From NCBI RefSeq assembly GCF_016595415.1, contig NZ_JAENIO010000014.1, forward strand, positions 1-64,000: 64,000 bases of DNA. The letters are read 5' to 3'. A program made the translations under genes and the position numbers. Under the pieces are notes generated by a model. It saw only the letters and a list, made by a program, of their open reading frames with translations. It did not search any database and was not told the DNA's origin. Below, in pieces: positions 1 to 64,000 of this stretch (positions within the stretch are counted from its first letter, which is position 1; every line of letters begins with the position of its first letter). The stretch is from Roseibacillus ishigakijimensis. GTDB lineage: Bacteria > Verrucomicrobiota > Verrucomicrobiia > Verrucomicrobiales > Akkermansiaceae.

Positions 1-278
1 TTGGTTTCTCGTGAGCCGCATCTCGCGGCGGGGCGCGAAGCTAGTCACGAACCCGGCAGACGTCAACATCATTCCGCTCAAAAATCACCCTTTCGCCCCT
101 TTCCCTGAGGAACAAAATAGGAAAAGGCCACCCCAGACAGATAATGAGCCAATTACAACTCGAGGAAATAGGAGCACTTTTTGCAGTCAAACAAGCTTTC
201 CGGAGGGCAGGAACGGGACCCGAAGGACGAATCAGATCGACCAGACTCCCTAACTTATTCCTAGTCAACAAAAAGAAA
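1..278. other. Window edge, no convincing gene
   Basis: No supportable gene is seen here. The short open frames on both strands have no recognisable domain, no convincing ribosome binding site, and low-complexity or Arg/Pro-rich translations typical of chance frames in GC-rich DNA. The right part holds the terminator of the operon to the right. Confidence 0.6.
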
Positions 279-305
279 GCGCAAGCAGTCAGAAGCCGCT
301 TGCGC
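268..305 (-). terminator. Intrinsic terminator of the DUF1501 operon
   Basis: A perfect 8-bp inverted repeat (GCGCAAGC at 279-286, GCTTGCGC at 298-305) with an 11-nt loop lies 27 bp past the DUF1501 stop codon. Read on the minus strand it is followed by a T-rich run (TTTCTTTTTGTT). This is the normal shape of a rho-independent terminator and marks the end of the four-gene operon. Confidence 0.8.
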
Positions 306-331
306 ATTTCATTCGTTCCACTTGGCCCGGA

Positions 332-1762
332 TTAGGCCAAAATCTCTTTCACCACATGGCCATGCACATCGGTCAGACGAAAGGCGCGGCCCTGATGGCG
401 GAAGGTGAGGGCCTCATGATCGAGGCCCATCAGGTGCAGAATGGTCGCTTGGAGGTCGTGGACATGCACTTTGCCTTGGGTGACATTGAAGGAAAAGTCG
501 TCGGTCTCGCCATACACGCCGGGTTTCACCCCTCCCCCGGCCATCCACATGCTGAAGCAGCGGGGATGGTGATCCCGTCCCGCAGAGGGAGAGCCGACTT
601 TGCCTTGAATAACGGGGCTACGGCCAAATTCCCCGCCCCAGATGACGAGGGTATCATCAAGCAAGCCTCGTAGCTTGAGGTCCCTGACGAGAGCAGCACT
701 GGCTTGGTCGGTATCGCGACAGTACTTTTTCAATTGGCTATCAATATCGTTATGATGATCCCACCCCGGGTGGAAGAGCTGGATGTAACGCACCCCCCGT
801 TCGGCCAGGCGACGGGCGAGGAGGCAATTGGCCGCGAAGGTGCCAGGTTGGCGGGCCTCCTCCCCATACATTTGGTAGGTCTGCTCGCTCTCGCCAGAGA
901 GATCCGTCAGCTCGGGCACAGAATGCTGCATGCGATAGGCGAGTTCGTATTGGGCAATGCGGGTGCGAATCTCCGGGTCTTGGTAACGGTCGTATTGCCG
1001 CTGGTTAAAACTGCTCAACTTATCGAGCATGGACCGGCGCAATTCGCGAGGAATGCCGGGGGCATTGCGGAGATAGAGCACCGCGTCTTCCTCTGATCGC
1101 AGAAGCACTCCCTGGTTCTTACCTGGCAAGAAGCCCGGTCCCCAGTAGTAATCGTAGAGAGGTTGGCCTCCGGGATTGCTCACCTTGGATGCGAGAACGA
1201 CAAAGCCCGGCAAGTCCTCGTTGGGACTACCCAAGCCGTAGGTCAACCAGGAGCCCAGGCTGGGCCGCCCCGCAATCTGATGCCCGGTGAGCATGAAGGT
1301 CATGGCGGGAGCGTGATTGATCTGGTCGGTAGAGACGGATTTGATGAGGCAGAGATCATCGATAATGGCACCCGTGTGGGGCAGGTGCTCACTGAGCATG
1401 ACCCCCGACTTTCCGTAGCGCTGAAACTTGTGAAGACTCCCGTGGACGAGTTGCTTTTGCGCAGCCGTCATCCCGGTCACCCGCTGTCCCATGCGGACGG
1501 AATCAGGCAGCTCGGTGTTGTTGTATTTGTTCAGCTCCGGTTTGTAATCAAAGGTCTCAATCTGGGACGGAGCTCCGGACATCATGAGGTGGATGACCCG
1601 CTTGGCTTTCGGCGCATAGTGCGGCAGAGAATTTTCGAGTGGATTTTGACCGCCTGAAGCTTGGCAGAGTTGAGCCAAGGCGGCAGCACCGATGCCATAT
1701 CCGGCGCTTCCGAGGAAATGCCGGCGGGACAAATGAAGGGAGGGTTGTTGTAGGAAAGACAT
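332..1762 (-). CDS. DUF1501 family secreted protein (sulfatase-like fold)
   Basis: 476 residues. The N-terminus carries a twin-arginine signal (SRRHFLGSAGYG, about residues 12-23), so it is probably exported folded by Tat. The body matches the DUF1501 family, which is related to the alkaline phosphatase/sulfatase superfamily; the family hallmark GGEFGRSP followed by GRDHHP is present near the C-terminus. The biochemical role of DUF1501 proteins is not established; they are very abundant in Planctomycetes and Verrucomicrobia and nearly always sit next to a DUF1549/DUF1553 cytochrome-like gene, as here (13 bp downstream of it). Last gene of the sigma-FecR-cytochrome-DUF1501 operon. Start chosen at the ATG that gives an intact Tat signal. 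Confidence 0.93.
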   Translation of the reverse strand: MSFLQQPSLHLSRRHFLGSAGYGIGAAALAQLCQASGGQNPLENSLPHYAPKAKRVIHLMMSGAPSQIETFDYKPELNKYNNTELPDSVRMGQRVTGMTAAQKQLVHGSLHKFQRYGKSGVMLSEHLPHTGAIIDDLCLIKSVSTDQINHAPAMTFMLTGHQIAGRPSLGSWLTYGLGSPNEDLPGFVVLASKVSNPGGQPLYDYYWGPGFLPGKNQGVLLRSEEDAVLYLRNAPGIPRELRRSMLDKLSSFNQRQYDRYQDPEIRTRIAQYELAYRMQHSVPELTDLSGESEQTYQMYGEEARQPGTFAANCLLARRLAERGVRYIQLFHPGWDHHNDIDSQLKKYCRDTDQASAALVRDLKLRGLLDDTLVIWGGEFGRSPVIQGKVGSPSAGRDHHPRCFSMWMAGGGVKPGVYGETDDFSFNVTQGKVHVHDLQATILHLMGLDHEALTFRHQGRAFRLTDVHGHVVKEILA

Positions 1763-1775
1763 GGCAAAATTGGGT

Positions 1776-4040
1776 CTACTGATGGGTCAGGGTTTCGTCG
1801 GTATTCAGGAGGAGAAGAGCAACGTTGCTAAAAGCTGCCAGAAGAGCGGGTTGCTCAGTCTCGCTCTGGGCTTCCCCCACGCTGAGGAGGGCTTGTGCCT
1901 CCCCGGGATTCGCTTGATAATATTGCCGGGCCTCCTCGAAGAAGCTCTGCAGTTCACCCAGCTCGGCCTCCTGCGGCTCGCGGAGAAGAACCCGTCGAAA
2001 AGCGGCCACCATCGCCTCCTGCGGCGCATGACTCCTGAGAACCTCCTGAGCCAGAACGCGGGCTGCTTCCACATAGGTGACATCATTCAGCGTCACCAGA
2101 GCATGCAGAGGAGTATTGGTTCTCCGCACATTGACCTCACAGATCCGGCGTGGGCTGGCGTCGAAGAGGTTGGCCGGCGCAATCGTCCGCCTCCAAAACG
2201 TGTAGAGACTTTTGCGATACAGCTGCTCACCTTTGGCTTGCTCGTAACGAATCTTACCCGCCGTGGGGGTGAACCAGATATTCTTGGGTTGATAAGGCCG
2301 CACCGAGGGGCCGAAAAGCTCCTCGTTCAGGAGCCCGGACACCGCCAAGGCCTGGTCACGCAGCATCCAGGAGGGATAACGAAAACGCGCCCCCCGAGCG
2401 AGAAAGACGTTGTCGGGATCCGAGCGCTGACTCTCCTCATCGCGCACCGAAGTCTGGCGGTAAGTGGCCGAAAGCACGATCTGTCGACAAAGCCGCTTCA
2501 CATCCCAGCCCTGCTCGCGGAAGTCCGCCGCCAGCCAGTCCAGGAGCAAAGGATGACTTGGACGCTCACTCTGAATGCCAAAGTCTTCTTGGGTCTTGAC
2601 GATTCCCCGGCCGAAAAAGAGCTCCCAAAAACGGTTCACGGTCACCCGCGCGGTCAGAGGATTCTCGTCATCGACCATCCACTGAGCCAAGCCCAGCCGA
2701 TTGGCGGGGTAGTCTTGAGCGCCAGCGAGGAAGGCTGGCGGAGCCGGGGTGACCTCACGGGTAGGCTGGTCCCAGGTCCCGCGATCGAGAATGTGGGTGG
2801 GGCGAGGCTCCCCTTCCCGATCCTTCATCACGGCCACCCGAATGCGATTTCCTTCGGGGAAGCTGATGTGGTGGTGCTTGGTATTGGCCTGATAGGCTTC
2901 CACTTGCTGGCGATGAGCGGCAGGAACCTCCAACTCGAGAAAGGGCTTGGCCTGGTGACCGGATTTGCCGTTTTCATCGACATTATTGAAGTAGGCAAAA
3001 AAGCGAAAGTAGTCCTCCTGGGTGATGGGATCGAACTTGTGGTCGTGGCAACGGGCACAAGCCATGGTCAGTCCGAGAAAGGCCGTCGAGGTCGTTTCCG
3101 TCCGATCGGCGACGACTTCGATGCGTGTTTCCTCCGGGTCGACTCCCCCTTCGCCATTGATCATGTGGTTGCGATTGAATCCGGTAGCGATGATCTGGTC
3201 TTGGGTCGGGTTGGGGAGTAAATCGCCCGCCGTTTGCTCCAGGATGAACTGGTCGTAGGGTAGATTCCGGTTGAAGGCTTGGATCACCCAGTCACGCCAC
3301 GGGTATTGCGACCGAACCTGATCCAACTGGTAGCCATCACTTTCCGAAAAGCGAGCCACCTTCATCCAATACATCGCCATCCGCTCACCGAAGGAAGGAG
3401 AGGCCAGCAGCGCGTCCACGAGGCCTTCGTAAGCCTTCTCTCCCTGCTGGGGATAATCCCGGAGAAAGGCTTCGGCGAGATCCGGGGCTGGAGGCAGGCC
3501 CGTGAGATCCAGAGCCACCCGCCGCAGAAGAGTTTCGGGTTCCGCTTCGGGCGAGGGGGTCAGGCCCTTGCCTCTGAGTCGGGCACGGACAAAGGCATCG
3601 ATCTCGTTGCGCACCGAGTGGTCTTCCCCACCAGGGACAGCTGGTTTCTTAATGGGCTCGAAAGACCAATGCCGCCCCCATTCTGCCCCTTCCGCTATCC
3701 AGCGGCGAATCAGTTCTTTTTCTTCCCCCTTGAGCTGGCGGTGGTTCTTGGGAGGAGGCATCTGATCGTCAGGATCGGTAGCAGTGATTCGCTGGTAGAG
3801 CAGACTGCCCGCTGGATCCCCTTTCTTCACCACGGCATCTCCCTTGAGCAGGCCATAGAGGCCCTCTTCGGTATCGAGGCGCAAATCGGCTTCCCGCGTA
3901 TTTTCATCCGGCCCATGGCAGTGGAAACAGGCATCGGAAAGCAGCGGCAAAATCTGATAAGAGAAGTCGACAGGCTCGTCCGCGAAAAGCGAGGAACTCG
4001 CTAGCGCGGCGGCGACAAAGGTTCTGAAAGTATCCATCAT
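1776..4040 (-). CDS. PSCyt1-DUF1549-DUF1553 cytochrome-like secreted protein
   Basis: 754 residues from the chosen ATG at 4040, which yields a short signal peptide (MMDTFRTFVAAALASSSLFA); the open frame continues upstream but that extension would read into the preceding gene. It has a Planctomycete cytochrome C domain with a heme-binding CxxCH (CFHCH, residues 38-42), then a DUF1549 (PSCyt2) region with a second CxxCH (CARCH, residues 328-332), and a C-terminal DUF1553 (PSD1) region with NPLTARVTVNRFW. Two heme sites suggest a periplasmic electron-transfer role. Family members co-occur with DUF1501 genes and are often linked to complex carbohydrate use, but the reaction is unknown. Gaps are 19 bp to the FecR gene and 13 bp to the DUF1501 gene, indicating one operon. 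Confidence 0.93.
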   Translation of the reverse strand: MMDTFRTFVAAALASSSLFADEPVDFSYQILPLLSDACFHCHGPDENTREADLRLDTEEGLYGLLKGDAVVKKGDPAGSLLYQRITATDPDDQMPPPKNHRQLKGEEKELIRRWIAEGAEWGRHWSFEPIKKPAVPGGEDHSVRNEIDAFVRARLRGKGLTPSPEAEPETLLRRVALDLTGLPPAPDLAEAFLRDYPQQGEKAYEGLVDALLASPSFGERMAMYWMKVARFSESDGYQLDQVRSQYPWRDWVIQAFNRNLPYDQFILEQTAGDLLPNPTQDQIIATGFNRNHMINGEGGVDPEETRIEVVADRTETTSTAFLGLTMACARCHDHKFDPITQEDYFRFFAYFNNVDENGKSGHQAKPFLELEVPAAHRQQVEAYQANTKHHHISFPEGNRIRVAVMKDREGEPRPTHILDRGTWDQPTREVTPAPPAFLAGAQDYPANRLGLAQWMVDDENPLTARVTVNRFWELFFGRGIVKTQEDFGIQSERPSHPLLLDWLAADFREQGWDVKRLCRQIVLSATYRQTSVRDEESQRSDPDNVFLARGARFRYPSWMLRDQALAVSGLLNEELFGPSVRPYQPKNIWFTPTAGKIRYEQAKGEQLYRKSLYTFWRRTIAPANLFDASPRRICEVNVRRTNTPLHALVTLNDVTYVEAARVLAQEVLRSHAPQEAMVAAFRRVLLREPQEAELGELQSFFEEARQYYQANPGEAQALLSVGEAQSETEQPALLAAFSNVALLLLNTDETLTHQ

Positions 4041-4059
4041 AGTCAGGAGAATCGATTGC

Positions 4060-5448
4060 TTAGGGGGACGAGAGGAGGCGGCCGGGCACGGAGACGGAAT
4101 CAAGACCGATCCAGCTCCAATGGGGGTTGCGGTAGGTATCGATGAGGTCGAGCACGTAGACTTCCTCTTCCCCATCCTGAGCGGTGGCGGCGGCGAGTTC
4201 GGCGGCGGAAATCTCCACCCGGGCCCATTCATAAAAGTTGCCCGGTGCCCGTCGCACGCTGCAGAGATAGCGACCATCACTCACCCGCCGCAAAGCCAAG
4301 CCCAGAAAGCCCTGGTCACTGGAGTCGGTGGGCAAGTCCTCCAAGCGAGCTGGGGGAGCCTCGGCCCGGCCCCGGCCCCCAGTTAAAAAAGCGCTGAGAG
4401 AGCCCCCCTGGCGGTCCAGATGAAAGGGAGGCGAGGTCAAACGCAGGGCTGCCATGGTATCCCGATCATGAAAAGGCAGCGGCAAGATCCGCCCCTGGCC
4501 CTGATGAGGAGCAAATTGGTGGGGCCCACTATGAAAAGCGCCTATTTGGTCGGGGGCCGAGGGAAGGGACACAAAGCCTTCCAAGAGCGAGAAACGGGCA
4601 ATGCCAGCGGTGAGCGGACTGGAGGGCCGATCTCCCCGGTCACTATATTGCCCTTGTTGGGACGCCTCCCAGCGAGGACTGCCGGGCTCGAAGTCAAAAG
4701 TGATACGCTCGTGCGAAGGCAAAGAATCCCGCGCAAAATCCTCAGCCCGGAGGGCTATGGGCTCGTAACCGGCATTATCGGGATGGTGCACCCGCACCGC
4801 TTCCCCGACCCCAACCATGGTGGAAACCTCTCCCACCGGCAAGAGGACTTCCGCTTTTCCCTCAAAGACATGCAGCTCGGTCTGTTCATCGTCCACGGCC
4901 ACCCCAATCTGAGTTCCATGGTCAATGACATCCCCATTGGGGGTCAGGACCCGAAAACCGGTCGCCTCGGGAGGCACATCGGCGGACAAAATCCCGCGAT
5001 GAAGCACCAGCTCATTGTCACCGCTGATGCGATACCTGGCGGGGCCACGTAGCTCGACCGTCACCCCGCTAACCAGAGCGAAAGATCGTTGCTGCTCATC
5101 CGCCACCACCTCCCACTGCTGGACCGCGCCGCCGTCGACGTCGGCTTGGGAGGAAGAAGTCCGGCCCTCCATTCCGCTGCGCAAAAGCGGAATAGCGATC
5201 AATGAAAGAAGCAAGAGAGCCGCGCTAGCCGACCACATCCAGGGCTTACGGGACCGCTTGACTCGCGGGAAGGAGAGCACCTTTCCACCCTCATCCTCTA
5301 GAAGGGCCTCCACCGCCACCGTATCGAGATAGAGAGCGAGAGCCTCGTCATCCTCCCGAAGCATTTCCTGCAGCCGGGCATGGTCTTCATCCGAGAGAGT
5401 CCCCGCCAGAGCCTGGCCGATCCAGCTTTCCAGTTGCGCTCTTTTCAT
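4060..5448 (-). CDS. FecR-domain membrane regulator with C-terminal beta-rich region
   Basis: 462 residues. The start at 5448 is decided by a strong ribosome binding site (GGGGGAGGTG) and by the 4-bp ATGA overlap with the sigma factor gene. Residues 1-60 are an anti-sigma-like cytoplasmic N-terminus, 70-90 a single membrane helix, and about 115-215 a FecR domain (LVSGVTVELRGPARY, then VIDHGTQIGV). The last roughly 200 residues are a beta-rich extracytoplasmic region, possibly LamG/concanavalin-like; this is inference. FecR proteins pass an envelope signal to a partner sigma factor; translational coupling to the ECF gene supports that role here, with the two downstream secreted proteins as likely outputs. 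Confidence 0.88.
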   Translation of the reverse strand: MKRAQLESWIGQALAGTLSDEDHARLQEMLREDDEALALYLDTVAVEALLEDEGGKVLSFPRVKRSRKPWMWSASAALLLLSLIAIPLLRSGMEGRTSSSQADVDGGAVQQWEVVADEQQRSFALVSGVTVELRGPARYRISGDNELVLHRGILSADVPPEATGFRVLTPNGDVIDHGTQIGVAVDDEQTELHVFEGKAEVLLPVGEVSTMVGVGEAVRVHHPDNAGYEPIALRAEDFARDSLPSHERITFDFEPGSPRWEASQQGQYSDRGDRPSSPLTAGIARFSLLEGFVSLPSAPDQIGAFHSGPHQFAPHQGQGRILPLPFHDRDTMAALRLTSPPFHLDRQGGSLSAFLTGGRGRAEAPPARLEDLPTDSSDQGFLGLALRRVSDGRYLCSVRRAPGNFYEWARVEISAAELAAATAQDGEEEVYVLDLIDTYRNPHWSWIGLDSVSVPGRLLSSP

Positions 5449-5984
5449 GCCGACACCTCCCCCTGCAATTGGCGATTGATGCAGTCCCGCAGGCTGGCCC
5501 GCACCCGTTCGAGAATTTTGCGAACCGCGGCATGGGTTCGCCCCTTGCGACGGGCAAACTCCGCGAGAGACGCTCTTTCGAAGTAACGATGCTCCACCAA
5601 CTCGCGCTGGTCGGCAGCGAGCTGGGCGAGGCAATGTTGCAAGGCCTCTTGGCGCCCTTGGAAATTTTCCCACTGCGTGCTCGCCGCCTGGGACAAACGC
5701 TCGAGCACTTCCTCATCAAAGGCGAGACTCTGATTTTTCAAACTGCGCTGCCGCCACGCCATCACCTGAAAGCGGGCAATCGTGCCGGCCCAAGCATTGA
5801 AATTCGTCCCCGGGGTAAAGGTCGCCCGTTTGCGCCAGAGAACGAGATTGGTCTCCTGCAAGACATCCTCACACTCCGAGCTACCCGGAATCATACTCCG
5901 GATCAGAGCCCTGAGTATCGATTGCTGCTGGGCAATCAGAGCCATCATTTCCTCTTCCTCCGCCGCTGTCAAAGTCCTGTCCAC
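5445..5984 (-). CDS. ECF RNA polymerase sigma factor (Rhodopirellula/Verrucomicrobium type)
   Basis: 179 residues. Region 2 is recognisable from the ECEDVLQETNLVLWRK segment and the following WAGTIARFQVMAWRQR stretch; region 4 is a helix-turn-helix around CLAQLAADQRELVEHRYF and SLAEFARRKGRTHAAVRK. Both are typical of the sigma-70 family ECF group seen in Planctomycetes and Verrucomicrobia. The stop codon overlaps the start of the FecR gene (ATGA), so the two are translationally coupled. It probably directs transcription of its own operon under control of the FecR protein; the target promoter cannot be identified from one site. Confidence 0.93.
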   Translation of the reverse strand: MDRTLTAAEEEEMMALIAQQQSILRALIRSMIPGSSECEDVLQETNLVLWRKRATFTPGTNFNAWAGTIARFQVMAWRQRSLKNQSLAFDEEVLERLSQAASTQWENFQGRQEALQHCLAQLAADQRELVEHRYFERASLAEFARRKGRTHAAVRKILERVRASLRDCINRQLQGEVSA

Positions 5985-6142
5985 TTACCCACTAATAGGC
6001 GGAAGCAGGCCGATGTGACAAAAAAAGTTCGCCCCTTCCCGCTGAGTTCTCCAGCTCTTCGGCCTCCTCCGAAGACAGAGAGAGCCCTTCCAACGGGGGG
6101 CAAGGTGCTCACTCTCAAGAAAGAGAACGACTCCACAGGGCA

Positions 6143-6175
6143 ACAAAAAGGCCGACTTCGAAGTGAAGTCAGCCT
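6143..6175 (-). terminator. Intrinsic terminator of the RRM gene
   Basis: An 11-bp inverted repeat with one G-T pair (6149-6159 and 6165-6175) and a 5-nt loop. Read on the minus strand the hairpin is followed by TTTTTGTT. It lies 38 bp beyond the RRM stop codon and separates this gene from the sigma-factor operon. Confidence 0.85.
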
Positions 6176-6212
6176 GCCAAAATTAAATTGTTTCCGAGGG
6201 GAGGGGCCTCAA

Positions 6213-6527
6213 TTACCAGCGGTCGCGTCCGCCACCACGGCTGTCGCGATTGCCGCGGCCGCCACCGCCACCGCCACCGCGATCTTCGCGAGGCTTGGCT
6301 TCGTTCACCCGGAGGTTGCGGCCACCGAATTCAGCGCCATCGAGGTCCTTGATGGCAGCTTCCATAGCTTCCTTGGAATCCACGGTCACGAAGGCGAAGC
6401 CACGAGGACGACCGGACTCGCGGTCTTCGGGAATGTGGACGTCAGTCACTGCGCCAAATTCGCCGAAGAGATCTTTCAATTCATCGGCCGAGGTCGAGAA
6501 GGGGATATTCCCCACATACATTTTCAT
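6213..6527 (-). CDS. Glycine-rich RRM RNA-binding protein
   Basis: 104 residues. Residues 1-78 are one RNA recognition motif with both consensus strands: RNP2 (MYVGNIPF, residues 3-10) and RNP1 (RGFAFVTV, about residues 42-49). The tail is a Gly/Arg-rich stretch (nine consecutive glycines and GRGNRD-type repeats) like that of the cold-induced cyanobacterial Rbp proteins. It probably acts as an RNA chaperone; in related families expression rises in the cold, but nothing here proves that. The 5' flank up to the next terminator is over 200 bp, long enough for a regulatory leader. Confidence 0.93.
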
Positions 6528-6738
6528 AATAACAGGTAGCTCGCCCCGAACTCGAGTTTTGGACAGATCCTTCCCCTTCCCGCTGGCGAAAAAAAGACTG
6601 ACCCGCCAGCATCCGCCTCATCGGCGCAAGCGCCCTTCCGGGCCTGAGCCAAGTCGGGGGCGACGGCACAGCAGTGACAGATTCCGTTGAAAACACAAGC
6701 CAATTCAACGGCGGCAGCAAATGGCCCTCCATCAATCC

Positions 6739-6771
6739 ACAAAAAAACCCGGAGAAGATTTTCTCCGGGTT
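6739..6771 (-). terminator. Intrinsic terminator of the desaturase gene
   Basis: A perfect 11-bp inverted repeat (6746-6756 and 6761-6771) with a GATT/AATC tetraloop, followed on the minus strand by seven T residues. It lies 32 bp beyond the desaturase stop codon. Confidence 0.92.
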
Positions 6772-6803
6772 CCTTATTTCATTTCTCAAAATAAAAATCG
6801 GGG

Positions 6804-7910
6804 TCAGGCAGGTAAGGGACGCAACTGGGAAAGCCGGTCCATGAGCAAGCGGGTCTCTTCGCGCCAGCGCTCGATGGTATCGCGGGAAGCCTCGGCGCGT
6901 TGGGCCGCCTGTGCTTCCAGCTCGTGGTAAGCATGAGTAAGCTTTTCCTGCATTTCCTTCACGGCGGAAAGGGTGTTTTGGCAGATTTGAGCTCCCGAGG
7001 CCTCCAGGCTGGCGAGACGCTTCTCGGTGTGGCGGCGGGCTTCCGCCATTTCGGCCAAGAGAATCCGAGTCTGGGAAACACGGCGCAAGTTGGAGGCCAG
7101 ACCGACTTTTTGCAGGGTCCAGATGGCCCATTTGGTCGGATCGAAGTTCCAGGGTTTCACCCCGTTGCGGTAGTCGTGCTGAAACTCGTGGTGGTAGTTG
7201 TGATAGCCTTCGCCAAAGGTGAAGAGAGACATCAGGAAGCTATCGCGAGCGCTGCAACGCGTGGAGTAGGGACGCTTGCCCACACAATGGCAGAGGCTAT
7301 TGATGAAGAAGGTGCTCTGCTGCACGACGAAGACGCGGAGGGCACCCACAATGAGGAATCCGCCAAGAGCGCCGGTCAATCCGTTGAGGAAAAAACCAAT
7401 CACGGCCGGAAGGAGAAGACCCACCACGCCAGCAATGACTTTGTCGTATTTGTATTGCCACATCACAAGCTTGTCCTTACGAAGATCGGCCACGTTGTCG
7501 AGGGGGCGCTCGGGGTTCACTTTGAACAAGATCCAGCCAATGTGGGCCCAGAGAAAGCCATTATTGATGTTGTAGGGATCATCATGCCCGTCCACGTGCT
7601 TGTGGTGGCGACGGTGGTCGGACGCCCAGTTGAGTGCGGAGTTCTCAAAAGCGCAGGAGCCGAAAATGAGAGTGAAGAGTCGCACCGGCCACTTGGCTTT
7701 GAAGGACAGGTGGGAAAAGAGACGGTGATAGCCGAGGGTGATGCTCATTCCCGTTGCCACCACATAAAAGAAGAAGAGGGCTGCGGTGACCCAGTCGATT
7801 CCGTGAGCGAGCAGGTAAAGCGGGGCTCCAACCACCGCCAAAAGACTAATAATCAGAAGAAAGAGTGTATTCACCCAGTTCACGCGGTGAAACGGAATAT
7901 TCAGTGCCAT
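6804..7910 (-). CDS. Acyl-CoA/acyl-lipid delta-9-type fatty acid desaturase with coiled-coil tail
   Basis: 368 residues from the ATG at 7910; a TTG 39 bp further upstream is possible but less likely. It is an integral membrane di-iron desaturase with the three histidine boxes: HRLFSH (residues 62-67), HRRHH (99-103) and HNYHH (about 235), plus hydrophobic pairs around 12-35 and 40-60. It would insert a cis double bond in saturated acyl chains to adjust membrane fluidity. Electron donors are not encoded nearby. Unusually, the last 80 or so residues after the catalytic core form a charged, heptad-like helix rich in Glu, Ala and Arg, predicted coiled coil, which ordinary bacterial desaturases of this type do not need. 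Confidence 0.92.
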   Translation of the reverse strand: MALNIPFHRVNWVNTLFLLIISLLAVVGAPLYLLAHGIDWVTAALFFFYVVATGMSITLGYHRLFSHLSFKAKWPVRLFTLIFGSCAFENSALNWASDHRRHHKHVDGHDDPYNINNGFLWAHIGWILFKVNPERPLDNVADLRKDKLVMWQYKYDKVIAGVVGLLLPAVIGFFLNGLTGALGGFLIVGALRVFVVQQSTFFINSLCHCVGKRPYSTRCSARDSFLMSLFTFGEGYHNYHHEFQHDYRNGVKPWNFDPTKWAIWTLQKVGLASNLRRVSQTRILLAEMAEARRHTEKRLASLEASGAQICQNTLSAVKEMQEKLTHAYHELEAQAAQRAEASRDTIERWREETRLLMDRLSQLRPLPA

Positions 7911-8105
7911 GTTGATGGTATTTATTGTTGAGGAACCGATCGACAGCAAGGCCAGCGGCTCGAACTGCCCGGAATTACGGGCCGTTACGCGGGGACCTTA
8001 CGAGCGGATTCGACAATTACCAGCCTCAAGTTGAGAGACTTTGTAACCCCTTGGCAAAAAGACAAAGAGGCGCTCCTTTGCCCTTTCTGGAATGGCAATT
8101 CATCG

Positions 8106-9836
8106 CTACCACCGCCAGACCAGCCCCAGATGAGCCCGGGGGCCATCCCCCTCCAATAGAGGAAAACCGAGGTCAGCCCGCAGGTTCGCCCCGTGCCATT
8201 GCGCCCGGGCTCCCAGTCCCAGGCTGAGAAACGACTCGCGATCTTCTCCCTCGCGCCAGGCCCAGCTTTGATCGAGAAAGAGGAGTCCTTGCGCGGCCAG
8301 CTCATGCTCTCGCCAATGGCTCCGCCAGGCCGGACTGCGCAATTCCACACTCCCCCACCAGCCGTGGTCGGCCAGATACTCGCGCTCGCGATAGCCCCGC
8401 ACGGTGCGCAGCCCCCCGATACCCAGTTGTTCGCCGGGAAGGAGCGCTCCGCTGGCCAACTGGGCTTCCCCACGCAGGGCCAGAGTCCAATCCCCCCAGG
8501 CGCGACTGGCCTGGCCTTGCCCCCGCAGGTAGAAATAAGTCTGGTCGGCTCCCTCCCGATAAGCTGCGAAATCCTCCCCGCCATTGCGTCTACTCAGGCC
8601 CCCCGGACTCACCACCAGAGCCATTCTGCCCTCCCGCTCCCACTGCTCCTCGGGACCGCGCTCGCGTCGGGCCTGGAATTCCAACCGGGCTTGCACCACC
8701 TCCACCGGTGTATCCGAATCGAGCCCGGCGAGGTCTCCAAAAGTCAAAAAGGTATCCGAACGCTTGAATTCCAGTCCGGCACTGAGTTCGCCCTGCCAGG
8801 AAGGCCCGGCCACGGGGCGGCCATAAGAGACACCGACTTGCCAAATGCCTCCCTCTACCTCAGTGGGTCCGAGCAAGGTGTTCGACTCACTCACCACGCG
8901 GGCCCAGCTGGCAGCGAGGCGAAAGAACTCGTGACGCCCATGGAGTGGCACTTCCCAGGAAAGGCCATGGGCTTGAAATTCACCGGGATTGGCTCCCAGC
9001 GTGGCTTGGTAGGCCAGGATGTGATCCCGATCAAAGGCATTGCCCCACACTCCGCCAAGGAGAAAGCGCTCTTCTCCCGTGGTCTCGGTGCCACTATTCT
9101 CGTAACCGGCATAGAGTTGCCAGGGGCGCTTTTCCTCGAAGGCGATGATCAAATCCGCCTCGCCGTGGCTCTCCCCTGCTGCCGCAAAAATCTCCGCTTG
9201 CCGAAAGGGATTCCGGCTCAACCAAGTGGTCACGGCGGTGAGGTCGCTGGTTTTCAGCAAGTCTCCCCGCGAGAGAAAGAGGGCGCGACTGAGTCGCTCT
9301 TCGTTGAATGCAGAGCTCGCCCGCATCTGGACCGAGCCCACCCGCCCTTCCTCCACCCGCACCACAAGAGATTCCAAGCTCTCCGGAGCCTGGGGCGGAA
9401 TCCAGACCTCCACCACGGGGCGGTCGTGGTCTTCGTAATGACGAATGATAATTTCGCTGAGGGTGAGCAAATCCCTCTCGGTCAGAGGGCGCCCCCGGAA
9501 AGTCTCCAAGCGACTCCGCAGGGTTTCCTGCTGGTCCACCGTGAGCCCCACCAGTTCCACGCCGGGGGCGCCCGGGCTCTCCACCTCTTCCACCCCCGCC
9601 ACCACCTGAAGAAAGGTCACGGGAGACACAAGAGCCAGCTGGTCATCCCCCGCGGCCACGGGAGAATCTGAGCCAAAGGGTAAGGCGCGGGCCGGAGTGA
9701 GGTTGTCCACCTCGGGAAAAAATTCTTCCTGAGCCCGGGTCTCCCCCATGGCCCAGAAAACTCCTAAAATCAGCCCCACCTTTTGCACGAAGCAAGAGCA
9801 AAGCCGAATGGCTGCCGAATCCCAAGCAAATCCCAT
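8106..9836 (-). CDS. TpsB/FhaC-type outer-membrane transporter (two-partner secretion, ShlB family)
   Basis: 576 residues from the ATG at 9836, which gives a signal peptide ending near ETRAQ. Roughly residues 55-240 form POTRA-type domains (VEEVESPGAPGVEL; VRVEEGRVGSVQM), and the remainder is a 16-strand-type beta barrel with alternating hydrophobic residues and a terminal aromatic (LGLVWRW). The family signature VRGYRE in the plug/loop-6 region is present. Such proteins export a TpsA passenger or insert outer-membrane proteins. No haemagglutinin-like TpsA with a TPS domain was seen in the window; the nearest candidate cargo is the subtilase transcribed divergently 210 bp away. Upstream alternative starts lack support. 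Confidence 0.88.
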   Translation of the reverse strand: MGFAWDSAAIRLCSCFVQKVGLILGVFWAMGETRAQEEFFPEVDNLTPARALPFGSDSPVAAGDDQLALVSPVTFLQVVAGVEEVESPGAPGVELVGLTVDQQETLRSRLETFRGRPLTERDLLTLSEIIIRHYEDHDRPVVEVWIPPQAPESLESLVVRVEEGRVGSVQMRASSAFNEERLSRALFLSRGDLLKTSDLTAVTTWLSRNPFRQAEIFAAAGESHGEADLIIAFEEKRPWQLYAGYENSGTETTGEERFLLGGVWGNAFDRDHILAYQATLGANPGEFQAHGLSWEVPLHGRHEFFRLAASWARVVSESNTLLGPTEVEGGIWQVGVSYGRPVAGPSWQGELSAGLEFKRSDTFLTFGDLAGLDSDTPVEVVQARLEFQARRERGPEEQWEREGRMALVVSPGGLSRRNGGEDFAAYREGADQTYFYLRGQGQASRAWGDWTLALRGEAQLASGALLPGEQLGIGGLRTVRGYREREYLADHGWWGSVELRSPAWRSHWREHELAAQGLLFLDQSWAWREGEDRESFLSLGLGARAQWHGANLRADLGFPLLEGDGPRAHLGLVWRW

Positions 9837-10046
9837 CGCCGACAGCCCGCTCCCGCCCTTCTCGCCGAGGCAGCGGCAGCCGCTTCGGTCACTTTCTCTT
9901 CCCCCCGGCTCGCATTCCCTGCCCATTTTGCCTAAAACCGGAGGTCGTCGAGGCCATTTCCCATGAAGTCTGAAAATCTCTCAAACTCGTTTGCGGTTGG
10001 AAAGCCGGACACGCCCCCGGAGCGCTCCGCCTTTTCCTTGCCTGTT

Positions 10047-13000
10047 ATGAAGCTCTTTCTCTTATCCTTCCTCCTCGGCACCCTCGCCTGTGTCGGTGAC
10101 ATTCTGGAGTGGTCCCAGGCAGACACGACCTTGAAAGGCAAAACCTCGGTCTTCCACAGCGTGGACGTGCGCCGTCCCGAAAAGAAGGAAGCGACCGCTG
10201 CGGTGGGAGGAGCTTTTCTAGGCGACTTTACCCTCGCGGGACTGACAAACAGCACCCCCTCAGCCGAGAAAGCGCCACAGGCGGTGGTCGTCCACTACGA
10301 GGAAAAAGGCGATGGTATCTGGACGCCCCGCTGGGCCAGCCAGACCTTTTCCGAAGCAGGAGCCGCCATCGTGGATGTGGTGATGGGAAAAAATGATGAC
10401 TGGATTTTCGTCACCGGCACTTACGACGGCGAGACCGTCTTCGGAACCTCGCAAGACTTCATACTTCCCGATCCCGGACGACCCAATGGCTTTGTCGGCA
10501 TTCTTAGTGAACACGACGGGAAGTGGCTGCAGGTCTTTTCCACGCAACAGTTTCTCCCCTCCTCCATTGAGGTCGATCGAGAGGATCACATCTACCTCAC
10601 CGGTCCCGACTACCTTCTCCTCAAGCTTACCCCCAACGGAGACGAAGTGTGGTCGGTGGAAGCAACGGATCGAAGCCTCGCGCCCCGTCGCCTCGCCCTG
10701 GAACTCTCGCCAGAGAAGCTCTACCACCTCTATGTGCAGGACGCCGTCCTGAACGGGGCCAACACCCGGGTAACGCGCATCAGCCAATTTTCCAATGAAG
10801 GCGAACTGAAATGGTCCGAGGTGGTTAACTCGGAGGGGGGAAATCAACCGGGAGGCATTGCCGTTCCCCGCCCCGGATTGGTGACTTTCGCCTACTCCTC
10901 CGCTTCCACCAAGACCCGCTTTGGGGAGCAGAGCCTGGCTCCGGACTATTCGCACAAAGGGGTGGAAACCTTTGTGGTGCGGCTGAATGCGAACGGGAAG
11001 GTCCTCTGGAGCACCCCAACGGTCTCCGCCCAGGAGGACAAAGCGAGCATGACCGCCACCGACCTGCGGCATGACCCGAGAGGCAATGCCCATCTCGCGG
11101 TCAACTTCCAGGGTCTTTTCCTTTGGCGACAGCGCGACTACCCGGGGAAAGAGGACACCGGCGTTCTCACCGTGGGCGATGGCGGTGTGCCCTATCAATT
11201 TCTGCGCAGTGAAGGCAATACTCCGGGGCATGGCCGGGGAATTGCCGCCCTCGATCGGGAGCGGCAAGTGCTGGTGGGAGACTTCGGCATTCCCACGGAT
11301 GGCGGTGAGCTCACCTTCCCCCCGCTCTCCGTCTCCGGGTCGGATTCCCAAGTCTTGTTTGCCGCGACACATAAGAAAGCAGGACAATCCTGTTTCATCA
11401 TCCGGCAGCCCATCGACGACCCCACTCCCCCCGACGCCTTTCTGGACAAGCTGCGCAGTGTCCTCGAACAACATCCCGGGGCACCGGGAACTCTCTCCTC
11501 GCCGGCCATCATCTATCGCGAGCTGAACTTCCCCGATCTCGTCTCTTCGCCCACCACCGGCTTTCTCACAAAGATTGTGGGCTTTGCCGCTTTTCTCTCC
11601 CTGCAGGATGTCGATTTCCTGGCCAGTAGCGGGGAATACGTGGTCGAGGAAGACCTCATCATCACCCCCTCGGGCACGCTGCAACCCGCGTCTTACAACC
11701 TGGCCAAGCTCAACAGCAGCGATGCCTCCGCGCCTTATAGCTTCGATTATCCGGAGCTTTGCCAACCCGTGAAGCTCTACCTCATCGACACCGCAGTCTA
11801 CGACCCGGGCAACAACTACTTTGCCAGCAACGACAAACTCACTCTCCTCGACCCCTTGCCAGCGGGTTACGGCGAACTCTTGCGGGCCCCGAACGACACC
11901 CACGACATCGTGACTTCCGAGCACGGCACCAATGTCCTCTCCCTCATTGCCGGGCCAGGTCACGGGGTGGCACCCGCAACGCCCATCACGACCAAGATCT
12001 TCGATATTTTTCCCGATGCCAACACCGCCCGAGTCTCGGCTCTCATCGAAGCCCTGCTCCTTGCGCGCGACGACTATTTGAGCAATTCCTACTACCAGCC
12101 CGCCACCATCCTCGCCGCCGTGAATTCGGTGCAGCAGGTCTCGGCGGGAGATTTGCCCGGGTTGAATATCGCCATCCATGCCTGCTCCGATGCCCAACTT
12201 CCCTTGATTTTCGCCGCAGGAAACAATGGAGGACTGGCCAGCGACTACGCTCCCAGCCAGTTTGCCACCTACCCCGGCGTGCTCTGTGTGGGGGCCAGCC
12301 GCGAAAACGGAAGCTTCTACACGGTCTCCAACTACGGGCCGGAGGTGGATCTGCTCGCTCCGGGCCACCAGACTTGGGCGGCCAGCGAAAACGGTGGCAA
12401 CCTCATCAGCAAGCAATTCAGCGGCACTTCCGCTTCAGCCGCGCTGGCCACCGGTGCCTTTTTGCAATTTCAGGCGGCCAATCCCTGGTTGCGCAGTCAC
12501 GCGCTGGTCGCCAGCTTCCTCCAGCATTCCCGGCAAGCAACGACCATTTCCTACGAAGGCACGGACTACCCGCAGGCACGCGCTCTGCCCGGTCTTCCGC
12601 CTTGTCTCACGGGATATGCCGACTGGGTCCAGTGGTTCGATCTGAACAACCCCAACCCAGAGGAGAATGAAGATAACGATGCCTACGACAACCTGCGAGA
12701 ATATGTCCACGGGCTCCATCCCCACCTGGCCGACCCCCTCCCCTATCCCTTCTGCATCAGCCCCGCCCCGGAGACTCCCGAGGTCCACCTGACCTTTCCC
12801 CTCGCCGGGTGGCTGTGGGACCCGGCGGCCACCGGACCCGAGTATCTCCTGCGCGACGGCCAGACCTGCCTCACCGTTCTTGCCTCCAACGACTTGGTCA
12901 AATGGGAGTTCTACGATCCGGCCCTGACTGAAATCTCCTGCAAGAACGGTCAATCCCTATTGCAATTCTCCATTCCCACCACCGACCACGACCGGGCCTT

Positions 13001-13049
13001 CTTCCGTCTCTGGTATCAAGCGGACAAAAAAGAGAAAGCCCGGCCCTAG
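10047..13049 (+). CDS. Secreted subtilisin-like serine protease with N-terminal propeller region
   Basis: 1,000 residues from the ATG at 10047, which starts a signal peptide (MKLFLLSFLLGTLACVG). Residues about 20-500 look like beta-propeller repeats (recurring GNAHLAVNF-, DHIYLTGPDYL-type strands, similar to SBBP repeats). The S8 catalytic domain follows with Asp581 (YLIDTAV), His626 (EHGTNVLSL), oxyanion Asn near 726 (AAGNNGG) and Ser795 (SGTSASAA), so the triad is intact. After residue about 870 comes a Asp/Asn-rich linker (EENEDNDAYDN) and a beta-rich C-terminal module ending in FFRLWY that resembles the C-termini of the giant sulfatase and the ASH protein in this window. Divergent from the TpsB gene. 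Confidence 0.9.
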   Translation: MKLFLLSFLLGTLACVGDILEWSQADTTLKGKTSVFHSVDVRRPEKKEATAAVGGAFLGDFTLAGLTNSTPSAEKAPQAVVVHYEEKGDGIWTPRWASQTFSEAGAAIVDVVMGKNDDWIFVTGTYDGETVFGTSQDFILPDPGRPNGFVGILSEHDGKWLQVFSTQQFLPSSIEVDREDHIYLTGPDYLLLKLTPNGDEVWSVEATDRSLAPRRLALELSPEKLYHLYVQDAVLNGANTRVTRISQFSNEGELKWSEVVNSEGGNQPGGIAVPRPGLVTFAYSSASTKTRFGEQSLAPDYSHKGVETFVVRLNANGKVLWSTPTVSAQEDKASMTATDLRHDPRGNAHLAVNFQGLFLWRQRDYPGKEDTGVLTVGDGGVPYQFLRSEGNTPGHGRGIAALDRERQVLVGDFGIPTDGGELTFPPLSVSGSDSQVLFAATHKKAGQSCFIIRQPIDDPTPPDAFLDKLRSVLEQHPGAPGTLSSPAIIYRELNFPDLVSSPTTGFLTKIVGFAAFLSLQDVDFLASSGEYVVEEDLIITPSGTLQPASYNLAKLNSSDASAPYSFDYPELCQPVKLYLIDTAVYDPGNNYFASNDKLTLLDPLPAGYGELLRAPNDTHDIVTSEHGTNVLSLIAGPGHGVAPATPITTKIFDIFPDANTARVSALIEALLLARDDYLSNSYYQPATILAAVNSVQQVSAGDLPGLNIAIHACSDAQLPLIFAAGNNGGLASDYAPSQFATYPGVLCVGASRENGSFYTVSNYGPEVDLLAPGHQTWAASENGGNLISKQFSGTSASAALATGAFLQFQAANPWLRSHALVASFLQHSRQATTISYEGTDYPQARALPGLPPCLTGYADWVQWFDLNNPNPEENEDNDAYDNLREYVHGLHPHLADPLPYPFCISPAPETPEVHLTFPLAGWLWDPAATGPEYLLRDGQTCLTVLASNDLVKWEFYDPALTEISCKNGQSLLQFSIPTTDHDRAFFRLWYQADKKEKARP

Positions 13050-13191
13050 GGGCTAGGGAGAGAGCTAACCCCCTCACCAACAGAAACAGCGGACCGGGTG
13101 GGGCCATTTCGGTCAAGTTCCGGATCTAGCCTTGCTTGCCTGCTGGGGCCAATGTAAAGGGAGCTTTGGAACCACACTGCCCTGCCTGATT

Positions 13192-13965
13192 ATGAGAAAG
13201 CCGATTATTGCCGCCAACTGGAAGATGAACAAAGGCCCCGCCGAGACCGACGACTTTATCAAAGGACTTATCTCGAAAATTGGAAAAGCCACCGACAAGT
13301 GTGATGTCATCGTCTCTCCTCCCTTTGTCAGCCTTCCGGTTGCCAGCCAGCTTCTCTTCAGCCACGACATCTCGGTGGCGGCCCAGAATGTGTCCCAATA
13401 CGATCCCGGGGCCTACACCGGCGAAATCAACGCCCTCATGCTCAAGGAGCTCTACATCCCCTACGTCATCATCGGGCATAGCGAGCGCCGCTCTCTCTTC
13501 GGCGAGACGGATGAGATTCTCAATGCCAAGATGCACAAGGTGCGGGAGACCAATCTCAAGCCCATTTTCTGCATCGGAGAAACCTTGGAAGAGCGCGAAG
13601 GAGGACAGCTCGACGCCGTGCTGCGCCGCCAGCTCACCGAAGGCCTGAAGGGTCTTTCCGAAAAGGACATTCTCGAAACCGTGCTGGCCTACGAGCCCGT
13701 CTGGGCCATTGGCACCGGAGTCACCGCCAGCCCGGAGCAAGCCCAGGACGCCCACGCCAAGGTGCGGGTCATCCTCGCGGAAACCTTCGGTGGAGAGGTC
13801 GCCGACAAAGTGCGCATCCAATATGGCGGCAGCGTGAAGCCTGGCAATGCGGCCGAGCTCCTCGGCCAGCCCGACATTGATGGCGCCCTCGTGGGAGGAG
13901 CCAGCATGGAAGTCGCCAGCTTCTTGCAAATCATCGAGAACGGCACAGCGGCCGCCAACGCCTGA
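13192..13965 (+). CDS. tpiA: Triosephosphate isomerase
   Basis: 257 residues, the normal TIM length. It interconverts dihydroxyacetone phosphate and glyceraldehyde 3-phosphate in glycolysis and gluconeogenesis. All active-site landmarks are visible: NWKMN (catalytic Lys), IGHSERR (electrophilic His), AYEPVWAIGTG (catalytic Glu followed by the flexible loop) and QYGGSV (phosphate grip). The ATG at 13192 starts directly with the conserved MRKPIIAANWKMN; the upstream extension of the frame has no homology. It is followed 28 bp later by a chorismate-binding enzyme, with which it may be co-transcribed. It lacks the usual gap-pgk neighbours here. Confidence 0.97.
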   Translation: MRKPIIAANWKMNKGPAETDDFIKGLISKIGKATDKCDVIVSPPFVSLPVASQLLFSHDISVAAQNVSQYDPGAYTGEINALMLKELYIPYVIIGHSERRSLFGETDEILNAKMHKVRETNLKPIFCIGETLEEREGGQLDAVLRRQLTEGLKGLSEKDILETVLAYEPVWAIGTGVTASPEQAQDAHAKVRVILAETFGGEVADKVRIQYGGSVKPGNAAELLGQPDIDGALVGGASMEVASFLQIIENGTAAANA

Positions 13966-13993
13966 GCGCACGCGCCTTTCTTTTCGCACCGGA

Positions 13994-15016
13994 ATGAAGA
14001 TGGACTGGGCCTGTTTTGCGACCGCCGACGGTCGTCTGGTCCAGGGACACGGCCCCTTCGAGGCACTCCCCGAGTGCCCTCCGGAAGGGGTCGCTTTTTA
14101 TCGCAACGACTTCGCCCTGCAGGAAAAGGCGCCTTGGTTGCGTCCGTCCCGGGTCGAAATTTCCGCCACCCTGCCCGCCTCATTCGCCGCCCCCGGGGGA
14201 GAGGGCGAGCCAGTCACCTGGCAGGATCCCGAAGCCGGACGCTTTGCGGAAGTCTTTCGCGAAGTGATGGATCGGATCCGTAGTGGCAGCTTGGAAAAAT
14301 CCGTCCCGGTGGTCACCGAGACCGGTCATTGGCAAGCGCCTCCAGCCGCTTGGCGGAGCCTACCCCAGCGGCTCGCCCCGGGGATGCGGCTCTTTGGCTG
14401 GCAGGCAGGGAACCACGGGCTGCTCTCCGCCACTCCCGAGCAGCTCTTCCACCTCAAGGACGGCCTCCTCACCACCATGGCCCTGGCGGGAACCGCCCGC
14501 AGCGAGGAGAGGGAGCTCTTCAGCGTCGATGAAAAGGAGATCCGCGAGCACGAGTTCGTCGCACAGACTCTGATGGCCAAGCTGGCAGATACCGGCATGG
14601 TGCGCCGCAAGGACCGGGAAATTCTGGATTTGGGCGAACTCATCCATTTCCACACCCCCATCGAGGTCGAGCTCTATCGCCCGGAGGATCCCGAAGTGCT
14701 GGTGCGGCGCCTGCACCCCACCCCGGCCCTGGGCCCCCTCCCCCGCACGTCCGAGACCTTGGAAGCGCTCTACGACTGGCGCGAGCGCCTACACTGCCCC
14801 CGCTGGTTCGGAGCCCCCTTTGGCTTGGCCATGGACGGAAGCTTCGAGGCCCTCGTCGGTATCCGCATGACCGTTTGGGAAGGAAATCTGGTGCAGATCC
14901 CCGCCGGTTGCGGAGTGATCGAAGCCAGCCGCCTGGTCAACGAGTGGCGCGAGCTCCGGCTCAAGCGGGAAGCCGTGAAGCGAGTCTTCGGCTTTCTCCC
15001 CCAGCCTTTGGGATAG
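13994..15016 (+). CDS. Chorismate-binding enzyme (isochorismate synthase / component I type)
   Basis: 340 residues, about the size of a bare chorismate-binding domain without the usual long N-terminal half. Recognisable family segments are LFGWQAGNHGLLSATPEQLF, MALAGTARS, DEKEIREHEFVAQTL, LHPTPALGPLP and IPAGCGVIEASRLVNEW. The LHPTPALG motif and ILDLGELIHFHTP stretch fit MenF/EntC-type isochorismate synthases better than PabB or TrpE, but the exact product (isochorismate or aminodeoxychorismate) cannot be decided. There is no glutamine amidotransferase, menD or menB partner in the window. Start chosen at 13994; the upstream open frame overlaps tpiA. Confidence 0.85.
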   Translation: MKMDWACFATADGRLVQGHGPFEALPECPPEGVAFYRNDFALQEKAPWLRPSRVEISATLPASFAAPGGEGEPVTWQDPEAGRFAEVFREVMDRIRSGSLEKSVPVVTETGHWQAPPAAWRSLPQRLAPGMRLFGWQAGNHGLLSATPEQLFHLKDGLLTTMALAGTARSEERELFSVDEKEIREHEFVAQTLMAKLADTGMVRRKDREILDLGELIHFHTPIEVELYRPEDPEVLVRRLHPTPALGPLPRTSETLEALYDWRERLHCPRWFGAPFGLAMDGSFEALVGIRMTVWEGNLVQIPAGCGVIEASRLVNEWRELRLKREAVKRVFGFLPQPLG

Positions 15017-15136
15017 CCCGCCCCTCCTTGAGAGAAGCCCCCCCGCGCGAGGACCCCGCTTCTCCGGCCGGAGAAGAGCCGATCCCGCAGCAAGCGCGGT
15101 GGCTTCTTTTCCCCTTTGCAAGGGCGGGCATCTGGA

Positions 15137-16495
15137 GTGAACTGCGCGACGATTCCCGTGCGTTTTCTCACTTTCATCATCCTCTTGGGCGCCGGACTGG
15201 GCCTCGGCTTCTTCCTCGCCCCGTTCGAAGAAGCCTCGGTGCGCAACCACTTGGTCGGCTTCCCCAATGCCGATGCCAGGCTCCATCAGCTCCGGCCCTG
15301 GGCCGTAGTCCTCCTTTGCCTCCTTCCCGCCCTCGGGGCCCTCTGGTATACCTTTGCTTCCATTCTCGACCGCTACCTGTTCCGGAAAACCCTCGTCGCC
15401 TTTCTCATCACCACGGCAGGCTTTCTCCTCCTCTTCATCCTAATGGATTTTCAGGATTCCATGTCGGATCTATTGGCCGCTCGGAATCCCGCACAATTCT
15501 TTCCCACCTACTATGCCGTTCTCCTGTCGCAAACGACGGTGCTGCTCCTCCCCTTCACCATCCTCCTGGCCCTCCTCTACTCCCTGGGGCAACTATCCGC
15601 CTCCCGGGAAATCGTGGCCTTCACCCAAACCGGACGGGGCATTTTCCGCCTCCTGCGCCCCTTGGTGGTCCTCGGGGGTCTCCTCTCGCTCCTGTCCTTT
15701 TGCCTCAATTTCCACCTCGCACCTTGGGCCCGCGGGTATCGCGAAGCCCTTCTAAGCTCCGCCAATCAGAAAGAAGCCTCCCAGGCCGCCAATGTCATTC
15801 ACCACACCCGGGAGGAAAGGCGCCTCTGGTTCATCGGCGGATTCCCCTACGACCTCAGCGGAAAAAGCCCCCTCACCGATGTGCAAATCAGCATCCGGAA
15901 TGAGGACGGTTCCCTGCAAGCGCGCCTGAAATCCCCGCGCGTGAGCTGGAACCGGGAGAACGGACACTGGAGTTTCGCCGAGCCCACGCGCCTCGCGGTC
16001 CAGAGCGAGCCCACCCCGGAATATGAGGAAAACCTGCCGGATCCCCTCGTCTTCAGAGACTGGGAAGAGACCCCCTCCCAGCTCATCCAAGAAGGGCTCG
16101 ACGCCCGCTACCTGGGCATCCCGGGCCTCCACGACTGGCTGAGAACCAACCCCGATCGCAGCACCTTCCTGGCCCGCTCCTTTGAGAGCCAGCTGCACTA
16201 CCGCTGGGCTCAGCCTTGGCTCTGCCTGGTCACGGTCTTGCTGGCGGCCCCACTCGGCATCAGCTTCTCCCGCAGGGGCCGGGGCGGCACCGTGGCCGTG
16301 GCCATCATTTTGTCTGCCCTCATGCTCTTCTGCGCGGAAGTCTTTCTCGCCTTCGGAGACTCCGGCCGCATCCCCCCCATTCCCGCCGCTTGGGCCACCA
16401 ACAGCATCTTCCTCGCGGTGGCCCTCCTGCTCATCCAGCGCCGCCTCAAGGGACGACCCATTTTCCAAACCATCCGGCGCCTCTGCGGCAACTGA
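15137..16495 (+). CDS. LptF/LptG (YjgP/YjgQ) family permease with extra N-terminal helices
   Basis: About 452 residues. The body matches the LptF/LptG family that forms the membrane part of the lipopolysaccharide export ABC transporter: helices around LVAFLITTAGFLLLFILMDF and VLLLPFTILLALLYSLGQLS, a periplasmic beta-jellyroll section (residues about 210-320), then RWAQPWLCLVTVLLAAPLG and two final helices. Two extra hydrophobic segments precede the normal first helix (FLTFIILLGAGLGLGFFL and AVVLLCLLPALGALWY). The start is uncertain: no ATG is available, so a GTG at 15137 was chosen; a TTG at 15116 or a GTG at 15158 are alternatives. No second Lpt permease or LptB lies nearby. Confidence 0.85.
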   Translation: MNCATIPVRFLTFIILLGAGLGLGFFLAPFEEASVRNHLVGFPNADARLHQLRPWAVVLLCLLPALGALWYTFASILDRYLFRKTLVAFLITTAGFLLLFILMDFQDSMSDLLAARNPAQFFPTYYAVLLSQTTVLLLPFTILLALLYSLGQLSASREIVAFTQTGRGIFRLLRPLVVLGGLLSLLSFCLNFHLAPWARGYREALLSSANQKEASQAANVIHHTREERRLWFIGGFPYDLSGKSPLTDVQISIRNEDGSLQARLKSPRVSWNRENGHWSFAEPTRLAVQSEPTPEYEENLPDPLVFRDWEETPSQLIQEGLDARYLGIPGLHDWLRTNPDRSTFLARSFESQLHYRWAQPWLCLVTVLLAAPLGISFSRRGRGGTVAVAIILSALMLFCAEVFLAFGDSGRIPPIPAAWATNSIFLAVALLLIQRRLKGRPIFQTIRRLCGN

Positions 16496-16541
16496 CGCAG
16501 CCTGCCCCACTCCGGGATTGCTTGCCCGCCACTCCCCGGCG

Positions 16542-17225
16542 ATGATCGGCAATCCCAATCCCATGCTGGAGACCTATTCCATCAAGTCCCGCTCCCACCG
16601 CTGCCACGTTACCGGGGAAGCTTTTGTGGAGGATCAGCCCTTCATTGCGGCCATTTTCCCTGACCCCGAAGGCCCCGGCTATCTGCGCATGGACTACTCC
16701 CTGCCCGCTTGGGAGCAGCGCGGTGCCGAGGACCCCGTGCCTTTCTCCTTCTGGCGCTCCCACTACCGGCCTCCGGAAAAAGAAAGCAAGGCCGAGGTCA
16801 CCCCCCACGACCCCGAGACTCTCTTTGTCAAACTGGTGGAAGAGGATGAGGAACACACCGAGAATGCCCGTTTCATCCTCGCAGCCATGCTGGAGCGGAA
16901 AAAAATCATCCGCGAAACCGATACCCAGGAGTTGGAGAGCGGCCTTATGCGACTGTATGAACATCGCAAGACTGGCGACGTCTACCTCATCCGCGATCCC
17001 CAGATCGCCCTGGCCGACGTGGCCAGCATTCAGGAAGAGGTGCAAGCCCTCCTCGACCCCAAAGAGCCACCCGCTCCCCCGGCGGAAGAAGAGGGAGAGG
17101 AAGCTGAGGGAGAACGCCCGCCCGCAGAGACAGCCGACGGGGAGGCCCCTCCTGCCCCGGAGGAGGCGGCGGGAGAGGACGAGCCACCCTCTCCCGAAGA
17201 AGAGGACGGTCCGCCTTCCGCGTGA
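16542..17225 (+). CDS. Unknown protein with long acidic Pro/Glu-rich tail
   Basis: 227 residues; not recognised. The N-terminal 165 residues look like a compact alpha/beta domain (SKSRSHRC-type start: SIKSRSHRCHVTGEAF, then YLRMDYSLPAW, LVEEDEEHTENARFILAAML and MRLYEHRKTGDVYLIRD). The last 60 residues are a disordered Glu/Pro/Ala-rich tail (PPAEEEGEEAEGE and similar). No signal peptide, so probably cytoplasmic. It follows the LptF/G-type gene by 46 bp on the same strand and may be co-transcribed. An ATG at 16563 (MLETYS) is an equally good start. The frame has normal codon use for the region, supporting that it is real. Convergent with the sulfatase 10 bp away. Confidence 0.7.
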   Translation: MIGNPNPMLETYSIKSRSHRCHVTGEAFVEDQPFIAAIFPDPEGPGYLRMDYSLPAWEQRGAEDPVPFSFWRSHYRPPEKESKAEVTPHDPETLFVKLVEEDEEHTENARFILAAMLERKKIIRETDTQELESGLMRLYEHRKTGDVYLIRDPQIALADVASIQEEVQALLDPKEPPAPPAEEEGEEAEGERPPAETADGEAPPAPEEAAGEDEPPSPEEEDGPPSA

Positions 17226-17235
17226 ATGATTCTCC

Positions 17236-19080
17236 TCAAAGCTTCAGCTTTCCATCGTTGGCCCCGGGAGCAAAGTTGCTGCGGAAAATCCCGGTGCCCA
17301 GGGCCTTGGGGCCACCCCAATCGACCTCCACCCGGCCATCGCCAAGGACAATGGCGATCAGCTTTTCCTTCATCTTGCGCGCCACCTCCTGATGTTCGGG
17401 GGAAAAGGCCAAATTCTTGACCTCCTGCGGATCGGAGGGCAGATGGTAAAGACCGGGATCGAGCTCCTCGTAAGCCGCAGTGCGAGCCCAGTCCATGTTT
17501 TTGCCCCGCCGCGATTGCAGGGTAAAGAGATACTCTGCGGTCCGGATAAAGGCCCGTGGCCCGGTCACCGCATGGCTCTCTCCCACCACATAGTCCCGGG
17601 GGGGCAACTCACCCGCCGCCACTCTGGCCAAATCCCGTCCATCGAGGTAGGCGAACTCCTCACTCGCCAGATCCGCCCCCCCGGCCGCCAAGACCGTGGG
17701 AGCAATATCTACAAACTCCGTGAAGTCGCGCACCACTTTACCCGCTGGAAAAGCCTTCTTGTCGGAACTCACCACAATGATGGGATTGAGGGTATCCAGG
17801 CGCCAGGGAGTGAACTTGGAAACCGATCCGTGTTCATTGAGCTTCCAACCGTGGTCCCCGCAAACGTAGACGACCATCCACTCCTGTCCTTTGCCCTCAC
17901 TGAATTTTACAAATTCATCAACCGCTTGCCCCACCAGAGAATCGCCATAGGCACAGAAGGCGAAATAGTCCTGCACCATCTTCTGCTTCTCCTCTGCTGA
18001 AAAATGGTCGGTGAAGCCATGAGTCACCATTTTGCGCATCTGCTTGGGCATGGTTTCCAGCTCATCTCCCACAATCGACGGGATCTGATAGGTTTTCTGC
18101 TGAAAACGCTCCCGAAAGCTCTGGGGCGGCAGCACCGGGGTGTGCGGGAAGTCAAATCCGAGGTGGCAGAAAAGAGGCTTGTCGGGATCCACGCCCTGAT
18201 AGGTGAGCTTCCCCTCCCGAAAGGGCTGGCCTTCGTTCCGCAGGTAATCCGCCAGCACCTTGACGTAAAAACCATCCCGGGTCTCCCCGGCTGGACGGGC
18301 GCTCACTCCCGCCAGAATCATCCCGCTATCGATGTGCTTCCCCTTTTTTTCATTGTAATGGCGGAGAATATCATACCGCTCCATGGCCGCCGCCATCTTC
18401 CCCTTCTCCGCCGGGAACGTCTCTTCGTAGCGCTCGGACAAGTAAGTGAAGCCATCCTCAGGGGTGTAGAAGTATTCTAGACTTTGAAAAGGCTCCTCCA
18501 GGGTCTGACCATTGATTTTGGAAAACCAGCCCTTCCCCCACGCGGTCAAGCCTTCCAGATGCAACTCTTTGAAGCCCGCGCTCTGTTGGTAAATGGGGCG
18601 CATCCGGGACGACTGTCCATCAGCCTGAATCTCTTTCAGCCGCACCCCCCGCTTGCCAACATGAAAGGTCTGGTAGCCCATCGCGGCCAGCTTCTCCGGA
18701 AATGGCGGCTGCCAATGCGGCGCGCTGGCATTGTGATACTCGAACTCGTAAATCCCCGAATGCCACGGATAGCGGCCGAAGTGCATCGCCGCCCGCGAGG
18801 GAGCGCAGCCCGGCGAATGGCAGTAGGTATTGATAAAGGTCGTGCCCTGCGCCGCCAGTTTGTCCACCTCGGGGGACTCCACATAGCCCAAGGCACTATG
18901 CTCACGCCCGTCAATGATACGGTTGAAGGCCCGGATGGAATCGTAGCGCTGATCATCGGTCACAATCCACAACACATTGGGCTGACTCTCTCCGGCGAAG
19001 AGCCCGCTCACCCCTCCTCCCAGCGAAAAGACACCCAACATTATTCTCAACCCTCTCACCACCAATCGATTCTTTTTCAT
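17236..19080 (-). CDS. Secreted type I sulfatase (Cys-type)
   Basis: 614 residues. The ATG at 19080 has a good ribosome binding site (CAGGAG) and starts a signal peptide ([16 protein letters not shown]). The formylglycine motif CxPSR is present as CAPSR with Cys92, and the metal-binding start TDDQRYDS (Asp42, Asp43) and the [16 protein letters not shown] segments are intact, so it should hydrolyse a sulfate ester once Cys92 is converted to formylglycine. The substrate is unknown; the fold variant is like iduronate- or heparan-type sulfatases. No maturating enzyme (FGE or anSME) is in the window. Convergent with the acidic-tail gene and divergent from the choice-of-anchor A gene. Confidence 0.95.
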
Positions 19081-19392
19081 AGTCTCCTGTTTTATCCGAC
19101 CACAGCGTTCCCCTTCGCAAGCCAGGGGACGAAACTCCGGTCCGGTTGGAGAGAGATGTTTGGCCACCCACGTCCCGTGCAGAAATCCCTCTTCCGTTCC
19201 CCCAAAACCGCTGCCACGAGCAAGTAAAAGTTACCGGGCATTTCACCCTCACTTTGTAAATTTTACCCACAAAAACCAACTCATGAAATCTGGCACAATT
19301 TAACAGGAATCTCGCAACTCTCTCATAAAGAGCAAATTAAAACATAGAGAAAACAACTAGGCACAGGGATAGCTCCATTCTTTCTACCGACC
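19081..19392. promoter_or_regulatory. Divergent intergenic region with candidate promoter
   Basis: A 312-bp, relatively AT-rich gap between divergent sulfatase and choice-of-anchor A genes. A candidate sigma-70 promoter for the rightward gene is TTAACA (19300-19305), 18 bp, CATAAA (19324-19329), ending 63 bp before the ATG. The match is moderate only. No gene or strong hairpin is seen in the rest. Confidence 0.35.
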
Positions 19393-20409
19393 ATGAAAAC
19401 CACAACCCCAAGCAAAACCATGACCCCCCTGCGCAAGACCGCCATTTGTCTTTCGGCCATCGGTTGCGCCCTCGCTACCGCAGTCGAAGGGGCCAGCCTG
19501 TCTCAAGCCGCCCCCTACAACGTGTTCACCTTTGGAGACCTCACCCTCACCAACGTAGATTCCGAAGGCCGGGTCGCGGTGGGAGGCCAGGCCAATCTCA
19601 CCAATTTCGGCATCGGAAGCACCTTCCAGGGCCGTGCGGCCAGCGCGGGAGACTCCCTCATCGTGGCCGGCAATCTCAACTATCGAGGTGGTGAGGTCCA
19701 CTATGGAAATGCCTACTACGGCGGCAACCTCATCAGCGCTCCAGCCATCCCCAATGGCACTCTCAATCAAGGCAACCCTCTGGACTTTGCCAGCGCGCAA
19801 TCCCACCTCACCCGGTCCTCCACCTACTGGTCAGGGCTCACCGCCAATGGGGCCACCAACGACAACTATGGCGGCATCAATCTCATCGGCACCGATCCGG
19901 ACCTCAACATTTTCGAGGTCTCCGGCCAAATGCTCTCCTCCGCGTGGGGAGTGACCATCGATGCGCCCGCCGGTTCCACCGTTCTGGTCAATGTTAATGG
20001 CGCCGACAATCAGTTCAAGAATCTCGGCATCAGCTTCTCCGACATCAATGGCGACAACACCGGCACGACCAACCGGGAACACGTGCTCTACAATTTCTTC
20101 GAAAGCTCCACCCTGCGCATCGAGTCCATCAGTGTGCAAGGCAGTCTGCTGGCCCCCCATGCCGATGTTGCCTTCAATAACGGCAATCTGGAAGGCAACC
20201 TCATCGCAAACACCGTGACCGGAACCGGGGAGGCCCACGACTACCTCTTCGAAGGCACCTTGCCAGAGGAGACCCCCGTCTTGCCACCCATCAGCGGGCG
20301 CTCCCTGCCTTTCCCGGGCGAGGGTGAGAGCGCGGTTCCCGAGCCCTCCACCGCCCTCTTGAGCGCTCTCTTCGGCTCACTCGCGCTCCTGAACCGGCGC
20401 CGTTCCTGA
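19393..20409 (+). CDS. Choice-of-anchor A family protein with PEP-CTERM sorting signal
   Basis: 338 residues. A signal peptide (residues about 13-35) is followed by a choice-of-anchor A domain: YNVFTFGDLTLTNVDSEGRV, then repeated strands with SLIVAGNLNYRGG and a late LLAPHADVAFNNGNLEGNL segment. The last 25 residues are a classical PEP-CTERM tail: VPEPSTA, a hydrophobic helix (LLSALFGSLALL) and a basic end (NRRRS). In the family such proteins are exported, then cleaved and anchored or released by an exosortase (EpsH/XrtA type), which is not in this window. Role probably in extracellular matrix or surface. An upstream sigma-70-like promoter is possible; a weak hairpin follows the stop. Confidence 0.92.
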   Translation: MKTTTPSKTMTPLRKTAICLSAIGCALATAVEGASLSQAAPYNVFTFGDLTLTNVDSEGRVAVGGQANLTNFGIGSTFQGRAASAGDSLIVAGNLNYRGGEVHYGNAYYGGNLISAPAIPNGTLNQGNPLDFASAQSHLTRSSTYWSGLTANGATNDNYGGINLIGTDPDLNIFEVSGQMLSSAWGVTIDAPAGSTVLVNVNGADNQFKNLGISFSDINGDNTGTTNREHVLYNFFESSTLRIESISVQGSLLAPHADVAFNNGNLEGNLIANTVTGTGEAHDYLFEGTLPEETPVLPPISGRSLPFPGEGESAVPEPSTALLSALFGSLALLNRRRS

Positions 20410-20411
20410 GT

Positions 20412-20434
20412 TTCGTGGCTTTTCCACGGGTTTT
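20412..20434 (+). terminator. Weak possible terminator after choice-of-anchor A gene
   Basis: A 5-bp stem (CGTGG/CCACG, 20414-20428) extended by two G-T pairs, loop CTTTT, followed by TTTTC. It starts 3 bp after the stop codon. Short stem, so only a possible terminator. Confidence 0.4.
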
Positions 20435-20534
20435 CAAAGTTGACAGCATGTCCACCCCCGTGGGTCCCTGCTCCGCTTCCGGGGGGAAAGCGGGGTGGGG
20501 ATTTTCTCTTGCCAAGAACAGCCCTCCCCGCCAC

Positions 20535-20855
20535 ATGGAGAAGATGGAATTCACCAACGTCACCGCCCTGGCCAAAGGCAATGTCTACTTCGAAGGAAAA
20601 GTCATTTCCCACACCATCCTCCTTCCCGATGGCAGCAAAAAGACCCTCGGTGCCATCCTGCCCGGGGAGTATCACTTCGGGACCGAAGCCGCCGAGCGCA
20701 TGGACATCGTCGGCGGGTCCTGCCACTATCAGCTCGACGGAAGCACCAGCGAACAAGAAGTCGGGGAAGGCTCCTTTTTCGAAGTGGCGGCCCATTCCGG
20801 CTTCACCATCACCGTGACCGGCGAGCCCTGCCACTACGTCTGCTCCTACCTGTAA
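20535..20855 (+). CDS. ppnP: Pyrimidine/purine nucleoside phosphorylase PpnP (DUF1255 cupin)
   Basis: 106 residues from the ATG at 20535, or 103 from 20544; family members are 94-105 residues. It is a single small cupin barrel with the family pattern visible throughout: VYFEGKVISH, GEYHFGTEAAERMDIVGG, EGSFFEVAAHSGFTITV and the final CHYVCSYL that parallels the YLCRYL end of the E. coli protein. Family members catalyse phosphorolysis of many nucleosides to base and ribose 1-phosphate. Soluble, cytoplasmic. It stands alone between a surface-protein gene and a convergent DUF4437 gene. The longer upstream frame carries no homology. Confidence 0.88.
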   Translation: MEKMEFTNVTALAKGNVYFEGKVISHTILLPDGSKKTLGAILPGEYHFGTEAAERMDIVGGSCHYQLDGSTSEQEVGEGSFFEVAAHSGFTITVTGEPCHYVCSYL

Positions 20856-20894
20856 GAGCCACCACGCGTTCTCTCATAGGGAGAAGAACCCGCC

Positions 20895-21788
20895 CTACTC
20901 GCTCCGCACGAGGTAGCGCCCACTGCTGCGGAGATAGAGGATGGCTCCCTCCCCCTCCCCGGGCACCCTGAGGGACAGCGGCCGTCCACTTCCCCAGTAG
21001 CTTCCAGCCCGGAGTTCGCGGGGGTCGTCCGCCCCCTCTCCGGCCGCCACAATCGCTCCCTCCACCACGACTAGGCGGAGTTCCCCGCCACCAGCCGCGA
21101 GGCCGAGGCTCCCCACAAAGCCGGGGGGCAGCTTGAGCAAAGAGCCGTTGCTCCTTCCCTCATCATCTTTCACCCAGAGCAAGGCCACCTCGGGAGAGGG
21201 GCCTTCCCCGGAACCCACAATGCGGGTGCTTTCCGAAGAATCCAGCCACACAATGTTGTCGGCGTGGACGTTGACAGGGCGCTCGCCATTGTCGGTGGCT
21301 TGTGCGGACGGGAGGACCAGATAGGGCCCGCTATCAATTTCGATATAGGCCACGTTCCTCTCACCCCGCGCTGCCGTGATGTGGTCCTCTCCCGCCGGTT
21401 GCGTCCAGTAGGAGCCAGCCGGCATCCACATCTTGGCCGCCGCTGGATCGTCATTATGGATTTCCCCCGCCAAAACCACCCCCCGGTAAGTCACATTATG
21501 GATGTGTGGCGGGGAGGCAAAGCCCTCTCGAAAAGTGACCAGAAAACCCGTCGCCCCCTCCCGCGCCCGATCGCCCCACAGATTGGCCGCCTGCGGGCTC
21601 TGATCCCCGCGGGCCGGATTCAGGGGCGTCCAAGTCACCTCATCATGGGCCAGCATCTTTTCTCCCTTCGCGGCCGGAGCTTCCGCCCCCGCCTCCTCGG
21701 CCTGGAGATGGGCCTGCAGGACCACTACTCCGCTCAACAACCCGAGGGGAGCCCCCAAGGCAAACAGTCGTGATAATTTCATCCTCAT
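20895..21788 (-). CDS. Secreted DUF4437 double-cupin protein
   Basis: 297 residues from the ATG at 21788 (21782 and 21800 are alternatives). A signal peptide runs to about residue 30 ([23 protein letters not shown]). The rest is two cupin-like halves as in DUF4437: the first with [20 protein letters not shown] and [15 protein letters not shown], the second with [10 protein letters not shown] and SYWGSGRP. The HxH in SPPHIHN could bind a metal. The function of the family is unknown; proteins of this type are often near oxidoreductases, and here the next gene upstream on the same strand is a quinone oxidoreductase 48 bp away. Confidence 0.85.
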
Positions 21789-21836
21789 AACAATAAACAT
21801 AAGAACTTACGAAAAACACCTCGCGATCCACTTTTC

Positions 21837-22829
21837 TCAATGTTCGAGAACCACCTTCCCCATGCCCCGACCGCTCTGCAGCCGGGCGTGAGCTTCTTCC
21901 ACCTGCTCCAGCACATAAGGGTTCTCGTCGAGAACCACCTGCACCGCCCCCTCTTCCACAATGGCCGCTAGATCGGTGAGAATGGCCTGATGCGTTTCCC
22001 GCCGAAAGTCATGCAGCATGGGAATGAGCATGAAAACCACATGCAGAGAAAGACCCTTGAAGTGAACAGGGGTGAGGTCCAGCTCGCACATCGAGACCGT
22101 GGTTGCAATCTGACCATTGAGGGCGGCGGCCTCGAAGGAATTCGGCAGATTGGCTCCCCCCACTGAGTCGAAAATCAAGTCGAAGCCCGCCCCAGCGGTG
22201 TGCTTTTCCACGTAATCGGCCACGGCTTCGTTTTTGTAATGAATGGCGGTCGCCCCCAGCTTCTCGATGAGAGCCAGCTGCTGGTCCCCTCCCCCGGTGG
22301 CAAAAACCTCCGCTCCCCAGTAGCGCGCCAGTTGCAAGGCAAGGTGGCCCACCCCGCCCGAACCTCCGTGCACGAGCACTTTCTGCCCGGGGGCAATGCC
22401 CGCCCGCTGCAAACCCTCGTATGCGGTGATGGCAACCAGAGGCAGAGCCGCCGCCTCCCGCATGCTCAGGTTGGCCGGCTTCCTCGCAATCAGGCGACTG
22501 TCCGCCGCAATGTATTCCGCCAAGGTTCCCGGCAAGTCGGCCAAGCCCCCCGCGCATCCGTAGACCTCGTCACCAATCGCGAAGCCCTCCACCCCCGCTC
22601 CGACCGCCTCCACCGTGCCGGCGAAATCCATCCCCAGAAGGGCCGGAATCTCGGGCGACAGCGGGAGTTCGCTGCCCATATTGCGAATCATGGTATCGAC
22701 CGTATTCACACTGGAGGCCGCGATTTTGACCAAAACTTCGCCGGCTTTGGCCTCCGGCCGGGGCACCTCGGCCACCTCGAAGGGGGCTTTCTCACCATAG
22801 GAATTCAGGAGCATTGCTTTCATCGTCAT
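21837..22829 (-). CDS. Zinc-independent MDR-family quinone oxidoreductase
   Basis: 330 residues from the ATG at 22829; the long upstream extension of the frame runs through the divergent LysR gene and is rejected. A medium-chain dehydrogenase/reductase of the NADPH:quinone oxidoreductase group: N-terminal GroES-like domain (AAVEVAEVPRPEAKAGEVLVK-like start, seen as PEAKAGEVLVKIAASSVNTVD), then a Rossmann domain with the nucleotide-binding VHGGSGGVGHLALQLA motif. The structural and catalytic zinc ligands of alcohol dehydrogenases are absent. Probably reduces quinones or reactive aldehydes with NADPH. Divergent from a LysR regulator that likely controls it; the DUF4437 gene 48 bp downstream may be co-transcribed. 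Confidence 0.92.
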   Translation of the reverse strand: MTMKAMLLNSYGEKAPFEVAEVPRPEAKAGEVLVKIAASSVNTVDTMIRNMGSELPLSPEIPALLGMDFAGTVEAVGAGVEGFAIGDEVYGCAGGLADLPGTLAEYIAADSRLIARKPANLSMREAAALPLVAITAYEGLQRAGIAPGQKVLVHGGSGGVGHLALQLARYWGAEVFATGGGDQQLALIEKLGATAIHYKNEAVADYVEKHTAGAGFDLIFDSVGGANLPNSFEAAALNGQIATTVSMCELDLTPVHFKGLSLHVVFMLIPMLHDFRRETHQAILTDLAAIVEEGAVQVVLDENPYVLEQVEEAHARLQSGRGMGKVVLEH

Positions 22830-22911
22830 TTTTCCGCGATTGTTGTTTTCGCTAGACTGCAGACTACCTCCCCCCTTTCTATTTGGGAAATTGGTTATTA
22901 AAATTGATTCG
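22830..22911. promoter_or_regulatory. Shared LysR/quinone oxidoreductase control region
   Basis: 82 bp between divergently transcribed genes. An AT-rich half near the LysR start holds ATTGGT followed by ATTGAT (about 22890-22908), spanning the T-N11-A pattern of LysR boxes, and AGACTGCAGACT lies closer to the oxidoreductase. The divergent arrangement is the usual one for a LysR regulator and its target. Confidence 0.45.
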
Positions 22912-23781
22912 ATGAGCCATTCCAATCCTTCTTTCAAACTCGAGACCGATCTCCTCGCCCTGCGTTCTTTCGTCGCGGTGGTGGAAGAAGGAGGCTTCTC
23001 AGCGGCGGCCAAGCGCGTCCACCGCTCCCAGTCCGCCATTAGCCTGCAAATCGCCAAGCTGGAGGACCGGCTCCACAACAAACTGCTGGAGCGCACCAGC
23101 CGCTCGGTGACCATGACCCCCGCTGGAGAAACCTTCCTGAGCTATGCCCGGCGCATTCTGGCTCTTGCGGACGAAGCCAGCCTGGCAGTGAGCGCGCCGG
23201 ACGAACCCACCCGCCTGCGGGTGGGCTTTGCGGACTACCTCGCCCCCCTGCACTTGCCTGCCCTCCTCGCCCGCTTTCGCCGCGCACACCCCAATTGCGA
23301 CCTCACCCTCAATCTCGGTCTGGGCGGCCCTTTGCTGACCTCCTTGCAAAAGGATGAACTCGACCTCGTCTTTGCCGGTCCCGAGTCTCCGGCCGGGCAA
23401 TTGCTTTGGGAGGAACAACTGGTCTGGACGGGCCATCTCCCTGCGGAGGGAAGCTCCACCCCCCTGGACCTGGTCCTCATGCCCTCGCCCTGTAGCTACC
23501 GCGCCATCGCCTTCGATACCCTGGCAAAAATCAACCGCACCTGGAAGCTCTCCATCGAGGCCAATTCCGTGCAAGCCGTGGAATCGACCCTGCAAGCCGG
23601 GCTGGGGCTGAGCGTTCTTCCCCGCTCGGCCGTGCCCGACAGCCTGCCCATCATCCGAGAAGGCCTCCCCGAGCTCCCCAAGACCTCGGTGCGGGCTCAC
23701 CGCAACCCCAACCAAGAGCACAATCCCTATCTGCAGCGCTTCATCGACTTTCTGGTGGAAGGGATGGATGCGGCGGCCTGA
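22912..23781 (+). CDS. LysR family transcriptional regulator
   Basis: 289 residues from the ATG at 22912. Residues about 13-72 form the winged helix-turn-helix (LLALRSFVAVVEEGGFSAAA, then SQSAISLQIAKLEDRL), followed by the linker helix and a periplasmic-binding-like effector domain (LRVGFADYL through VESTLQAGLGLSVLPRSAV). It resembles the group that includes regulators of quinone reductases and efflux genes. By the usual LysR logic it represses itself and activates the divergent oxidoreductase when an effector binds. The earlier start at 22840 would use an unlikely N-terminus and is not preferred. Confidence 0.94.
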   Translation: MSHSNPSFKLETDLLALRSFVAVVEEGGFSAAAKRVHRSQSAISLQIAKLEDRLHNKLLERTSRSVTMTPAGETFLSYARRILALADEASLAVSAPDEPTRLRVGFADYLAPLHLPALLARFRRAHPNCDLTLNLGLGGPLLTSLQKDELDLVFAGPESPAGQLLWEEQLVWTGHLPAEGSSTPLDLVLMPSPCSYRAIAFDTLAKINRTWKLSIEANSVQAVESTLQAGLGLSVLPRSAVPDSLPIIREGLPELPKTSVRAHRNPNQEHNPYLQRFIDFLVEGMDAAA

Positions 23782-23861
23782 TACCCAGACAAGCCTTCCG
23801 CTGAGCCAGGGATGAAACTTCAGAATTTCACGTGCCAGGCAGAGAGAAGACTCCTCCGCCC

Positions 23862-25661
23862 TCAATCCTGCAGAATAATCTGCCCCCGATACTTTCGAGC
23901 ATAAGGAATAAAACCAAAGGCGGTCAGCAGCATGACCCCGGCAAAAAACCAGAAATAGGACGCGCCCTCGAGACGGCTGCCTCCCCCACTGTAGTTGGCC
24001 ACCTCAAAGGGATAGCGTCGCTCTTCCGCGCTTTCTCCTTCCTGGCCCAGCCCCAGCTCGCGTTTGCGCTTTTCCAGCCAGGGCTCGGCCGGGACAAAGA
24101 CATCGGACCAGGATTTCTTTTTCTCGGCCACCACCTCGGGCAGGGTCAGCGTCACTCCCTGGTCCCACTTGGTCTTGCTCTTACCGTCCGGCCCCGGCGA
24201 GGAGAGCCGCACCGTGCGTGAATTCAATACGCGGTAGTCCAAGGGCTGTCCCCAGAGGTCCTTCCACTGGCCGTCTTCATTAAAGGTGGCGGGGAAAGAG
24301 CCCTCCCGCAGCTCCAGAGCCGCTAGCGCCTGCGCAAACACGCCCTCCTCAGCGAACATGAGATCGTCCCCAGTGCCGATTTCACCATCCGCCCCCGCGT
24401 AGCCGGTGGCGTCGTCCGCATACAGTTCCGTCTTTTCCGGCACGGGGATGGCGATGAGACGATTGATCCCAGCGGTGAACACATTACCCAGCGCCACCGC
24501 GAAGAGGAAAAAGCACATCACCATCGACTTCATGGTCTTGGGCGCCTGCGTGTAGGCGAACTCCAGCGCGACAATGGAGACCATCACCTCGGAGGCCGTC
24601 AGGAGAGCGTAGGCCAGCACCTGCCAACCGACGTTGGGACTCGCCCCAGCATCAATGCGCATCTGGGTGAGGGCCACCAAGACAAAGGAAGAGGACATCA
24701 CGAACAAGCCAATCCCGATTTTCCGCAAGGGCGTCAGGGCCCAGACCTTGTCGAGGGCGGGATACAGCCCGTAGGCAAAGAGCGGAATGAAGCTCAGCAC
24801 GAAGAGGGAATTGAGAGACTGCAGCTGGGACGGCAGCCAGTGGTGCCCCAGAAAGTGGCGGTCCATATCCTGGGCCTGAAAGACCCAGCTGGAACCCGTT
24901 TGATCGAAGAGCGCCCAAAACATGGCCACAAAGAGATAGAGCGGGGCTAGGGCCAGGACACTGCGCAGCCCTTCCGGGCTCTTCAGCTCCGCAAGGGTTT
25001 GCTCTTTCTTAACCGGAATGTGCACGAAGCGGGTGCGGCCTAGCCAGAAGACAAAGGTCGCCAGAGCCATCAGCACTCCCGGCACCCCGAAGGCCCAATG
25101 GGGACCATACCACTGCAACAACCAGGGCGTCAGCAACATCGAGACCATGGCCCCGAGGTTGATGGAGAAATAGAACCAGTTGAAAATCTTCGGCAAAAGA
25201 TGGGCATTGGTCGCCCCAAACTGGTCCCCCACGTGGGCCGAGACACAGGGTTTGATGCCGCCGGAACCAATGGCAATGAGAGCCAGCCCGCCGAAGAGCC
25301 ACCACCGGGCATCACCAGCCACCCCCATCAAGGCGAGAGCACCGTGACCCAGCACGTAGACCACCGAAAGATAAATGATGGTGCGGTATTTCCCCCAAAA
25401 CAAATCCGCCAGAAGGGCCCCGGCCACCGGAGTGAAGTAGACCCAAAAGTTGAAGAGATGGTAATTGGAGGAAGCGATGGTCTCACTCATCGCCTCGCCC
25501 GGAGTGTCATTCATGAGGTGCAAATACTGCACCATGAAAACGGCCAGAATGCCCTTCATGCCATAGAAGGAAAAGCGCTCGGCCGCTTCGTTGCCGATGA
25601 TGTGCGGCACACCAGGAGGCATACCGGTGTGATTGCCGGGTTTGGTTGCGTAACGGGACAT
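23862..25661 (-). CDS. POT/PTR2 family proton-coupled peptide transporter
   Basis: 599 residues; bacterial POT transporters are usually about 490-520. The first signature is clear (NEAAERFSFYGMKGILAVFM, the ExxERFxYYG helix 1 motif), then the second PTR2 region (TPVAGALLADLFWGKYRT) and about 12-14 hydrophobic helices ending at ASYFWFFAGVMLLTAFGFIP. It takes up di- and tripeptides with protons. The extra length comes from a roughly 150-residue hydrophilic insertion between the last helices (from TELYADDATGYAG to LGLGQEGESAEE), acidic and with an Asp/Gly-rich stretch. That insertion probably faces the periplasm. Confidence 0.93.
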   Translation of the reverse strand: MSRYATKPGNHTGMPPGVPHIIGNEAAERFSFYGMKGILAVFMVQYLHLMNDTPGEAMSETIASSNYHLFNFWVYFTPVAGALLADLFWGKYRTIIYLSVVYVLGHGALALMGVAGDARWWLFGGLALIAIGSGGIKPCVSAHVGDQFGATNAHLLPKIFNWFYFSINLGAMVSMLLTPWLLQWYGPHWAFGVPGVLMALATFVFWLGRTRFVHIPVKKEQTLAELKSPEGLRSVLALAPLYLFVAMFWALFDQTGSSWVFQAQDMDRHFLGHHWLPSQLQSLNSLFVLSFIPLFAYGLYPALDKVWALTPLRKIGIGLFVMSSSFVLVALTQMRIDAGASPNVGWQVLAYALLTASEVMVSIVALEFAYTQAPKTMKSMVMCFFLFAVALGNVFTAGINRLIAIPVPEKTELYADDATGYAGADGEIGTGDDLMFAEEGVFAQALAALELREGSFPATFNEDGQWKDLWGQPLDYRVLNSRTVRLSSPGPDGKSKTKWDQGVTLTLPEVVAEKKKSWSDVFVPAEPWLEKRKRELGLGQEGESAEERRYPFEVANYSGGGSRLEGASYFWFFAGVMLLTAFGFIPYARKYRGQIILQD

Positions 25662-25767
25662 AGTCGATTTCGAAAAGTGAAGCTCAAAAAGAGCAGAATT
25701 GCGATGATTTTTGTCGCGAAGTCAGGATGGCAGCAATCGGCGGGCCGGGACTTGGCATTTCCCCGCA

Positions 25768-25806
25768 AAAACTTGTCCTCGCTTGCGCCGGGAAAACAAG
25801 TTTTCC
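25768..25806 (+). promoter_or_regulatory. Overlapping inverted repeats upstream of the propeller gene
   Basis: GGAAAAC-AA-GTTTTCC (25791-25806) is a perfect palindrome with 7-bp arms ending 11 bp before the ATG. It overlaps a second pair of perfect 9-bp arms (AAAACTTGT at 25768-25776, ACAAGTTTT at 25796-25804). The two pairings exclude each other. Either an operator or an RNA structure around the ribosome binding site. Confidence 0.45.
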
Positions 25807-25817
25807 AGTTTGACGCC

Positions 25818-26921
25818 ATGTTGACTCTCCGTCCTTTTCTCACCCTCGCCACCGCGCTCTTGGCAGCCCCCCTGGCGGCCCAATTCCAGCCCACCGAAGT
25901 GTTGCAAGCGCTTTCAGAAGACGAGCAAGTGCTCGGCCACAATGGCTTGCGCTACCGGGTGCATCGGGACTGGGCGAAAGTTGATCGCGAGGTGGCCCCG
26001 GTCATCAACGCCCATGCCATGGTCGCAAGTGAAGACGGCCTTTATTATCTCGTCACCGATCATCCCAAGAATGCCATCATCGTGCTCAAACCAGACGGAA
26101 GCTATGTGCGCAGCTTTGGCGAAAATCTGAAGGGAGGCCACGGCATCGACCTCGTGCGAGAGGGCGAGCGGGAGCTCATCGTCCATGTCGATTGCGGCTG
26201 GGCCTTCAGTGCGGAAGGAAAAGCCAGCAAGCAAACGGGCTCGGTGAACCTCCTCACCAAAGAAGGCGAGCTGGTGCGCACCCTGCCCTCCCCCGTGGAC
26301 CTCGGGCTGGAGAAGGAAGGCACCTACTACGGCCCCTGCGATGTCGCCATCACCCCCGATAACGACATCATTGTGATCGACGGTTACGGAAGCCAGCGGG
26401 TGCTCCACTTCACTTTGGAAGGAGAATTGGTCCGCCACTGGGGGGGCCGTCGGCCGGGAGAAGAATCCGACATCTCCAATGGTCATGGCATTTCCCTGGA
26501 CTCCGAAGATCCCGCCGGACCAGTGCTCTGGATCAGCTCCCGGGAGCAAAACCAGCTGAAACGCTTCACCCTCGAAGGCGAACACCTGAGCACCATCGAC
26601 TTGCCTGGGGCCTACGCCGGCCAAGCCGTCTTCCACGGCGACCACATCTACACCGGCGTTTGCTGGTCCAAGCACCCGAAAACGGGAGAAAAGCTGAACA
26701 AGAGCGGATTTGTCGCCGTCCTGGACCGCAAGACCCACCGCTTGCTCTCGGTGCCGGGTGGGAGCGAACCTCTTTACGAGGAGGGCAAGCTGACCTCCAT
26801 CTCCCAGCAACACCCCGTCTTCCTCCACGTCCACGATCTCATGGTCGACCCGGCGGGAAATATCTTTGTGATGGAATGGAATGCCGCCTGCCGCTACCCC
26901 TTCAAACTCGAGAAGCTGTAG
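25818..26921 (+). CDS. Secreted six-bladed beta-propeller (NHL-type) protein
   Basis: 367 residues from the ATG at 25818, which begins a signal peptide (LTLATALLAAPLAAQF). The body consists of NHL-like blades with recurring strand pairs: DGLYYLVTDHPKNAIIVLK, GPCDVAITPDNDIIVIDGYG, SQRVLHFTLEGELVRHWGG and DLMVDPAGNIFVMEWN. This is a six-bladed propeller fold of the type found in peptidylglycine lyases and in many planctomycete secreted proteins. No catalytic motif for a specific enzyme is evident; binding or scaffolding outside the cell is as likely. Convergent with RNase R, 33 bp away. The longer upstream frame overlaps the peptide transporter promoter region and is not used. Confidence 0.85.
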   Translation: MLTLRPFLTLATALLAAPLAAQFQPTEVLQALSEDEQVLGHNGLRYRVHRDWAKVDREVAPVINAHAMVASEDGLYYLVTDHPKNAIIVLKPDGSYVRSFGENLKGGHGIDLVREGERELIVHVDCGWAFSAEGKASKQTGSVNLLTKEGELVRTLPSPVDLGLEKEGTYYGPCDVAITPDNDIIVIDGYGSQRVLHFTLEGELVRHWGGRRPGEESDISNGHGISLDSEDPAGPVLWISSREQNQLKRFTLEGEHLSTIDLPGAYAGQAVFHGDHIYTGVCWSKHPKTGEKLNKSGFVAVLDRKTHRLLSVPGGSEPLYEEGKLTSISQQHPVFLHVHDLMVDPAGNIFVMEWNAACRYPFKLEKL

Positions 26922-26954
26922 CAACGCGGCAATCCCGTCCTTGGGCAAGCATCC

Positions 26955-29366
26955 CTAGCGTTTGCGCTTGCGGGTGCTCTTTCCGCCCTTGGCCTTGGGC
27001 TTGCTCTTCGCCTTCCCCTTGGGCGGTGCCTTCTCCGCCACCTTACGCCGGGAAGCCTTGCGCGCGGTGCGCTGGCTCTTGGTCTTCCCTCCTCCGGTCT
27101 GCTGGGAGCCCCGGCGGGACTTCTTCTTGCTCTTGCGCGGCGTTTCCTCTCCCAGGGGAGAAAGATCCTGCCCGGGCACGATTTCCACGATGGCGAAGTC
27201 GACCCGCTGCTCGATGAAGTCGACCTTGGCCACCTTCAACTTGACCTGCACCCCGGACTGGACGTGCTTGTCGGCTTTGACAAAGGAGGGCCCTCCCCCG
27301 TTGAAGCGCCACCCTCGGCCGGGAAGGTCGGCCACTTTGACCAAGCCCTTCTGCATGATGTCGGTGGCCTCCACGAAGGTGCCCATGGAGCGGACCTCGG
27401 TGACCACCCCCTCGAAAAGGGGCGGACTCTCGCTCTGCCGGGTGCGTTCCAGCCACTCCAACAATTTGAGGGTCTTGGTCTCCTGCTCGGCAAAACTGGA
27501 ATTCCGCTCGGTCTCCGAGATGTGGATGGCGGCCTCCTTGCATTGCTGCTGGGTGAGACTGCGATCGGGCTTGGCCGGCCGGTTTTTCAGCAAATGCTGC
27601 AGGGCCCGATGAACCACGAGGTCGGCGTAGCGACGAATGGGACTGGTGAAGTGCGCGTAGTCGGCCTTGGCGAGACCGTAGTGGCCGAGGGGCTCCTCGG
27701 AATATTCCGCCCGCTTGAGACTACGGAGGAGACCCAGCTTGATATTGTGCTCCTCGGGAGTGCCCTTGGCTTGATCGAGCAGCTTCTGCACGTGGGCCCG
27801 GTTGGTGAGGTCGCCCACCTGGTAGCCATGCACCCGGGCCAACTCTCCGTATTCCATTAATTTCTCCGGGTCCGGATCGTCGTGGACCCGATAGATGGCA
27901 GGCTTATTGCGGTCGCGCAGCACTTTAGCCACCGCTTCGTTCGCGGCCAGCATACATTCCTCAATGAGCTGGTGGCTCTCGCAGTGTTCGACCTTTGCAT
28001 AGCCCGTGGCGTCCTTGGAGCTCTCGTCGACGAGGACTTTGATCTCGTCCATCTCCATATCGAGAGCGCCGCGCTTAAAGCGCCGCTGCCGGAGAACGCT
28101 GGCCATCTTCCAAGCCTCGCGAATCATCGCTTCCAAGTCCTTCTTGAGCTGGCCCTTGAAGCGCCCCGGCACACTGCCCCCATCAAGCACGGCTTGCGCT
28201 TGCTCGTAGGAAAGCTTGGCCTGGCTATTGATGAAGGCATCGACAAAGGTGCTCTTGCGCACAAGGCCATTGGCTTCGATCTCGAGGATGGCGCACTTGG
28301 TCAACCGCTCCTCATCGGGACGCAGGGAACAAATGCCATTGCTGAGCACCTCGGGGAGCATGGGCAGCACCCGGTCGACAAGATAAGTGGAGTTGCCCCG
28401 CTTGAGCGCTTCCTTGTCCAGCCGCGTGCCGGGCTTCACGTAGTGGGACACATCGGCAATATGAACGGCCAGGGTCCAGCCTCCTCCTGGACGCGGACTC
28501 ACCCAGATGGCGTCGTCGTGGTCTTTGGCATCGAAGGGGTCGATGGTGATGACGAGACGGTCCGTCCAATCCTCGCGCCGCTCCTTTTCCTTGCCCGGCA
28601 CCGGAACGGCCACGGCCTCCGCTTCAGCGAGAACCTCGGGCGGGAAATCCGTCTGCAAGCCATACTTGTGCACCACACTCATGATGTCCACCCCGGGGCT
28701 GTCGGGCCAGCCGATGACCTCCTCCACCCGACCACGGGGATCCTCGCCCTTGCGCCATTCGATGAGCTTGACCGCGACCTTTTGCCCAGTCTCAGCTTCC
28801 GCGCAGGGTTCCACCTCCAGGGTGGCCGGCAAGGCCTCGGCGTCGGGCTGGATGTAGGTGAAGCCATTGCGATTGAAATAGACTCCCACCACCAGCCGAT
28901 CGGTGCGTTCGACAATCTGGGTCACCGCACCCTGGGGATCGACTTCGCCGTCGCGCCCACGCTTCAATTCCACGCTGACTTCCACGGTATCGCCATCCAT
29001 GGCCGTGCCCGTGCGGTTGTTGGGCACGTAGATGCGGCGAATGGACTCGAGGTCGAAGCCACTGAGATCGTTGGCAAGATCGTTCAAGTCGGGATAAACG
29101 GTGGCGTGGCCTTTGGGAAAGACCCGGATACGGCCAATGAGACGCCCTTTGCCGCCCCGGCCTTCGCTATTGGCCACCTCGATGCGGGCTTTTTTGCCGG
29201 GATTGAGCACCCCATCGGCGACCATGGCATCGAGCACGCGCCGGAAGTGAGCCCTTTCCTTGGGGGCCAGACCGAGGGCCCGGGCCATTTCACTCTTCGT
29301 CAAGGGCCGGGCCCCGGGCTTGGCAAGCAACTCAAGGATGCCTTTTTTCAATTGTTCTTCGTTCAC
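26955..29366 (-). CDS. rnr: Ribonuclease R
   Basis: 803 residues, the usual length. A 3'-5' exoribonuclease that degrades structured RNA. Domain order: N-terminal winged helix (MNEEQLKKGILELL, LTKSEMARALGLAP), cold-shock domains (GRIRVFPKGHATVYPD), the RNB catalytic domain with IDPFDAKDHDDA carrying the magnesium-binding aspartates (about residues 268-280), IHISETERNSSFAEQE near the end, then an S1 domain (FEGVVTEVRSMGTFVEATD) and a Lys/Arg-rich tail (residues about 740-803). The start codon is GTG, preceded by an AT-rich stretch (TTATATAAC) that may be a -10 element. It stands alone between convergent and same-strand genes. Confidence 0.97.
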   Translation of the reverse strand: MNEEQLKKGILELLAKPGARPLTKSEMARALGLAPKERAHFRRVLDAMVADGVLNPGKKARIEVANSEGRGGKGRLIGRIRVFPKGHATVYPDLNDLANDLSGFDLESIRRIYVPNNRTGTAMDGDTVEVSVELKRGRDGEVDPQGAVTQIVERTDRLVVGVYFNRNGFTYIQPDAEALPATLEVEPCAEAETGQKVAVKLIEWRKGEDPRGRVEEVIGWPDSPGVDIMSVVHKYGLQTDFPPEVLAEAEAVAVPVPGKEKERREDWTDRLVITIDPFDAKDHDDAIWVSPRPGGGWTLAVHIADVSHYVKPGTRLDKEALKRGNSTYLVDRVLPMLPEVLSNGICSLRPDEERLTKCAILEIEANGLVRKSTFVDAFINSQAKLSYEQAQAVLDGGSVPGRFKGQLKKDLEAMIREAWKMASVLRQRRFKRGALDMEMDEIKVLVDESSKDATGYAKVEHCESHQLIEECMLAANEAVAKVLRDRNKPAIYRVHDDPDPEKLMEYGELARVHGYQVGDLTNRAHVQKLLDQAKGTPEEHNIKLGLLRSLKRAEYSEEPLGHYGLAKADYAHFTSPIRRYADLVVHRALQHLLKNRPAKPDRSLTQQQCKEAAIHISETERNSSFAEQETKTLKLLEWLERTRQSESPPLFEGVVTEVRSMGTFVEATDIMQKGLVKVADLPGRGWRFNGGGPSFVKADKHVQSGVQVKLKVAKVDFIEQRVDFAIVEIVPGQDLSPLGEETPRKSKKKSRRGSQQTGGGKTKSQRTARKASRRKVAEKAPPKGKAKSKPKAKGGKSTRKRKR

Positions 29367-29500
29367 AGAAAGTTAGTTATATAATTTCACAATCTCCAGA
29401 GACGCGACCGCGCCAAGACTAGGAGAGAGTTGGGGGGAAAGGCGCATTTTCCGCAAAAGAGAAGGGGGCGGAGGGAATGACAAATGGGGGCCATCCACAC

Positions 29501-30532
29501 TCAGGAGCCGGAATCCCCGCTAGGAAAATCACCAGTGACGAGAGCGATGAAGCGCTCTCCCGATGCGGTGAGAGTGGCGCTGGAACCCGTCCCTGTCAAC
29601 CTCCCGATGGTATAGTGGCGATGATCGATGCGCGTGGAGCGCACATACGTCACCGTCGGTCGCGAGACCTCCCGATCGCTGGGAGCGACTCCAACGAGAA
29701 ATCCGGAGCGGGTGAAAGCCATCTCCCAGGACTTGCTAGGCTCACTATGATTACCGTAGCCCATCCAACGATAGCGCCGCACGATGGGGAGAATCTCCGT
29801 CCCCTTGCGAGGCACGGTGATGCGGTAGTGCTGGGGCAGGCCGTAGAGATGCTTGGCCAGATTGAAGGACGGATCCTTGCGCTGCTTGAGATAGATCTCG
29901 GCCATGTCGATGCCGGAAAGATTGATCCCATTGTGATTGCCATGAACATTGGTCGAGCGCAGGCAGTGCTTGATCCAGTCGTCGAAACGCTCGGAATACA
30001 TGATGTTGAGCTCCAGATGGACGTGGGCCCGTTCATTGTTGAGCCCCGCCCCGGTGGAGCCCAGAATGCCGAGTTCGCTGCCGGGAGAAACCGACTGCCC
30101 TTCCTCCACTGAGGTCGAGGCCAAATGAGCATAGAGGGAATAAAACGGCCCCATGCCCCAATCGTGCTGAACCACCACATACTGCCCGTAATTGGACCGA
30201 GAAGAAACCGGATTGACGTAAACCACCACCCCATCGGCGATGGGATGAACCGGATCGGTGGGAATGCCGCGGGCATTGCGGGCCACCGGCCGGATGTCCA
30301 GACCCTCGTGGAAGCGGGTGTAGACTTTTCCTTCCGAAAATTCGCGATAATTGCGCACAAAACCCCACGCGCCCGACTCCGGCGGCCGCAGGGTCAGGTT
30401 GGTCGGCATGTAAAAGTCGGCAATTTCCCCCCGGAAAAGGGCGTCATTGGCCGTGGGCAGGCGGAACTGGGGCAGCTGCGCAAACAGCGCCCCTCCCCCG
30501 CAGAAAAGGGCAAGAAGGAGACTGCGAATCAT
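29501..30532 (-). CDS. Secreted M23 family metallopeptidase (LytM-type murein hydrolase)
   Basis: 343 residues. Signal peptide in residues 1-18 (LLLALFCGGGALFAQL). The M23 zinc site is intact: His75 and Asp79 in HEGLDI, His136 in SLYAHL, and His172 in HVHLEL (residues 170-175). Such enzymes cut peptide cross-links of murein or activate amidases. The C-terminal 150 residues beyond the domain are unassigned. Start at 30532 was chosen because the stop of the upstream gene and this ATG overlap (TGATG), which indicates translational coupling to a secreted SecD-head-like protein. Confidence 0.92.
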   Translation of the reverse strand: MIRSLLLALFCGGGALFAQLPQFRLPTANDALFRGEIADFYMPTNLTLRPPESGAWGFVRNYREFSEGKVYTRFHEGLDIRPVARNARGIPTDPVHPIADGVVVYVNPVSSRSNYGQYVVVQHDWGMGPFYSLYAHLASTSVEEGQSVSPGSELGILGSTGAGLNNERAHVHLELNIMYSERFDDWIKHCLRSTNVHGNHNGINLSGIDMAEIYLKQRKDPSFNLAKHLYGLPQHYRITVPRKGTEILPIVRRYRWMGYGNHSEPSKSWEMAFTRSGFLVGVAPSDREVSRPTVTYVRSTRIDHRHYTIGRLTGTGSSATLTASGERFIALVTGDFPSGDSGS

Positions 30533-31020
30533 CACTTTTTCTGCTTCTTCCACTCCTGCACGGATTGCCCGATACGGGGCATCATCTTGTCTGCCAAAGC
30601 AATCTCGCGGGTCGTAACCCCCTGCCAAATCACCAGCACGCCATCCTGAACCGTCTGGTCAATTTCGACCACGTCCAGCGGACGGCCATTCACCCGGGCC
30701 ATCAGGAGCTTGCCACGATTGGCATTGGTCACCGCCGCCAGCCGCTGGGCTCCCGCGCGATTGAGCTTGAGCATGACACCGTAGGAATAGCCGTCGGAAG
30801 CGGGAAAGGGACGGAAGGACTCGATGTCGCGAGTGGAAATCTCGGGAGAGATTCGGAAGAAGACCCGCGTGCCGACCACTTCCTGGGGAACGGATAACTT
30901 GGGGCCGTCGACCTCGGATCCCTGCAGATTGAACTGCACGACCAACTTTTCATCCTTCTTGCTTCCCGCCATCAGGCTCAGGCAGCAGAAAAGCCAAACG
31001 GCTAGAATAGAAACTCTCAT
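30532..31020 (-). CDS. Secreted protein with SecD-head-like fold
   Basis: 162 residues from the ATG at 31020, preceded by a good ribosome binding site (AGAGGAAGG). Signal peptide in residues 1-20 (ILAVWLFCCLSLMAGS). The later half (YGVMLKLNRAGAQRLAAV, then GRPLDVVEIDQTV) resembles the P1 head subdomain of SecD, where similar strands read LTFDxEGARxFAxVT. This is recognition by eye, not a search. Probably periplasmic. Its stop overlaps the start of the M23 peptidase gene, so the two products are made together and may interact. Confidence 0.7.
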   Translation of the reverse strand: MRVSILAVWLFCCLSLMAGSKKDEKLVVQFNLQGSEVDGPKLSVPQEVVGTRVFFRISPEISTRDIESFRPFPASDGYSYGVMLKLNRAGAQRLAAVTNANRGKLLMARVNGRPLDVVEIDQTVQDGVLVIWQGVTTREIALADKMMPRIGQSVQEWKKQKK

Positions 31021-31089
31021 CCCCTTCCTCTTAGCGGAAAAAAGGGGCGAGGTCAAAGTCCCAACCCGCCCTAATTCGTTCGGAAGGCC

Positions 31090-31329
31090 TTAGCGTCGTT
31101 TCACGCGCACTGGCTGAGCCTGGAGCTGGCGGGCAGGACGATTGCTCACCCACCGCGCTGCCAGCCCGGTGCAGGAAAGGGCGAGGAGAAAGCCCACCGC
31201 GATGGGAGCGAAGGGCCAGTCATCACCATGGGTGTGACCGGGAGGGCCCGGGTGGGCGGAGGCAACGGTGATCAGTCCCGCTTGCACAAGAAGTCCGGCT
31301 TTTACTGCTTTTTGCGAAATCATTGTCAT
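31090..31329 (-). CDS. Small His-rich membrane protein downstream of ureD
   Basis: 79 residues. It has a signal-like first helix (AGLLVQAGLITVASA), a histidine-rich extracytoplasmic stretch (HPGPPGHTHGDD, three His within residues 26-34), one membrane helix (FAPIAVGFLLALSCTGLAA) and a basic end (RVKRR). It begins 7 bp after the ureD stop codon, so it is probably in the urease transcript. The layout recalls the first part of HupE/UreJ nickel permeases but it is far shorter, so a nickel-related role is only a guess. It could also be an unrelated small membrane protein. Confidence 0.6.
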   Translation of the reverse strand: MTMISQKAVKAGLLVQAGLITVASAHPGPPGHTHGDDWPFAPIAVGFLLALSCTGLAARWVSNRPARQLQAQPVRVKRR

Positions 31330-31336
31330 TACTGGC

Positions 31337-32155
31337 TTAGACTATCAGCCGATTTCCCCCTGCTAGCAATGGAAAAAAAGGCTCCAAGCTCTCCCGCACT
31401 GCGCGTGAGGCCCCTTTGAGAAGCAAACTCCGTGCCGCAAGGAGACGCACCACGCCCACCCCGGGCTGCAGCTCGCTATAGCCCGCCCGCAGGCCCTCGC
31501 TTGGCAAGCCATGGACGGCCCGGGCGAGGTGCTCGCCGTCGTGCGCCCCCACCACCCAGAAGGCCCCATAGAAGCAGTGCTCCCAATCGGGCACGGTCAG
31601 AGGCCAGGGGCCCTGGGCGGGTTCGAGAATCATCTGCTCGCGAGCCACCAGGCGCTCACCGACGGTAAGCTGGAGCCGGGTGGTGAGACGGCGGAAGCGG
31701 TGCTCCTCGCCATGGGCCACGCGACCGGGGGCCAGCCACTCGCCATAGACCAGGCTCGCTCCCTCCGCGACTTGCAGCCGGGTGGTCTGGGTGACCGCGC
31801 TGCCCCGCTGGGGAATGATCCACTGGGGCTGGAAATCGAGCCAGCCTCCCGCGCCCACCGCGATGTCCTGGTCGAGGGTCGCGGAACCGCCCTTCATGGT
31901 GTGGAAGCGATTGGCGCTGGGATTGCTCAGACGCACGCGGGCCTTTTTCTCCAGCTCCACCGCTAGCCGCCAGTGGTCCCCGGCGAAGATCCCGGCGGTG
32001 GGATTGACGATCTGCAGGGCCAGCAGCCCGCCCTCGCGATAGGGTTTGCCAAAGTGACAAAGCCCGCCCGCCCGGCGCTCCCGCAACACGGTCTCTCCCC
32101 GCTGCGAATCAAAGCCGAAGCGCAAGCGCGACTCACTGTGGAGACTACCCGACAT
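31337..32155 (-). CDS. ureD: Urease accessory protein UreD
   Basis: 272 residues from the ATG at 32155, overlapping the end of ureG by 11 bp. UreD (UreH) forms the UreDFG complex that delivers nickel to apo-urease. Family segments are visible: REGGLLALQIVNPTAGIFAG, RVRLSNPSANRFHTM (usual LTTQAATKVYR region) and WLDFQPQWIIPQRGSAVTQT. C-terminal LLRLLAARS-type ending (VVRLLAARSLLL). Last accessory gene of the cluster ureC-E-F-G-D, followed 7 bp later by the small His-rich gene. Confidence 0.94.
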   Translation of the reverse strand: MSGSLHSESRLRFGFDSQRGETVLRERRAGGLCHFGKPYREGGLLALQIVNPTAGIFAGDHWRLAVELEKKARVRLSNPSANRFHTMKGGSATLDQDIAVGAGGWLDFQPQWIIPQRGSAVTQTTRLQVAEGASLVYGEWLAPGRVAHGEEHRFRRLTTRLQLTVGERLVAREQMILEPAQGPWPLTVPDWEHCFYGAFWVVGAHDGEHLARAVHGLPSEGLRAGYSELQPGVGVVRLLAARSLLLKGASRAVRESLEPFFPLLAGGNRLIV

Positions 32156-32762
32156 CGGTAAAAAGCACCTCCCGGTCAAACCAAGCAAAGAACTCCTCGC
32201 GGCCGAGGTCCTTCTTCCAATCCGTGAAAATAAACGGTCTTCCTCCCCGCTGGGCCGCGCAATCGGCCTTCATGCGCTCCACGTCCGAGCCGACGTAGGG
32301 CGCGAGAGACACTTTATTCACCAGCAAAAGGTCCGCACCGGCAATGGCGGGTCCACCCTTGCGCGGAATGTCGTCGCCCTCGGTGACGTCGATGACGTAG
32401 ATGAAAACATCGACCAACTCGGGCGAGAAGGTGGCAGTGAGATTGTCCCCTCCGCTCTCGATGAGAACCAGCTCCAGTTCGGGAAAGCGCTCTGCGAGCG
32501 TCTCCACGGCATCGAGATTCATGGAAATATCATCGCGAATGGCGGTATGCGGACAGCCCCCGGTCTCCACCCCGATGATGCGGTCGGGCGGCAGGGCCCC
32601 CTCGCGCACAAGCATCTTGGCATCCTCACTGGTGTAAATGTCGTTGGTGATCACGGCCATATCGCGCGACCGGGCGTAGTGACGGCAGATCTCGATGCAG
32701 AGGGTGGACTTTCCCGAGCCCACGGGCCCGCCGATGCCGACTTTGATTGCTGCTTTGCTCAT
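32145..32762 (-). CDS. ureG: Urease accessory GTPase UreG
   Basis: 205 residues, normal length. SIMIBI-class GTPase that powers nickel insertion into urease. P-loop GIGGPVGSGKST (residues 9-20), the nickel-binding CPH motif in GVETGGCPHTAIRDD, the ESGGDNL motif and the guanine-specificity NKVSLAPYVG (NKxD variant NKVS in family context NKVDLAPYVG) are visible. The Asp of NKxD reads Ser here, which is unusual for UreG, so base specificity might be changed. Start ATG overlaps the ureF stop by 4 bp (ATGA), and ureD overlaps its end, so all three are translationally coupled. Confidence 0.95.
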   Translation of the reverse strand: MSKAAIKVGIGGPVGSGKSTLCIEICRHYARSRDMAVITNDIYTSEDAKMLVREGALPPDRIIGVETGGCPHTAIRDDISMNLDAVETLAERFPELELVLIESGGDNLTATFSPELVDVFIYVIDVTEGDDIPRKGGPAIAGADLLLVNKVSLAPYVGSDVERMKADCAAQRGGRPFIFTDWKKDLGREEFFAWFDREVLFTDVG

Positions 32763-33463
32763 GATAGAAATAGTCTCGCCGACGCGCGCTCGTGGCGACT
32801 GGCCGCGATGTCCCAGAGGGGGTTGAAGGTGCCCCACTCCTCCTCCGGGAGCTGCCCAGCCCCCTCCCGGCAATGGCTCTCCCACGCCTGGAGCACCTCG
32901 TGGAGCAGCTCTTGCACAGCCTGGGGACCGACGGGAAGGAGCTTGAGAGAGGCCTGCAAGAGGGCGGAAAAGGTCTGGTAGCCCAGCACGCGGGCAGCGG
33001 CCGCAGGAGGCACGTTTTGCAGAAAAGTCATCACCCCGGCCACCACGGGAGCCTGGTGATGGGGAAAGGAAAACTCCGCGAGCGCAGCCTCCCGCCCCCA
33101 GGTCTTGCGAAAAAGCCGCCACTGCTGACGCCCGACTTGACTGGCGGCCTCGCGCAACTTCGCGGTGGGGCGCAGGGCCCAGGCTTGCTCATCCAGCGTG
33201 ACCAGCGCGGCGGCATCACCGGCTTCGGCCGCTTCCCGCGCCGCCAGCAAGAGGGGGAGATCCACCCGGAGTAACGATTCCATCACGTCGCGCTGGAGGA
33301 AGCGGGCCAACTCCGCCCGCCCGGTGAGGTGACCCTCATGCACCATACCCTCCAGGCCATAGGAGTGGGCATAGCTCCCCACCGGCGCGGAACTGTCCGC
33401 AAAGGCCAGGACCCAGCTGAGCCAGCTGGAAGCGGAAGGGACTGCCTCGGGTTCGCTCATCAT
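32759..33463 (-). CDS. ureF: Urease accessory protein UreF
   Basis: 234 residues. All-helical accessory protein of the UreDFG nickel-insertion complex, thought to gate UreG GTP hydrolysis. Visible family landmarks: SSWLSWVLAFADSSAPVGSYAHSYGLE (typical LLQLxSPALPVGAFAYSQGLE region), LDEQAWALRPTAKLREAA (usual REASLRMGRSL) and the C-terminal QVLLHEV-type helix followed by SRHERASARLFLS (usual MRHETQYSRLFRS). Overlaps ureG by 4 bp and is separated from ureE by no gap, in an unbroken operon. Confidence 0.93.
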   Translation of the reverse strand: MMSEPEAVPSASSWLSWVLAFADSSAPVGSYAHSYGLEGMVHEGHLTGRAELARFLQRDVMESLLRVDLPLLLAAREAAEAGDAAALVTLDEQAWALRPTAKLREAASQVGRQQWRLFRKTWGREAALAEFSFPHHQAPVVAGVMTFLQNVPPAAAARVLGYQTFSALLQASLKLLPVGPQAVQELLHEVLQAWESHCREGAGQLPEEEWGTFNPLWDIAASRHERASARLFLS

Positions 33464-33901
33464 CTAGTGGGTATGCTCGGAATGAGGACGGCAATTGAGC
33501 ACCTCATGGCGAATCTGGTAAGCGATGCCGATACGGTCGAGGGAGTCGGTGAGAGTGGGAAAGAGCTCCAGTAAAATTTCCTCCTCCCGCACCTCGATGG
33601 GCAGATGGCGATTGCCCAGATACCAGCCAATCTTGGCCGCCAGGGAGGACTCGGCGGGCATGGGAATGACCAGAACATCCTCCGGCCGCTGACAAATCCG
33701 GAAAACCCGCTCTCCCCCGCGCAGGCAATCGCCATTGCGGGCCGCTTTCTCCAAACTCACCGCCACCGGGGTGCCATCGGCAGCTTCCCCCCGCCAGCGC
33801 CGCGACCAGAGATCGATGCGCGCGACCGGTAGCTCCACGGCTTTGGCCACCGGTTCGGAGAGGACTTCGTTGAGCAACAGGGCTCTTTTTTCCCCCGCCA
33901 T
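33464..33901 (-). CDS. ureE: Urease accessory nickel metallochaperone UreE
   Basis: 145 residues. UreE collects Ni2+ and passes it to UreG. The peptide-binding half (residues 1-70) and the metal-binding half are both recognisable, with VIPMPAESSLAAKIGWYLGNRHLPIEV matching the LGNRH region whose His binds nickel. The C-terminal tail holds only three histidines (RPHSEHTH), much poorer than the His-rich tail of Klebsiella-type UreE. It sits between ureC (2 bp upstream) and ureF. Confidence 0.93.
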   Translation of the reverse strand: MAGEKRALLLNEVLSEPVAKAVELPVARIDLWSRRWRGEAADGTPVAVSLEKAARNGDCLRGGERVFRICQRPEDVLVIPMPAESSLAAKIGWYLGNRHLPIEVREEEILLELFPTLTDSLDRIGIAYQIRHEVLNCRPHSEHTH

Positions 33902-33903
33902 GC

Positions 33904-35676
33904 TCAGAAGAGAAAGTAGCGTTGCGCCAAAGGAACCTCGGAAAGGGGCTCGCAGGTCAGCTCTTCACCATCCGCCGTCACGGTGTAGCTCTCGGGATCG
34001 ATCTCAATCTCGGGACAGCTCTCGTTGAAAAGAAGATCCTCCTTTCTCACCGAGCGAGTGCCCTTGACCGCGACGAGGCGCTTCTCCACTTGCACTTCTT
34101 CCGCCAGCCCGGCCTCGAGGGAATCTTGACTGACAAAGGTCACCGAAGTGCGGCGCTTGGCCTTGCCCAGAGCGGCGAACATGGGACGGTAAAAAGTCGG
34201 CTGCGGGGTGGGAATGGAGGCGTTGGGATCGCCCATATTGGCCATCGCGATGAAGCCTCCCTTCAGAATGAGCTCGGGCTTCACCCCGAAGAAAGCAGGC
34301 TTCCAGAGGACCAAATCGGCCAGCTTGCCCACCATCAGCGAACCCACCTCGTGGGCCATGCCGTGGGTGAGGGCGGGATTGATGGTGTATTTGGCCACAT
34401 AGCGCAGGGCGCGGAAGTTGTCCGCCGCCGGATGAGCCCCCGAGCTGTCGGGGAGAGGGCCGCGTTGCACCTTCATCTTGTGCGCGGTCTGCCAAGTGCG
34501 GGAGATCACTTCCCCCACCCGCCCCATGGCCTGGCTGTCGGAAGCAATCATGGAAATGGCCCCTCGGTCGTGCAGGAGGTCCTCGGCCGCAATGGTCTGG
34601 GGACGAATGCGGGACTCGGCAAAGGCGACGTCCTCGGGAATCTTCGAATCCAGGTGATGGCAGACCATCAGCATGTCGAGGTGTTCGTCGAGGGTATTGA
34701 CGGTGAAGGGCCGGGTGGGATTGGTAGAAGAGGGCAGGACATGGGAGAAGGAGCAAATCTTCATGATGTCCGGGGCATGGCCGCCACCCGCGCCTTCGGA
34801 GTGATAGGTGTGGATGGTGCGTCCGGCGATGGCCGCGATGGTGTCTTCTACAAAGCCGGCCTCATTGAGAGTGTCGGTGTGGATGGCTACCTGCACGTCC
34901 ATCTCGTCAGCCACCGAGAGACAGACATCAATGGCGGCGGGGGTGGTGCCCCAGTCCTCGTGCAGCTTCAGGCCGATGGCCCCGGCGCGGATTTGCTCGC
35001 GGAGCGGCTCGGGGGTCGCGCAGTTGCCTTTTCCCAGAAAACCAAGATTCATGGCGAACTCGTCGGCCGCCTCGATCATGCGGTGGAGGTTCCACTTGCC
35101 CGGAGTGCAGGTGGTGGCATTGGTGCCGGTAGCGGGCCCCGTGCCCCCGCCCAGCATGGTGGTGACCCCGCTGGAAAGCGCTTCCTCAATCTGCTGGGGA
35201 CAAATGAAGTGAATGTGGGCATCAATGCCTCCCGCCGTGACGATCGAGCCCTCGCCCGCAATGGCCTCGGTGCTGGCCCCGATGATCATCTTGTCAAACT
35301 CACCCGTGGCCGGATCGGCGAAGCAGGAACCGATGCCGTCCTGAATCCCCGGGTTTCCGGCATGGCCGATGCCCACGATGCGCCCGTCGCGGATGCCGAT
35401 GTCGGCTTTGATGATCCCCACCTCGGCATCGAGAATGGTGGCATTGGTGATGACCAGATCGAGGGCTTCGCCATCCAGAGCGGTCGAGGATTGGCCCATA
35501 CCATCGCGAATGACCTTGCCGCCCCCGAACTTCACCTCATTCCCGTAGCCGCCATTTTCCGCAATCAAATCCCGCTCCACCTCGATAAACAACTCGGTGT
35601 CACCCAAGCGGATGCGATCGCCCACCGTGGGCCCGTAGTGCTCGGCGTAAACCTGCCGCGGAATCTCCAATGCCAT
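33904..35676 (-). CDS. ureC: Urease subunit alpha (catalytic)
   Basis: 590 residues from the ATG at 35676, beginning with the conserved [19 protein letters not shown]. It is the nickel-containing subunit that hydrolyses urea to ammonia and carbamate. Every active-site residue is present: His154/His156 (IDAHIHF), carbamylated Lys237 and His239 (GLKLHEDWG), His266 (AIHTDTLNE), His292, the flap Cys339-His340 (VCHHLD) and the late Asp in IASDSQAMG. Residues about 113-134 carry an insertion of roughly a dozen residues ([13 protein letters not shown]) relative to common UreC. Unusually, the genes for the gamma and beta subunits are not next to it; the preceding gene encodes an unrelated membrane protein 59 bp upstream. 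Confidence 0.97.
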
Positions 35677-35735
35677 ACTCACAGGGAGCCAAGCAGATTC
35701 AACGCCAGATGAGAACTCCCTTCTCGCCCGCAGGC

Positions 35736-36896
35736 TCAAGTTTCTTCATCAATGAGGAGTTTGGACTGGAAAGCACCTTCGTCCTCCAGGTTGCCGCCCA
35801 GAGCCCCGGCGAGAGTGCCCAGGGTGGAGGAAAAGACCGCGAACCGGAGCAGATCCGCGCCCGTGACGGGCTCGCCCACCCAGCCCACGATGAGTTCGCG
35901 GGGGAAAGCGAAGGTGATCAGCAGGGAGAGAAGAAAAAGGTAAAGCCCGAGCGAGAACATGCCCGCGAAAAGCGTGAGCTGCAGCACCACGCGGGTGCGC
36001 TCGAGCTGCTCACTGGCCCTGGGTTGGCGGGTCAGCTCAGGGATGTTTTGCCCATGGTAAAGCGCCCCCGTGCCCACAAGCACGGCTAGGATTGCGGCAC
36101 CGGAAAGCACTTCCCCCCGAATGGCCATTCCCAATTCCCAGGGCTCGGCTCCCAGATAAAGAAAAAGCATACTGACAAAGGCGGCAGCGGTGAGCCGACC
36201 CAAGCGGAAGGGCTGCTTCCAAGGCTCATAGCCGATGACATCGGACAAAATTCCCCTGGGGTCGGCGATGAGGGCGCGCAGACGAAAAAGCAGGCCCGGT
36301 CGTTGCCCGGCCTCCTCCAAGCGAAGATCGGCGACCTCGGCCAGGCGCTTTCCCATGAGTTCCTGATCGCCGGACGAGAAGGCTGCCACCAGAGCCTCCT
36401 CGCTTTCCAGCGGGCGCTTCATGGCCCCGGGTTCATGGGGTTCGAGCCCGAGGAGATGCCCGAAGAGATATTGCGCCACCACCATCAGACGCAGCGAACA
36501 GTCCTTCTCCTCCGGCGGGTAGCGATGGGTGGAGAGCACCGCCGTCTCCAGCGCGGAAGAAGGCGTGCCGAGGGTGAAAGGACGCGTGCGGGCCCGCAAA
36601 TCCGCTTGCGTCACCACGAAAGCAAAGTCCCAATGGCGCACCAGCTTTTCGTGGCAACCCAAGGCCAGCAGCTCCAGCGGATCGAGCCGCGAACCATCGC
36701 TGGGACGGGTGTTTCTCTCCCGAAACTCCGCCCGCCACTCGAACTGGGGAAATTGCCGGGCCAATTGCTCGTTGAGAATGACGGCCGCCTTGCGAGTGAG
36801 GGCCACCAGCTCATCGTCTTCGCCACCACCCACCGGCTGGATGACCCAACCGATGACGATTTCGCGGGTTTCGTTGTCGAGGAGGTGAGGGGTCAT
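35736..36896 (-). CDS. Membrane protein with degenerate metzincin-like N-terminal domain
   Basis: 386 residues. The N-terminal half (1-230) is soluble-looking; residues 141-154 read [14 protein letters not shown], which resembles the zincin signature HExxHxxGLxxH but has Tyr143 and Leu144 where the first His and the catalytic Glu belong. It is therefore probably inactive as a protease. Residues about 240-370 form four membrane helices ([68 protein letters not shown]). The gene starts directly after the stop of the CaCA-type exchanger with no gap, so the two form one unit, and it precedes ureC by 59 bp. Function unknown. Confidence 0.85.
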
Positions 36897-37934
36897 CTAT
36901 TGGGCTAGGAAAAGGGTGAGCAAAGCAACGCCGTAGAGGGATAAAATCGTGAAACTCTCGAAGCCGATGTTGGCGATTCCCCGGCGCTCGCGACCGACGA
37001 GGCCCATGGTCAGCACCGCCGTCATAAGAATGGCGAGAGCGATGAGAAAGAGCTGCTGATTGGTGATAGCGTGGTAGATGGAGCCATCCCGGTAAGCGAC
37101 GTCGGAGGCAGCCATGAAGAGACTGTCAAAGGCATTCCCCCCGATGATGCCACCGACCGCGAGAGTATAGGCCCCATTGCGCACCGCCGCGATGGAAGTA
37201 ACCAGCTCGGGCAAGGAAGAGGAAACGGCGGTGAAGAGTCCGCCCACGAGGGACTCGCTCAAGCCCATGCGCTTGATGGCCCCGATGCCGGTCTCCGCCG
37301 TCAGCCAGCCCGCCACCGCAGTGAGCAGGGCCAGCAAGACGAAGCTCGTGAGGGCCGCCGTCCAGCTTTGGCGGGTTTTCTCCGCCTCCCCCTCATCCTC
37401 TTGGGTCACCTCCGTCCGGTGGGGATGCCACATCGGGTCGGCCTTGGTGCGGGAGCTGAGGCGCATGCCGTAGCAGTAGGCCGCAACCATCAACACGGTG
37501 ACGGGATGAATCTCCCAAAAAGTCCACTCCGGCAGCGTGAAGGCCAGCAGCGGGAGAGTGAGCAGCGCGATGAGCAGCCCCGCCTGCATGAGGTTGGCGA
37601 GAGAAGCCGCCGCGTGCTCAAGATTGCCCCGCCGGAGGCTGATATCGGCAATACCCAAAAAGGCGGTCTGGGCCGCGATGCCTCCGATGGCGTTGGAAAC
37701 CGCCATCTCCACATAGCCCTGCCAGGCCGCCGTCACCGAAGCCACCAGCCCGGGCAAAGACGTGGCCGCCCCGAGGAACAGCCCGCCCGTGATGGCCTGG
37801 CCCAAGCCCGAGCGGTCGGCAATGGTCTCGGCCACCTTGGCCAGGCGCTGGCCCGCGAAGAAAATGATCACCACGCTGACCACAAAGATCAGGATGTGAT
37901 AAATGAAAGGGAGGGAACTGAGAAGGTCTTGCAT
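36897..37934 (-). CDS. CaCA-family (sodium/calcium exchanger-like) membrane protein
   Basis: 345 residues, ten or so helices, with the two alpha-repeats of the cation/Ca2+ antiporter superfamily. The second repeat is standard (SSSLPELVTSIAAVRNG with its Glu). The first reads ATSLPGLVASVTAAWQG, with Gly62 where the ion-binding Glu normally stands, so ion selectivity or even transport may differ. A charged cytoplasmic loop (residues about 170-190) separates the halves. It forms a gapless pair with the following membrane protein and lies at the head of the gene run that leads into ureC, so it might be co-transcribed with urease. A 15-bp tandem repeat lies just in front of its start codon. Confidence 0.87.
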   Translation of the reverse strand: MQDLLSSLPFIYHILIFVVSVVIIFFAGQRLAKVAETIADRSGLGQAITGGLFLGAATSLPGLVASVTAAWQGYVEMAVSNAIGGIAAQTAFLGIADISLRRGNLEHAAASLANLMQAGLLIALLTLPLLAFTLPEWTFWEIHPVTVLMVAAYCYGMRLSSRTKADPMWHPHRTEVTQEDEGEAEKTRQSWTAALTSFVLLALLTAVAGWLTAETGIGAIKRMGLSESLVGGLFTAVSSSLPELVTSIAAVRNGAYTLAVGGIIGGNAFDSLFMAASDVAYRDGSIYHAITNQQLFLIALAILMTAVLTMGLVGRERRGIANIGFESFTILSLYGVALLTLFLAQ

Positions 37935-37935
37935 C

Positions 37936-37965
37936 GATCTATGGCTCGAGGATCTATGGCTCGAG
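37936..37965. repeat. Tandem 15-bp duplication
   Basis: GATCTATGGCTCGAG occurs twice without a gap (37936-37950 and 37951-37965), 2 bp in front of the start codon of the exchanger gene. Both copies are identical. Confidence 0.95.
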
Positions 37966-38182
37966 GCCGGGTAACGATCGCAAACCCCATACCAACGGAG
38001 GACCGGGACTCACGGGCCTCATGGAGGAAGAATTCGCGCATTTCGCACGATCTCCAACGACAATTTGCACGCCGGGCAGGGCTCCCCCGCCCCTGTTCCC
38101 TTGCTGAGGCCAGCCTTTCCGGAATGGCACGCTCTCTTCTCAGCAATTGGCAGCCTCTCTCAACGGAGGCGCTAGAACGTCC

Positions 38183-39073
38183 ATGCACCCGATCATCGTC
38201 ATCAACACCTCTTCCGGCTCGGGGGAATTTGCCGAGAGGAGCAAGCAAGAAGAAATCCTCGCCCTTTTTCGTCACCATCATTCCGGGGCCGAGCTGCGGG
38301 CGGTGGGGCCGGAGAGTTTTCAGCAGACCATCCAGGAAGCCCTCGCCGGTCCTTACGACACCATCATCGTTGGCGGTGGCGATGGCTCCCTCACCTCCAC
38401 CGCCCAATTGGTGGCGGAAGCAGACAAAACCCTGGGTGTCATTCCCCTGGGCACCTTCAATCTGGAAGCGCGCGATCTCGGAGTTTCCCTCGACCCGATG
38501 GAAGCAGCCGCCCAGCTGGCCACCGCAGGCCGGGAACGCATCGACTACCTCATGGTCAATGACCACATCTGCCTCTGCGCCCTCATTCTGGGCTTTTACC
38601 CCGCTCTGGCGGAAATGCGCGAAGAGTATCACGGCAAGGCCTGGTGGCAGAAGTCGCTGCGCACCTTTTACGAAACCTCCGTCCTGGCCACCGAGACCCC
38701 CGCGCTCCACCTCCAGCTGCAAACCCCACAAGGCCTGATCGAGCGCGAGAGCCGCATGACCGCCATCTCCCCCGGGCCCTACGCGGAAGAGTTCGGCCTC
38801 ATTCCCAAGCGGGACCAGCTTTCTTCAGGCCTCATCCATGCCTACGTCTCTTCCCATCTTTCCCGTAAGGAGTTGCTCGCTGCCTCCCTCCACTTCATCT
38901 CCGGGCAATTGAGCACCACCGAAAATCTGGAAATGGTCACCGCGACCGAGATGACCATCGCCACCCCCGGGAGCGACGAACTTCCTCTCATGATCGATGG
39001 CGAGATCCTCACCCTGCGCACTCCTCTCGACATTCAACTCCGTCCTCAAGCTCTCTCCGTTCTGCGACCATGA
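38183..39073 (+). CDS. Diacylglycerol kinase catalytic-domain protein (lipid kinase)
   Basis: 296 residues from the ATG at 38183; the TTG start of the longer frame is less likely. The DAGK/NAD kinase-like fold is marked by IVINTSSGSG at the N-terminus, the nucleotide-binding GGGDGSLTSTAQLV motif (around residue 67) and LGVIPLGTFNLEARDLGVS, a variant of the LGIxPxGTxNxFAR motif. It probably phosphorylates a lipid alcohol such as diacylglycerol. The C-terminal beta domain is standard (LPLMIDGEILTLRTPLDIQL, matching the usual xxxDGExxxxTPxxIxxxP). It overlaps the metallophosphoesterase gene by 4 bp (ATGA), so the two are coupled and may act on the same phospholipid pool. Confidence 0.9.
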   Translation: MHPIIVINTSSGSGEFAERSKQEEILALFRHHHSGAELRAVGPESFQQTIQEALAGPYDTIIVGGGDGSLTSTAQLVAEADKTLGVIPLGTFNLEARDLGVSLDPMEAAAQLATAGRERIDYLMVNDHICLCALILGFYPALAEMREEYHGKAWWQKSLRTFYETSVLATETPALHLQLQTPQGLIERESRMTAISPGPYAEEFGLIPKRDQLSSGLIHAYVSSHLSRKELLAASLHFISGQLSTTENLEMVTATEMTIATPGSDELPLMIDGEILTLRTPLDIQLRPQALSVLRP

Positions 39074-39927
39074 GTTTCACTCTCCTGCACTACTCCGACC
39101 CCCACTTCGGGGCTTCCGTGGCCGAAATCTCCAAAGCCGCGGTTCAGATTGCCCACGAACTCGAGCCCGACCTGCTGGTGATTTCCGGGGACTTTGCCAT
39201 GAAAGGCCGCCGCCGGGAATTTCAAGCCGCCCGCGAGTGGTTGAGCCGCTTGCCCGCCCCCCGCCTCGTCATCCCGGGCAATCATGATGTCCCCGCCCTC
39301 AACAATCTCTGGCAACGCTTTTTCGCCCCCTTCAAGCGCTACAAACACTTTATCCATCCCTCCCTGGAGCCCTCGCGCGACCTCCCCGGAGTGGGAAAAC
39401 TGGTCTCCGCCAACTCCAACCTCCCCTTTGGCTGGCACCGGGACTGGTCCCACGGATTTCTCAATCCCATGCAAGCCCAGCGCATCCATCGCGAGCTCCT
39501 CGGGGTGCCTGCCGAGCGCTTGCGTCTCCTCACTCTTCACCACCCCCTGCTGGCCGCCAAAGACAAGGAACGGGCCTTGGTCGCCCCCCTCCCGCTCGTC
39601 AGCAAAATGCTGACGGACAACGCTATCGACCTGGCCCTGACCGGGCACTTCCACCAATCCTCTCTCGCCCTCTTTCCCGCCAAGAATTCCGAGCGAAAAA
39701 TAGTAGTCTCGCAAGCGCCATCCATTTGCTCCACCCGGCGCAAGGGAGAGCCCAATGGCTTCCACCTCCTCCACCTCAGCCCCGGGAAAATCTGTGGCGA
39801 GCTCTTCCAATGGGAGGGCAAAAAATTCCTCCGCCAAAGCGCGCACCGTTTTTCCCGCACCGCCGAAGGCTGGCAGGAAGACCTCCCCGCCCGGCCAAGC
39901 GGCTCTTCCCCCGATGAGAGGTGCTAG
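39070..39927 (+). CDS. Calcineurin-like metallophosphoesterase
   Basis: 285 residues. All five metallophosphoesterase motifs are visible in order: SDPHFG (residues 9-14, with Pro in place of the usual xHL), GDF (around 40), GNHD (70-73), the HHP pair (about 157) and GHFH (about 196). It binds two metals and hydrolyses a phosphoester; the substrate (for example a lipid head group, cyclic nucleotide or nucleotide sugar lipid) cannot be told. No signal peptide. Translationally coupled to the lipid kinase gene by the ATGA overlap, which suggests a joint role in phospholipid turnover. Confidence 0.93.
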   Translation: MSFTLLHYSDPHFGASVAEISKAAVQIAHELEPDLLVISGDFAMKGRRREFQAAREWLSRLPAPRLVIPGNHDVPALNNLWQRFFAPFKRYKHFIHPSLEPSRDLPGVGKLVSANSNLPFGWHRDWSHGFLNPMQAQRIHRELLGVPAERLRLLTLHHPLLAAKDKERALVAPLPLVSKMLTDNAIDLALTGHFHQSSLALFPAKNSERKIVVSQAPSICSTRRKGEPNGFHLLHLSPGKICGELFQWEGKKFLRQSAHRFSRTAEGWQEDLPARPSGSSPDERC

Positions 39928-40017
39928 CAAAGCAGAGAAGCGCGCTCCAAGATTTCCCGTCCGAGGCGGAAGAAAGCGCGCTCCGGACCGGGAATCCTGA
40001 CCGTGAAACAACCGATC

Positions 40018-41433
40018 TTAACCAAGCAATAGGCCCAGAATGCGGTCACGCACACTGTCATTGCGGATCAGCCCGGAAAATTGCTCCGAGCCTGCTCCGA
40101 GAGCGCTCAGCTGGGTGGGATCGGCGGTGTGACTCACCCCGGTCCAACCGGTGCCAGTGTGATTCCCCACCATCTGCCCCAGCAGTCCCGCCGGATTGTT
40201 CAGCTGGTGACTCCATTCGATCACTTCCCGACCGCTGATTGAATCGAGCACCGCCTCCGACTCGGCTTGGGTGGGCTGGAAGCCGCAAGTATTCTCCACC
40301 AGCTTTTGCCAATCCTTCACGCCCCCTTCTTTCTTCTTCCACCGGGCCAAGAGTTCCTCGTGGGAAGCCTTCAGCTTGGCAACATGCTCGAAGTGCTGGT
40401 TGGTCTGGGTGTAGCGGGCTCCGGTGCCGTTGAGAGCGGGATTGGCATTGCCGTGATCGCTGGTCACCACCACCAGGATGTCGTCGCGGTCCGAGACCAT
40501 TTCCAGCACCTTGGCCACCGCATCGTCGAAGGCCAGCTGATCGTGGAGCAGACCGCCGATATCGTTGCCGTGCGCGGCGTGGTCCACCCGGGCACCCTCC
40601 ACCTGGAGGAGAAAGGGCGCTCGCCCGGAGAGAAAACGCCGCAGCGCCACCGAAGTCATTTCCGCCAGGGTGGGCACCTGCTTTTGCAAAGCTGCACTCT
40701 GATTACGGTCCAAGGAATAGGGCAGGTGACTGTCCCAAAAAGTGCCCAGCAACTTGCCGCGACCCGCCCGGAAGAGTTCATCCCGGCTCCCCACAACCTG
40801 ATAACCGGCTTTCTCGTAGTCCGCGAAAAGGTCTCTGCCGTCCTTGCGGTCGCCAGCCTTGAAGTGGCGCGTGCCTCCTCCGAGCAGAATCTCAGCCCGA
40901 TCAAGGAACTGGGGGGCAATGAAATCCTCATCATCGCGACTGGGCGAATTGGTGGCAAAGCCAGCCGGGGTGGCATGGGTCACCCGCGAAGTGGTGACTA
41001 GGCCGAGACGCGCCTTCTCCTTGCTCAAGGTCAGCCCAATGGGCTCAAGGTTGGCTCCCTTGGCATCGACACAAATTTGTCCATTGGGCACGCGCTGGCC
41101 CGAGCTCCAGGCGCTCGATGCCGCCGCCGAGTCCGTGACCAGAGAATTGAAGGAAGGGGTATCCATCAAGCCGTGGGCCGCAGTGGGGTGACTCAGCAGC
41201 TGCCACCAAGCGGTTCCCTTTTGGCGAATCTGCTGGGAAAACGCCTCCGCCATGGGAAGCACCCCTTGACTCATGCCATCGGACACCATGAAGACAATCC
41301 CGGTGGGCCGCTGGCCCTTCTTCATTTTTTCCTCAGCGCGCGCGGAACCAGAAAAGAGGAAACTCCCGACTCCGGCAGAGAGGCTGGCTTGCAGAAGATG
41401 GCGACGATTGAGTGAAAAGTTCGACGATTTCAT
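40018..41433 (-). CDS. Tat-exported alkaline phosphatase (PhoA family)
   Basis: 471 residues. Twin-arginine signal NRRHLLQASLSAG (residues 9-21) followed by an Ala-X-Ala cleavage site near 33. The PhoA active site is complete: Asp52 in MVSDGMS, nucleophile Ser102 in VTDSAAAS, SRVTHATPA, the metal-binding VEGARVDHAAHGND and TSDHGN, and the late SHTADP. It releases phosphate from organic esters in the periplasm or outside. The gene stands alone, with no pho-box recognised by eye and no phosphate transporter nearby. Confidence 0.95.
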   Translation of the reverse strand: MKSSNFSLNRRHLLQASLSAGVGSFLFSGSARAEEKMKKGQRPTGIVFMVSDGMSQGVLPMAEAFSQQIRQKGTAWWQLLSHPTAAHGLMDTPSFNSLVTDSAAASSAWSSGQRVPNGQICVDAKGANLEPIGLTLSKEKARLGLVTTSRVTHATPAGFATNSPSRDDEDFIAPQFLDRAEILLGGGTRHFKAGDRKDGRDLFADYEKAGYQVVGSRDELFRAGRGKLLGTFWDSHLPYSLDRNQSAALQKQVPTLAEMTSVALRRFLSGRAPFLLQVEGARVDHAAHGNDIGGLLHDQLAFDDAVAKVLEMVSDRDDILVVVTSDHGNANPALNGTGARYTQTNQHFEHVAKLKASHEELLARWKKKEGGVKDWQKLVENTCGFQPTQAESEAVLDSISGREVIEWSHQLNNPAGLLGQMVGNHTGTGWTGVSHTADPTQLSALGAGSEQFSGLIRNDSVRDRILGLLLG

Positions 41434-41666
41434 AGTGGTGTGTGTGGGCCCGGGGCCATTGTCCGCCCAAGACCGGGTGCTCTTGGGAAAGGACTTGGCA
41501 CGCTGGCACCTTCCTTACGGGCAGAGAAGAGACACCATTTCGTCTCGTTTCAGGAGGGCGCAATTCCGATTGCGTGACAGAGCTGTCACCGAAGAAGAAT
41601 GGCCCCGCAATCCTGACCGCAAGGAGGGCAAATCTCCTCGGGCAAGGCTAGGGAAGGAGGGAGCAC

Positions 41667-41957
41667 TCAATCGATGAGATTGTCGATGCGCTGGGCCATC
41701 TCGATATCGGCCGGAGTCACTCCGCCTTCATCGTGGGTGGTCAGGCGGAAGGTCACCTTGGAATAACGGATATCAATATCCGGATGATGCTGGGCCTCCT
41801 CGGCTATCTCCGCAATATCATTCACGCAATCAATCGCTTCAGTGAACTCTTCAAATTCCACGACGCGGTAGATTTCCTTGCCGCTGTCACTGATTTCCCA
41901 TTCCGGATGTTTTTTGAGAGCCTGGGCCAGCTCTTCGTCTCTAAGCACGTCTGACAT
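41667..41957 (-). CDS. phhB: 4a-hydroxytetrahydrobiopterin dehydratase (DCoH/PCD)
   Basis: 96 residues, the normal size, from the ATG at 41957. It dehydrates 4a-hydroxytetrahydrobiopterin to quinonoid dihydrobiopterin, recycling the pterin cofactor of aromatic amino acid hydroxylases. The signature EEAQHHPDIDIRYSKVTFRL with the catalytic histidines and TTHDEGGVTPADIEMA is present. No phenylalanine hydroxylase gene is nearby; family members also act in molybdopterin handling in bacteria without that enzyme, and a molybdopterin oxidoreductase is encoded 13 kb away, though that link is weak. Confidence 0.95.
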   Translation of the reverse strand: MSDVLRDEELAQALKKHPEWEISDSGKEIYRVVEFEEFTEAIDCVNDIAEIAEEAQHHPDIDIRYSKVTFRLTTHDEGGVTPADIEMAQRIDNLID

Positions 41958-42084
41958 TGTTGATCTGATTTGGGGTTCGCTCCGCAAAGTGCGCCCTTCC
42001 CTCCCCCTTTGGCAAGTTTCTTTCCGCCCCCATCCCCCGATTTTTCTGACTTTTCAGGGTGGCGATCGGGTCTAAGTTACCGCC

Positions 42085-42534
42085 ATGAAAATCCTCCTCC
42101 CCATCCTGGCCCTCGCCACGGCCCTCCTCTTCTCCAGTTGCGGAACCTCCAACCCCACCAGCCGCATCGAGAAGAACCCCCACCTTTACAATCAACTCTC
42201 CCTGGCTGAGCAGGAGCTCGTCTCCCAAGGGCGGATTGAAAAAGGAATGTCTCCCCACGCCGTCTACCTTGCCCTGGGCTCGCCCGACCGCCAGTTGGAG
42301 GGCGAGGCCGATGGGGTCCACACCATGCGATGGGACTACACCAGCCTCTACCCGGTCTATCACAACCATGTCTACGGCTACTGGGGCTCCGGCTACGGAC
42401 GCTATGGCCGCTATGGCCACCGGGGTTATCACGGCTTCGGCTATGCCCCGACCATTGAATATGTGCCGGCCCGCTCCGGCACGGTCTGGTTCGAGAACAA
42501 TGTGGTGAAATCTTGGGAGCGGGTCCGCCGTTAA
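42085..42534 (+). CDS. Outer-membrane/periplasmic lipoprotein with Gly/Tyr-rich region
   Basis: 149 residues. Lipoprotein signal with lipobox LFSSC (Cys19). Residues about 45-75 (RIEKGMSPHAVYLALGSPDR) resemble the SmpA/OmlA (BamE-like) motif in which a helix is followed by LGxPxR. The middle is rich in Gly, Tyr and His (YGYWGSGYGRYGRYGHRGYHG), likely flexible. Surface or envelope scaffold role is likely. It precedes the L,D-transpeptidase lipoprotein gene by 41 bp on the same strand, so the two may be one operon. Confidence 0.85.
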   Translation: MKILLPILALATALLFSSCGTSNPTSRIEKNPHLYNQLSLAEQELVSQGRIEKGMSPHAVYLALGSPDRQLEGEADGVHTMRWDYTSLYPVYHNHVYGYWGSGYGRYGRYGHRGYHGFGYAPTIEYVPARSGTVWFENNVVKSWERVRR

Positions 42535-42575
42535 TCTCCTCACACCTTCACCCCTCTCTTTTCCCGGACCCAAAC

Positions 42576-43289
42576 ATGCGATTCCTGACCTTCAGCAGCT
42601 CCGCCGTCATCCTCGCGAGCTGCTTTCTCCTTTCCGGCTGTGGCGCGACGACCTCGACGAGCAACGCGCGCAATCCCCGCCTCGCAGCCTACCAGAACTT
42701 TGACGCCGAAGCCAAACTGCCCGAGAACCGGTCGGCAGTGGAGGTGAAAGTCTCCCTTCGCAAGCAAGCGGCCTACGTCTTGGAAGACGGCAAGCCCCTA
42801 CTCATCATGCCCGTCTCCATTGGAGCCCGGAGCACCCCCACTCCCCAGGGGAACTTCACCATTTTGCGCAAGCTGACCCGGCACCGCTCTCCCCGCCACG
42901 GGTGGGCCTACAGCGCGGCGGGATATGTGCAGGAAAGCGAAGCCGGCGCCCAACCGGGTGGTTGGAAATTCACCGGTCATCCCCTGCCCTACTGGTGTGA
43001 GTTCGCCCCCGGCCTGGGCTTCCACACCGGCTGGTTGAAGGCGGAGCCTTGCACCCGGGGCTGTCTGCGCCTGCACGAGAATATCGCTCCCAAATTCTAC
43101 CGCCTCGTCTCCAACGGCACCCCGGTGAGCATCGCGGAGAGCCAACCCGAGGACGCCCGCCTCGGCCGCAAGGTGCGCCGCCCCCCTTATGGCGAGCACC
43201 TCGATGACTACTCCCCGGCTCTCTACATCAGCGATGATTACTTCACCCGCCACCAAGCCCCCACTTTCCACTCCGGTTGGCTGCGCTGA
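42576..43289 (+). CDS. L,D-transpeptidase (YkuD) lipoprotein
   Basis: 237 residues from the ATG at 42576, with lipobox LLSGC (Cys22). The YkuD catalytic domain spans about residues 50-190: KQAAYVLEDGKPLLIMPVSIG at its start, the substrate-side His in LGFHTGW, and the nucleophile Cys in PCTRGCLRLHE. Such enzymes form 3-3 cross-links in murein or attach lipoproteins to it. The Ser-His-Gly-Cys motif of ErfK-type enzymes is replaced by Cys-Thr-Arg-Gly-Cys, as also in the second transpeptidase of this window. Follows a Gly/Tyr-rich lipoprotein gene. Confidence 0.92.
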   Translation: MRFLTFSSSAVILASCFLLSGCGATTSTSNARNPRLAAYQNFDAEAKLPENRSAVEVKVSLRKQAAYVLEDGKPLLIMPVSIGARSTPTPQGNFTILRKLTRHRSPRHGWAYSAAGYVQESEAGAQPGGWKFTGHPLPYWCEFAPGLGFHTGWLKAEPCTRGCLRLHENIAPKFYRLVSNGTPVSIAESQPEDARLGRKVRRPPYGEHLDDYSPALYISDDYFTRHQAPTFHSGWLR

Positions 43290-43373
43290 GCCCTCCGCCT
43301 GCTGGTCCCCGCAAATTTTTCAAACATTACCGGTTCACCCCATCGTTGATTCCCTGTAGAGATTCCCTCCGAA

Positions 43374-44372
43374 ATGGCTGACACAACTACCGACACCCAG
43401 AAACTCTCGGACGAAATTGCCGGGTCCTCCCGCTGGATCAGCGACGTGCGACAGGAAATGTCCCGCGTCCTCATCGGCCAGAACCAGCTTGTAGACCGCC
43501 TTTTACTCGGTCTTTTGTGCAACGGCCACATCCTACTGGAAGGCCTCCCCGGCTTGGCCAAGACGCTCGCCGTCAACACCCTTTCTTCCTGCTTCCAGCT
43601 CCAATTCTCCCGCATTCAGTTCACTCCCGACCTACTTCCGGCCGATTTACTGGGCACCCTAATCTATAATCCCCAGCAGCAAAAATTCGACCCCAAGTTG
43701 GGGCCCATCTTTGCCAATCTCGTGCTTGCCGACGAGGTCAACCGCTCCCCCGCCAAGGTGCAGGCCGCGCTCCTGGAAGCGATGCAAGAGCGCCAGGTCA
43801 CCCTGGGCGACACCACTTACCCTTTGCCCGAGCCTTTCCTCGTCCTGGCGACCCAGAACCCCATCGATCAAGAGGGCACTTACACCCTGCCCGAAGCCCA
43901 GCTCGACCGCTTCTTGCTCAAAGTGCTCGTGGACTATCCCAGCAAGGAAGAGGAAATGAAAGTCCTCGATCTGATGGCCAACACCAGCAAGCCCCCGGCC
44001 GTGAACCCGGTGGCCGAGCCCGCGCAACTGGCTGCCAGCCGCCAGCTCCTCAACCGCATCTACATCGACCCGGCGGTGCGCGAATACATCGTGGATCTGG
44101 TTCACGCCACCCGTTCTCCCTTGAAGTATGACCAGGGTTTGGTCCCGCTCATCCGCGCCGGGGCCTCCCCCCGGGCCACCATCAACCTCGCCCTCACCGC
44201 CCGGGCCCACGCCTTCATGAACTCCCGGGCCTACGTCACCCCGCAGGACGTCAAGTCCCTCGCCCCCGAGGTCCTGCGCCACCGCATCCTCCTTTCCTAC
44301 GAAGCAGAGGCCGAAAACATCTCCACCGATACCCTCATCAGCCGCCTTCTCTCCAAAGTGCCGGTGCCCTGA
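43374..44372 (+). CDS. MoxR family AAA+ ATPase
   Basis: 332 residues, normal for MoxR. Walker A is GLPGLAKT, Walker B and sensor are VLADEVNRSPAKVQAALLEAM (ADEVNR), and the arginine-finger/sensor segments LPEAQLDRFLLK are intact. MoxR ATPases act as chaperones that help assemble or activate partners containing VWA domains (for example the DUF58-VWA-type proteins encoded next to moxR). Here no DUF58 or VWA gene follows; the downstream neighbour prmA is convergent 30 bp away. The gene thus appears orphaned. Confidence 0.95.
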   Translation: MADTTTDTQKLSDEIAGSSRWISDVRQEMSRVLIGQNQLVDRLLLGLLCNGHILLEGLPGLAKTLAVNTLSSCFQLQFSRIQFTPDLLPADLLGTLIYNPQQQKFDPKLGPIFANLVLADEVNRSPAKVQAALLEAMQERQVTLGDTTYPLPEPFLVLATQNPIDQEGTYTLPEAQLDRFLLKVLVDYPSKEEEMKVLDLMANTSKPPAVNPVAEPAQLAASRQLLNRIYIDPAVREYIVDLVHATRSPLKYDQGLVPLIRAGASPRATINLALTARAHAFMNSRAYVTPQDVKSLAPEVLRHRILLSYEAEAENISTDTLISRLLSKVPVP

Positions 44373-44402
44373 AGAGGCTTGGCGGCTGAGTGGAAGAGGC
44401 CG

Positions 44403-45260
44403 CTACCCCACGCGCACCCCGCGCGCGGTGGTCCACTTCCCCCGCGGCAAGGGCTCGGCAAAGACAAGCCCTTCCCGCTCTCCCGCCTCCCGCACCGCAG
44501 GCCACTGCTCATTGAGAATCCCCGAGACGATCAAGACTCCCTGGGGCTTCACCCACGGCACCATCCGGGGCATGGCGGCAATGAGCACATCGGAAAAGAC
44601 ATTGGCCACGGCCACCTCAAAGCGTCCCGCCGGCTCCCACTCGAAGATGTCGCCCACCTCCATGACCGCGCGCCCATCCTCTAGCGACAGGCCATTCCGT
44701 TCACAGTTCCGCCGGGCCACCCCCACCGCAGTCTCATCATAGTCCATGGCCGCAATCCGCTCCGCCCCCAGGTGCCGGGCCGCAATGGCCAGCAAGCCCG
44801 AGCCACTGCCCAAGTCGAGAAAATCCCAGGAAGTGCCCCGGCGCTGGCGGGCCTCGTCCACCAGTAGACGCAGACAAGTCGCCGTCGTCGGGTGATCCCC
44901 GGTCCCGAAGGCCATCTCGGGCGGCACTGAGATGACATGGCGGTCCCCATACTCCTCGCGCAGCTTCTCCAAGGCCGGACCATCCCCTTCCATCGTGACC
45001 ACGAGCTCGTTCCGAATCTTCAAGGGCGGCTTCACCACCGCCGACTTGGCCACCCAGTCCTCTTTAACGATCTTGCGCACCGAGCCACCCCAGTAGTCAC
45101 GGAGGGTCTCCGCTTCTTCCTCGCTTTCGTTGTAAACCTCAATTCGCAAGTTTGCTCCGCCCTTCAGCAAGGTAATGACCGCATTTTGATTGCCGTAGAA
45201 GCGCTCTTCCCAGGCATCCATCCACTTGACCGCTGACAACTTTGACCAGACCCAAATCAT
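44403..45260 (-). CDS. prmA: Ribosomal protein L11 methyltransferase
   Basis: 285 residues. SAM-dependent methyltransferase that trimethylates L11 of the 50S ribosomal subunit. The N-terminal substrate-recognition domain precedes the catalytic domain with MAFGTGDHPTTATCL (PrmA signature), motif I FLDLGSGSGLLAIAA and NVFSDVLIAAMP, a variant of the family NIxxxxL motif. Lysine- and glutamate-rich N-terminus is ordinary. Start at the ATG 45260. It is convergent with the MoxR gene and divergent from the giant sulfatase. Confidence 0.88.
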   Translation of the reverse strand: MIWVWSKLSAVKWMDAWEERFYGNQNAVITLLKGGANLRIEVYNESEEEAETLRDYWGGSVRKIVKEDWVAKSAVVKPPLKIRNELVVTMEGDGPALEKLREEYGDRHVISVPPEMAFGTGDHPTTATCLRLLVDEARQRRGTSWDFLDLGSGSGLLAIAARHLGAERIAAMDYDETAVGVARRNCERNGLSLEDGRAVMEVGDIFEWEPAGRFEVAVANVFSDVLIAAMPRMVPWVKPQGVLIVSGILNEQWPAVREAGEREGLVFAEPLPRGKWTTARGVRVG

Positions 45261-45421
45261 TGCCTGACTCTAGGGAAAGACCACCGCGAGAACGACTGCA
45301 AAATGGAGCCAGCCCCGGGAATCCCGCCGCGCCGCCCTCCCCCAGACGAAATTTCTCCAGAATTGTGCACGCTTTGAGCTAGAAAGAACTCTTTTTACGA
45401 AGCTTCGGGCTTTCCAAACCA

Positions 45422-45434
45422 AACGATAATCGTT
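45422..45434. promoter_or_regulatory. Palindrome just before the giant sulfatase start
   Basis: AACGAT-A-ATCGTT is a perfect inverted repeat with 6-bp arms and one central base, ending 13 bp before the ATG. It is a plausible operator half-site pair, reminiscent of but not matching a Fur box. Confidence 0.4.
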
Positions 45435-45447
45435 ACAGACAAAAGAA

Positions 45448-48400
45448 ATGAGAGTATTCCTAATTGCCGCTAGCTACCTAACAAGCCTGGTGAGCGCCGT
45501 TGCAGAGAAGCCCAACGTCATCGTCCTCATCTCCGACGATGCCGGATATGCGGACTGGGGATTTATGGATGACTACCTGCAGACCCTCAATCCCGGACAG
45601 GCACCGTCGCCCGTCCCCACGCCCAATCTGGACGCCTTGCGGGCCCGGGGAGTGCTCTGCACCAATGCCTACACCGCTCCAGTGTGCTCCCCCTCGCGCG
45701 CGGCCATCGTGACTGGCTCCTACCAGAATCGCATCGGCTACGAGTTCAACATCAACAATTTGACCAGCCCCACCGCGCAAGACGGACTGGTTCCGGAGGC
45801 GGTCACCATCTTTGACCGGATGAAGGAGGCGGGCTACACCACGGGAGCGATTGGCAAATGGCACCTGGGTGCCCGCGACGATTCCGCCGGACTCGGCAAC
45901 CGACCCGAATACAAGGGAGTGGATGAATTCCATGGAATCTGGCGCGGCTCCCGGAACTACGAAGTCGGAGCCGAGACGGTGACCCGGGCCCTGCGTTCCA
46001 CCATTCGCGAGCCCTTCTCGGACACGGTCTTGGAAACCTCCGCCCCGTGGAATGTGGATGCGAATCCCTCTTCCTCCGCCCGTCCGGACCTCAACGCCTA
46101 CATCACCAATGGCTTTGGGGAAGGAGCACTCCAGTTCATCGACCGCCACTACGAGGATGAGGACCCCTTCTTTCTCTACGTAGCCTTCACCGCGCCCCAC
46201 TCGCCCATTGGGGCCTCGCCGGATATCGACGATCCGCGCTTGGCCGGGCTCAGCGGCACCCGCAAGAACTACGCTTCCATGGTGCTCACCATGGATAAGG
46301 AAATCGGCCTTCTCATGGATAAAATCGCGGATCCGGCCGGGGATGGCTCCGTGGACTTGAGCGAGGAAACCTACTTCATCTTCATCAACGACAACGGGGG
46401 AGCCTCGGGAATCGGCACGGTCAATACTCCCTTGAATGGCTGGAAGGGCTCGGTCTACGAGGGCGGCACCCGGGTGCCCTTCCTGATGGCCGGTCCGGGA
46501 ATTCCCGCCCAGTCGACCTTTCACCATCCCATCCATTCCATCGACATTCTGCCCACCTGCCTGGGGGCGGCCGAGGCTCCTTTGCCCGGAGGCATGGACG
46601 GAGTGAATCTGCTGCCCTACTTCCGGGGCGAGCGCACCTCCGCTCCTCATGAGACGATCACCATTCGCTCCGGGGAAAAGGCCAGTCTCCGGCACGGCGA
46701 TTGGAAACTCGTCAAGGCCAGTGCGAGCTCCAACTTCGCCCTCTACAACCTTGCCCATGACATCAGAGAGGCCAACAACCTCATCAATGAGGAGCCCGAA
46801 ATCGCCTCCTCCTTGATCAGACACCTCACCGCCTTCGAGGCAAAGAACGACAAACCGCGCCATGCCGGCTTGAGCGACGAACCCGATTCCATCAACCTCA
46901 ATGATCGTTTCGTGTTTGCCCCCCAACCCAGCAACGACCTCATCTTCACCTCCGAAGAGACCTTAGTGGGAGGCAGCCTGCGCAATGGCGACTTCAATGC
47001 CAGCAGCGGTCTCAGTACGAAAAGCTTCGAAGACACGCCGGAGTGGTTCAATGCCGAGAGCACCAGTCAGACCACCGTCGCCACGCGAACGGATCTCACC
47101 TTCGACGGCTCCCGCAATGCGGTCATCGCGGAGAGCCCGGGCCGGGGCTTTGGCCTCGACACCGGCCACACCCTGGAGGGAGGAGAGAACTTCCGGGTCC
47201 AATATGTGTGGGCGGATGCCTCCAACTGGAGTGACAACCTGGACCGCATCCGGGTCTCCCTCTTCACCACCTCCGACGACACCGCGACGGGCGAACGAAC
47301 CCTGATTCAAGGCCTGGATTCCCAGCTCTCCCGCAGCAACAGCGATTATCAGGAAGAGAGCGCCCTTTTTTCCCCCATTCCTGCTTCCGCAGCCGGGAAG
47401 CGCCTCTTCGTGCTCATCGACTCCGCGCAACTGGGTTCCGGCTTTGCCCGACTGGATAATTTCGTGCTCGAGCGCGGCTCGGTGGAGGCCGACCTTACCG
47501 AAGCGACCACTCTCTGGAACAAACCAGGTGCCTGGATGGATCCGGACACCAATGCTCCCGACACGCTCCTGACCAGCGACTTCTTTGCCAACTGCGTTCT
47601 CGACTTTCCCGCCCGGGAATCCTTCTCCTATGCAGCCCAGAACAATCTCACCCGTCTCACCGGGCTTCCTGCCATGGTCAACCGCATCGATTTGTCGGGT
47701 GAGTTTGCGGGCGACACGCCGCAATCCTTGCGTGTGAACGGAGCCCCCCTCTTTCTCGTCAACGACCTCACCAATCAGCCCCCCACCATCGGGCTGACGA
47801 CCACCGGGGCCGACTTCGAGGCCCGCCTGGAACTGCCCCTCGAAGTCTATGGCGACCTCTTGATCACCGGTGATGGCGACGCGCAATTCACTTTGGCGGG
47901 AGCCGTCACCGAGTTCGAACCTCTGAGGGGTCTGCGCAAGGAAGGCTCGGCCACCCTCACTGTGGAGACGGCCCCACAATTGACCGGCACCACCACCCTG
48001 GCGGGCGGCACCCTCCTCGTGGCCGACGGAGTGAACTGGGAGCATTCCAAGATTCACGTGGAAGAAGGAGCCACTCTCGGCGGCGGCGGGACCATCAGCA
48101 GTGCCCTTTCTGGCAACGGGACCCTTTCGCCAGGCGCATCCATCGGGACTCTGACCGTGGCCAACGATCTCGCTCCGGGGCGCTTGTTGCTGGAAGTTGA
48201 CGGGGCGGATAGCGACCTCCTGCAAGTCACAGGCACCCTCGACCTCGCTCAAAGCAAACTCGTCCTGAGCGACTTGGGCCAAGGATTCACCGAAGCCGCC
48301 TACCCCCTGATCGCCTACGGCTCCCTTTCTGGAGAATTCCAATCCGTGGAAGGCCTGCCAGCAGGTTATGAGCTGAACTACGCCTACCAAACCGCGAACG

Positions 48401-48834
48401 ACGCTCCGGTCGTCGCTCTGGTCGCGGTGAGCAATTCACCCTACGAAACTTGGATCCAGGAAGCGGGGGTCAGCGAGGCCCTCGCCGACTTCTCCGCCGA
48501 TGCCAGCGGTGACGGAGTGCCCAATGGCATCGCATTCTTCCTCGGTGCCCCCCACCCCTTCACTCCTCTGACCGACTTTCTCCCCCTGGTCGACCGGGAA
48601 AACGAGGGAGGGCGCCTCATTTACCGCTATCGTAAGGCCCAGCCACTGCCGGAAATCGTGCAACACAGCTCCGACCTCCTCAGCTGGCATGAAGCCGTGG
48701 CCGGTGAAAATGGAGTGAGCCGGGAAGTTTCGCCCGACCACTACGGCCCGGACATTGACGAAATCCGCTTCTTCTTTCCCGAAACTCTGATCGAAGACGA
48801 ACCCCTCTTTCTCCGCCTGCAGGTCACTCCTTGA
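45448..48834 (+). CDS. Giant secreted sulfatase fused to autotransporter-type beta repeats
   Basis: 1,128 residues. Signal peptide to about residue 20, then a complete type I sulfatase domain (residues 22-490): SDDAGYAD, the formylglycine motif CSPSR with Cys80, GKWHLG, and the DNGG segment. Next are a carbohydrate-binding-like beta region (about 520-690), then Gly/Thr-rich beta repeats (about 800-960) such as LTGTTTLAGGTLLVADG and GNGTLSPGASIGTLTV, which match autotransporter-associated PATR-type strands. The last 130 residues are a module with SGDGVPNGIAFFLG, YRYRKAQ, HSSDLLSWHEA and FLRLQV. The fusion suggests a surface-displayed enzyme acting on sulfated polysaccharides. No sulfatase-maturating enzyme is in the window. 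A terminator follows. Confidence 0.92.
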   Translation: MRVFLIAASYLTSLVSAVAEKPNVIVLISDDAGYADWGFMDDYLQTLNPGQAPSPVPTPNLDALRARGVLCTNAYTAPVCSPSRAAIVTGSYQNRIGYEFNINNLTSPTAQDGLVPEAVTIFDRMKEAGYTTGAIGKWHLGARDDSAGLGNRPEYKGVDEFHGIWRGSRNYEVGAETVTRALRSTIREPFSDTVLETSAPWNVDANPSSSARPDLNAYITNGFGEGALQFIDRHYEDEDPFFLYVAFTAPHSPIGASPDIDDPRLAGLSGTRKNYASMVLTMDKEIGLLMDKIADPAGDGSVDLSEETYFIFINDNGGASGIGTVNTPLNGWKGSVYEGGTRVPFLMAGPGIPAQSTFHHPIHSIDILPTCLGAAEAPLPGGMDGVNLLPYFRGERTSAPHETITIRSGEKASLRHGDWKLVKASASSNFALYNLAHDIREANNLINEEPEIASSLIRHLTAFEAKNDKPRHAGLSDEPDSINLNDRFVFAPQPSNDLIFTSEETLVGGSLRNGDFNASSGLSTKSFEDTPEWFNAESTSQTTVATRTDLTFDGSRNAVIAESPGRGFGLDTGHTLEGGENFRVQYVWADASNWSDNLDRIRVSLFTTSDDTATGERTLIQGLDSQLSRSNSDYQEESALFSPIPASAAGKRLFVLIDSAQLGSGFARLDNFVLERGSVEADLTEATTLWNKPGAWMDPDTNAPDTLLTSDFFANCVLDFPARESFSYAAQNNLTRLTGLPAMVNRIDLSGEFAGDTPQSLRVNGAPLFLVNDLTNQPPTIGLTTTGADFEARLELPLEVYGDLLITGDGDAQFTLAGAVTEFEPLRGLRKEGSATLTVETAPQLTGTTTLAGGTLLVADGVNWEHSKIHVEEGATLGGGGTISSALSGNGTLSPGASIGTLTVANDLAPGRLLLEVDGADSDLLQVTGTLDLAQSKLVLSDLGQGFTEAAYPLIAYGSLSGEFQSVEGLPAGYELNYAYQTANDAPVVALVAVSNSPYETWIQEAGVSEALADFSADASGDGVPNGIAFFLGAPHPFTPLTDFLPLVDRENEGGRLIYRYRKAQPLPEIVQHSSDLLSWHEAVAGENGVSREVSPDHYGPDIDEIRFFFPETLIEDEPLFLRLQVTP

Positions 48835-48860
48835 GCTTTCCGCGTATTGGGATCCATGGA

Positions 48861-48896
48861 AAAAGCCGTCCCTGCCTAAGGGACGGCTTTTTTTAT
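48861..48896. terminator. Bidirectional intrinsic terminator
   Basis: A perfect 11-bp inverted repeat (48862-48872 and 48880-48890) with a 7-nt loop, followed by a T run on the plus strand (TTTTTTT) and by T residues on the minus strand as well. It serves both the giant sulfatase and the convergent PEP-CTERM gene. Confidence 0.9.
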
Positions 48897-48945
48897 TGGC
48901 TGACAAGAGAAGCAGCCTCAACTCTCGTCAGGAACCCAAAGAAGC

Positions 48946-49824
48946 TCACTTCTTGCGGCGGGCCAGCGCGAAAGGCAGGGCCCCCATGAGCAGAAGAACA
49001 CTGGAAGGCTCGGGAACAACCGTTGCGGTCAAAGTTCCTCCCTCATAGAGCATTTCGATGCTCTGCCCGGCATCCAACCCGCTGGCGGTGACCGTGGAAA
49101 ACTCGCCCACATAAGTCGTGATGCCATTGATCAGCTCAAAACTGCTGCCCAGGCTGGGAGCAGTGGCGAAATTCAAATCGATCCCAGATCCCCCGCCCAG
49201 CAAGAGAACGAGAGATTGCCCGGTCAAGCTGAAGTGCTGGAAAGAAGCGTCGAAGTCAAAGGACACGGTGCCATTCTGCACCATCAATTCATCCTGGGTG
49301 TTGCCCACATGAACGGTGGTCGCCCCAAAAGAGAGCGTGCCCCCATTAACGGAAATGGCCTTGGAGGCTTGGAAATTCGCTCCCGAAGCGAAACTCACCG
49401 AGCCCCCTCCTTCCACGAACAAATCCGCCCCCACCCCAGCCAAGTCCAGCGTGCCCCCGCTGCCGATGAGAAGAGAGCCGCCATCCACGATGACATCGCC
49501 ATAGCCTCTTGAGCTTGAACCACTGCTTCCGGCCCGCAGCTGGAGCTCGTGCGAACCCACGGTGAGGCTGCCATTGATGGTCATGTAGAAACGCCGCCCG
49601 GTCTCGGTCTGATAGTCGGCGGACATGATCACATTGGCTCCAGCCGGAATGATCCCTTCGTCATCATCCCCGGCAGCAGCCACGGTATCAGGGAGACCAT
49701 TGTCCCAATTGCCCGCGTCGTTGAAGTCCGAACTGGTTGTGCTGACAAAGGTCGTCGCCGCAGGTAGCGAAAGCGATCCCGCAGTGAACAAAGCCAGTCC
49801 GATGAGTGTGTGTGTTTGTTTCAT
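48946..49824 (-). CDS. PEP-CTERM surface protein
   Basis: 292 residues. Signal peptide (THTLIGLALFTAGSLSLPAA), then a beta-helix-like region of repeated GG-rich strands (VDGGSLLIGSGGTLDLAG, VEGGGSVSFASGANFQAS). The end is a standard PEP-CTERM signal: VPEPSSVLLLMGALPFALARRKK, motif, helix and basic residues. Residues about 110-265 align well with the N-terminal region of the next gene on the same strand (for example FSLTGQSLVLLLGGGSGI against FTFTGQSLQVELGLGSTL), so the two are paralogous in part. An exosortase is needed for processing but is not in the window. Confidence 0.9.
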   Translation of the reverse strand: MKQTHTLIGLALFTAGSLSLPAATTFVSTTSSDFNDAGNWDNGLPDTVAAAGDDDEGIIPAGANVIMSADYQTETGRRFYMTINGSLTVGSHELQLRAGSSGSSSRGYGDVIVDGGSLLIGSGGTLDLAGVGADLFVEGGGSVSFASGANFQASKAISVNGGTLSFGATTVHVGNTQDELMVQNGTVSFDFDASFQHFSLTGQSLVLLLGGGSGIDLNFATAPSLGSSFELINGITTYVGEFSTVTASGLDAGQSIEMLYEGGTLTATVVPEPSSVLLLMGALPFALARRKK

Positions 49825-49962
49825 CTAATTATTGGATTTGGTTGCTCATCCCCTCATCGCCCGGGTGACTCTGGAAAGCATAATTCACAAAACCACCCAA
49901 TTGAAACCCGAAACGATAGGGGATAATGAGCGAGAAAATAGCAGAAAACGTTCCATCTCTCT

Positions 49963-49996
49963 CAAAATAAAAAGGCCGCCCGGCGAGGGCGGCCTT
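49963..49996 (-). terminator. Intrinsic terminator of the ASH-protein gene
   Basis: A perfect 10-bp inverted repeat (49972-49981 and 49987-49996) with a 5-nt loop, followed on the minus strand by TTTTTATTTT. It lies 39 bp beyond the stop codon at 50035. Confidence 0.92.
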
Positions 49997-50034
49997 GGTC
50001 CAAAAGGATTAAAACTTTCTAATTATGAATGGTC

Positions 50035-53000
50035 TTAGAAAACCTGAACCGAAAGGCGGACGAAGAGTGAGCCTTCGACGGCCAAGGAAGCAGGCAGGTA
50101 GTATTCCACCAAATCGACACCGCTTTCCACGCCATCGACGGTTTCGACCACGACCACTCCGGCGTTCCCGTCAACCGCGGTGTCCCAGCCTGAAAGATCG
50201 GAACCATACTGCACCGCTATGGAGGTGCGGGCATCGCCACCAGCAGCAGACGAGCGGGGGAAGCGATAGACGAAATAATCACCCATCTCCTCATCGCCAT
50301 CGGGATCCGCTGAGGTCATCAGCGCGGTGGGCAATTTATCAAGGTCCGAGCTTTCCGTATCCGCAACAGCACCACCGACAACCCATTCCAGCCCATTCGG
50401 CAGGGAATCGCCATCGGCATCCTCCTCAATGGCTCCCGTGGTCGCAGGATCCAGCCCCGCCGCACTTGCAAAAGCAAGGTAAGCAGAGGGAACGTCATCA
50501 GGCACCGCCGAACCGGAGAGGAGAAGGCTACTGATATAAGCTGAATTCAAATTGGCATTCTCAGTGATACGCAGCTCGTAGGTTTTTCCGCTCTCCACGT
50601 CAAAGACATCGCCAAGCTTCCCGGTGCGCAGAACTGGCCCGACGTAAATCGGAGCCTCCTCGCTGCCAACCTCGCCGAAGGTGACTTCCAAGGGCACCCC
50701 AAAAGAGGTTCCGCTCATATTGAAGTGACTGTAGAAGGCAAGTTCACCAGTCTGCTGACCACTGATGAGAACACTGATGTAATTGCCCGCACTTCCATTA
50801 TAAGTGGTTTCCGCCCCATCAATTGACAAATCATCCCCGCCTTCCGCATCGGTGCCAGCAACAAGGTCACCATCGCGGGACTGGATAGCCAAGCTGATGC
50901 CACTCCCATTCGTGGTCGCGCCTTCGGAGACCACGAAAGGACGGTAGCCTTCCGCCACGGGGGAATCCGCCGTTCCGAAGTCAAAGCCCACGCTATTCCC
51001 CGACGCCATCATAAAACCGGTCATGGGAATGGTCAGAGAGCCTTCCTCCCCATCGAGGGTCAAAATGAGGTCATCCTCGTAGAATCCGCTATAGAAGGGG
51101 AAAAAGGCGACCTCCACCACTCCAGAAGCCCCGGGAGCCAAGGGCTCGGGGAAGGAAACAATTTCAAAATCGTTTTCATCAAAAGCGTAAGAATTCGTCT
51201 CATCAAATACGAGATTGCCCACCGCTCCATTGTTGGTCACCGGGACCGAGCCAATCACGCGCGCGTCATCGGAATAGGCAATCGCTCCAAAATCGAAGGA
51301 GCCCACCGACGAAAGCTGGGGACCGGCCACATTGATAGTGATGGAAACCACCCGGGGCGACGGTTGGGAGAGGTCGTTGGAGGCAATCTCCATCTCGAAG
51401 GTGTGAGCCCCGCTGCGAGTGGGGGTGAAGTCGAAGTTCACCACCTCCCGCACGCCTGCTGCGATCGTGGTCGGAAAGACCAGATTGGAAACAAGGCCGG
51501 CATCAGCACCGCTCACCGTCACCCCGGAAAGAGCCAATGGGGTGGTCTCATCGCCAGCAGCGTTTTCAACGATGATCGAGAACGTCTGACTCGCGGAGTT
51601 CTGGGCCAGGGTCACGGCCTCCGTCGCTTCCAACTGCGGGCTGTAATTGGCAACCGTGGCCTGCAAGCCCACCCGAACCACCGCACTGGGATAGGCCGTC
51701 GTGTTCAATTCCAAGGCTCCAATGAAATCTCCCGTTTCCGTCCCGGCGTCGAAGTAGACCTCGATTTCAGCGCTTTCTCCCGGTGCAATGGCCTCCGGCA
51801 TCTCACCAAAGGAAAAGCCGCTGCGGTTTTGGAGAATCACCGAATCAGAAACCCCCTCCTCATCGGCGGGAAATTCCAACGCATCATTTTCTCCATTGTT
51901 AGTAACCGTCAGAGTGTAGGTTTGAATCCCCGAACCAGGCACCACCTCACCGAAATTAATCAGGTCGGTATTGGTCGTCCCGACAGCCCCAAGCAACTGG
52001 AGTTCCACCGGCACCGCATCAAGCAGCACCTCACCTTCGCCATAAATCTCGAGGGCAAAATGATGCCGGGCAGAGGCCACGGAAGGCGTGAAATCGAAGG
52101 TGATATCCGCGCTTCCCCCCACCGGAATGCTATCCGGGTAAGAAAGATTGCTCACGTCGGCGGCATCGCCGCCCGTGATCTGGAGATCAGAAATGGCAAT
52201 GGCTGAGCTCGTGCCCCCATTAGCCACCGTCACGGTGTAGGACTGGGTTTCAGCCTGCAAAAGTTCACGCACAAATAGCGGGGCAATCAAATCATTGGCC
52301 GGAGCAGTCTCGGCGACAATGGTCGCCTGCAAAGCATTCGCGCCGTAAACGACCTCAACAGCGGTTCCTTCCGCCAAACCATTGGCCACGACCTGGCCAA
52401 AAGTGCCGTCGCCCGAACGACCGGTGACGCCGACAAATCCGCTCACTCCCGTAATGAGGTCAAAGGTGGTCCCCAACTCGGGAGGACTATCGAAAGTCAG
52501 CTCCAGAGTGGAACCCAATCCCAATTCCACCTGCAAAGACTGTCCGGTGAAGGTGAAGTTGTCGAAACCCCCTTCGTCGTTCTTGCTGATTTCGAAGGCC
52601 AAGGTCGCCTTATCGATGACCAGCTCATCCTGAAAATTGCCATCCGCAATCGCTCCCGACCCCATGGTGACGGAGCCATGATGGACCTCCAAAGTTTTGC
52701 TGATCTGAAAAGTCGAACCGGATTCGAAGACGAGATGACCTTCCCCGTAGTTGGTTCCGACAAAAACGTCCGCCCCGGTTCCAGCCACATCAAGTCGCCC
52801 TCCTTCTTCCACAATCAAGCGCCCGACCGTACCAAATCCATTCGCGATGTGAAGGTCCGTGCCGTTGTTTCCAGAACGATGCTGCAACTCGAAACTGCCG
52901 GTTCGCAGCTCAGCATTAAGATAAAGGTGATAACCAATTCCCGTTGCGGTGTTGTAGTTGCCTGACATCTCGGCGTCTCGCATCAAGAATCCGTTGTTCC

Positions 53001-53136
53001 CGGTAAAGAGAAGGCCTCGAGACCAGTTTGCGGCGTTGTTGAATTCATCGTCAACGAAGCCGAAAAAGTAGGAACGCGCCGACATTTGGCCCACTGCCGC
53101 TAGCAGAAGGGCTGAAATTAGAGCAGTTTTTTTCAT
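50035..53136 (-). CDS. Large secreted ASH/choice-of-anchor D protein
   Basis: 1,033 residues from the ATG at 53136, which starts a signal peptide (MKKTALISALLLAAVGQMSA). Residues about 25-270 are a beta-helix-like domain related to that of the PEP-CTERM protein next to it. Then come at least three Ig-like ASH (choice-of-anchor D) repeats with the pattern FxxxxPxxxGxxxxTxTVTNNGxxxxxF (for example FGEVVPGSGIQTYTLTVTN and FDFGAIAYSDDARVIGSVPV). A further beta domain (about 730-890) is followed by a C-terminal module with DADGDSLPNGLEWVVG, DYFVYRFPRS, GSDLSGW and FVRLSV. Likely a surface or matrix scaffold protein. No PEP-CTERM or other known sorting signal. Confidence 0.88.
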   Translation of the reverse strand: MKKTALISALLLAAVGQMSARSYFFGFVDDEFNNAANWSRGLLFTGNNGFLMRDAEMSGNYNTATGIGYHLYLNAELRTGSFELQHRSGNNGTDLHIANGFGTVGRLIVEEGGRLDVAGTGADVFVGTNYGEGHLVFESGSTFQISKTLEVHHGSVTMGSGAIADGNFQDELVIDKATLAFEISKNDEGGFDNFTFTGQSLQVELGLGSTLELTFDSPPELGTTFDLITGVSGFVGVTGRSGDGTFGQVVANGLAEGTAVEVVYGANALQATIVAETAPANDLIAPLFVRELLQAETQSYTVTVANGGTSSAIAISDLQITGGDAADVSNLSYPDSIPVGGSADITFDFTPSVASARHHFALEIYGEGEVLLDAVPVELQLLGAVGTTNTDLINFGEVVPGSGIQTYTLTVTNNGENDALEFPADEEGVSDSVILQNRSGFSFGEMPEAIAPGESAEIEVYFDAGTETGDFIGALELNTTAYPSAVVRVGLQATVANYSPQLEATEAVTLAQNSASQTFSIIVENAAGDETTPLALSGVTVSGADAGLVSNLVFPTTIAAGVREVVNFDFTPTRSGAHTFEMEIASNDLSQPSPRVVSITINVAGPQLSSVGSFDFGAIAYSDDARVIGSVPVTNNGAVGNLVFDETNSYAFDENDFEIVSFPEPLAPGASGVVEVAFFPFYSGFYEDDLILTLDGEEGSLTIPMTGFMMASGNSVGFDFGTADSPVAEGYRPFVVSEGATTNGSGISLAIQSRDGDLVAGTDAEGGDDLSIDGAETTYNGSAGNYISVLISGQQTGELAFYSHFNMSGTSFGVPLEVTFGEVGSEEAPIYVGPVLRTGKLGDVFDVESGKTYELRITENANLNSAYISSLLLSGSAVPDDVPSAYLAFASAAGLDPATTGAIEEDADGDSLPNGLEWVVGGAVADTESSDLDKLPTALMTSADPDGDEEMGDYFVYRFPRSSAAGGDARTSIAVQYGSDLSGWDTAVDGNAGVVVVETVDGVESGVDLVEYYLPASLAVEGSLFVRLSVQVF

Positions 53137-53147
53137 AGATATCACAC

Positions 53148-53275
53148 TGTCGTGGACACTATACCTGCACATTCCATTCCAAATTGTCCACTAGTTAGAC
53201 ACAAAATTGTCAACAGCGTGAACTGTCACGCAAATTTGCTCCGCCCATTGGACAGGGGCTGTCCCATTGGATGTC
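53148..53275. promoter_or_regulatory. TGTC/GACA-rich control region upstream of the ASH-protein gene
   Basis: Nine TGTC or GACA tetramers lie in 128 bp (TGTC at 53148, 53185, 53208, 53224, 53260, 53272; GACA at 53155, 53198, 53251), when about one is expected by chance. They include the palindrome GGACAG-GGG-CTGTCC (53250-53264) and a 9-bp direct repeat CCCATTGGA (53244-53252, 53263-53271). Probably binding sites for a regulator. Confidence 0.4.
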
Positions 53276-53342
53276 AAATTGCTGCCGATATTGGCAGCGC
53301 TCTTGTGATAGGAGCGAAGGCCGAAAACGGCCCGAAGGTGAG

Positions 53343-53990
53343 CTAGCGACGCTCCGGGAGCTCGATGGCAGCAATGGCCGCTATCACCTTGTCCGCGATC
53401 GCCTGGTAGGCCTCCCGTCCTTTGCCCTTGAGCTCCTCTTCCGTAAACTCAATGGGCTCCCCCACCACTAGGGTCACCTGGCGGTTTTTCCAAAAAGAAG
53501 CGCCCCGGGGCAGGGCCTCGTGAGCCCCGAAAAGCCGCACTGGCAAGACCGGCACCCGGGCCTTGGAAACGATGAGACCAACCCCGGCTTTAGCGGGCAA
53601 AAGCTGCCCATCCCAAGAGCGTTCCCCCTCCGGAAACATGACCACCCGCTCGCCTGATTTGAGCAATTTGATGATATTCTTCAGACTGCTCATGTCGGGA
53701 TTTTCCTGGTCGATGGGGATGGAATTCCAGCGCGGATAAAGCCAGGCCGTAAAGCCCTTGAAGAGAGTCTTGCGGGCCAGGTAGAAGACACCCTTGCGAT
53801 GGGCGATGCCCACCAAGGGGGGGTCGAGAAAGCTCACGTGATTGGAAACGACGAGGGCCCCACCTTCTTCGATGAGGCGCTCGCGGCCAACCACTTCGTA
53901 GTTGAAAGAAGCCTTGGCCACCCCGCGGAACCAGCTCCAGCCCGCCCAATAAGTCCAGTTCATATTCTGTATCAGCTTCATGCGTTCCAT
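53343..53990 (-). CDS. plsC: 1-acyl-sn-glycerol-3-phosphate acyltransferase
   Basis: 215 residues. PlsC transfers an acyl group to lysophosphatidic acid in phospholipid synthesis. Acyltransferase block I NHVSFLDPP (HxxxxD motif, around residue 50), block III FPEGERS and the basic block around LPVRLFGAHEALPRG are visible. No clear membrane helix except the hydrophobic N-terminus (NWTYWAGWSWF). Overlaps the end of cmk by 13 bp; an ATG at 53981 is an alternative start. The cmk-plsC order is common in many bacteria. Confidence 0.93.
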   Translation of the reverse strand: MERMKLIQNMNWTYWAGWSWFRGVAKASFNYEVVGRERLIEEGGALVVSNHVSFLDPPLVGIAHRKGVFYLARKTLFKGFTAWLYPRWNSIPIDQENPDMSSLKNIIKLLKSGERVVMFPEGERSWDGQLLPAKAGVGLIVSKARVPVLPVRLFGAHEALPRGASFWKNRQVTLVVGEPIEFTEEELKGKGREAYQAIADKVIAAIAAIELPERR

Positions 53991-54628
53991 CCCAGATGAG
54001 TTAATTCTTCCTTCACTTTTGCCACCACTTCCTCGATGGCGAGGTCCGAGCTGTCGACAAGAATGGCTCCATCGGCCACTCGCAAGGGAGAAGTCTTGCG
54101 CTCGGAATCGCGTTTATCCCGTTCGCTGACCGCATCGTCAGCCCCCTCGGCCGCGCGCCTCTGGCTCCGCACTTCCTCGCTGGCGGTGACGAACACTTTG
54201 TAGGGGGTATCGGGAAAGACCACGGTGCCAATGTCGCGTCCTTCCATGACGAGATCGCCCAAGGCGAGGAACTCCCGCTGCTTGGCGACCAGGAGTTCGC
54301 GCACTTCCGGAATGGCGGCAATGTGGGAGACGGCGGCGTTGACCTCATCACTTTTCAACTGCTCGAGAGTGGGCTCGACCTCATCGACTTTCATCACCGT
54401 CTGCCCGTCGCGAATCACACAGCCCCATTGCACCTGGGGCAAGAGCGCGACGATTTCCGCACTAGCCTCGGGGGCGATGTCGCGGCGCAGAACCTCCCAA
54501 GTCACCGCGCGATACATCGCCCCGGAGTTGACCATGGTCAGCCCCCAATCTTCTGCCAACCGTCGGGCGACGGTGCTTTTTCCCGAAGCGGCCGGGCCAT
54601 CAATGGCGATTGCGCGAAAAGTGGTCAT
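53978..54628 (-). CDS. cmk: Cytidylate kinase
   Basis: 216 residues, standard length. It phosphorylates CMP and dCMP with ATP. P-loop GPAASGKST (residues 10-18), NSGAMYRAVTW, EGRDIGTVVFPD and ERDKRDSERKTSPL (the DxxDxxRxxSPL motif of CMP kinases) are all present. The gene is first of a two-gene unit with plsC, and is divergent from the YdeP-type oxidoreductase gene across a 148-bp gap. Confidence 0.96.
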   Translation of the reverse strand: MTTFRAIAIDGPAASGKSTVARRLAEDWGLTMVNSGAMYRAVTWEVLRRDIAPEASAEIVALLPQVQWGCVIRDGQTVMKVDEVEPTLEQLKSDEVNAAVSHIAAIPEVRELLVAKQREFLALGDLVMEGRDIGTVVFPDTPYKVFVTASEEVRSQRRAAEGADDAVSERDKRDSERKTSPLRVADGAILVDSSDLAIEEVVAKVKEELTHLGWNA

Positions 54629-54776
54629 GGTCGTGTTGGCGAAATCCTGCCCCCATCAGGCCCAGAAAAGCAACCCCCCTCCCTGTCGCCACCCGATTTT
54701 GCGTTTCACACCAGGGTGACCCCACTTCTGCAGCATTCGCTTGCAGTCCCCAGCCTCTCCCCTTTATTCTAACGAG

Positions 54777-57080
54777 ATGAAATCCGCGCCCGAGACCCTT
54801 CCCGATGCCGAACCGCCCCGCGAGCTCTCTGATCTTCATCGCAGCGAGCCCAAGGCCCATGCCGTCGGCTCGGCAGCCGTGATTTCCAGTCTGGCCCAGA
54901 TCCATGCCCATACCGATCCTGTGCGCGGCACCAAGGCCCTCACCAAGCTCAACCAAAAGGACGGGTTCGACTGCCCCAGCTGCGCCTGGGCAGACCCGGA
55001 CGGCAAGCGCTCCATGGCCGAATTCTGTGAAAACGGCGCCAAGGCCGTGGCCACTGAGATCACTAATCGCCGCGTGGATCGGGAGTTTTTCGCCACTCAC
55101 TCCTTACTCGATTTGGGCAAAAAAAGCGACTACTGGCTCAATGACGCCGGCCGCATCACCGAGCCCTTTCTCCTCGACGAGGGAGCCAGCCACTATCGCC
55201 CGGTGAGCTGGGAAGAGGCCTTCGCCGTCCTCGCCGAGGAGCTCAATGCCTGCGAGCACCCCGACGAAGCCATCTTCTACACCTCCGGGCGAGCCAGCAA
55301 CGAAGCCGCCTTTGTCTACCAACTCTTTGTGCGCCAATTCGGGACCAACAACCTTCCCGATTGTTCGAACATGTGCCACGAGTCCAGTGGTTCGGCCCTG
55401 AGCGAGACCATTGGCATTGGAAAAGGCACCGTCACCCTGGAAGACCTCGAAACCACCGATTGCGTGCTGGTAGTGGGACAAAACCCCGGCACCAATCATC
55501 CCCGCATGCTGACCTCCCTCGAGCAAACGGTCAAAAACGGGGGCCAGATCATCTCCGTCAACCCCCTGCGGGAAACGGGGCTGCGCGCCTTTGCCCATCC
55601 CCAAAAAGTCTCCGGCATGCTGGGCAAAGCAACCCCTCTTTCCTCCCTCCACCTCCCGGTCAAACTCAACGGCGATCTCGCTCTTTTCAAGGGCCTCATC
55701 AAGTGCGCCTTTGAGGCCGAGGCCAAAAATCCCGGCACCGTGGTCGACGAAAACTTCGTGCGCACTCACAGCGCAGGATTCGAAGAATTCCAGGCCGCCG
55801 CCGAGAAAGTGGAATGGGCGGAACTCGTCGACCAATCCGGTCTCAGCGAAGAGCAGATTCGCCAGGCGGCCGCCATTTTTCTCCAGGCCGAAAACGCCAT
55901 CACCTGCTGGGCGATGGGGCTCACCCAGCACCACAACTCGGTGGAAATCATTCGCGAAGTGGTCAATCTGCACCTCCTCACCGGAAAGATTGGCCGCCCC
56001 AAAAGCGGGCTCTGCCCCGTGCGTGGGCACAGTAACGTGCAGGGCGACCGCACGATGGGCATTTGGGAAAAATCGCCGGAGAGCTTTCTAGCTCGTCTCG
56101 ATCAGGAGTTCGCCTTCACCTCTCCGCGCAAGCATGGCTACGACACCGTGGAGGCCATCCGCGCCATGCACGCCGGGGAAGGCCGGGTCTTTTTTGCCCT
56201 GGGCGGAAACTTCCTTTCTGCCGCACCCGATACCCACTACACCGCGTGCGCCCTGCGCCGTTGCCAGCTCACCGCCCACGTCTCGACCAAGCTCAATCGC
56301 AGCCACCTCGTCACCGGCAAGCGGGCCCTCATCCTTCCCTGCCTCGGACGCAGCGAGATCGACCACCAGGCCACGGGCCCGCAAATGGTCTCGGTGGAGA
56401 ATTCCATGGGCGTGGTTTCCAGCTCGCGTGGTGCCCTCGAGCCGGCCTCGCCCCACCTCCTCAGCGAGCCCGCCATCATTTGCCGCCTGGCTGCCGCCAC
56501 CTTGGGCGAGCGCTCGCAAGTTCCTTGGCAAGCCTTCGAGAAGGACTACGACCAGATCCGCGAGCGCATCGCCCGCGTCATCCCCGGTTTCGAGGATTTC
56601 AACAACAAGCTGCGCCAACCGGGCGGCTTCTATCTGCCCAATGCGGTCAAAAAGCGCGTTTTCAACACTGCCACCGGCAAGGCCAACTTCACCGTTAATC
56701 CCCTCCGCCCCCTTGCTCTGGAAGACGGCCAGCTCCTCCTGCAAACCTTCCGCAGCCATGACCAGTTCAACACCACGGTCTACGGCCTGGACGACCGCTA
56801 CCGGGGTATCAAAAACGAGCGCCGCGTGATCTTCCTAAATCCCGAAGACATGAAAGAGCGCGGACTCGAAGCCGAGGAAGCGGTGGACATCACCAGTCAC
56901 TTCGAGGGCGAGAGCCGCACTGCGAAGCTCTTTCTAGCCATTCCCTACGAGACCCCCCGGGGCACGGCGGCGGCCTACTACCCCGAGGCCAACGTCTTGG
57001 TGCCCATCAATTCCACCGCCGCCACGAGCCAGACTCCGACCTCCAAATCGGTCATCATCACTTTGCACAAACGCGACTAA
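54777..57080 (+). CDS. FdhF/YdeP family molybdopterin oxidoreductase
   Basis: 767 residues from the ATG at 54777. The YdeP group is recognised by LNQKDGFDCPSCAWADP and by the Mo-ligand region NLPDCSNMCHESSGSALSETIG, where the Cys of NMCHE probably coordinates molybdenum. The later parts are the molybdopterin-binding domains (TTDCVLVVGQNPGTNHPRM, GNFLSAAPDTHY, VNPLRPLALEDGQLLL, with YRGIKNERRVIF near the end). The E. coli member contributes to acid resistance, but the substrate is unknown. No fdhD or molybdopterin synthesis gene lies in the window. Ribosome-binding signal weak. Confidence 0.9.
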   Translation: MKSAPETLPDAEPPRELSDLHRSEPKAHAVGSAAVISSLAQIHAHTDPVRGTKALTKLNQKDGFDCPSCAWADPDGKRSMAEFCENGAKAVATEITNRRVDREFFATHSLLDLGKKSDYWLNDAGRITEPFLLDEGASHYRPVSWEEAFAVLAEELNACEHPDEAIFYTSGRASNEAAFVYQLFVRQFGTNNLPDCSNMCHESSGSALSETIGIGKGTVTLEDLETTDCVLVVGQNPGTNHPRMLTSLEQTVKNGGQIISVNPLRETGLRAFAHPQKVSGMLGKATPLSSLHLPVKLNGDLALFKGLIKCAFEAEAKNPGTVVDENFVRTHSAGFEEFQAAAEKVEWAELVDQSGLSEEQIRQAAAIFLQAENAITCWAMGLTQHHNSVEIIREVVNLHLLTGKIGRPKSGLCPVRGHSNVQGDRTMGIWEKSPESFLARLDQEFAFTSPRKHGYDTVEAIRAMHAGEGRVFFALGGNFLSAAPDTHYTACALRRCQLTAHVSTKLNRSHLVTGKRALILPCLGRSEIDHQATGPQMVSVENSMGVVSSSRGALEPASPHLLSEPAIICRLAAATLGERSQVPWQAFEKDYDQIRERIARVIPGFEDFNNKLRQPGGFYLPNAVKKRVFNTATGKANFTVNPLRPLALEDGQLLLQTFRSHDQFNTTVYGLDDRYRGIKNERRVIFLNPEDMKERGLEAEEAVDITSHFEGESRTAKLFLAIPYETPRGTAAAYYPEANVLVPINSTAATSQTPTSKSVIITLHKRD

Positions 57081-57123
57081 GCCCGCGTTTGTCAGCGGAG
57101 GGAAAGAAGGTTAGAACAGGGCC

Positions 57124-57726
57124 ATGAATATCGGCCAAGCCACCTTCCTGACCTCCGCGCCCGAGCTGGCGGAATGCCCCGAAACCCCTCTGCCCGAGGT
57201 CGCCTTCATCGGGCGCTCCAATGTGGGCAAATCCTCGCTCCTGAACATGCTCACCAACCGCAAGGAGTTGGCCAAGACCTCCTCCCGACCCGGCAAAACC
57301 GAGCTCATCAACTACTTCGCCATTCCACCCAAGGCCGGCCATCTCGTCGACCTTCCCGGCTACGGCTACGCGCGTAAATCCAAGGAACGGCGCGAGCTTT
57401 TTGCCACTCTGATCGCCGACTACATCGCCGATCGACCGCAATTGCAGCACGTCTTCGTGCTCGTCGACGCCATGATTCCGCCCCAGGCTCTCGATCTGGA
57501 CTTCATCCTCTGGCTGGCCGATCTGGGCCGCCCCCACACCATTCTCTTCACCAAGACCGATCGCTTGAAGAAGACTCCCTTGCAGAAAAATACCGAGCGC
57601 TTCGCTGCGGCATTGGGCGAGCACTACAATCCCCTGCCGGAAATGATCGTGACCTCCTCCAAAAAAGGAACCGGCAAAAGCGAAATCCTCGCCGTCATTC
57701 GCGAAGCCTTTGCCACTGGCAAGTAG
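57124..57726 (+). CDS. engB: Ribosome biogenesis GTP-binding protein YsxC/EngB
   Basis: 200 residues, normal length. GTPase needed for assembly of the large ribosomal subunit. G1 GRSNVGKSS (residues 30-38), G2/switch KTSSRPGKTELINYF, G3 DLPGYGYA, G4 TKTDRLKK and G5 TSSKKGTGKSEI are in place. It begins 43 bp after the oxidoreductase gene, with which it need not be related functionally. Confidence 0.97.
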   Translation: MNIGQATFLTSAPELAECPETPLPEVAFIGRSNVGKSSLLNMLTNRKELAKTSSRPGKTELINYFAIPPKAGHLVDLPGYGYARKSKERRELFATLIADYIADRPQLQHVFVLVDAMIPPQALDLDFILWLADLGRPHTILFTKTDRLKKTPLQKNTERFAAALGEHYNPLPEMIVTSSKKGTGKSEILAVIREAFATGK

Positions 57727-57730
57727 ACCG

Positions 57731-57764
57731 AAAAAAACCGGTCGCGCTCTCACGCGACCGGTTT
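57731..57764 (-). terminator. Intrinsic terminator of the second L,D-transpeptidase gene
   Basis: A perfect 12-bp inverted repeat (57735-57746 and 57753-57764) with a 6-nt loop. On the minus strand a run of seven T follows the hairpin, so it ends the convergent transpeptidase gene; on the plus strand the T-tract is poor, but the stem is close enough to also stop engB. Confidence 0.88.
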
Positions 57765-57788
57765 CTCCAGAAAGAAAGTCGAAACGGC

Positions 57789-58421
57789 TTAGAAATTCCA
57801 CATCTTGCCCTGCTCGGCATCAGTGAAGACCTGCTGGCTCTGCATGTAGGAATTCGGTGGATCCGGAAGGGGCGAGTCGTCCAGATTGGGCAACTTGGCC
57901 CCGATGGTGGCATCCCAAGGCTGGCTGCTGGCGACGTGCACCGGAGTGCCCACGCGAGCGAGATTGAAGGCCTTGCGAGCGGAGTTGAGCGGCATGCGCA
58001 CACAACCGGCAGTGCAGGGATAGGGCTTCACAAAACCCCAGTGCATGCCATAGGCCGGACCATAAAAGGACATCCAGTAAGTCATGGGATAACCCCGACC
58101 CGGTTGGCTCTGGCGACGGCGGAACTTGGTCTTGGAAAGAATGCGGTGAGTGCCTTTGGGAGTCGGCGAAGAAGCCTTGCCCACGGCAGCCGGAGTGGCC
58201 ATGAGCACCTTGTCTCCCTCCACCACGTAAAGGCGCTGGGCAGTGGTGCTGATCGCGATTTTGACGTTATTCGGGTTGCTCGGCTGGGTCACCGGCGGGT
58301 CGAACTTGAAGGAATTGGCGGGAGTCGTATTCGCGGTCGGAGCCCCCCCTCCGCAGGAGGTCATCAGGAAGGAGCCAGCCGCCAGTGCGGCTACGGCGAG
58401 GAATTGCGGGATCAATTTCAT
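57789..58421 (-). CDS. L,D-transpeptidase (YkuD) lipoprotein, second copy
   Basis: 210 residues from the ATG at 58421, which gives a lipoprotein signal with lipobox FLMTSC (Cys23) and a Gly-rich start. YkuD domain from about residue 48: KIAISTTAQRLYVVEGDKVLM, the catalytic His in MHWGFV, and the nucleophile Cys in PCTAGCVRMPL. As in the other transpeptidase of this window the motif has Cys-Thr-x-Gly-Cys. Probable role in murein cross-linking or envelope tethering. The C-terminal 30 residues are unassigned. An ATG at 58454 adds a less typical start. Confidence 0.9.
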   Translation of the reverse strand: MKLIPQFLAVAALAAGSFLMTSCGGGAPTANTTPANSFKFDPPVTQPSNPNNVKIAISTTAQRLYVVEGDKVLMATPAAVGKASSPTPKGTHRILSKTKFRRRQSQPGRGYPMTYWMSFYGPAYGMHWGFVKPYPCTAGCVRMPLNSARKAFNLARVGTPVHVASSQPWDATIGAKLPNLDDSPLPDPPNSYMQSQQVFTDAEQGKMWNF

Positions 58422-58551
58422 AGTTTGGTTCGTGGGAACGATGGAAACTTTCATAAAATGAGCCTGCAAGCAACCCGTTAGGACGTGATGGCTGGCTTTC
58501 TCCTCGGCAGAAAGCCCCTTCCCGGCGCAAGCTGGCCCCTTTGTTTTCCTG

Positions 58552-59157
58552 ATGAACTTCGAGATGCCCCTCTCTTCCGGCCCGCCGGAACTCCCCACCG
58601 GGGATTGCTACCCCGCCCGCCGGAGCGCGACCGAGAACGAGCGCAGCTACCGCCTGCGCGCCGGGCAATTGGCTCTCCTTCTTCCCGACCAAGCTCCTAA
58701 GGTCACCCCTCTCAGCGAAGCCAGCCGGCTCCGGCTCCGCTTTGAGCCCACCCGGGTGCAACCCAATCGCTATCTTTGCGAAATCACTTTCCGCCACGGT
58801 CTCCGCTACACCCTGAGCAACGAGCGCTACCGGGGATTCGGCGATTTCGAGGACCAGTCGGAGGATTACCGCCACTGGGTGCGCCTTCTCATTCGCGAGA
58901 CCGCCTACCACGCTCCCCATTGCCAGCTGATCACGGGCTGCCACCCTCTTCTCTGGTGGTTCTACCTCGCTCTCAATCTCGTGGTCTTTGGCGGGCTCAT
59001 CGCGCTCCTCCTCACCATCGGCTTCGCCTACTTGCCAATCGCCCTCTGCAAGCTCGTGGCCCTGGCCGTGTTCGTGCCCCTTGCTTGGAAATGGTTCCGC
59101 AAGAACCGGACCCGAAGCTTCGATCCCGCCCGGATTCCCAGCGAACTGCTGCCCTAA
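58552..59157 (+). CDS. Unknown membrane protein with two C-terminal helices
   Basis: 201 residues; not recognised. The first 140 residues are soluble-looking with a beta-rich pattern (RYLCEITFRHGLRYTLSN) and an RxxYxGFGDFE-type segment. Two adjacent hydrophobic helices follow (WWFYLALNLVVFGGLIALLLTIGF and LPIALCKLVALAVFVPLAW), then a basic end. Probably anchored in the cytoplasmic membrane with the N-terminal domain inside. It is divergent from the second transpeptidase gene and convergent with the Spx/ArsC gene; no operon partner. Confidence 0.7.
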   Translation: MNFEMPLSSGPPELPTGDCYPARRSATENERSYRLRAGQLALLLPDQAPKVTPLSEASRLRLRFEPTRVQPNRYLCEITFRHGLRYTLSNERYRGFGDFEDQSEDYRHWVRLLIRETAYHAPHCQLITGCHPLLWWFYLALNLVVFGGLIALLLTIGFAYLPIALCKLVALAVFVPLAWKWFRKNRTRSFDPARIPSELLP

Positions 59158-59196
59158 CGGACTCAAACCCGACTGCGGGCAGGACCACCGCCGCAA

Positions 59197-59550
59197 TCAG
59201 GCGAATGCGTCTTCCCACTCCTTTTCGCGAAAACCCGTGAGAGCCTTTCCCTCCCCGATGAAGAAGGGACGCTTCACCAACATGCCATTGCTTTGCAAAA
59301 GCGCGAAGGCCTCCTGCTCCGTCAAGGTCGGCACGCGTTCCTTCAGGTTCAGCTTGCGATAATCCATTCCAGAGGTGTTGAAAAGCTTGCGCAATTCTCC
59401 TCCCTTGCCCGCCAACATCGCCGCCAGGTCTTCATCCCCGGGCGGCGTCTCTTTAATGGCCCGGACCTCATGCTCAATGCCGCGCGCCTGCAACCATTGC
59501 AGGGCTTTGCGGCAGGTGGAGCACTTGTCGTAGGCGTAGACCCGGATCAT
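59197..59550 (-). CDS. Spx/ArsC family thioredoxin-fold protein
   Basis: 117 residues. Thioredoxin-like fold of the ArsC/Spx/YffB group: N-terminal YDKCSTCRKALQWLQARG with the CxxC (Cys-Ser-Thr-Cys), FNTSGMDYRKLNL, then MLVKRPFFIG with the conserved cis-Pro region. It could be an arsenate reductase or a redox-sensing regulator; the catalytic pattern does not decide this. No arsenic genes are nearby. Its start codon overlaps the SNF2 helicase stop by one base (TGATG), so the two are translationally coupled. Confidence 0.9.
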   Translation of the reverse strand: MIRVYAYDKCSTCRKALQWLQARGIEHEVRAIKETPPGDEDLAAMLAGKGGELRKLFNTSGMDYRKLNLKERVPTLTEQEAFALLQSNGMLVKRPFFIGEGKALTGFREKEWEDAFA

Positions 59551-62500
59551 CAGTCGTCTCCCAAATCGTCTTCATCATCCATCTCGCCGCCATGGCTCAG
59601 GATGAACTGCAGGTCATCGATGCCCAGATTGCTGGCAAAACCTTCGTCCCCGAGGACGTTGGTCACCAACGCTGTCTTCTGGTGCTGGAGCACGCGAATC
59701 TTCTCCTCCACCGAGTCCCGGGTCAGAAGGCGATAGGCGATCACCTTGTTCTTCTGACCGATGCGGTGAGTCCGGTCGATGGCCTGGTTTTCCACCGCCG
59801 GGTTCCACCAGGGATCGTAGAGGATGACGTAGGAGGCGGAGGTGAGGTTGAGGCCCGCTCCACCCGCTTTGAGCGACAAGAGGAAGACCGATGGATCCTT
59901 GGTCGTCTGGAATTTCTCAATCTCGCCGCGGCGATCCTTGGTCTGCCCCGTCAGGTAATTGAAGGGCCGGCTATCCACTTCGAGCTGGGCTTTGATGATT
60001 TCCAGCATGGAAACGAACTGGGAGAAGACGAGCACCTTGTGTCCTTCTTCACGCAACTGGTCGAGAAGGTAGAAGAGGGAGGTCAGCTTGGAGCTTTCTT
60101 CCTTGAGATACTTGGGATCGATCAGCCCCGGGTGACAGCAAATCTGACGAAGGCGCATGAGGCCCTGCAGAATCGCGAAGGAATTCTTTTTCACCGCCTC
60201 ATCGGAGTCGAGACCGAGGAGCGCCTTTTGGATGCGCTTGAGCTCGGCCTTATACATTTCCAGCTGGATGCCCTCCATCTTGGAGTAAACCTCTTCCTCC
60301 GTCCGGGGGGGAAGGTCCTTGGCCACCTGCAGCTTGGTGCGGCGCAGCAGGAAGGGGCGCAGCCGGGCGGCGAGGCGGTTTTGAGAAAGCGGATCCTTGC
60401 GCTTGTCGAAGCGCTTTTTGAAGTAAGCCCGGCTACCCAGAACCCCGGGCATGGCGAAGGCCATCAGGGACCACATGTCCATCAGGCGGTTCTCAATGGG
60501 AGTTCCGGTCAACACGAGACGATTCTCTGCCTCCAGATCGCGGGCCCCCTTGGCCGCCTTCGAGTCGGGGTTCTTAATCTGCTGCCCTTCATCGAGGACC
60601 ACCACCAGCCAACGGACCGACTTGAGCTCTTCCTCGCAGACCCGCAATTGGGCATAGTTGAGCACGAGCACGTCGATGGAGTTGAGAATTTGGTCTTTGT
60701 CGAACTCATCGCGACTGCGCAGCACCTGCACATTGAGCTTGGGAGCGAACTTGGCGGTCTCCATGGCCCAGACGTCGAGGACGGACTTGGGACAGACCAC
60801 CAGCGCGGGGATGCGACGTCCCTCGGCCTCCGCTTGCTCGCGCAACCAGAGGATGTAGGAGATACTCTGCACCGTCTTGCCCAAGCCCATATCGTCGGCC
60901 AGGATACCACCGAAGCCATTGGTTGCCAAGTAGGCCAGGAATCGGAAGCCTTCGGCCTGGTAGGGCCGCAACTCGGCATTGAGGCTCTTGGGCACCTCGG
61001 CATTGGACTCCAGCTGGATATCCTTCGCCCGGTCCTTGATGCGCTTCCAAGCCTTGGGATCGAAAACCTCGGCCGCCTTGGGGTCGGCCAATTGCATGGC
61101 GTGCATGCGGTGGGTCTCGCCGGAAAGATCGAAGGGATCGAGCCCGAGACGGGTCACCGCATCCCGCTGATCATCATCCAGCTTGATTTCCAGACGCATC
61201 CAGGTGCCATCGTCCATGCGGACGTAGCCACCCCGCGCCGCGACAAGCTGGCGAATCTGGGTTTTGGAAAGATTGACCCCTTCCACATCGATGACCACGC
61301 GGAGATCGAACCAGTCGATCTCTTGGTTGACCACTTCGAAGCGGATGGCGGCCGAAACCGGGTCGGCCAGAATGGTCTTCAGTTTGCCATCCATCTCGAC
61401 TTCCACGAAGGGAGGCATGGCCTCCACCCATTCAGCGAATTTTTCCGGGAACTGCTTGGTCACCCGGGACTTGAATTCACCCAGTTTCTCATCGTAGGTG
61501 AGCCCCATTTCGCTCAACAAATCGGGCACGGGGTAAAGTTTCTCACGGGCAAAGCGGAGCAACTGGTTGCCCCGGACGGGCTTTTGCTCCACGACATCCC
61601 ATCCCCCGCGAATGAGCTTCTCGGTGCGGCGACCACGCTTCTCCAAGGCGGTGACGTCCATCACCAAGTGCTCGGTTTCCGCCGCCGTCAAACCTTGCTC
61701 GATGCGCATCTTGAAGCGCGGGTAGAGGTCCAGATCGACCACCCGGCGCTTCATGGACTTGGGCAGAGTGGCCCCAATCTTGCGCAGGAACTCCACTCCT
61801 TCCAAGGAGTCAATCACCCCGAAGGGAATGTCGTAGCGGGGCATGACCTCGGTATCGTCCAACCAACGGGGCGGCCCGGGGAAGACGGTTTCGTCAGACT
61901 GGTAGAGTTCCTCCCGACCGGGGAGAAGACGCACCGAGTGCGAGACCGGATTGCCCGCTTTGGTCACCAGCTGGAGCGCAAAAACCTCCTTATTGCCGGG
62001 AACATCCTCGCACTGCCAGCGCAAGGCATCCTTCACCACTTTGAAGTGCCGCTCATCGAGGTTCACCATATAACCCTTGAGCGCCTTCTGGCGGAAAAGG
62101 CGGTTCATGATGGAACACGCCTCTTCATCATCCAAATCCAGTTTGGCATCGTTGGTGCGCTCGAGGTAGGAGATGAACTCTTCCCACAAAATCTGGCTGG
62201 AAGCATCCATGCGGAGGGCGGAATCCGCGTAAAGACTCCTGAGACGCTCGATTTCAGGCTTCTCGGAGACGGGATACCATTCGCCTTCTTCCTCGCGCGC
62301 CTGCAGGCGGGCTTCGTTCATGGTGGCCACAATGCGCAGCGAGAGATTGACCGGCTGCTCCTGCGGCGGCCGCTCATTCACGCTCTCGATGCGTTCATAC
62401 CAAGCCGCAATCTCGCGCTCCTGCTCCCATTCGCTCATCTTCTTCTGCACTTCCGCCAGATCGGTGATGCAGTTCATAAACTCCGGGTAAGGGAGCTTCT

Positions 62501-63077
62501 TCTTGTAAAAGGCGTAGGCGATGTAGTTCCAGAACTCGAGGATATCGCCCGGAGGCACGGGCCAGAGCTCCAGGGGCTCATAGGTCTGGATTTCCCACCG
62601 GGGGCTCAGCCGGACCATATCGTGGTCGTGGATTTCCCCCTCGATGGCATAGCGCCGGTAACGTTTCTCTACTTTGGAGACGAAGTCGGCCTCCTTGTCA
62701 TCCAGCTCCCGGTCCAATTTTTCCTCAATCAGGTCCAGGATGGGGGCATCGTCGAATTCGTTGGGCGATTCCGGCAGATCCTCTCCCCGCTGCAGACGCT
62801 CCAACATGGTGGCATATTGCGCGGCACCCGAGGCTTTCTCGTCCTCCGCGGTGCAGCTTCCGAACCAGCGATTCCCCTGCAGGCGAAGGGTCGTGCGATG
62901 GGTATTCCCTTTTTCGTCAACCCGGCCTTGGATGAAGAGGTGGTTACCGAAGATCTGGGAGACCCCTCCCTCCTGTTGAAGCTTTTCACCACGTTTCTGG
63001 ACAGCTTCTGGAAAGCTGTTGAGGAAATTCAACGTGGCCCGATCGGGGTTGAGCGAGGACATCAGGGATTCGGACAT
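59550..63077 (-). CDS. SNF2-family DNA/RNA helicase with unusual N-terminal region
   Basis: 1,175 residues from the ATG at 63077. The C-terminal 450 residues are a complete SWI2/SNF2 ATPase: motif I DDMGLGKT (around residue 727), motif II DEGQQIKN (Gly where Ala is usual), GTPIENRLMDMWSL, then the second RecA lobe with LVFSQFVSML, LLSLKAGGAGLNLT and DRTHRIGQ. The N-terminal 700 residues are unassigned. Residues about 40-95 (WFGSCTAEDEKASGAAQYATML) sit where bacterial SNF2 proteins carry a SWIM zinc finger, but the Cys/His ligands are absent. Probably a chromatin-like or recombination-linked remodeller; the partner is unknown. Coupled to the Spx/ArsC gene. Confidence 0.93.
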   Translation of the reverse strand: MSESLMSSLNPDRATLNFLNSFPEAVQKRGEKLQQEGGVSQIFGNHLFIQGRVDEKGNTHRTTLRLQGNRWFGSCTAEDEKASGAAQYATMLERLQRGEDLPESPNEFDDAPILDLIEEKLDRELDDKEADFVSKVEKRYRRYAIEGEIHDHDMVRLSPRWEIQTYEPLELWPVPPGDILEFWNYIAYAFYKKKLPYPEFMNCITDLAEVQKKMSEWEQEREIAAWYERIESVNERPPQEQPVNLSLRIVATMNEARLQAREEEGEWYPVSEKPEIERLRSLYADSALRMDASSQILWEEFISYLERTNDAKLDLDDEEACSIMNRLFRQKALKGYMVNLDERHFKVVKDALRWQCEDVPGNKEVFALQLVTKAGNPVSHSVRLLPGREELYQSDETVFPGPPRWLDDTEVMPRYDIPFGVIDSLEGVEFLRKIGATLPKSMKRRVVDLDLYPRFKMRIEQGLTAAETEHLVMDVTALEKRGRRTEKLIRGGWDVVEQKPVRGNQLLRFAREKLYPVPDLLSEMGLTYDEKLGEFKSRVTKQFPEKFAEWVEAMPPFVEVEMDGKLKTILADPVSAAIRFEVVNQEIDWFDLRVVIDVEGVNLSKTQIRQLVAARGGYVRMDDGTWMRLEIKLDDDQRDAVTRLGLDPFDLSGETHRMHAMQLADPKAAEVFDPKAWKRIKDRAKDIQLESNAEVPKSLNAELRPYQAEGFRFLAYLATNGFGGILADDMGLGKTVQSISYILWLREQAEAEGRRIPALVVCPKSVLDVWAMETAKFAPKLNVQVLRSRDEFDKDQILNSIDVLVLNYAQLRVCEEELKSVRWLVVVLDEGQQIKNPDSKAAKGARDLEAENRLVLTGTPIENRLMDMWSLMAFAMPGVLGSRAYFKKRFDKRKDPLSQNRLAARLRPFLLRRTKLQVAKDLPPRTEEEVYSKMEGIQLEMYKAELKRIQKALLGLDSDEAVKKNSFAILQGLMRLRQICCHPGLIDPKYLKEESSKLTSLFYLLDQLREEGHKVLVFSQFVSMLEIIKAQLEVDSRPFNYLTGQTKDRRGEIEKFQTTKDPSVFLLSLKAGGAGLNLTSASYVILYDPWWNPAVENQAIDRTHRIGQKNKVIAYRLLTRDSVEEKIRVLQHQKTALVTNVLGDEGFASNLGIDDLQFILSHGGEMDDEDDLGDD

Positions 63078-63263
63078 AATAGAGAACAGCGTTTCCCAGC
63101 CGGAGGAACGGCTGAGGGCCGCGAAGACTAGCACCTTCCTCCGAAAAAAGGCAAGCGATAGAACGAGATCCCACCCGCAAAGGTGAAAAAGCCCTCATTT
63201 TTCCCGCCTCCCGGGGCCAATTCTCCTTGCCAAGGGACGAGTTCCCAAGTCCCGTAACCGGAC

Positions 63264-63635
63264 ATGAACGACATGCCCCAAAAAGGAATCCTCACCGGAT
63301 CCATTCTCATCGCCGTGGCCCTCATCGGTTACTTTGCCAGTGGAATGGCCAGCTGGACCGCCCTTATCCCGGCCATAGCCGGTCTTCCCATCCTTCTCTG
63401 CTCGCTGGTCGCCCGCAAGGATCACCTCTTAAAGCATGGCATGCATGGCGCGGCGGTGTTTGCCCTGTTGGGTTTCCTCGCCCCCCTGGGCCGCCTCATC
63501 CCCACCGCTATCAAGGGCGAATTCGTCTTCAATCTCGCCACGGCCATCATGCTGGCCATGCTCGTGATTTGCGGCTTCTTTCTCTTCCTCTGCATCCAGT
63601 CCTTCAAGGCTGCGCGACGAGCCAAGCAAGGCTAA
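63264..63635 (+). CDS. Small four-helix membrane protein
   Basis: 123 residues (120 from the ATG at 63273). Four hydrophobic helices cover nearly the whole length (GSILIAVALIGYFASGM, ALIPAIAGLPILLCSLV, GAAVFALLGFLAPLGRLI, NLATAIMLAMLVICGFFLFL), with a basic C-terminus (RRAKQG). The function is unknown. It stands alone, with the SNF2 gene divergent to its left and a strong hairpin to its right. Confidence 0.75.
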   Translation: MNDMPQKGILTGSILIAVALIGYFASGMASWTALIPAIAGLPILLCSLVARKDHLLKHGMHGAAVFALLGFLAPLGRLIPTAIKGEFVFNLATAIMLAMLVICGFFLFLCIQSFKAARRAKQG

Positions 63636-63686
63636 GACCAGCCCGGCCGACGAGGGCGGCCTGAACTTCCAGTGCGGGCTTTCGTG

Positions 63687-63709
63687 GGCCCAAGCTTTTC
63701 GCTTGGGCC
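63687..63709. terminator. Strong hairpin after the small membrane-protein gene
   Basis: Perfect 9-bp inverted repeat (GGCCCAAGC at 63687-63695, GCTTGGGCC at 63701-63709) with a TTTTC loop. No T run follows on either strand, so it may be a partial terminator or another RNA structure. Confidence 0.45.
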
Positions 63710-63714
63710 GATTG

Positions 63715-63770
63715 ATCGCTCCGACCATCGCTCCGACCGACAGAGTTTTACTGCGGACAAGAATGTCCGC
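63715..63770. repeat. Tandem 12-mer and adjacent hairpin
   Basis: ATCGCTCCGACC occurs twice in a row (63715-63726, 63727-63738). Then GCGGACA-AGAA-TGTCCGC (63753-63770) forms a perfect 7-bp hairpin. The arrangement resembles a REP-like intergenic element; no second copy was noticed in this window. Confidence 0.6.
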
Positions 63771-63803
63771 GCTCCCTCGCCTCTCGCAAACCCGGAGGTG
63801 CCC

Positions 63804-64000
63804 TTACTGCTTTCCGGCCCGATCTTCCGGGTGAGGCTCGATGAGGCCCTTGGTCAGTAGATTGTTCTCCGAGCTGGCATCGGTGAAGACCCGGGCTCCG
63901 GGCACATTCTTGACGTAAGCCCAGAACCAGCTCATGAGGACCCCCACCTTGTTGCGGAAGTCGACGAGGAAGAGAACGTGGACGAAGAGCCAGATGAGCC
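63804..64000 (-). CDS. ndh: Type II NADH dehydrogenase, C-terminal end (partial)
   Basis: The gene runs off the right edge; only the last 65 codons plus the stop (TAA at 63804-63806) are present. The translated end reads LIWLFVHVLFLVDFRNKVGV, then MSWFWAYVKNVPGARV, which matches the C-terminal membrane-binding segment of NDH-2 enzymes (usual WLFVHIYFLIGFRNRxxVLxxW). NDH-2 passes electrons from NADH to quinones without pumping protons. Too short to judge the catalytic part. Confidence 0.8.
   Translation of the reverse strand, partial: LIWLFVHVLFLVDFRNKVGVLMSWFWAYVKNVPGARVFTDASSENNLLTKGLIEPHPEDRAGKQ

What the first reader, a model, noticed from the sequence alone, without database searches (positions are those of the whole stretch)
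48946..53136. Adjacent paralogues with different tails: PEP-CTERM versus ASH repeats
The 292-residue PEP-CTERM protein and the N-terminal 250 residues of the 1,033-residue protein align along their length (for example LDLAGVGADLFV with LDVAGTGADVFV, and FSLTGQSLVLLL with FTFTGQSLQVEL). One carries an exosortase signal, the other a run of ASH domains and the shared C-terminal module. This looks like domain swapping after duplication, giving two ways of placing the same domain outside the cell.
Basis: partly seen in the sequence, partly recalled or inferred. Interest (0 to 1): 0.6.

Follow-up and report, generated by a model that had tools for sequence, protein, structure and literature searches.

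The report
Same surface domain, two alternative tails
Two neighbouring genes of a Verrucomicrobiota bacterium carry the same secreted beta-helix domain, one ending in a known sorting tag and the other in a binding cassette closed by a C-terminal domain that the family databases do not name and that is found across the phylum; tail swapping itself is a known pattern, but that C-terminal domain looks undescribed.

Summary
The two N-terminal domains align over their whole length (36-41% identity, E = 5e-45; score 411 against at most 105 in shuffles). The predicted fold is a beta-helix with the cap seen at the C-terminal end of autotransporter passengers (Z 16). One copy ends in PEP-CTERM, with an exosortase in the genome. 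The other ends in choice-of-anchor D/ASH repeats, a CBM/malectin-like domain and a C-terminal module.

Modules are exchanged: relatives in several genera carry either tail, the ASH-CBM-tail cassette occurs behind three different N-terminal regions, and the CBM domain also occurs alone with PEP-CTERM. But the window pair is not a local duplication: a sister relation of the two genes is rejected (AU p = 0.026, small tree).

Same domain with different sorting tails is a known phenomenon. What looks new is the shared C-terminal module: 46 copies in this genome, at the extreme C-terminus of unrelated large, mostly secreted proteins, present in 56 of 79 genomes across the phylum, absent from Pfam and NCBIfam apart from its TSP3-like loop, and enriched where exosortase occurs (confounded). 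Its role as a sorting or anchoring domain is inferred.

The parts
48946..49824 (-). short paralogue, 292 aa: signal peptide, beta-helix domain, PEP-CTERM
49018..49758 (-). N-terminal beta-helix plus cap domain of the short protein (residues 23-269)
   Evidence: AlphaFold2 mean pLDDT 85.4, pTM 0.82; passenger/autochaperone-like fold Z up to 16.0, rmsd 2.7 over 192 residues
48949..49017 (-). PEP-CTERM sorting signal VPEPSSVLLLMGALPFALARRKK
   Evidence: TIGR02595 20.6 bits, cut-off 16; predicted C-terminal helix
50035..53136 (-). long paralogue, 1,033 aa
52282..53079 (-). homologous N-terminal domain of the long protein
51013..52278 (-). choice-of-anchor D / ASH (HYDIN-like Ig) repeats
   Evidence: NF012200 88.5 bits, 4 stretches; PF22544 60.9 bits
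50503..51000 (-). CBM/malectin-like beta-sandwich domain, unnamed in Pfam and NCBIfam
   Evidence: fold matches CBM35/CBM22/malectin-like domains (Foldseek E 2.8e-5; Z up to 13.5)
50038..50493 (-). C-terminal module: DxDGDGxxNxxE loop plus beta-rich region ending FxRLxV
48436..48831 (+). second copy of the C-terminal module, at the end of the convergent sulfatase gene (45448-48834)
49972..49996 (-). intrinsic-terminator-like hairpin between the two genes (10 pairs, 8 G-C, then T-rich), suggesting separate transcription units
   Evidence: the number of such sites in the region is at the shuffle mean; this one is the strongest

Best explanation
Both genes encode Sec-exported surface proteins with the same N-terminal domain, a short right-handed beta-helix with the capping sandwich known from the C-terminal end of autotransporter passengers, here without any translocator barrel. 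The domain belongs to a patchily distributed family in which what follows it is exchangeable. In the short protein the domain is joined to PEP-CTERM, so the genome's exosortase should cut the tail and hand the protein over to the surface or exopolysaccharide matrix. In the long protein it is joined to a cassette of ASH/choice-of-anchor D repeats (spacer), a CBM/malectin-like domain (probable glycan binding) and a C-terminal module. This module sits at the C-terminus of dozens of unrelated large, mostly secreted proteins in the same genome, so it most likely acts as a general tail for secretion to, or retention at, the cell surface, as an alternative to PEP-CTERM. Shown: homology, predicted folds, tail types, module exchange, terminal position, presence of an exosortase. 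Inferred: localisation, processing, glycan binding, function of the module.
For: Homology and even identity along the domain. Fold. Relatives with PEP-CTERM in G092, G086, G014, G012, G051 and a Phycisphaerae MAG; with ASH-CBM-tail in Luteolibacter marinus. More distant relatives with Ig/LamG/TSP3 and an FYRV-type end. The ASH-CBM-tail cassette behind three different N-terminal regions, and the CBM domain alone with PEP-CTERM in G012 contig 9 (250 aa). Domain-wise identities disagree with a single history: tail of the window's long protein 50-54% to cassettes with other N-terminal regions but 28% to the L. marinus protein with the same N-domain. One exosortase (107.6 bits, cut-off 25.7) and 58 PEP-CTERM matches over the cut-off in the genome. 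C-terminal module: all 30 loci examined in this genome and 24 of 25 loci from the phylum-wide search carry it at the C-terminal end, the matches of the latter ending 0-9 residues before the stop, on a sulfatase, a glycosyl-hydrolase core, a glucose/sorbosone dehydrogenase, an M12 peptidase, LamG, PATR, RCC1 and Ig proteins.
Against: No localisation or processing data. The module could be a terminal folding cap or a ligand-binding domain with no sorting role. Its own structure is only modestly predicted (pLDDT about 60 in the sandwich, below 50 in the loop region). The N-domain tree has ten leaves and moderate supports. Signal peptides were judged by eye and a simple hydrophobicity rule only.
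Confidence: 0.6

Rival explanations
1. Local tandem duplication of one ancestral gene in this lineage, after which one copy had its tail replaced.
For: The genes are adjacent on the same strand, and the tandem pair was found in no other genome searched.
Against: Sister relation of the two window copies rejected, AU p = 0.026; the short gene's domain is 45-49% identical to the L. marinus long protein against 36-41% to its neighbour.
Confidence: 0.15
2. Two old paralogous lineages (one PEP-CTERM, one ASH-type) that never exchanged tails with each other; the apparent mixing is tree error.
For: A clade of the two long N-domains is not rejected (AU p = 0.19).
Against: The cassette occurs with unrelated N-terminal regions, and the CBM domain alone with PEP-CTERM, so modules do exchange in this family; the best tree places the L. 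marinus long protein with the window's short one.
Confidence: 0.25
3. The C-terminal module is not a sorting tail but a structural cap or glycan-binding sandwich placed last in large multidomain proteins.
For: The region after the TSP3-like loop is predicted as mostly beta; terminal strand caps are common; calcium-binding loops stabilise such ends (general knowledge).
Against: It is terminal in nearly every case examined and attached to catalytic and non-catalytic proteins of unrelated fold, the usual signature of a sorting domain; its number per genome follows exosortase presence, though that is confounded.
Confidence: 0.4

Closest known systems
PEP-CTERM/exosortase (EpsH) sorting system (Haft et al. 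2006, PMC1569441)
   Same: short protein has the tripartite tail; the genome has an exosortase and 58 PEP-CTERM matches over the cut-off, this one included
   Different: nothing unusual; only the partner domain is unnamed
Families with interchangeable C-terminal tails: vault-like proteins with GlyGly-CTERM, LPXTG or PEP-CTERM (PMC3237569, section on homologues with other functional tails); NCBI 'choice-of-anchor' families
   Same: one homologous domain, different C-terminal sorting tails in different proteins; the ASH region here is itself choice-of-anchor D
   Different: here both forms lie side by side in one genome, and one tail is a large module not in the databases instead of a short motif
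Type V autotransporter passengers; NCBIfam TIGR04393 'T5SS/PEP-CTERM-associated repeat'
   Same: beta-helix with autochaperone-like cap (EspC, pertactin, EspP; Z about 15-16)
   Different: no C-terminal translocator barrel in either protein
Type IX secretion C-terminal domains of Bacteroidota
   Same: a C-terminal beta-rich domain on many unrelated large secreted proteins (comparison from general knowledge)
   Different: no match of the module to any T9SS C-terminal model in NCBIfam at E up to 1; different phylum; T9SS machinery not searched for

Membership tests
PEP-CTERM protein (short) | C-terminal PEP motif, hydrophobic helix, basic cluster | tested here: met
   TIGR02595 20.6 bits over cut-off 16; Pfam PF07589 15.9 bits, under its cut-off of 20.7; C-terminal helix 275-290 in the model
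PEP-CTERM protein (short) | exosortase encoded in the same genome | tested here: met
   PF09721 107.6 bits at G000:C181:97862-98644
PEP-CTERM protein (short) | cleavage and surface delivery by exosortase | not testable with these tools
   needs experiment
choice-of-anchor D (long) | NF012200 domain over its cut-off | tested here: met
   88.5 bits, cut-off 45, 4 stretches
Type Va autotransporter | beta-helical passenger fold | tested here: met
   Z up to 16.0 with passenger ends, for the short protein's domain; the long protein's domain was not folded alone
Type Va autotransporter | C-terminal translocator beta-barrel | tested here: not met
   no autotransporter barrel family in either protein; the C-termini are PEP-CTERM and the module
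Type IX secretion cargo (module) | T9SS type A/B sorting domain | tested here: not met
   no T9SS C-terminal model among NCBIfam matches at E up to 1 for 22 + 6 tail sequences; fold comparison of the module inconclusive because of low confidence
Type IX secretion cargo (module) | T9SS machinery (SprA, PorV etc.) in the genome | not tested
Bacterial TSP3 repeat (PF18884) | DxDGDGxxNxxE calcium-binding loop | tested here: met
   7 of 22 tails match PF18884; this covers only the first part of the module

The most novel reading that the evidence does not exclude
The C-terminal module (TSP3-like loop plus beta-rich region ending FxRLxV) is the recognition or attachment domain of an undescribed surface-sorting route of Verrucomicrobiota, parallel to exosortase/PEP-CTERM, used mainly for large proteins, and tail exchange lets the same domain be sent along either route.
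Probability: 0.25. Interest if true: 0.75.

Novelty: new variant of a known kind. Interest (0 to 1): 0.5.

Why it matters
How Verrucomicrobiota place their very large secreted enzymes and adhesins on the cell is largely unknown (general knowledge). A C-terminal domain that recurs tens of times in one genome, is terminal in nearly every case examined, sits on unrelated cargo, and is interchangeable with PEP-CTERM is a concrete handle on that question. It is present in a genus that is probably Akkermansia, so it could be tested there, and the adjacent pair is a natural matched comparison of the two tails on one domain.

Tried and rejected
Low-complexity or compositional match: rejected by windowed shuffles and the sulfatase control. 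Recent local duplication: disfavoured by the AU test. Spread by phage or plasmid: no match to the short protein in the phage or plasmid collections. First tree runs failed for a thread setting and were repeated. Two alignment calls failed on frame errors. Profile search of the PDB with the module listed EF-hand loops only, such as calmodulin. The fold list for the CBM-plus-tail model tested essentially the CBM part only. Pfam/NCBIfam scans gave no name for the N-domain, the CBM-like domain or the sandwich part of the module; a weak match of 4 tails to Amuc_1099_fam (best 1.6e-5) lay, in the one case looked at, over the DxDGDG loop region and far under its cut-off. Literature searches found no description of such a tail in Verrucomicrobiota; most subscription papers are not covered.
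Full report
Observation. Their N-terminal parts align from the signal peptide to the point where the tails begin: 36% identity over 301 columns, E = 5e-45; 41% by genome search, with no third copy in the genome. With signal peptides and tail removed the score is 411; the best of 500 global shuffles is 95, the best of 500 shuffles within 12-residue windows 105, and the beta-strand region of the neighbouring sulfatase scores 68. Identity is even along the domain.

What the domain is. AlphaFold2 with an alignment of ten sequences gives a confident model of the short protein (mean pLDDT 85.4, pTM 0.82): a short beta-helix closed by a cap, then a C-terminal helix (the PEP-CTERM segment). A structural second look places residues 30-273 on the C-terminal end of autotransporter passengers: EspC Z 16.0 (2.7 A, 192 residues), pertactin 15.6, Ssp 15.6, EspP 15.1, IcsA autochaperone 9.6. 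Foldseek alone ranks the same group first, but weakly (best E 9e-3). Neither protein has an autotransporter barrel. The domain has no name in Pfam or NCBIfam. A shared fold shows no function. The long protein's N-domain was used in the alignment but not folded alone.

Tails. The short protein ends in VPEPSSVLLLMGALPFALARRKK, TIGR02595 over cut-off. The genome has one exosortase and 58 PEP-CTERM matches over cut-off, nearly all in open frames of about 150-470 codons. The long protein continues with choice-of-anchor D/ASH repeats, a CBM/malectin-like sandwich (Foldseek E 2.8e-5 to CBM35; Z 13.5 to YxiM, about 12 to malectin-like plant ectodomains, about 10-11 to CBM22/CBM35) and the C-terminal module also found on the convergent sulfatase. 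A strong terminator-like hairpin lies between the genes, so they are probably transcribed apart.

Which tails occur with the domain elsewhere. In 195 genomes of the family, close relatives are few and scattered. Five other genomes of the family have the short PEP-CTERM form (G092, G086, G014, G012, G051), and so does a Phycisphaerae MAG of another phylum. One genome, identified by its contig as Luteolibacter marinus NBU1238, has a long form: same N-domain, ASH repeats, CBM-like domain, module. More distant relatives in the family and in a neighbouring family carry Ig, LamG and TSP3 domains and an FYRV-type end (these domains named by eye). In the other direction, the CBM-like domain was found in six genomes of 260: behind the ASH repeats with the same N-domain (window, L. 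marinus), with a different N-terminal region that looks like another carbohydrate-binding-type sandwich (L. marinus second copy, G031), with another beta-strand-rich N-terminal region (G092, G047), and alone with PEP-CTERM in a 250-aa frame of G012. So two of the long protein's domains each occur elsewhere as single-domain PEP-CTERM proteins. Domain-wise identities also conflict: the window's long-protein tail is 50-54% identical to tails of cassettes with other N-terminal regions but 28% to the L. marinus protein with the same N-domain, while the CBM-like domain is 45-49% identical to all.

History. In a ten-leaf maximum-likelihood tree of N-domains the window's short protein groups with the L. 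marinus long protein (SH-aLRT 93, UFBoot 90). Forcing the two window genes together is rejected (AU p = 0.026); forcing the two long proteins together is not (p = 0.19). So the pair is probably not a recent local duplicate; whether a tail was replaced, and in which direction, stays open. The sample is small.

The C-terminal module. A profile from three tails finds 39 matches at E up to 1 in the genome. All 30 of the loci examined carry it at the end of the open frame and nearly all end in FxRLxV-like residues close to the stop, including the weak matches that were not selected for this. With a profile of 22 tails the genome has 46 matches at E up to 1e-3, and 56 of 79 genomes drawn across the phylum have at least one. 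Of 25 loci from the other genomes of that search, 24 have the match ending 0-9 residues before the stop; one is internal. Carriers in this genome are mostly large (open frames of 324-1,964 codons for the best matches) and functionally unrelated: sulfatases, a glycosyl-hydrolase core, a glucose/sorbosone dehydrogenase, an M12 peptidase, PA, LamG, PATR, RCC1 and Ig proteins. Most of the 20 extracted have a signal-peptide-like N-terminus by inspection; a crude rule flags about half. Pfam and NCBIfam recognise only the TSP3-like loop in some. The sandwich part is predicted with modest confidence only, so its fold is not settled.

Link to exosortase. Two or more modules occur in 39 of 50 exosortase-positive and 1 of 29 exosortase-negative genomes (Fisher p = 2e-11); the difference holds for genomes of 2.2-4.4 Mb (medians 5 and 0) and when genomes are collapsed by family (p = 5e-4). 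This is a correlation: relatedness is only partly controlled, and a rich secretome could drive both. One genome (G480) has six modules without a detected exosortase, so exosortase may not be strictly required.

Known or new. One domain with interchangeable C-terminal sorting tails has been described: vault-like proteins with GlyGly-CTERM, LPXTG or PEP-CTERM tails, the last in Verrucomicrobium spinosum (PMC3237569), and NCBI's choice-of-anchor families by name. PEP-CTERM itself was first noticed in V. spinosum (PMC1569441), and A. muciniphila is reported to have 23 such proteins and an EpsH-like gene (PMC4960237). The pair is therefore a new example of a known kind. The module is, as far as the databases and open papers searched here show, undescribed, and I rate it as the more interesting part. 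That it sorts or anchors proteins is inferred from position, cargo diversity and exchange with PEP-CTERM, not shown.

Noticed in passing
window 45448-48834 (+): Sulfatase with a long C-terminal extension: beta-strand region with a weak PATR match, then the same C-terminal module as the 1,033-aa protein; convergent with the pair.
   Followed up: partly
window 19393-20409 (+): Another PEP-CTERM protein (TIGR02595 match at 20335-20403, 20.9 bits).
   Followed up: no
L055 (6001-6801): A Phycisphaerae MAG (other phylum) encodes a 319-aa PEP-CTERM relative of the short protein, 36% identical: possible transfer between phyla or misbinning.
   Followed up: no
L131 (1389-2027, -): Free-standing CBM-like domain with signal peptide and PEP-CTERM (G012 contig 9), an independent case of the same tail exchange.
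   Followed up: partly
   Followed up: partly
L061, L062, L063 (Acidobacteriota and relatives), L056 (Bacteroidetes MAG): The DFNxxxNWxxGxP opening of the N-domain recurs in unrelated secreted proteins of other phyla with other C-terminal ends; similarity is confined to part of the domain.
   Followed up: no
L155: The one cross-phylum match to the C-terminal module that is internal: the frame runs at least 500 residues further to the locus end.
   Followed up: no
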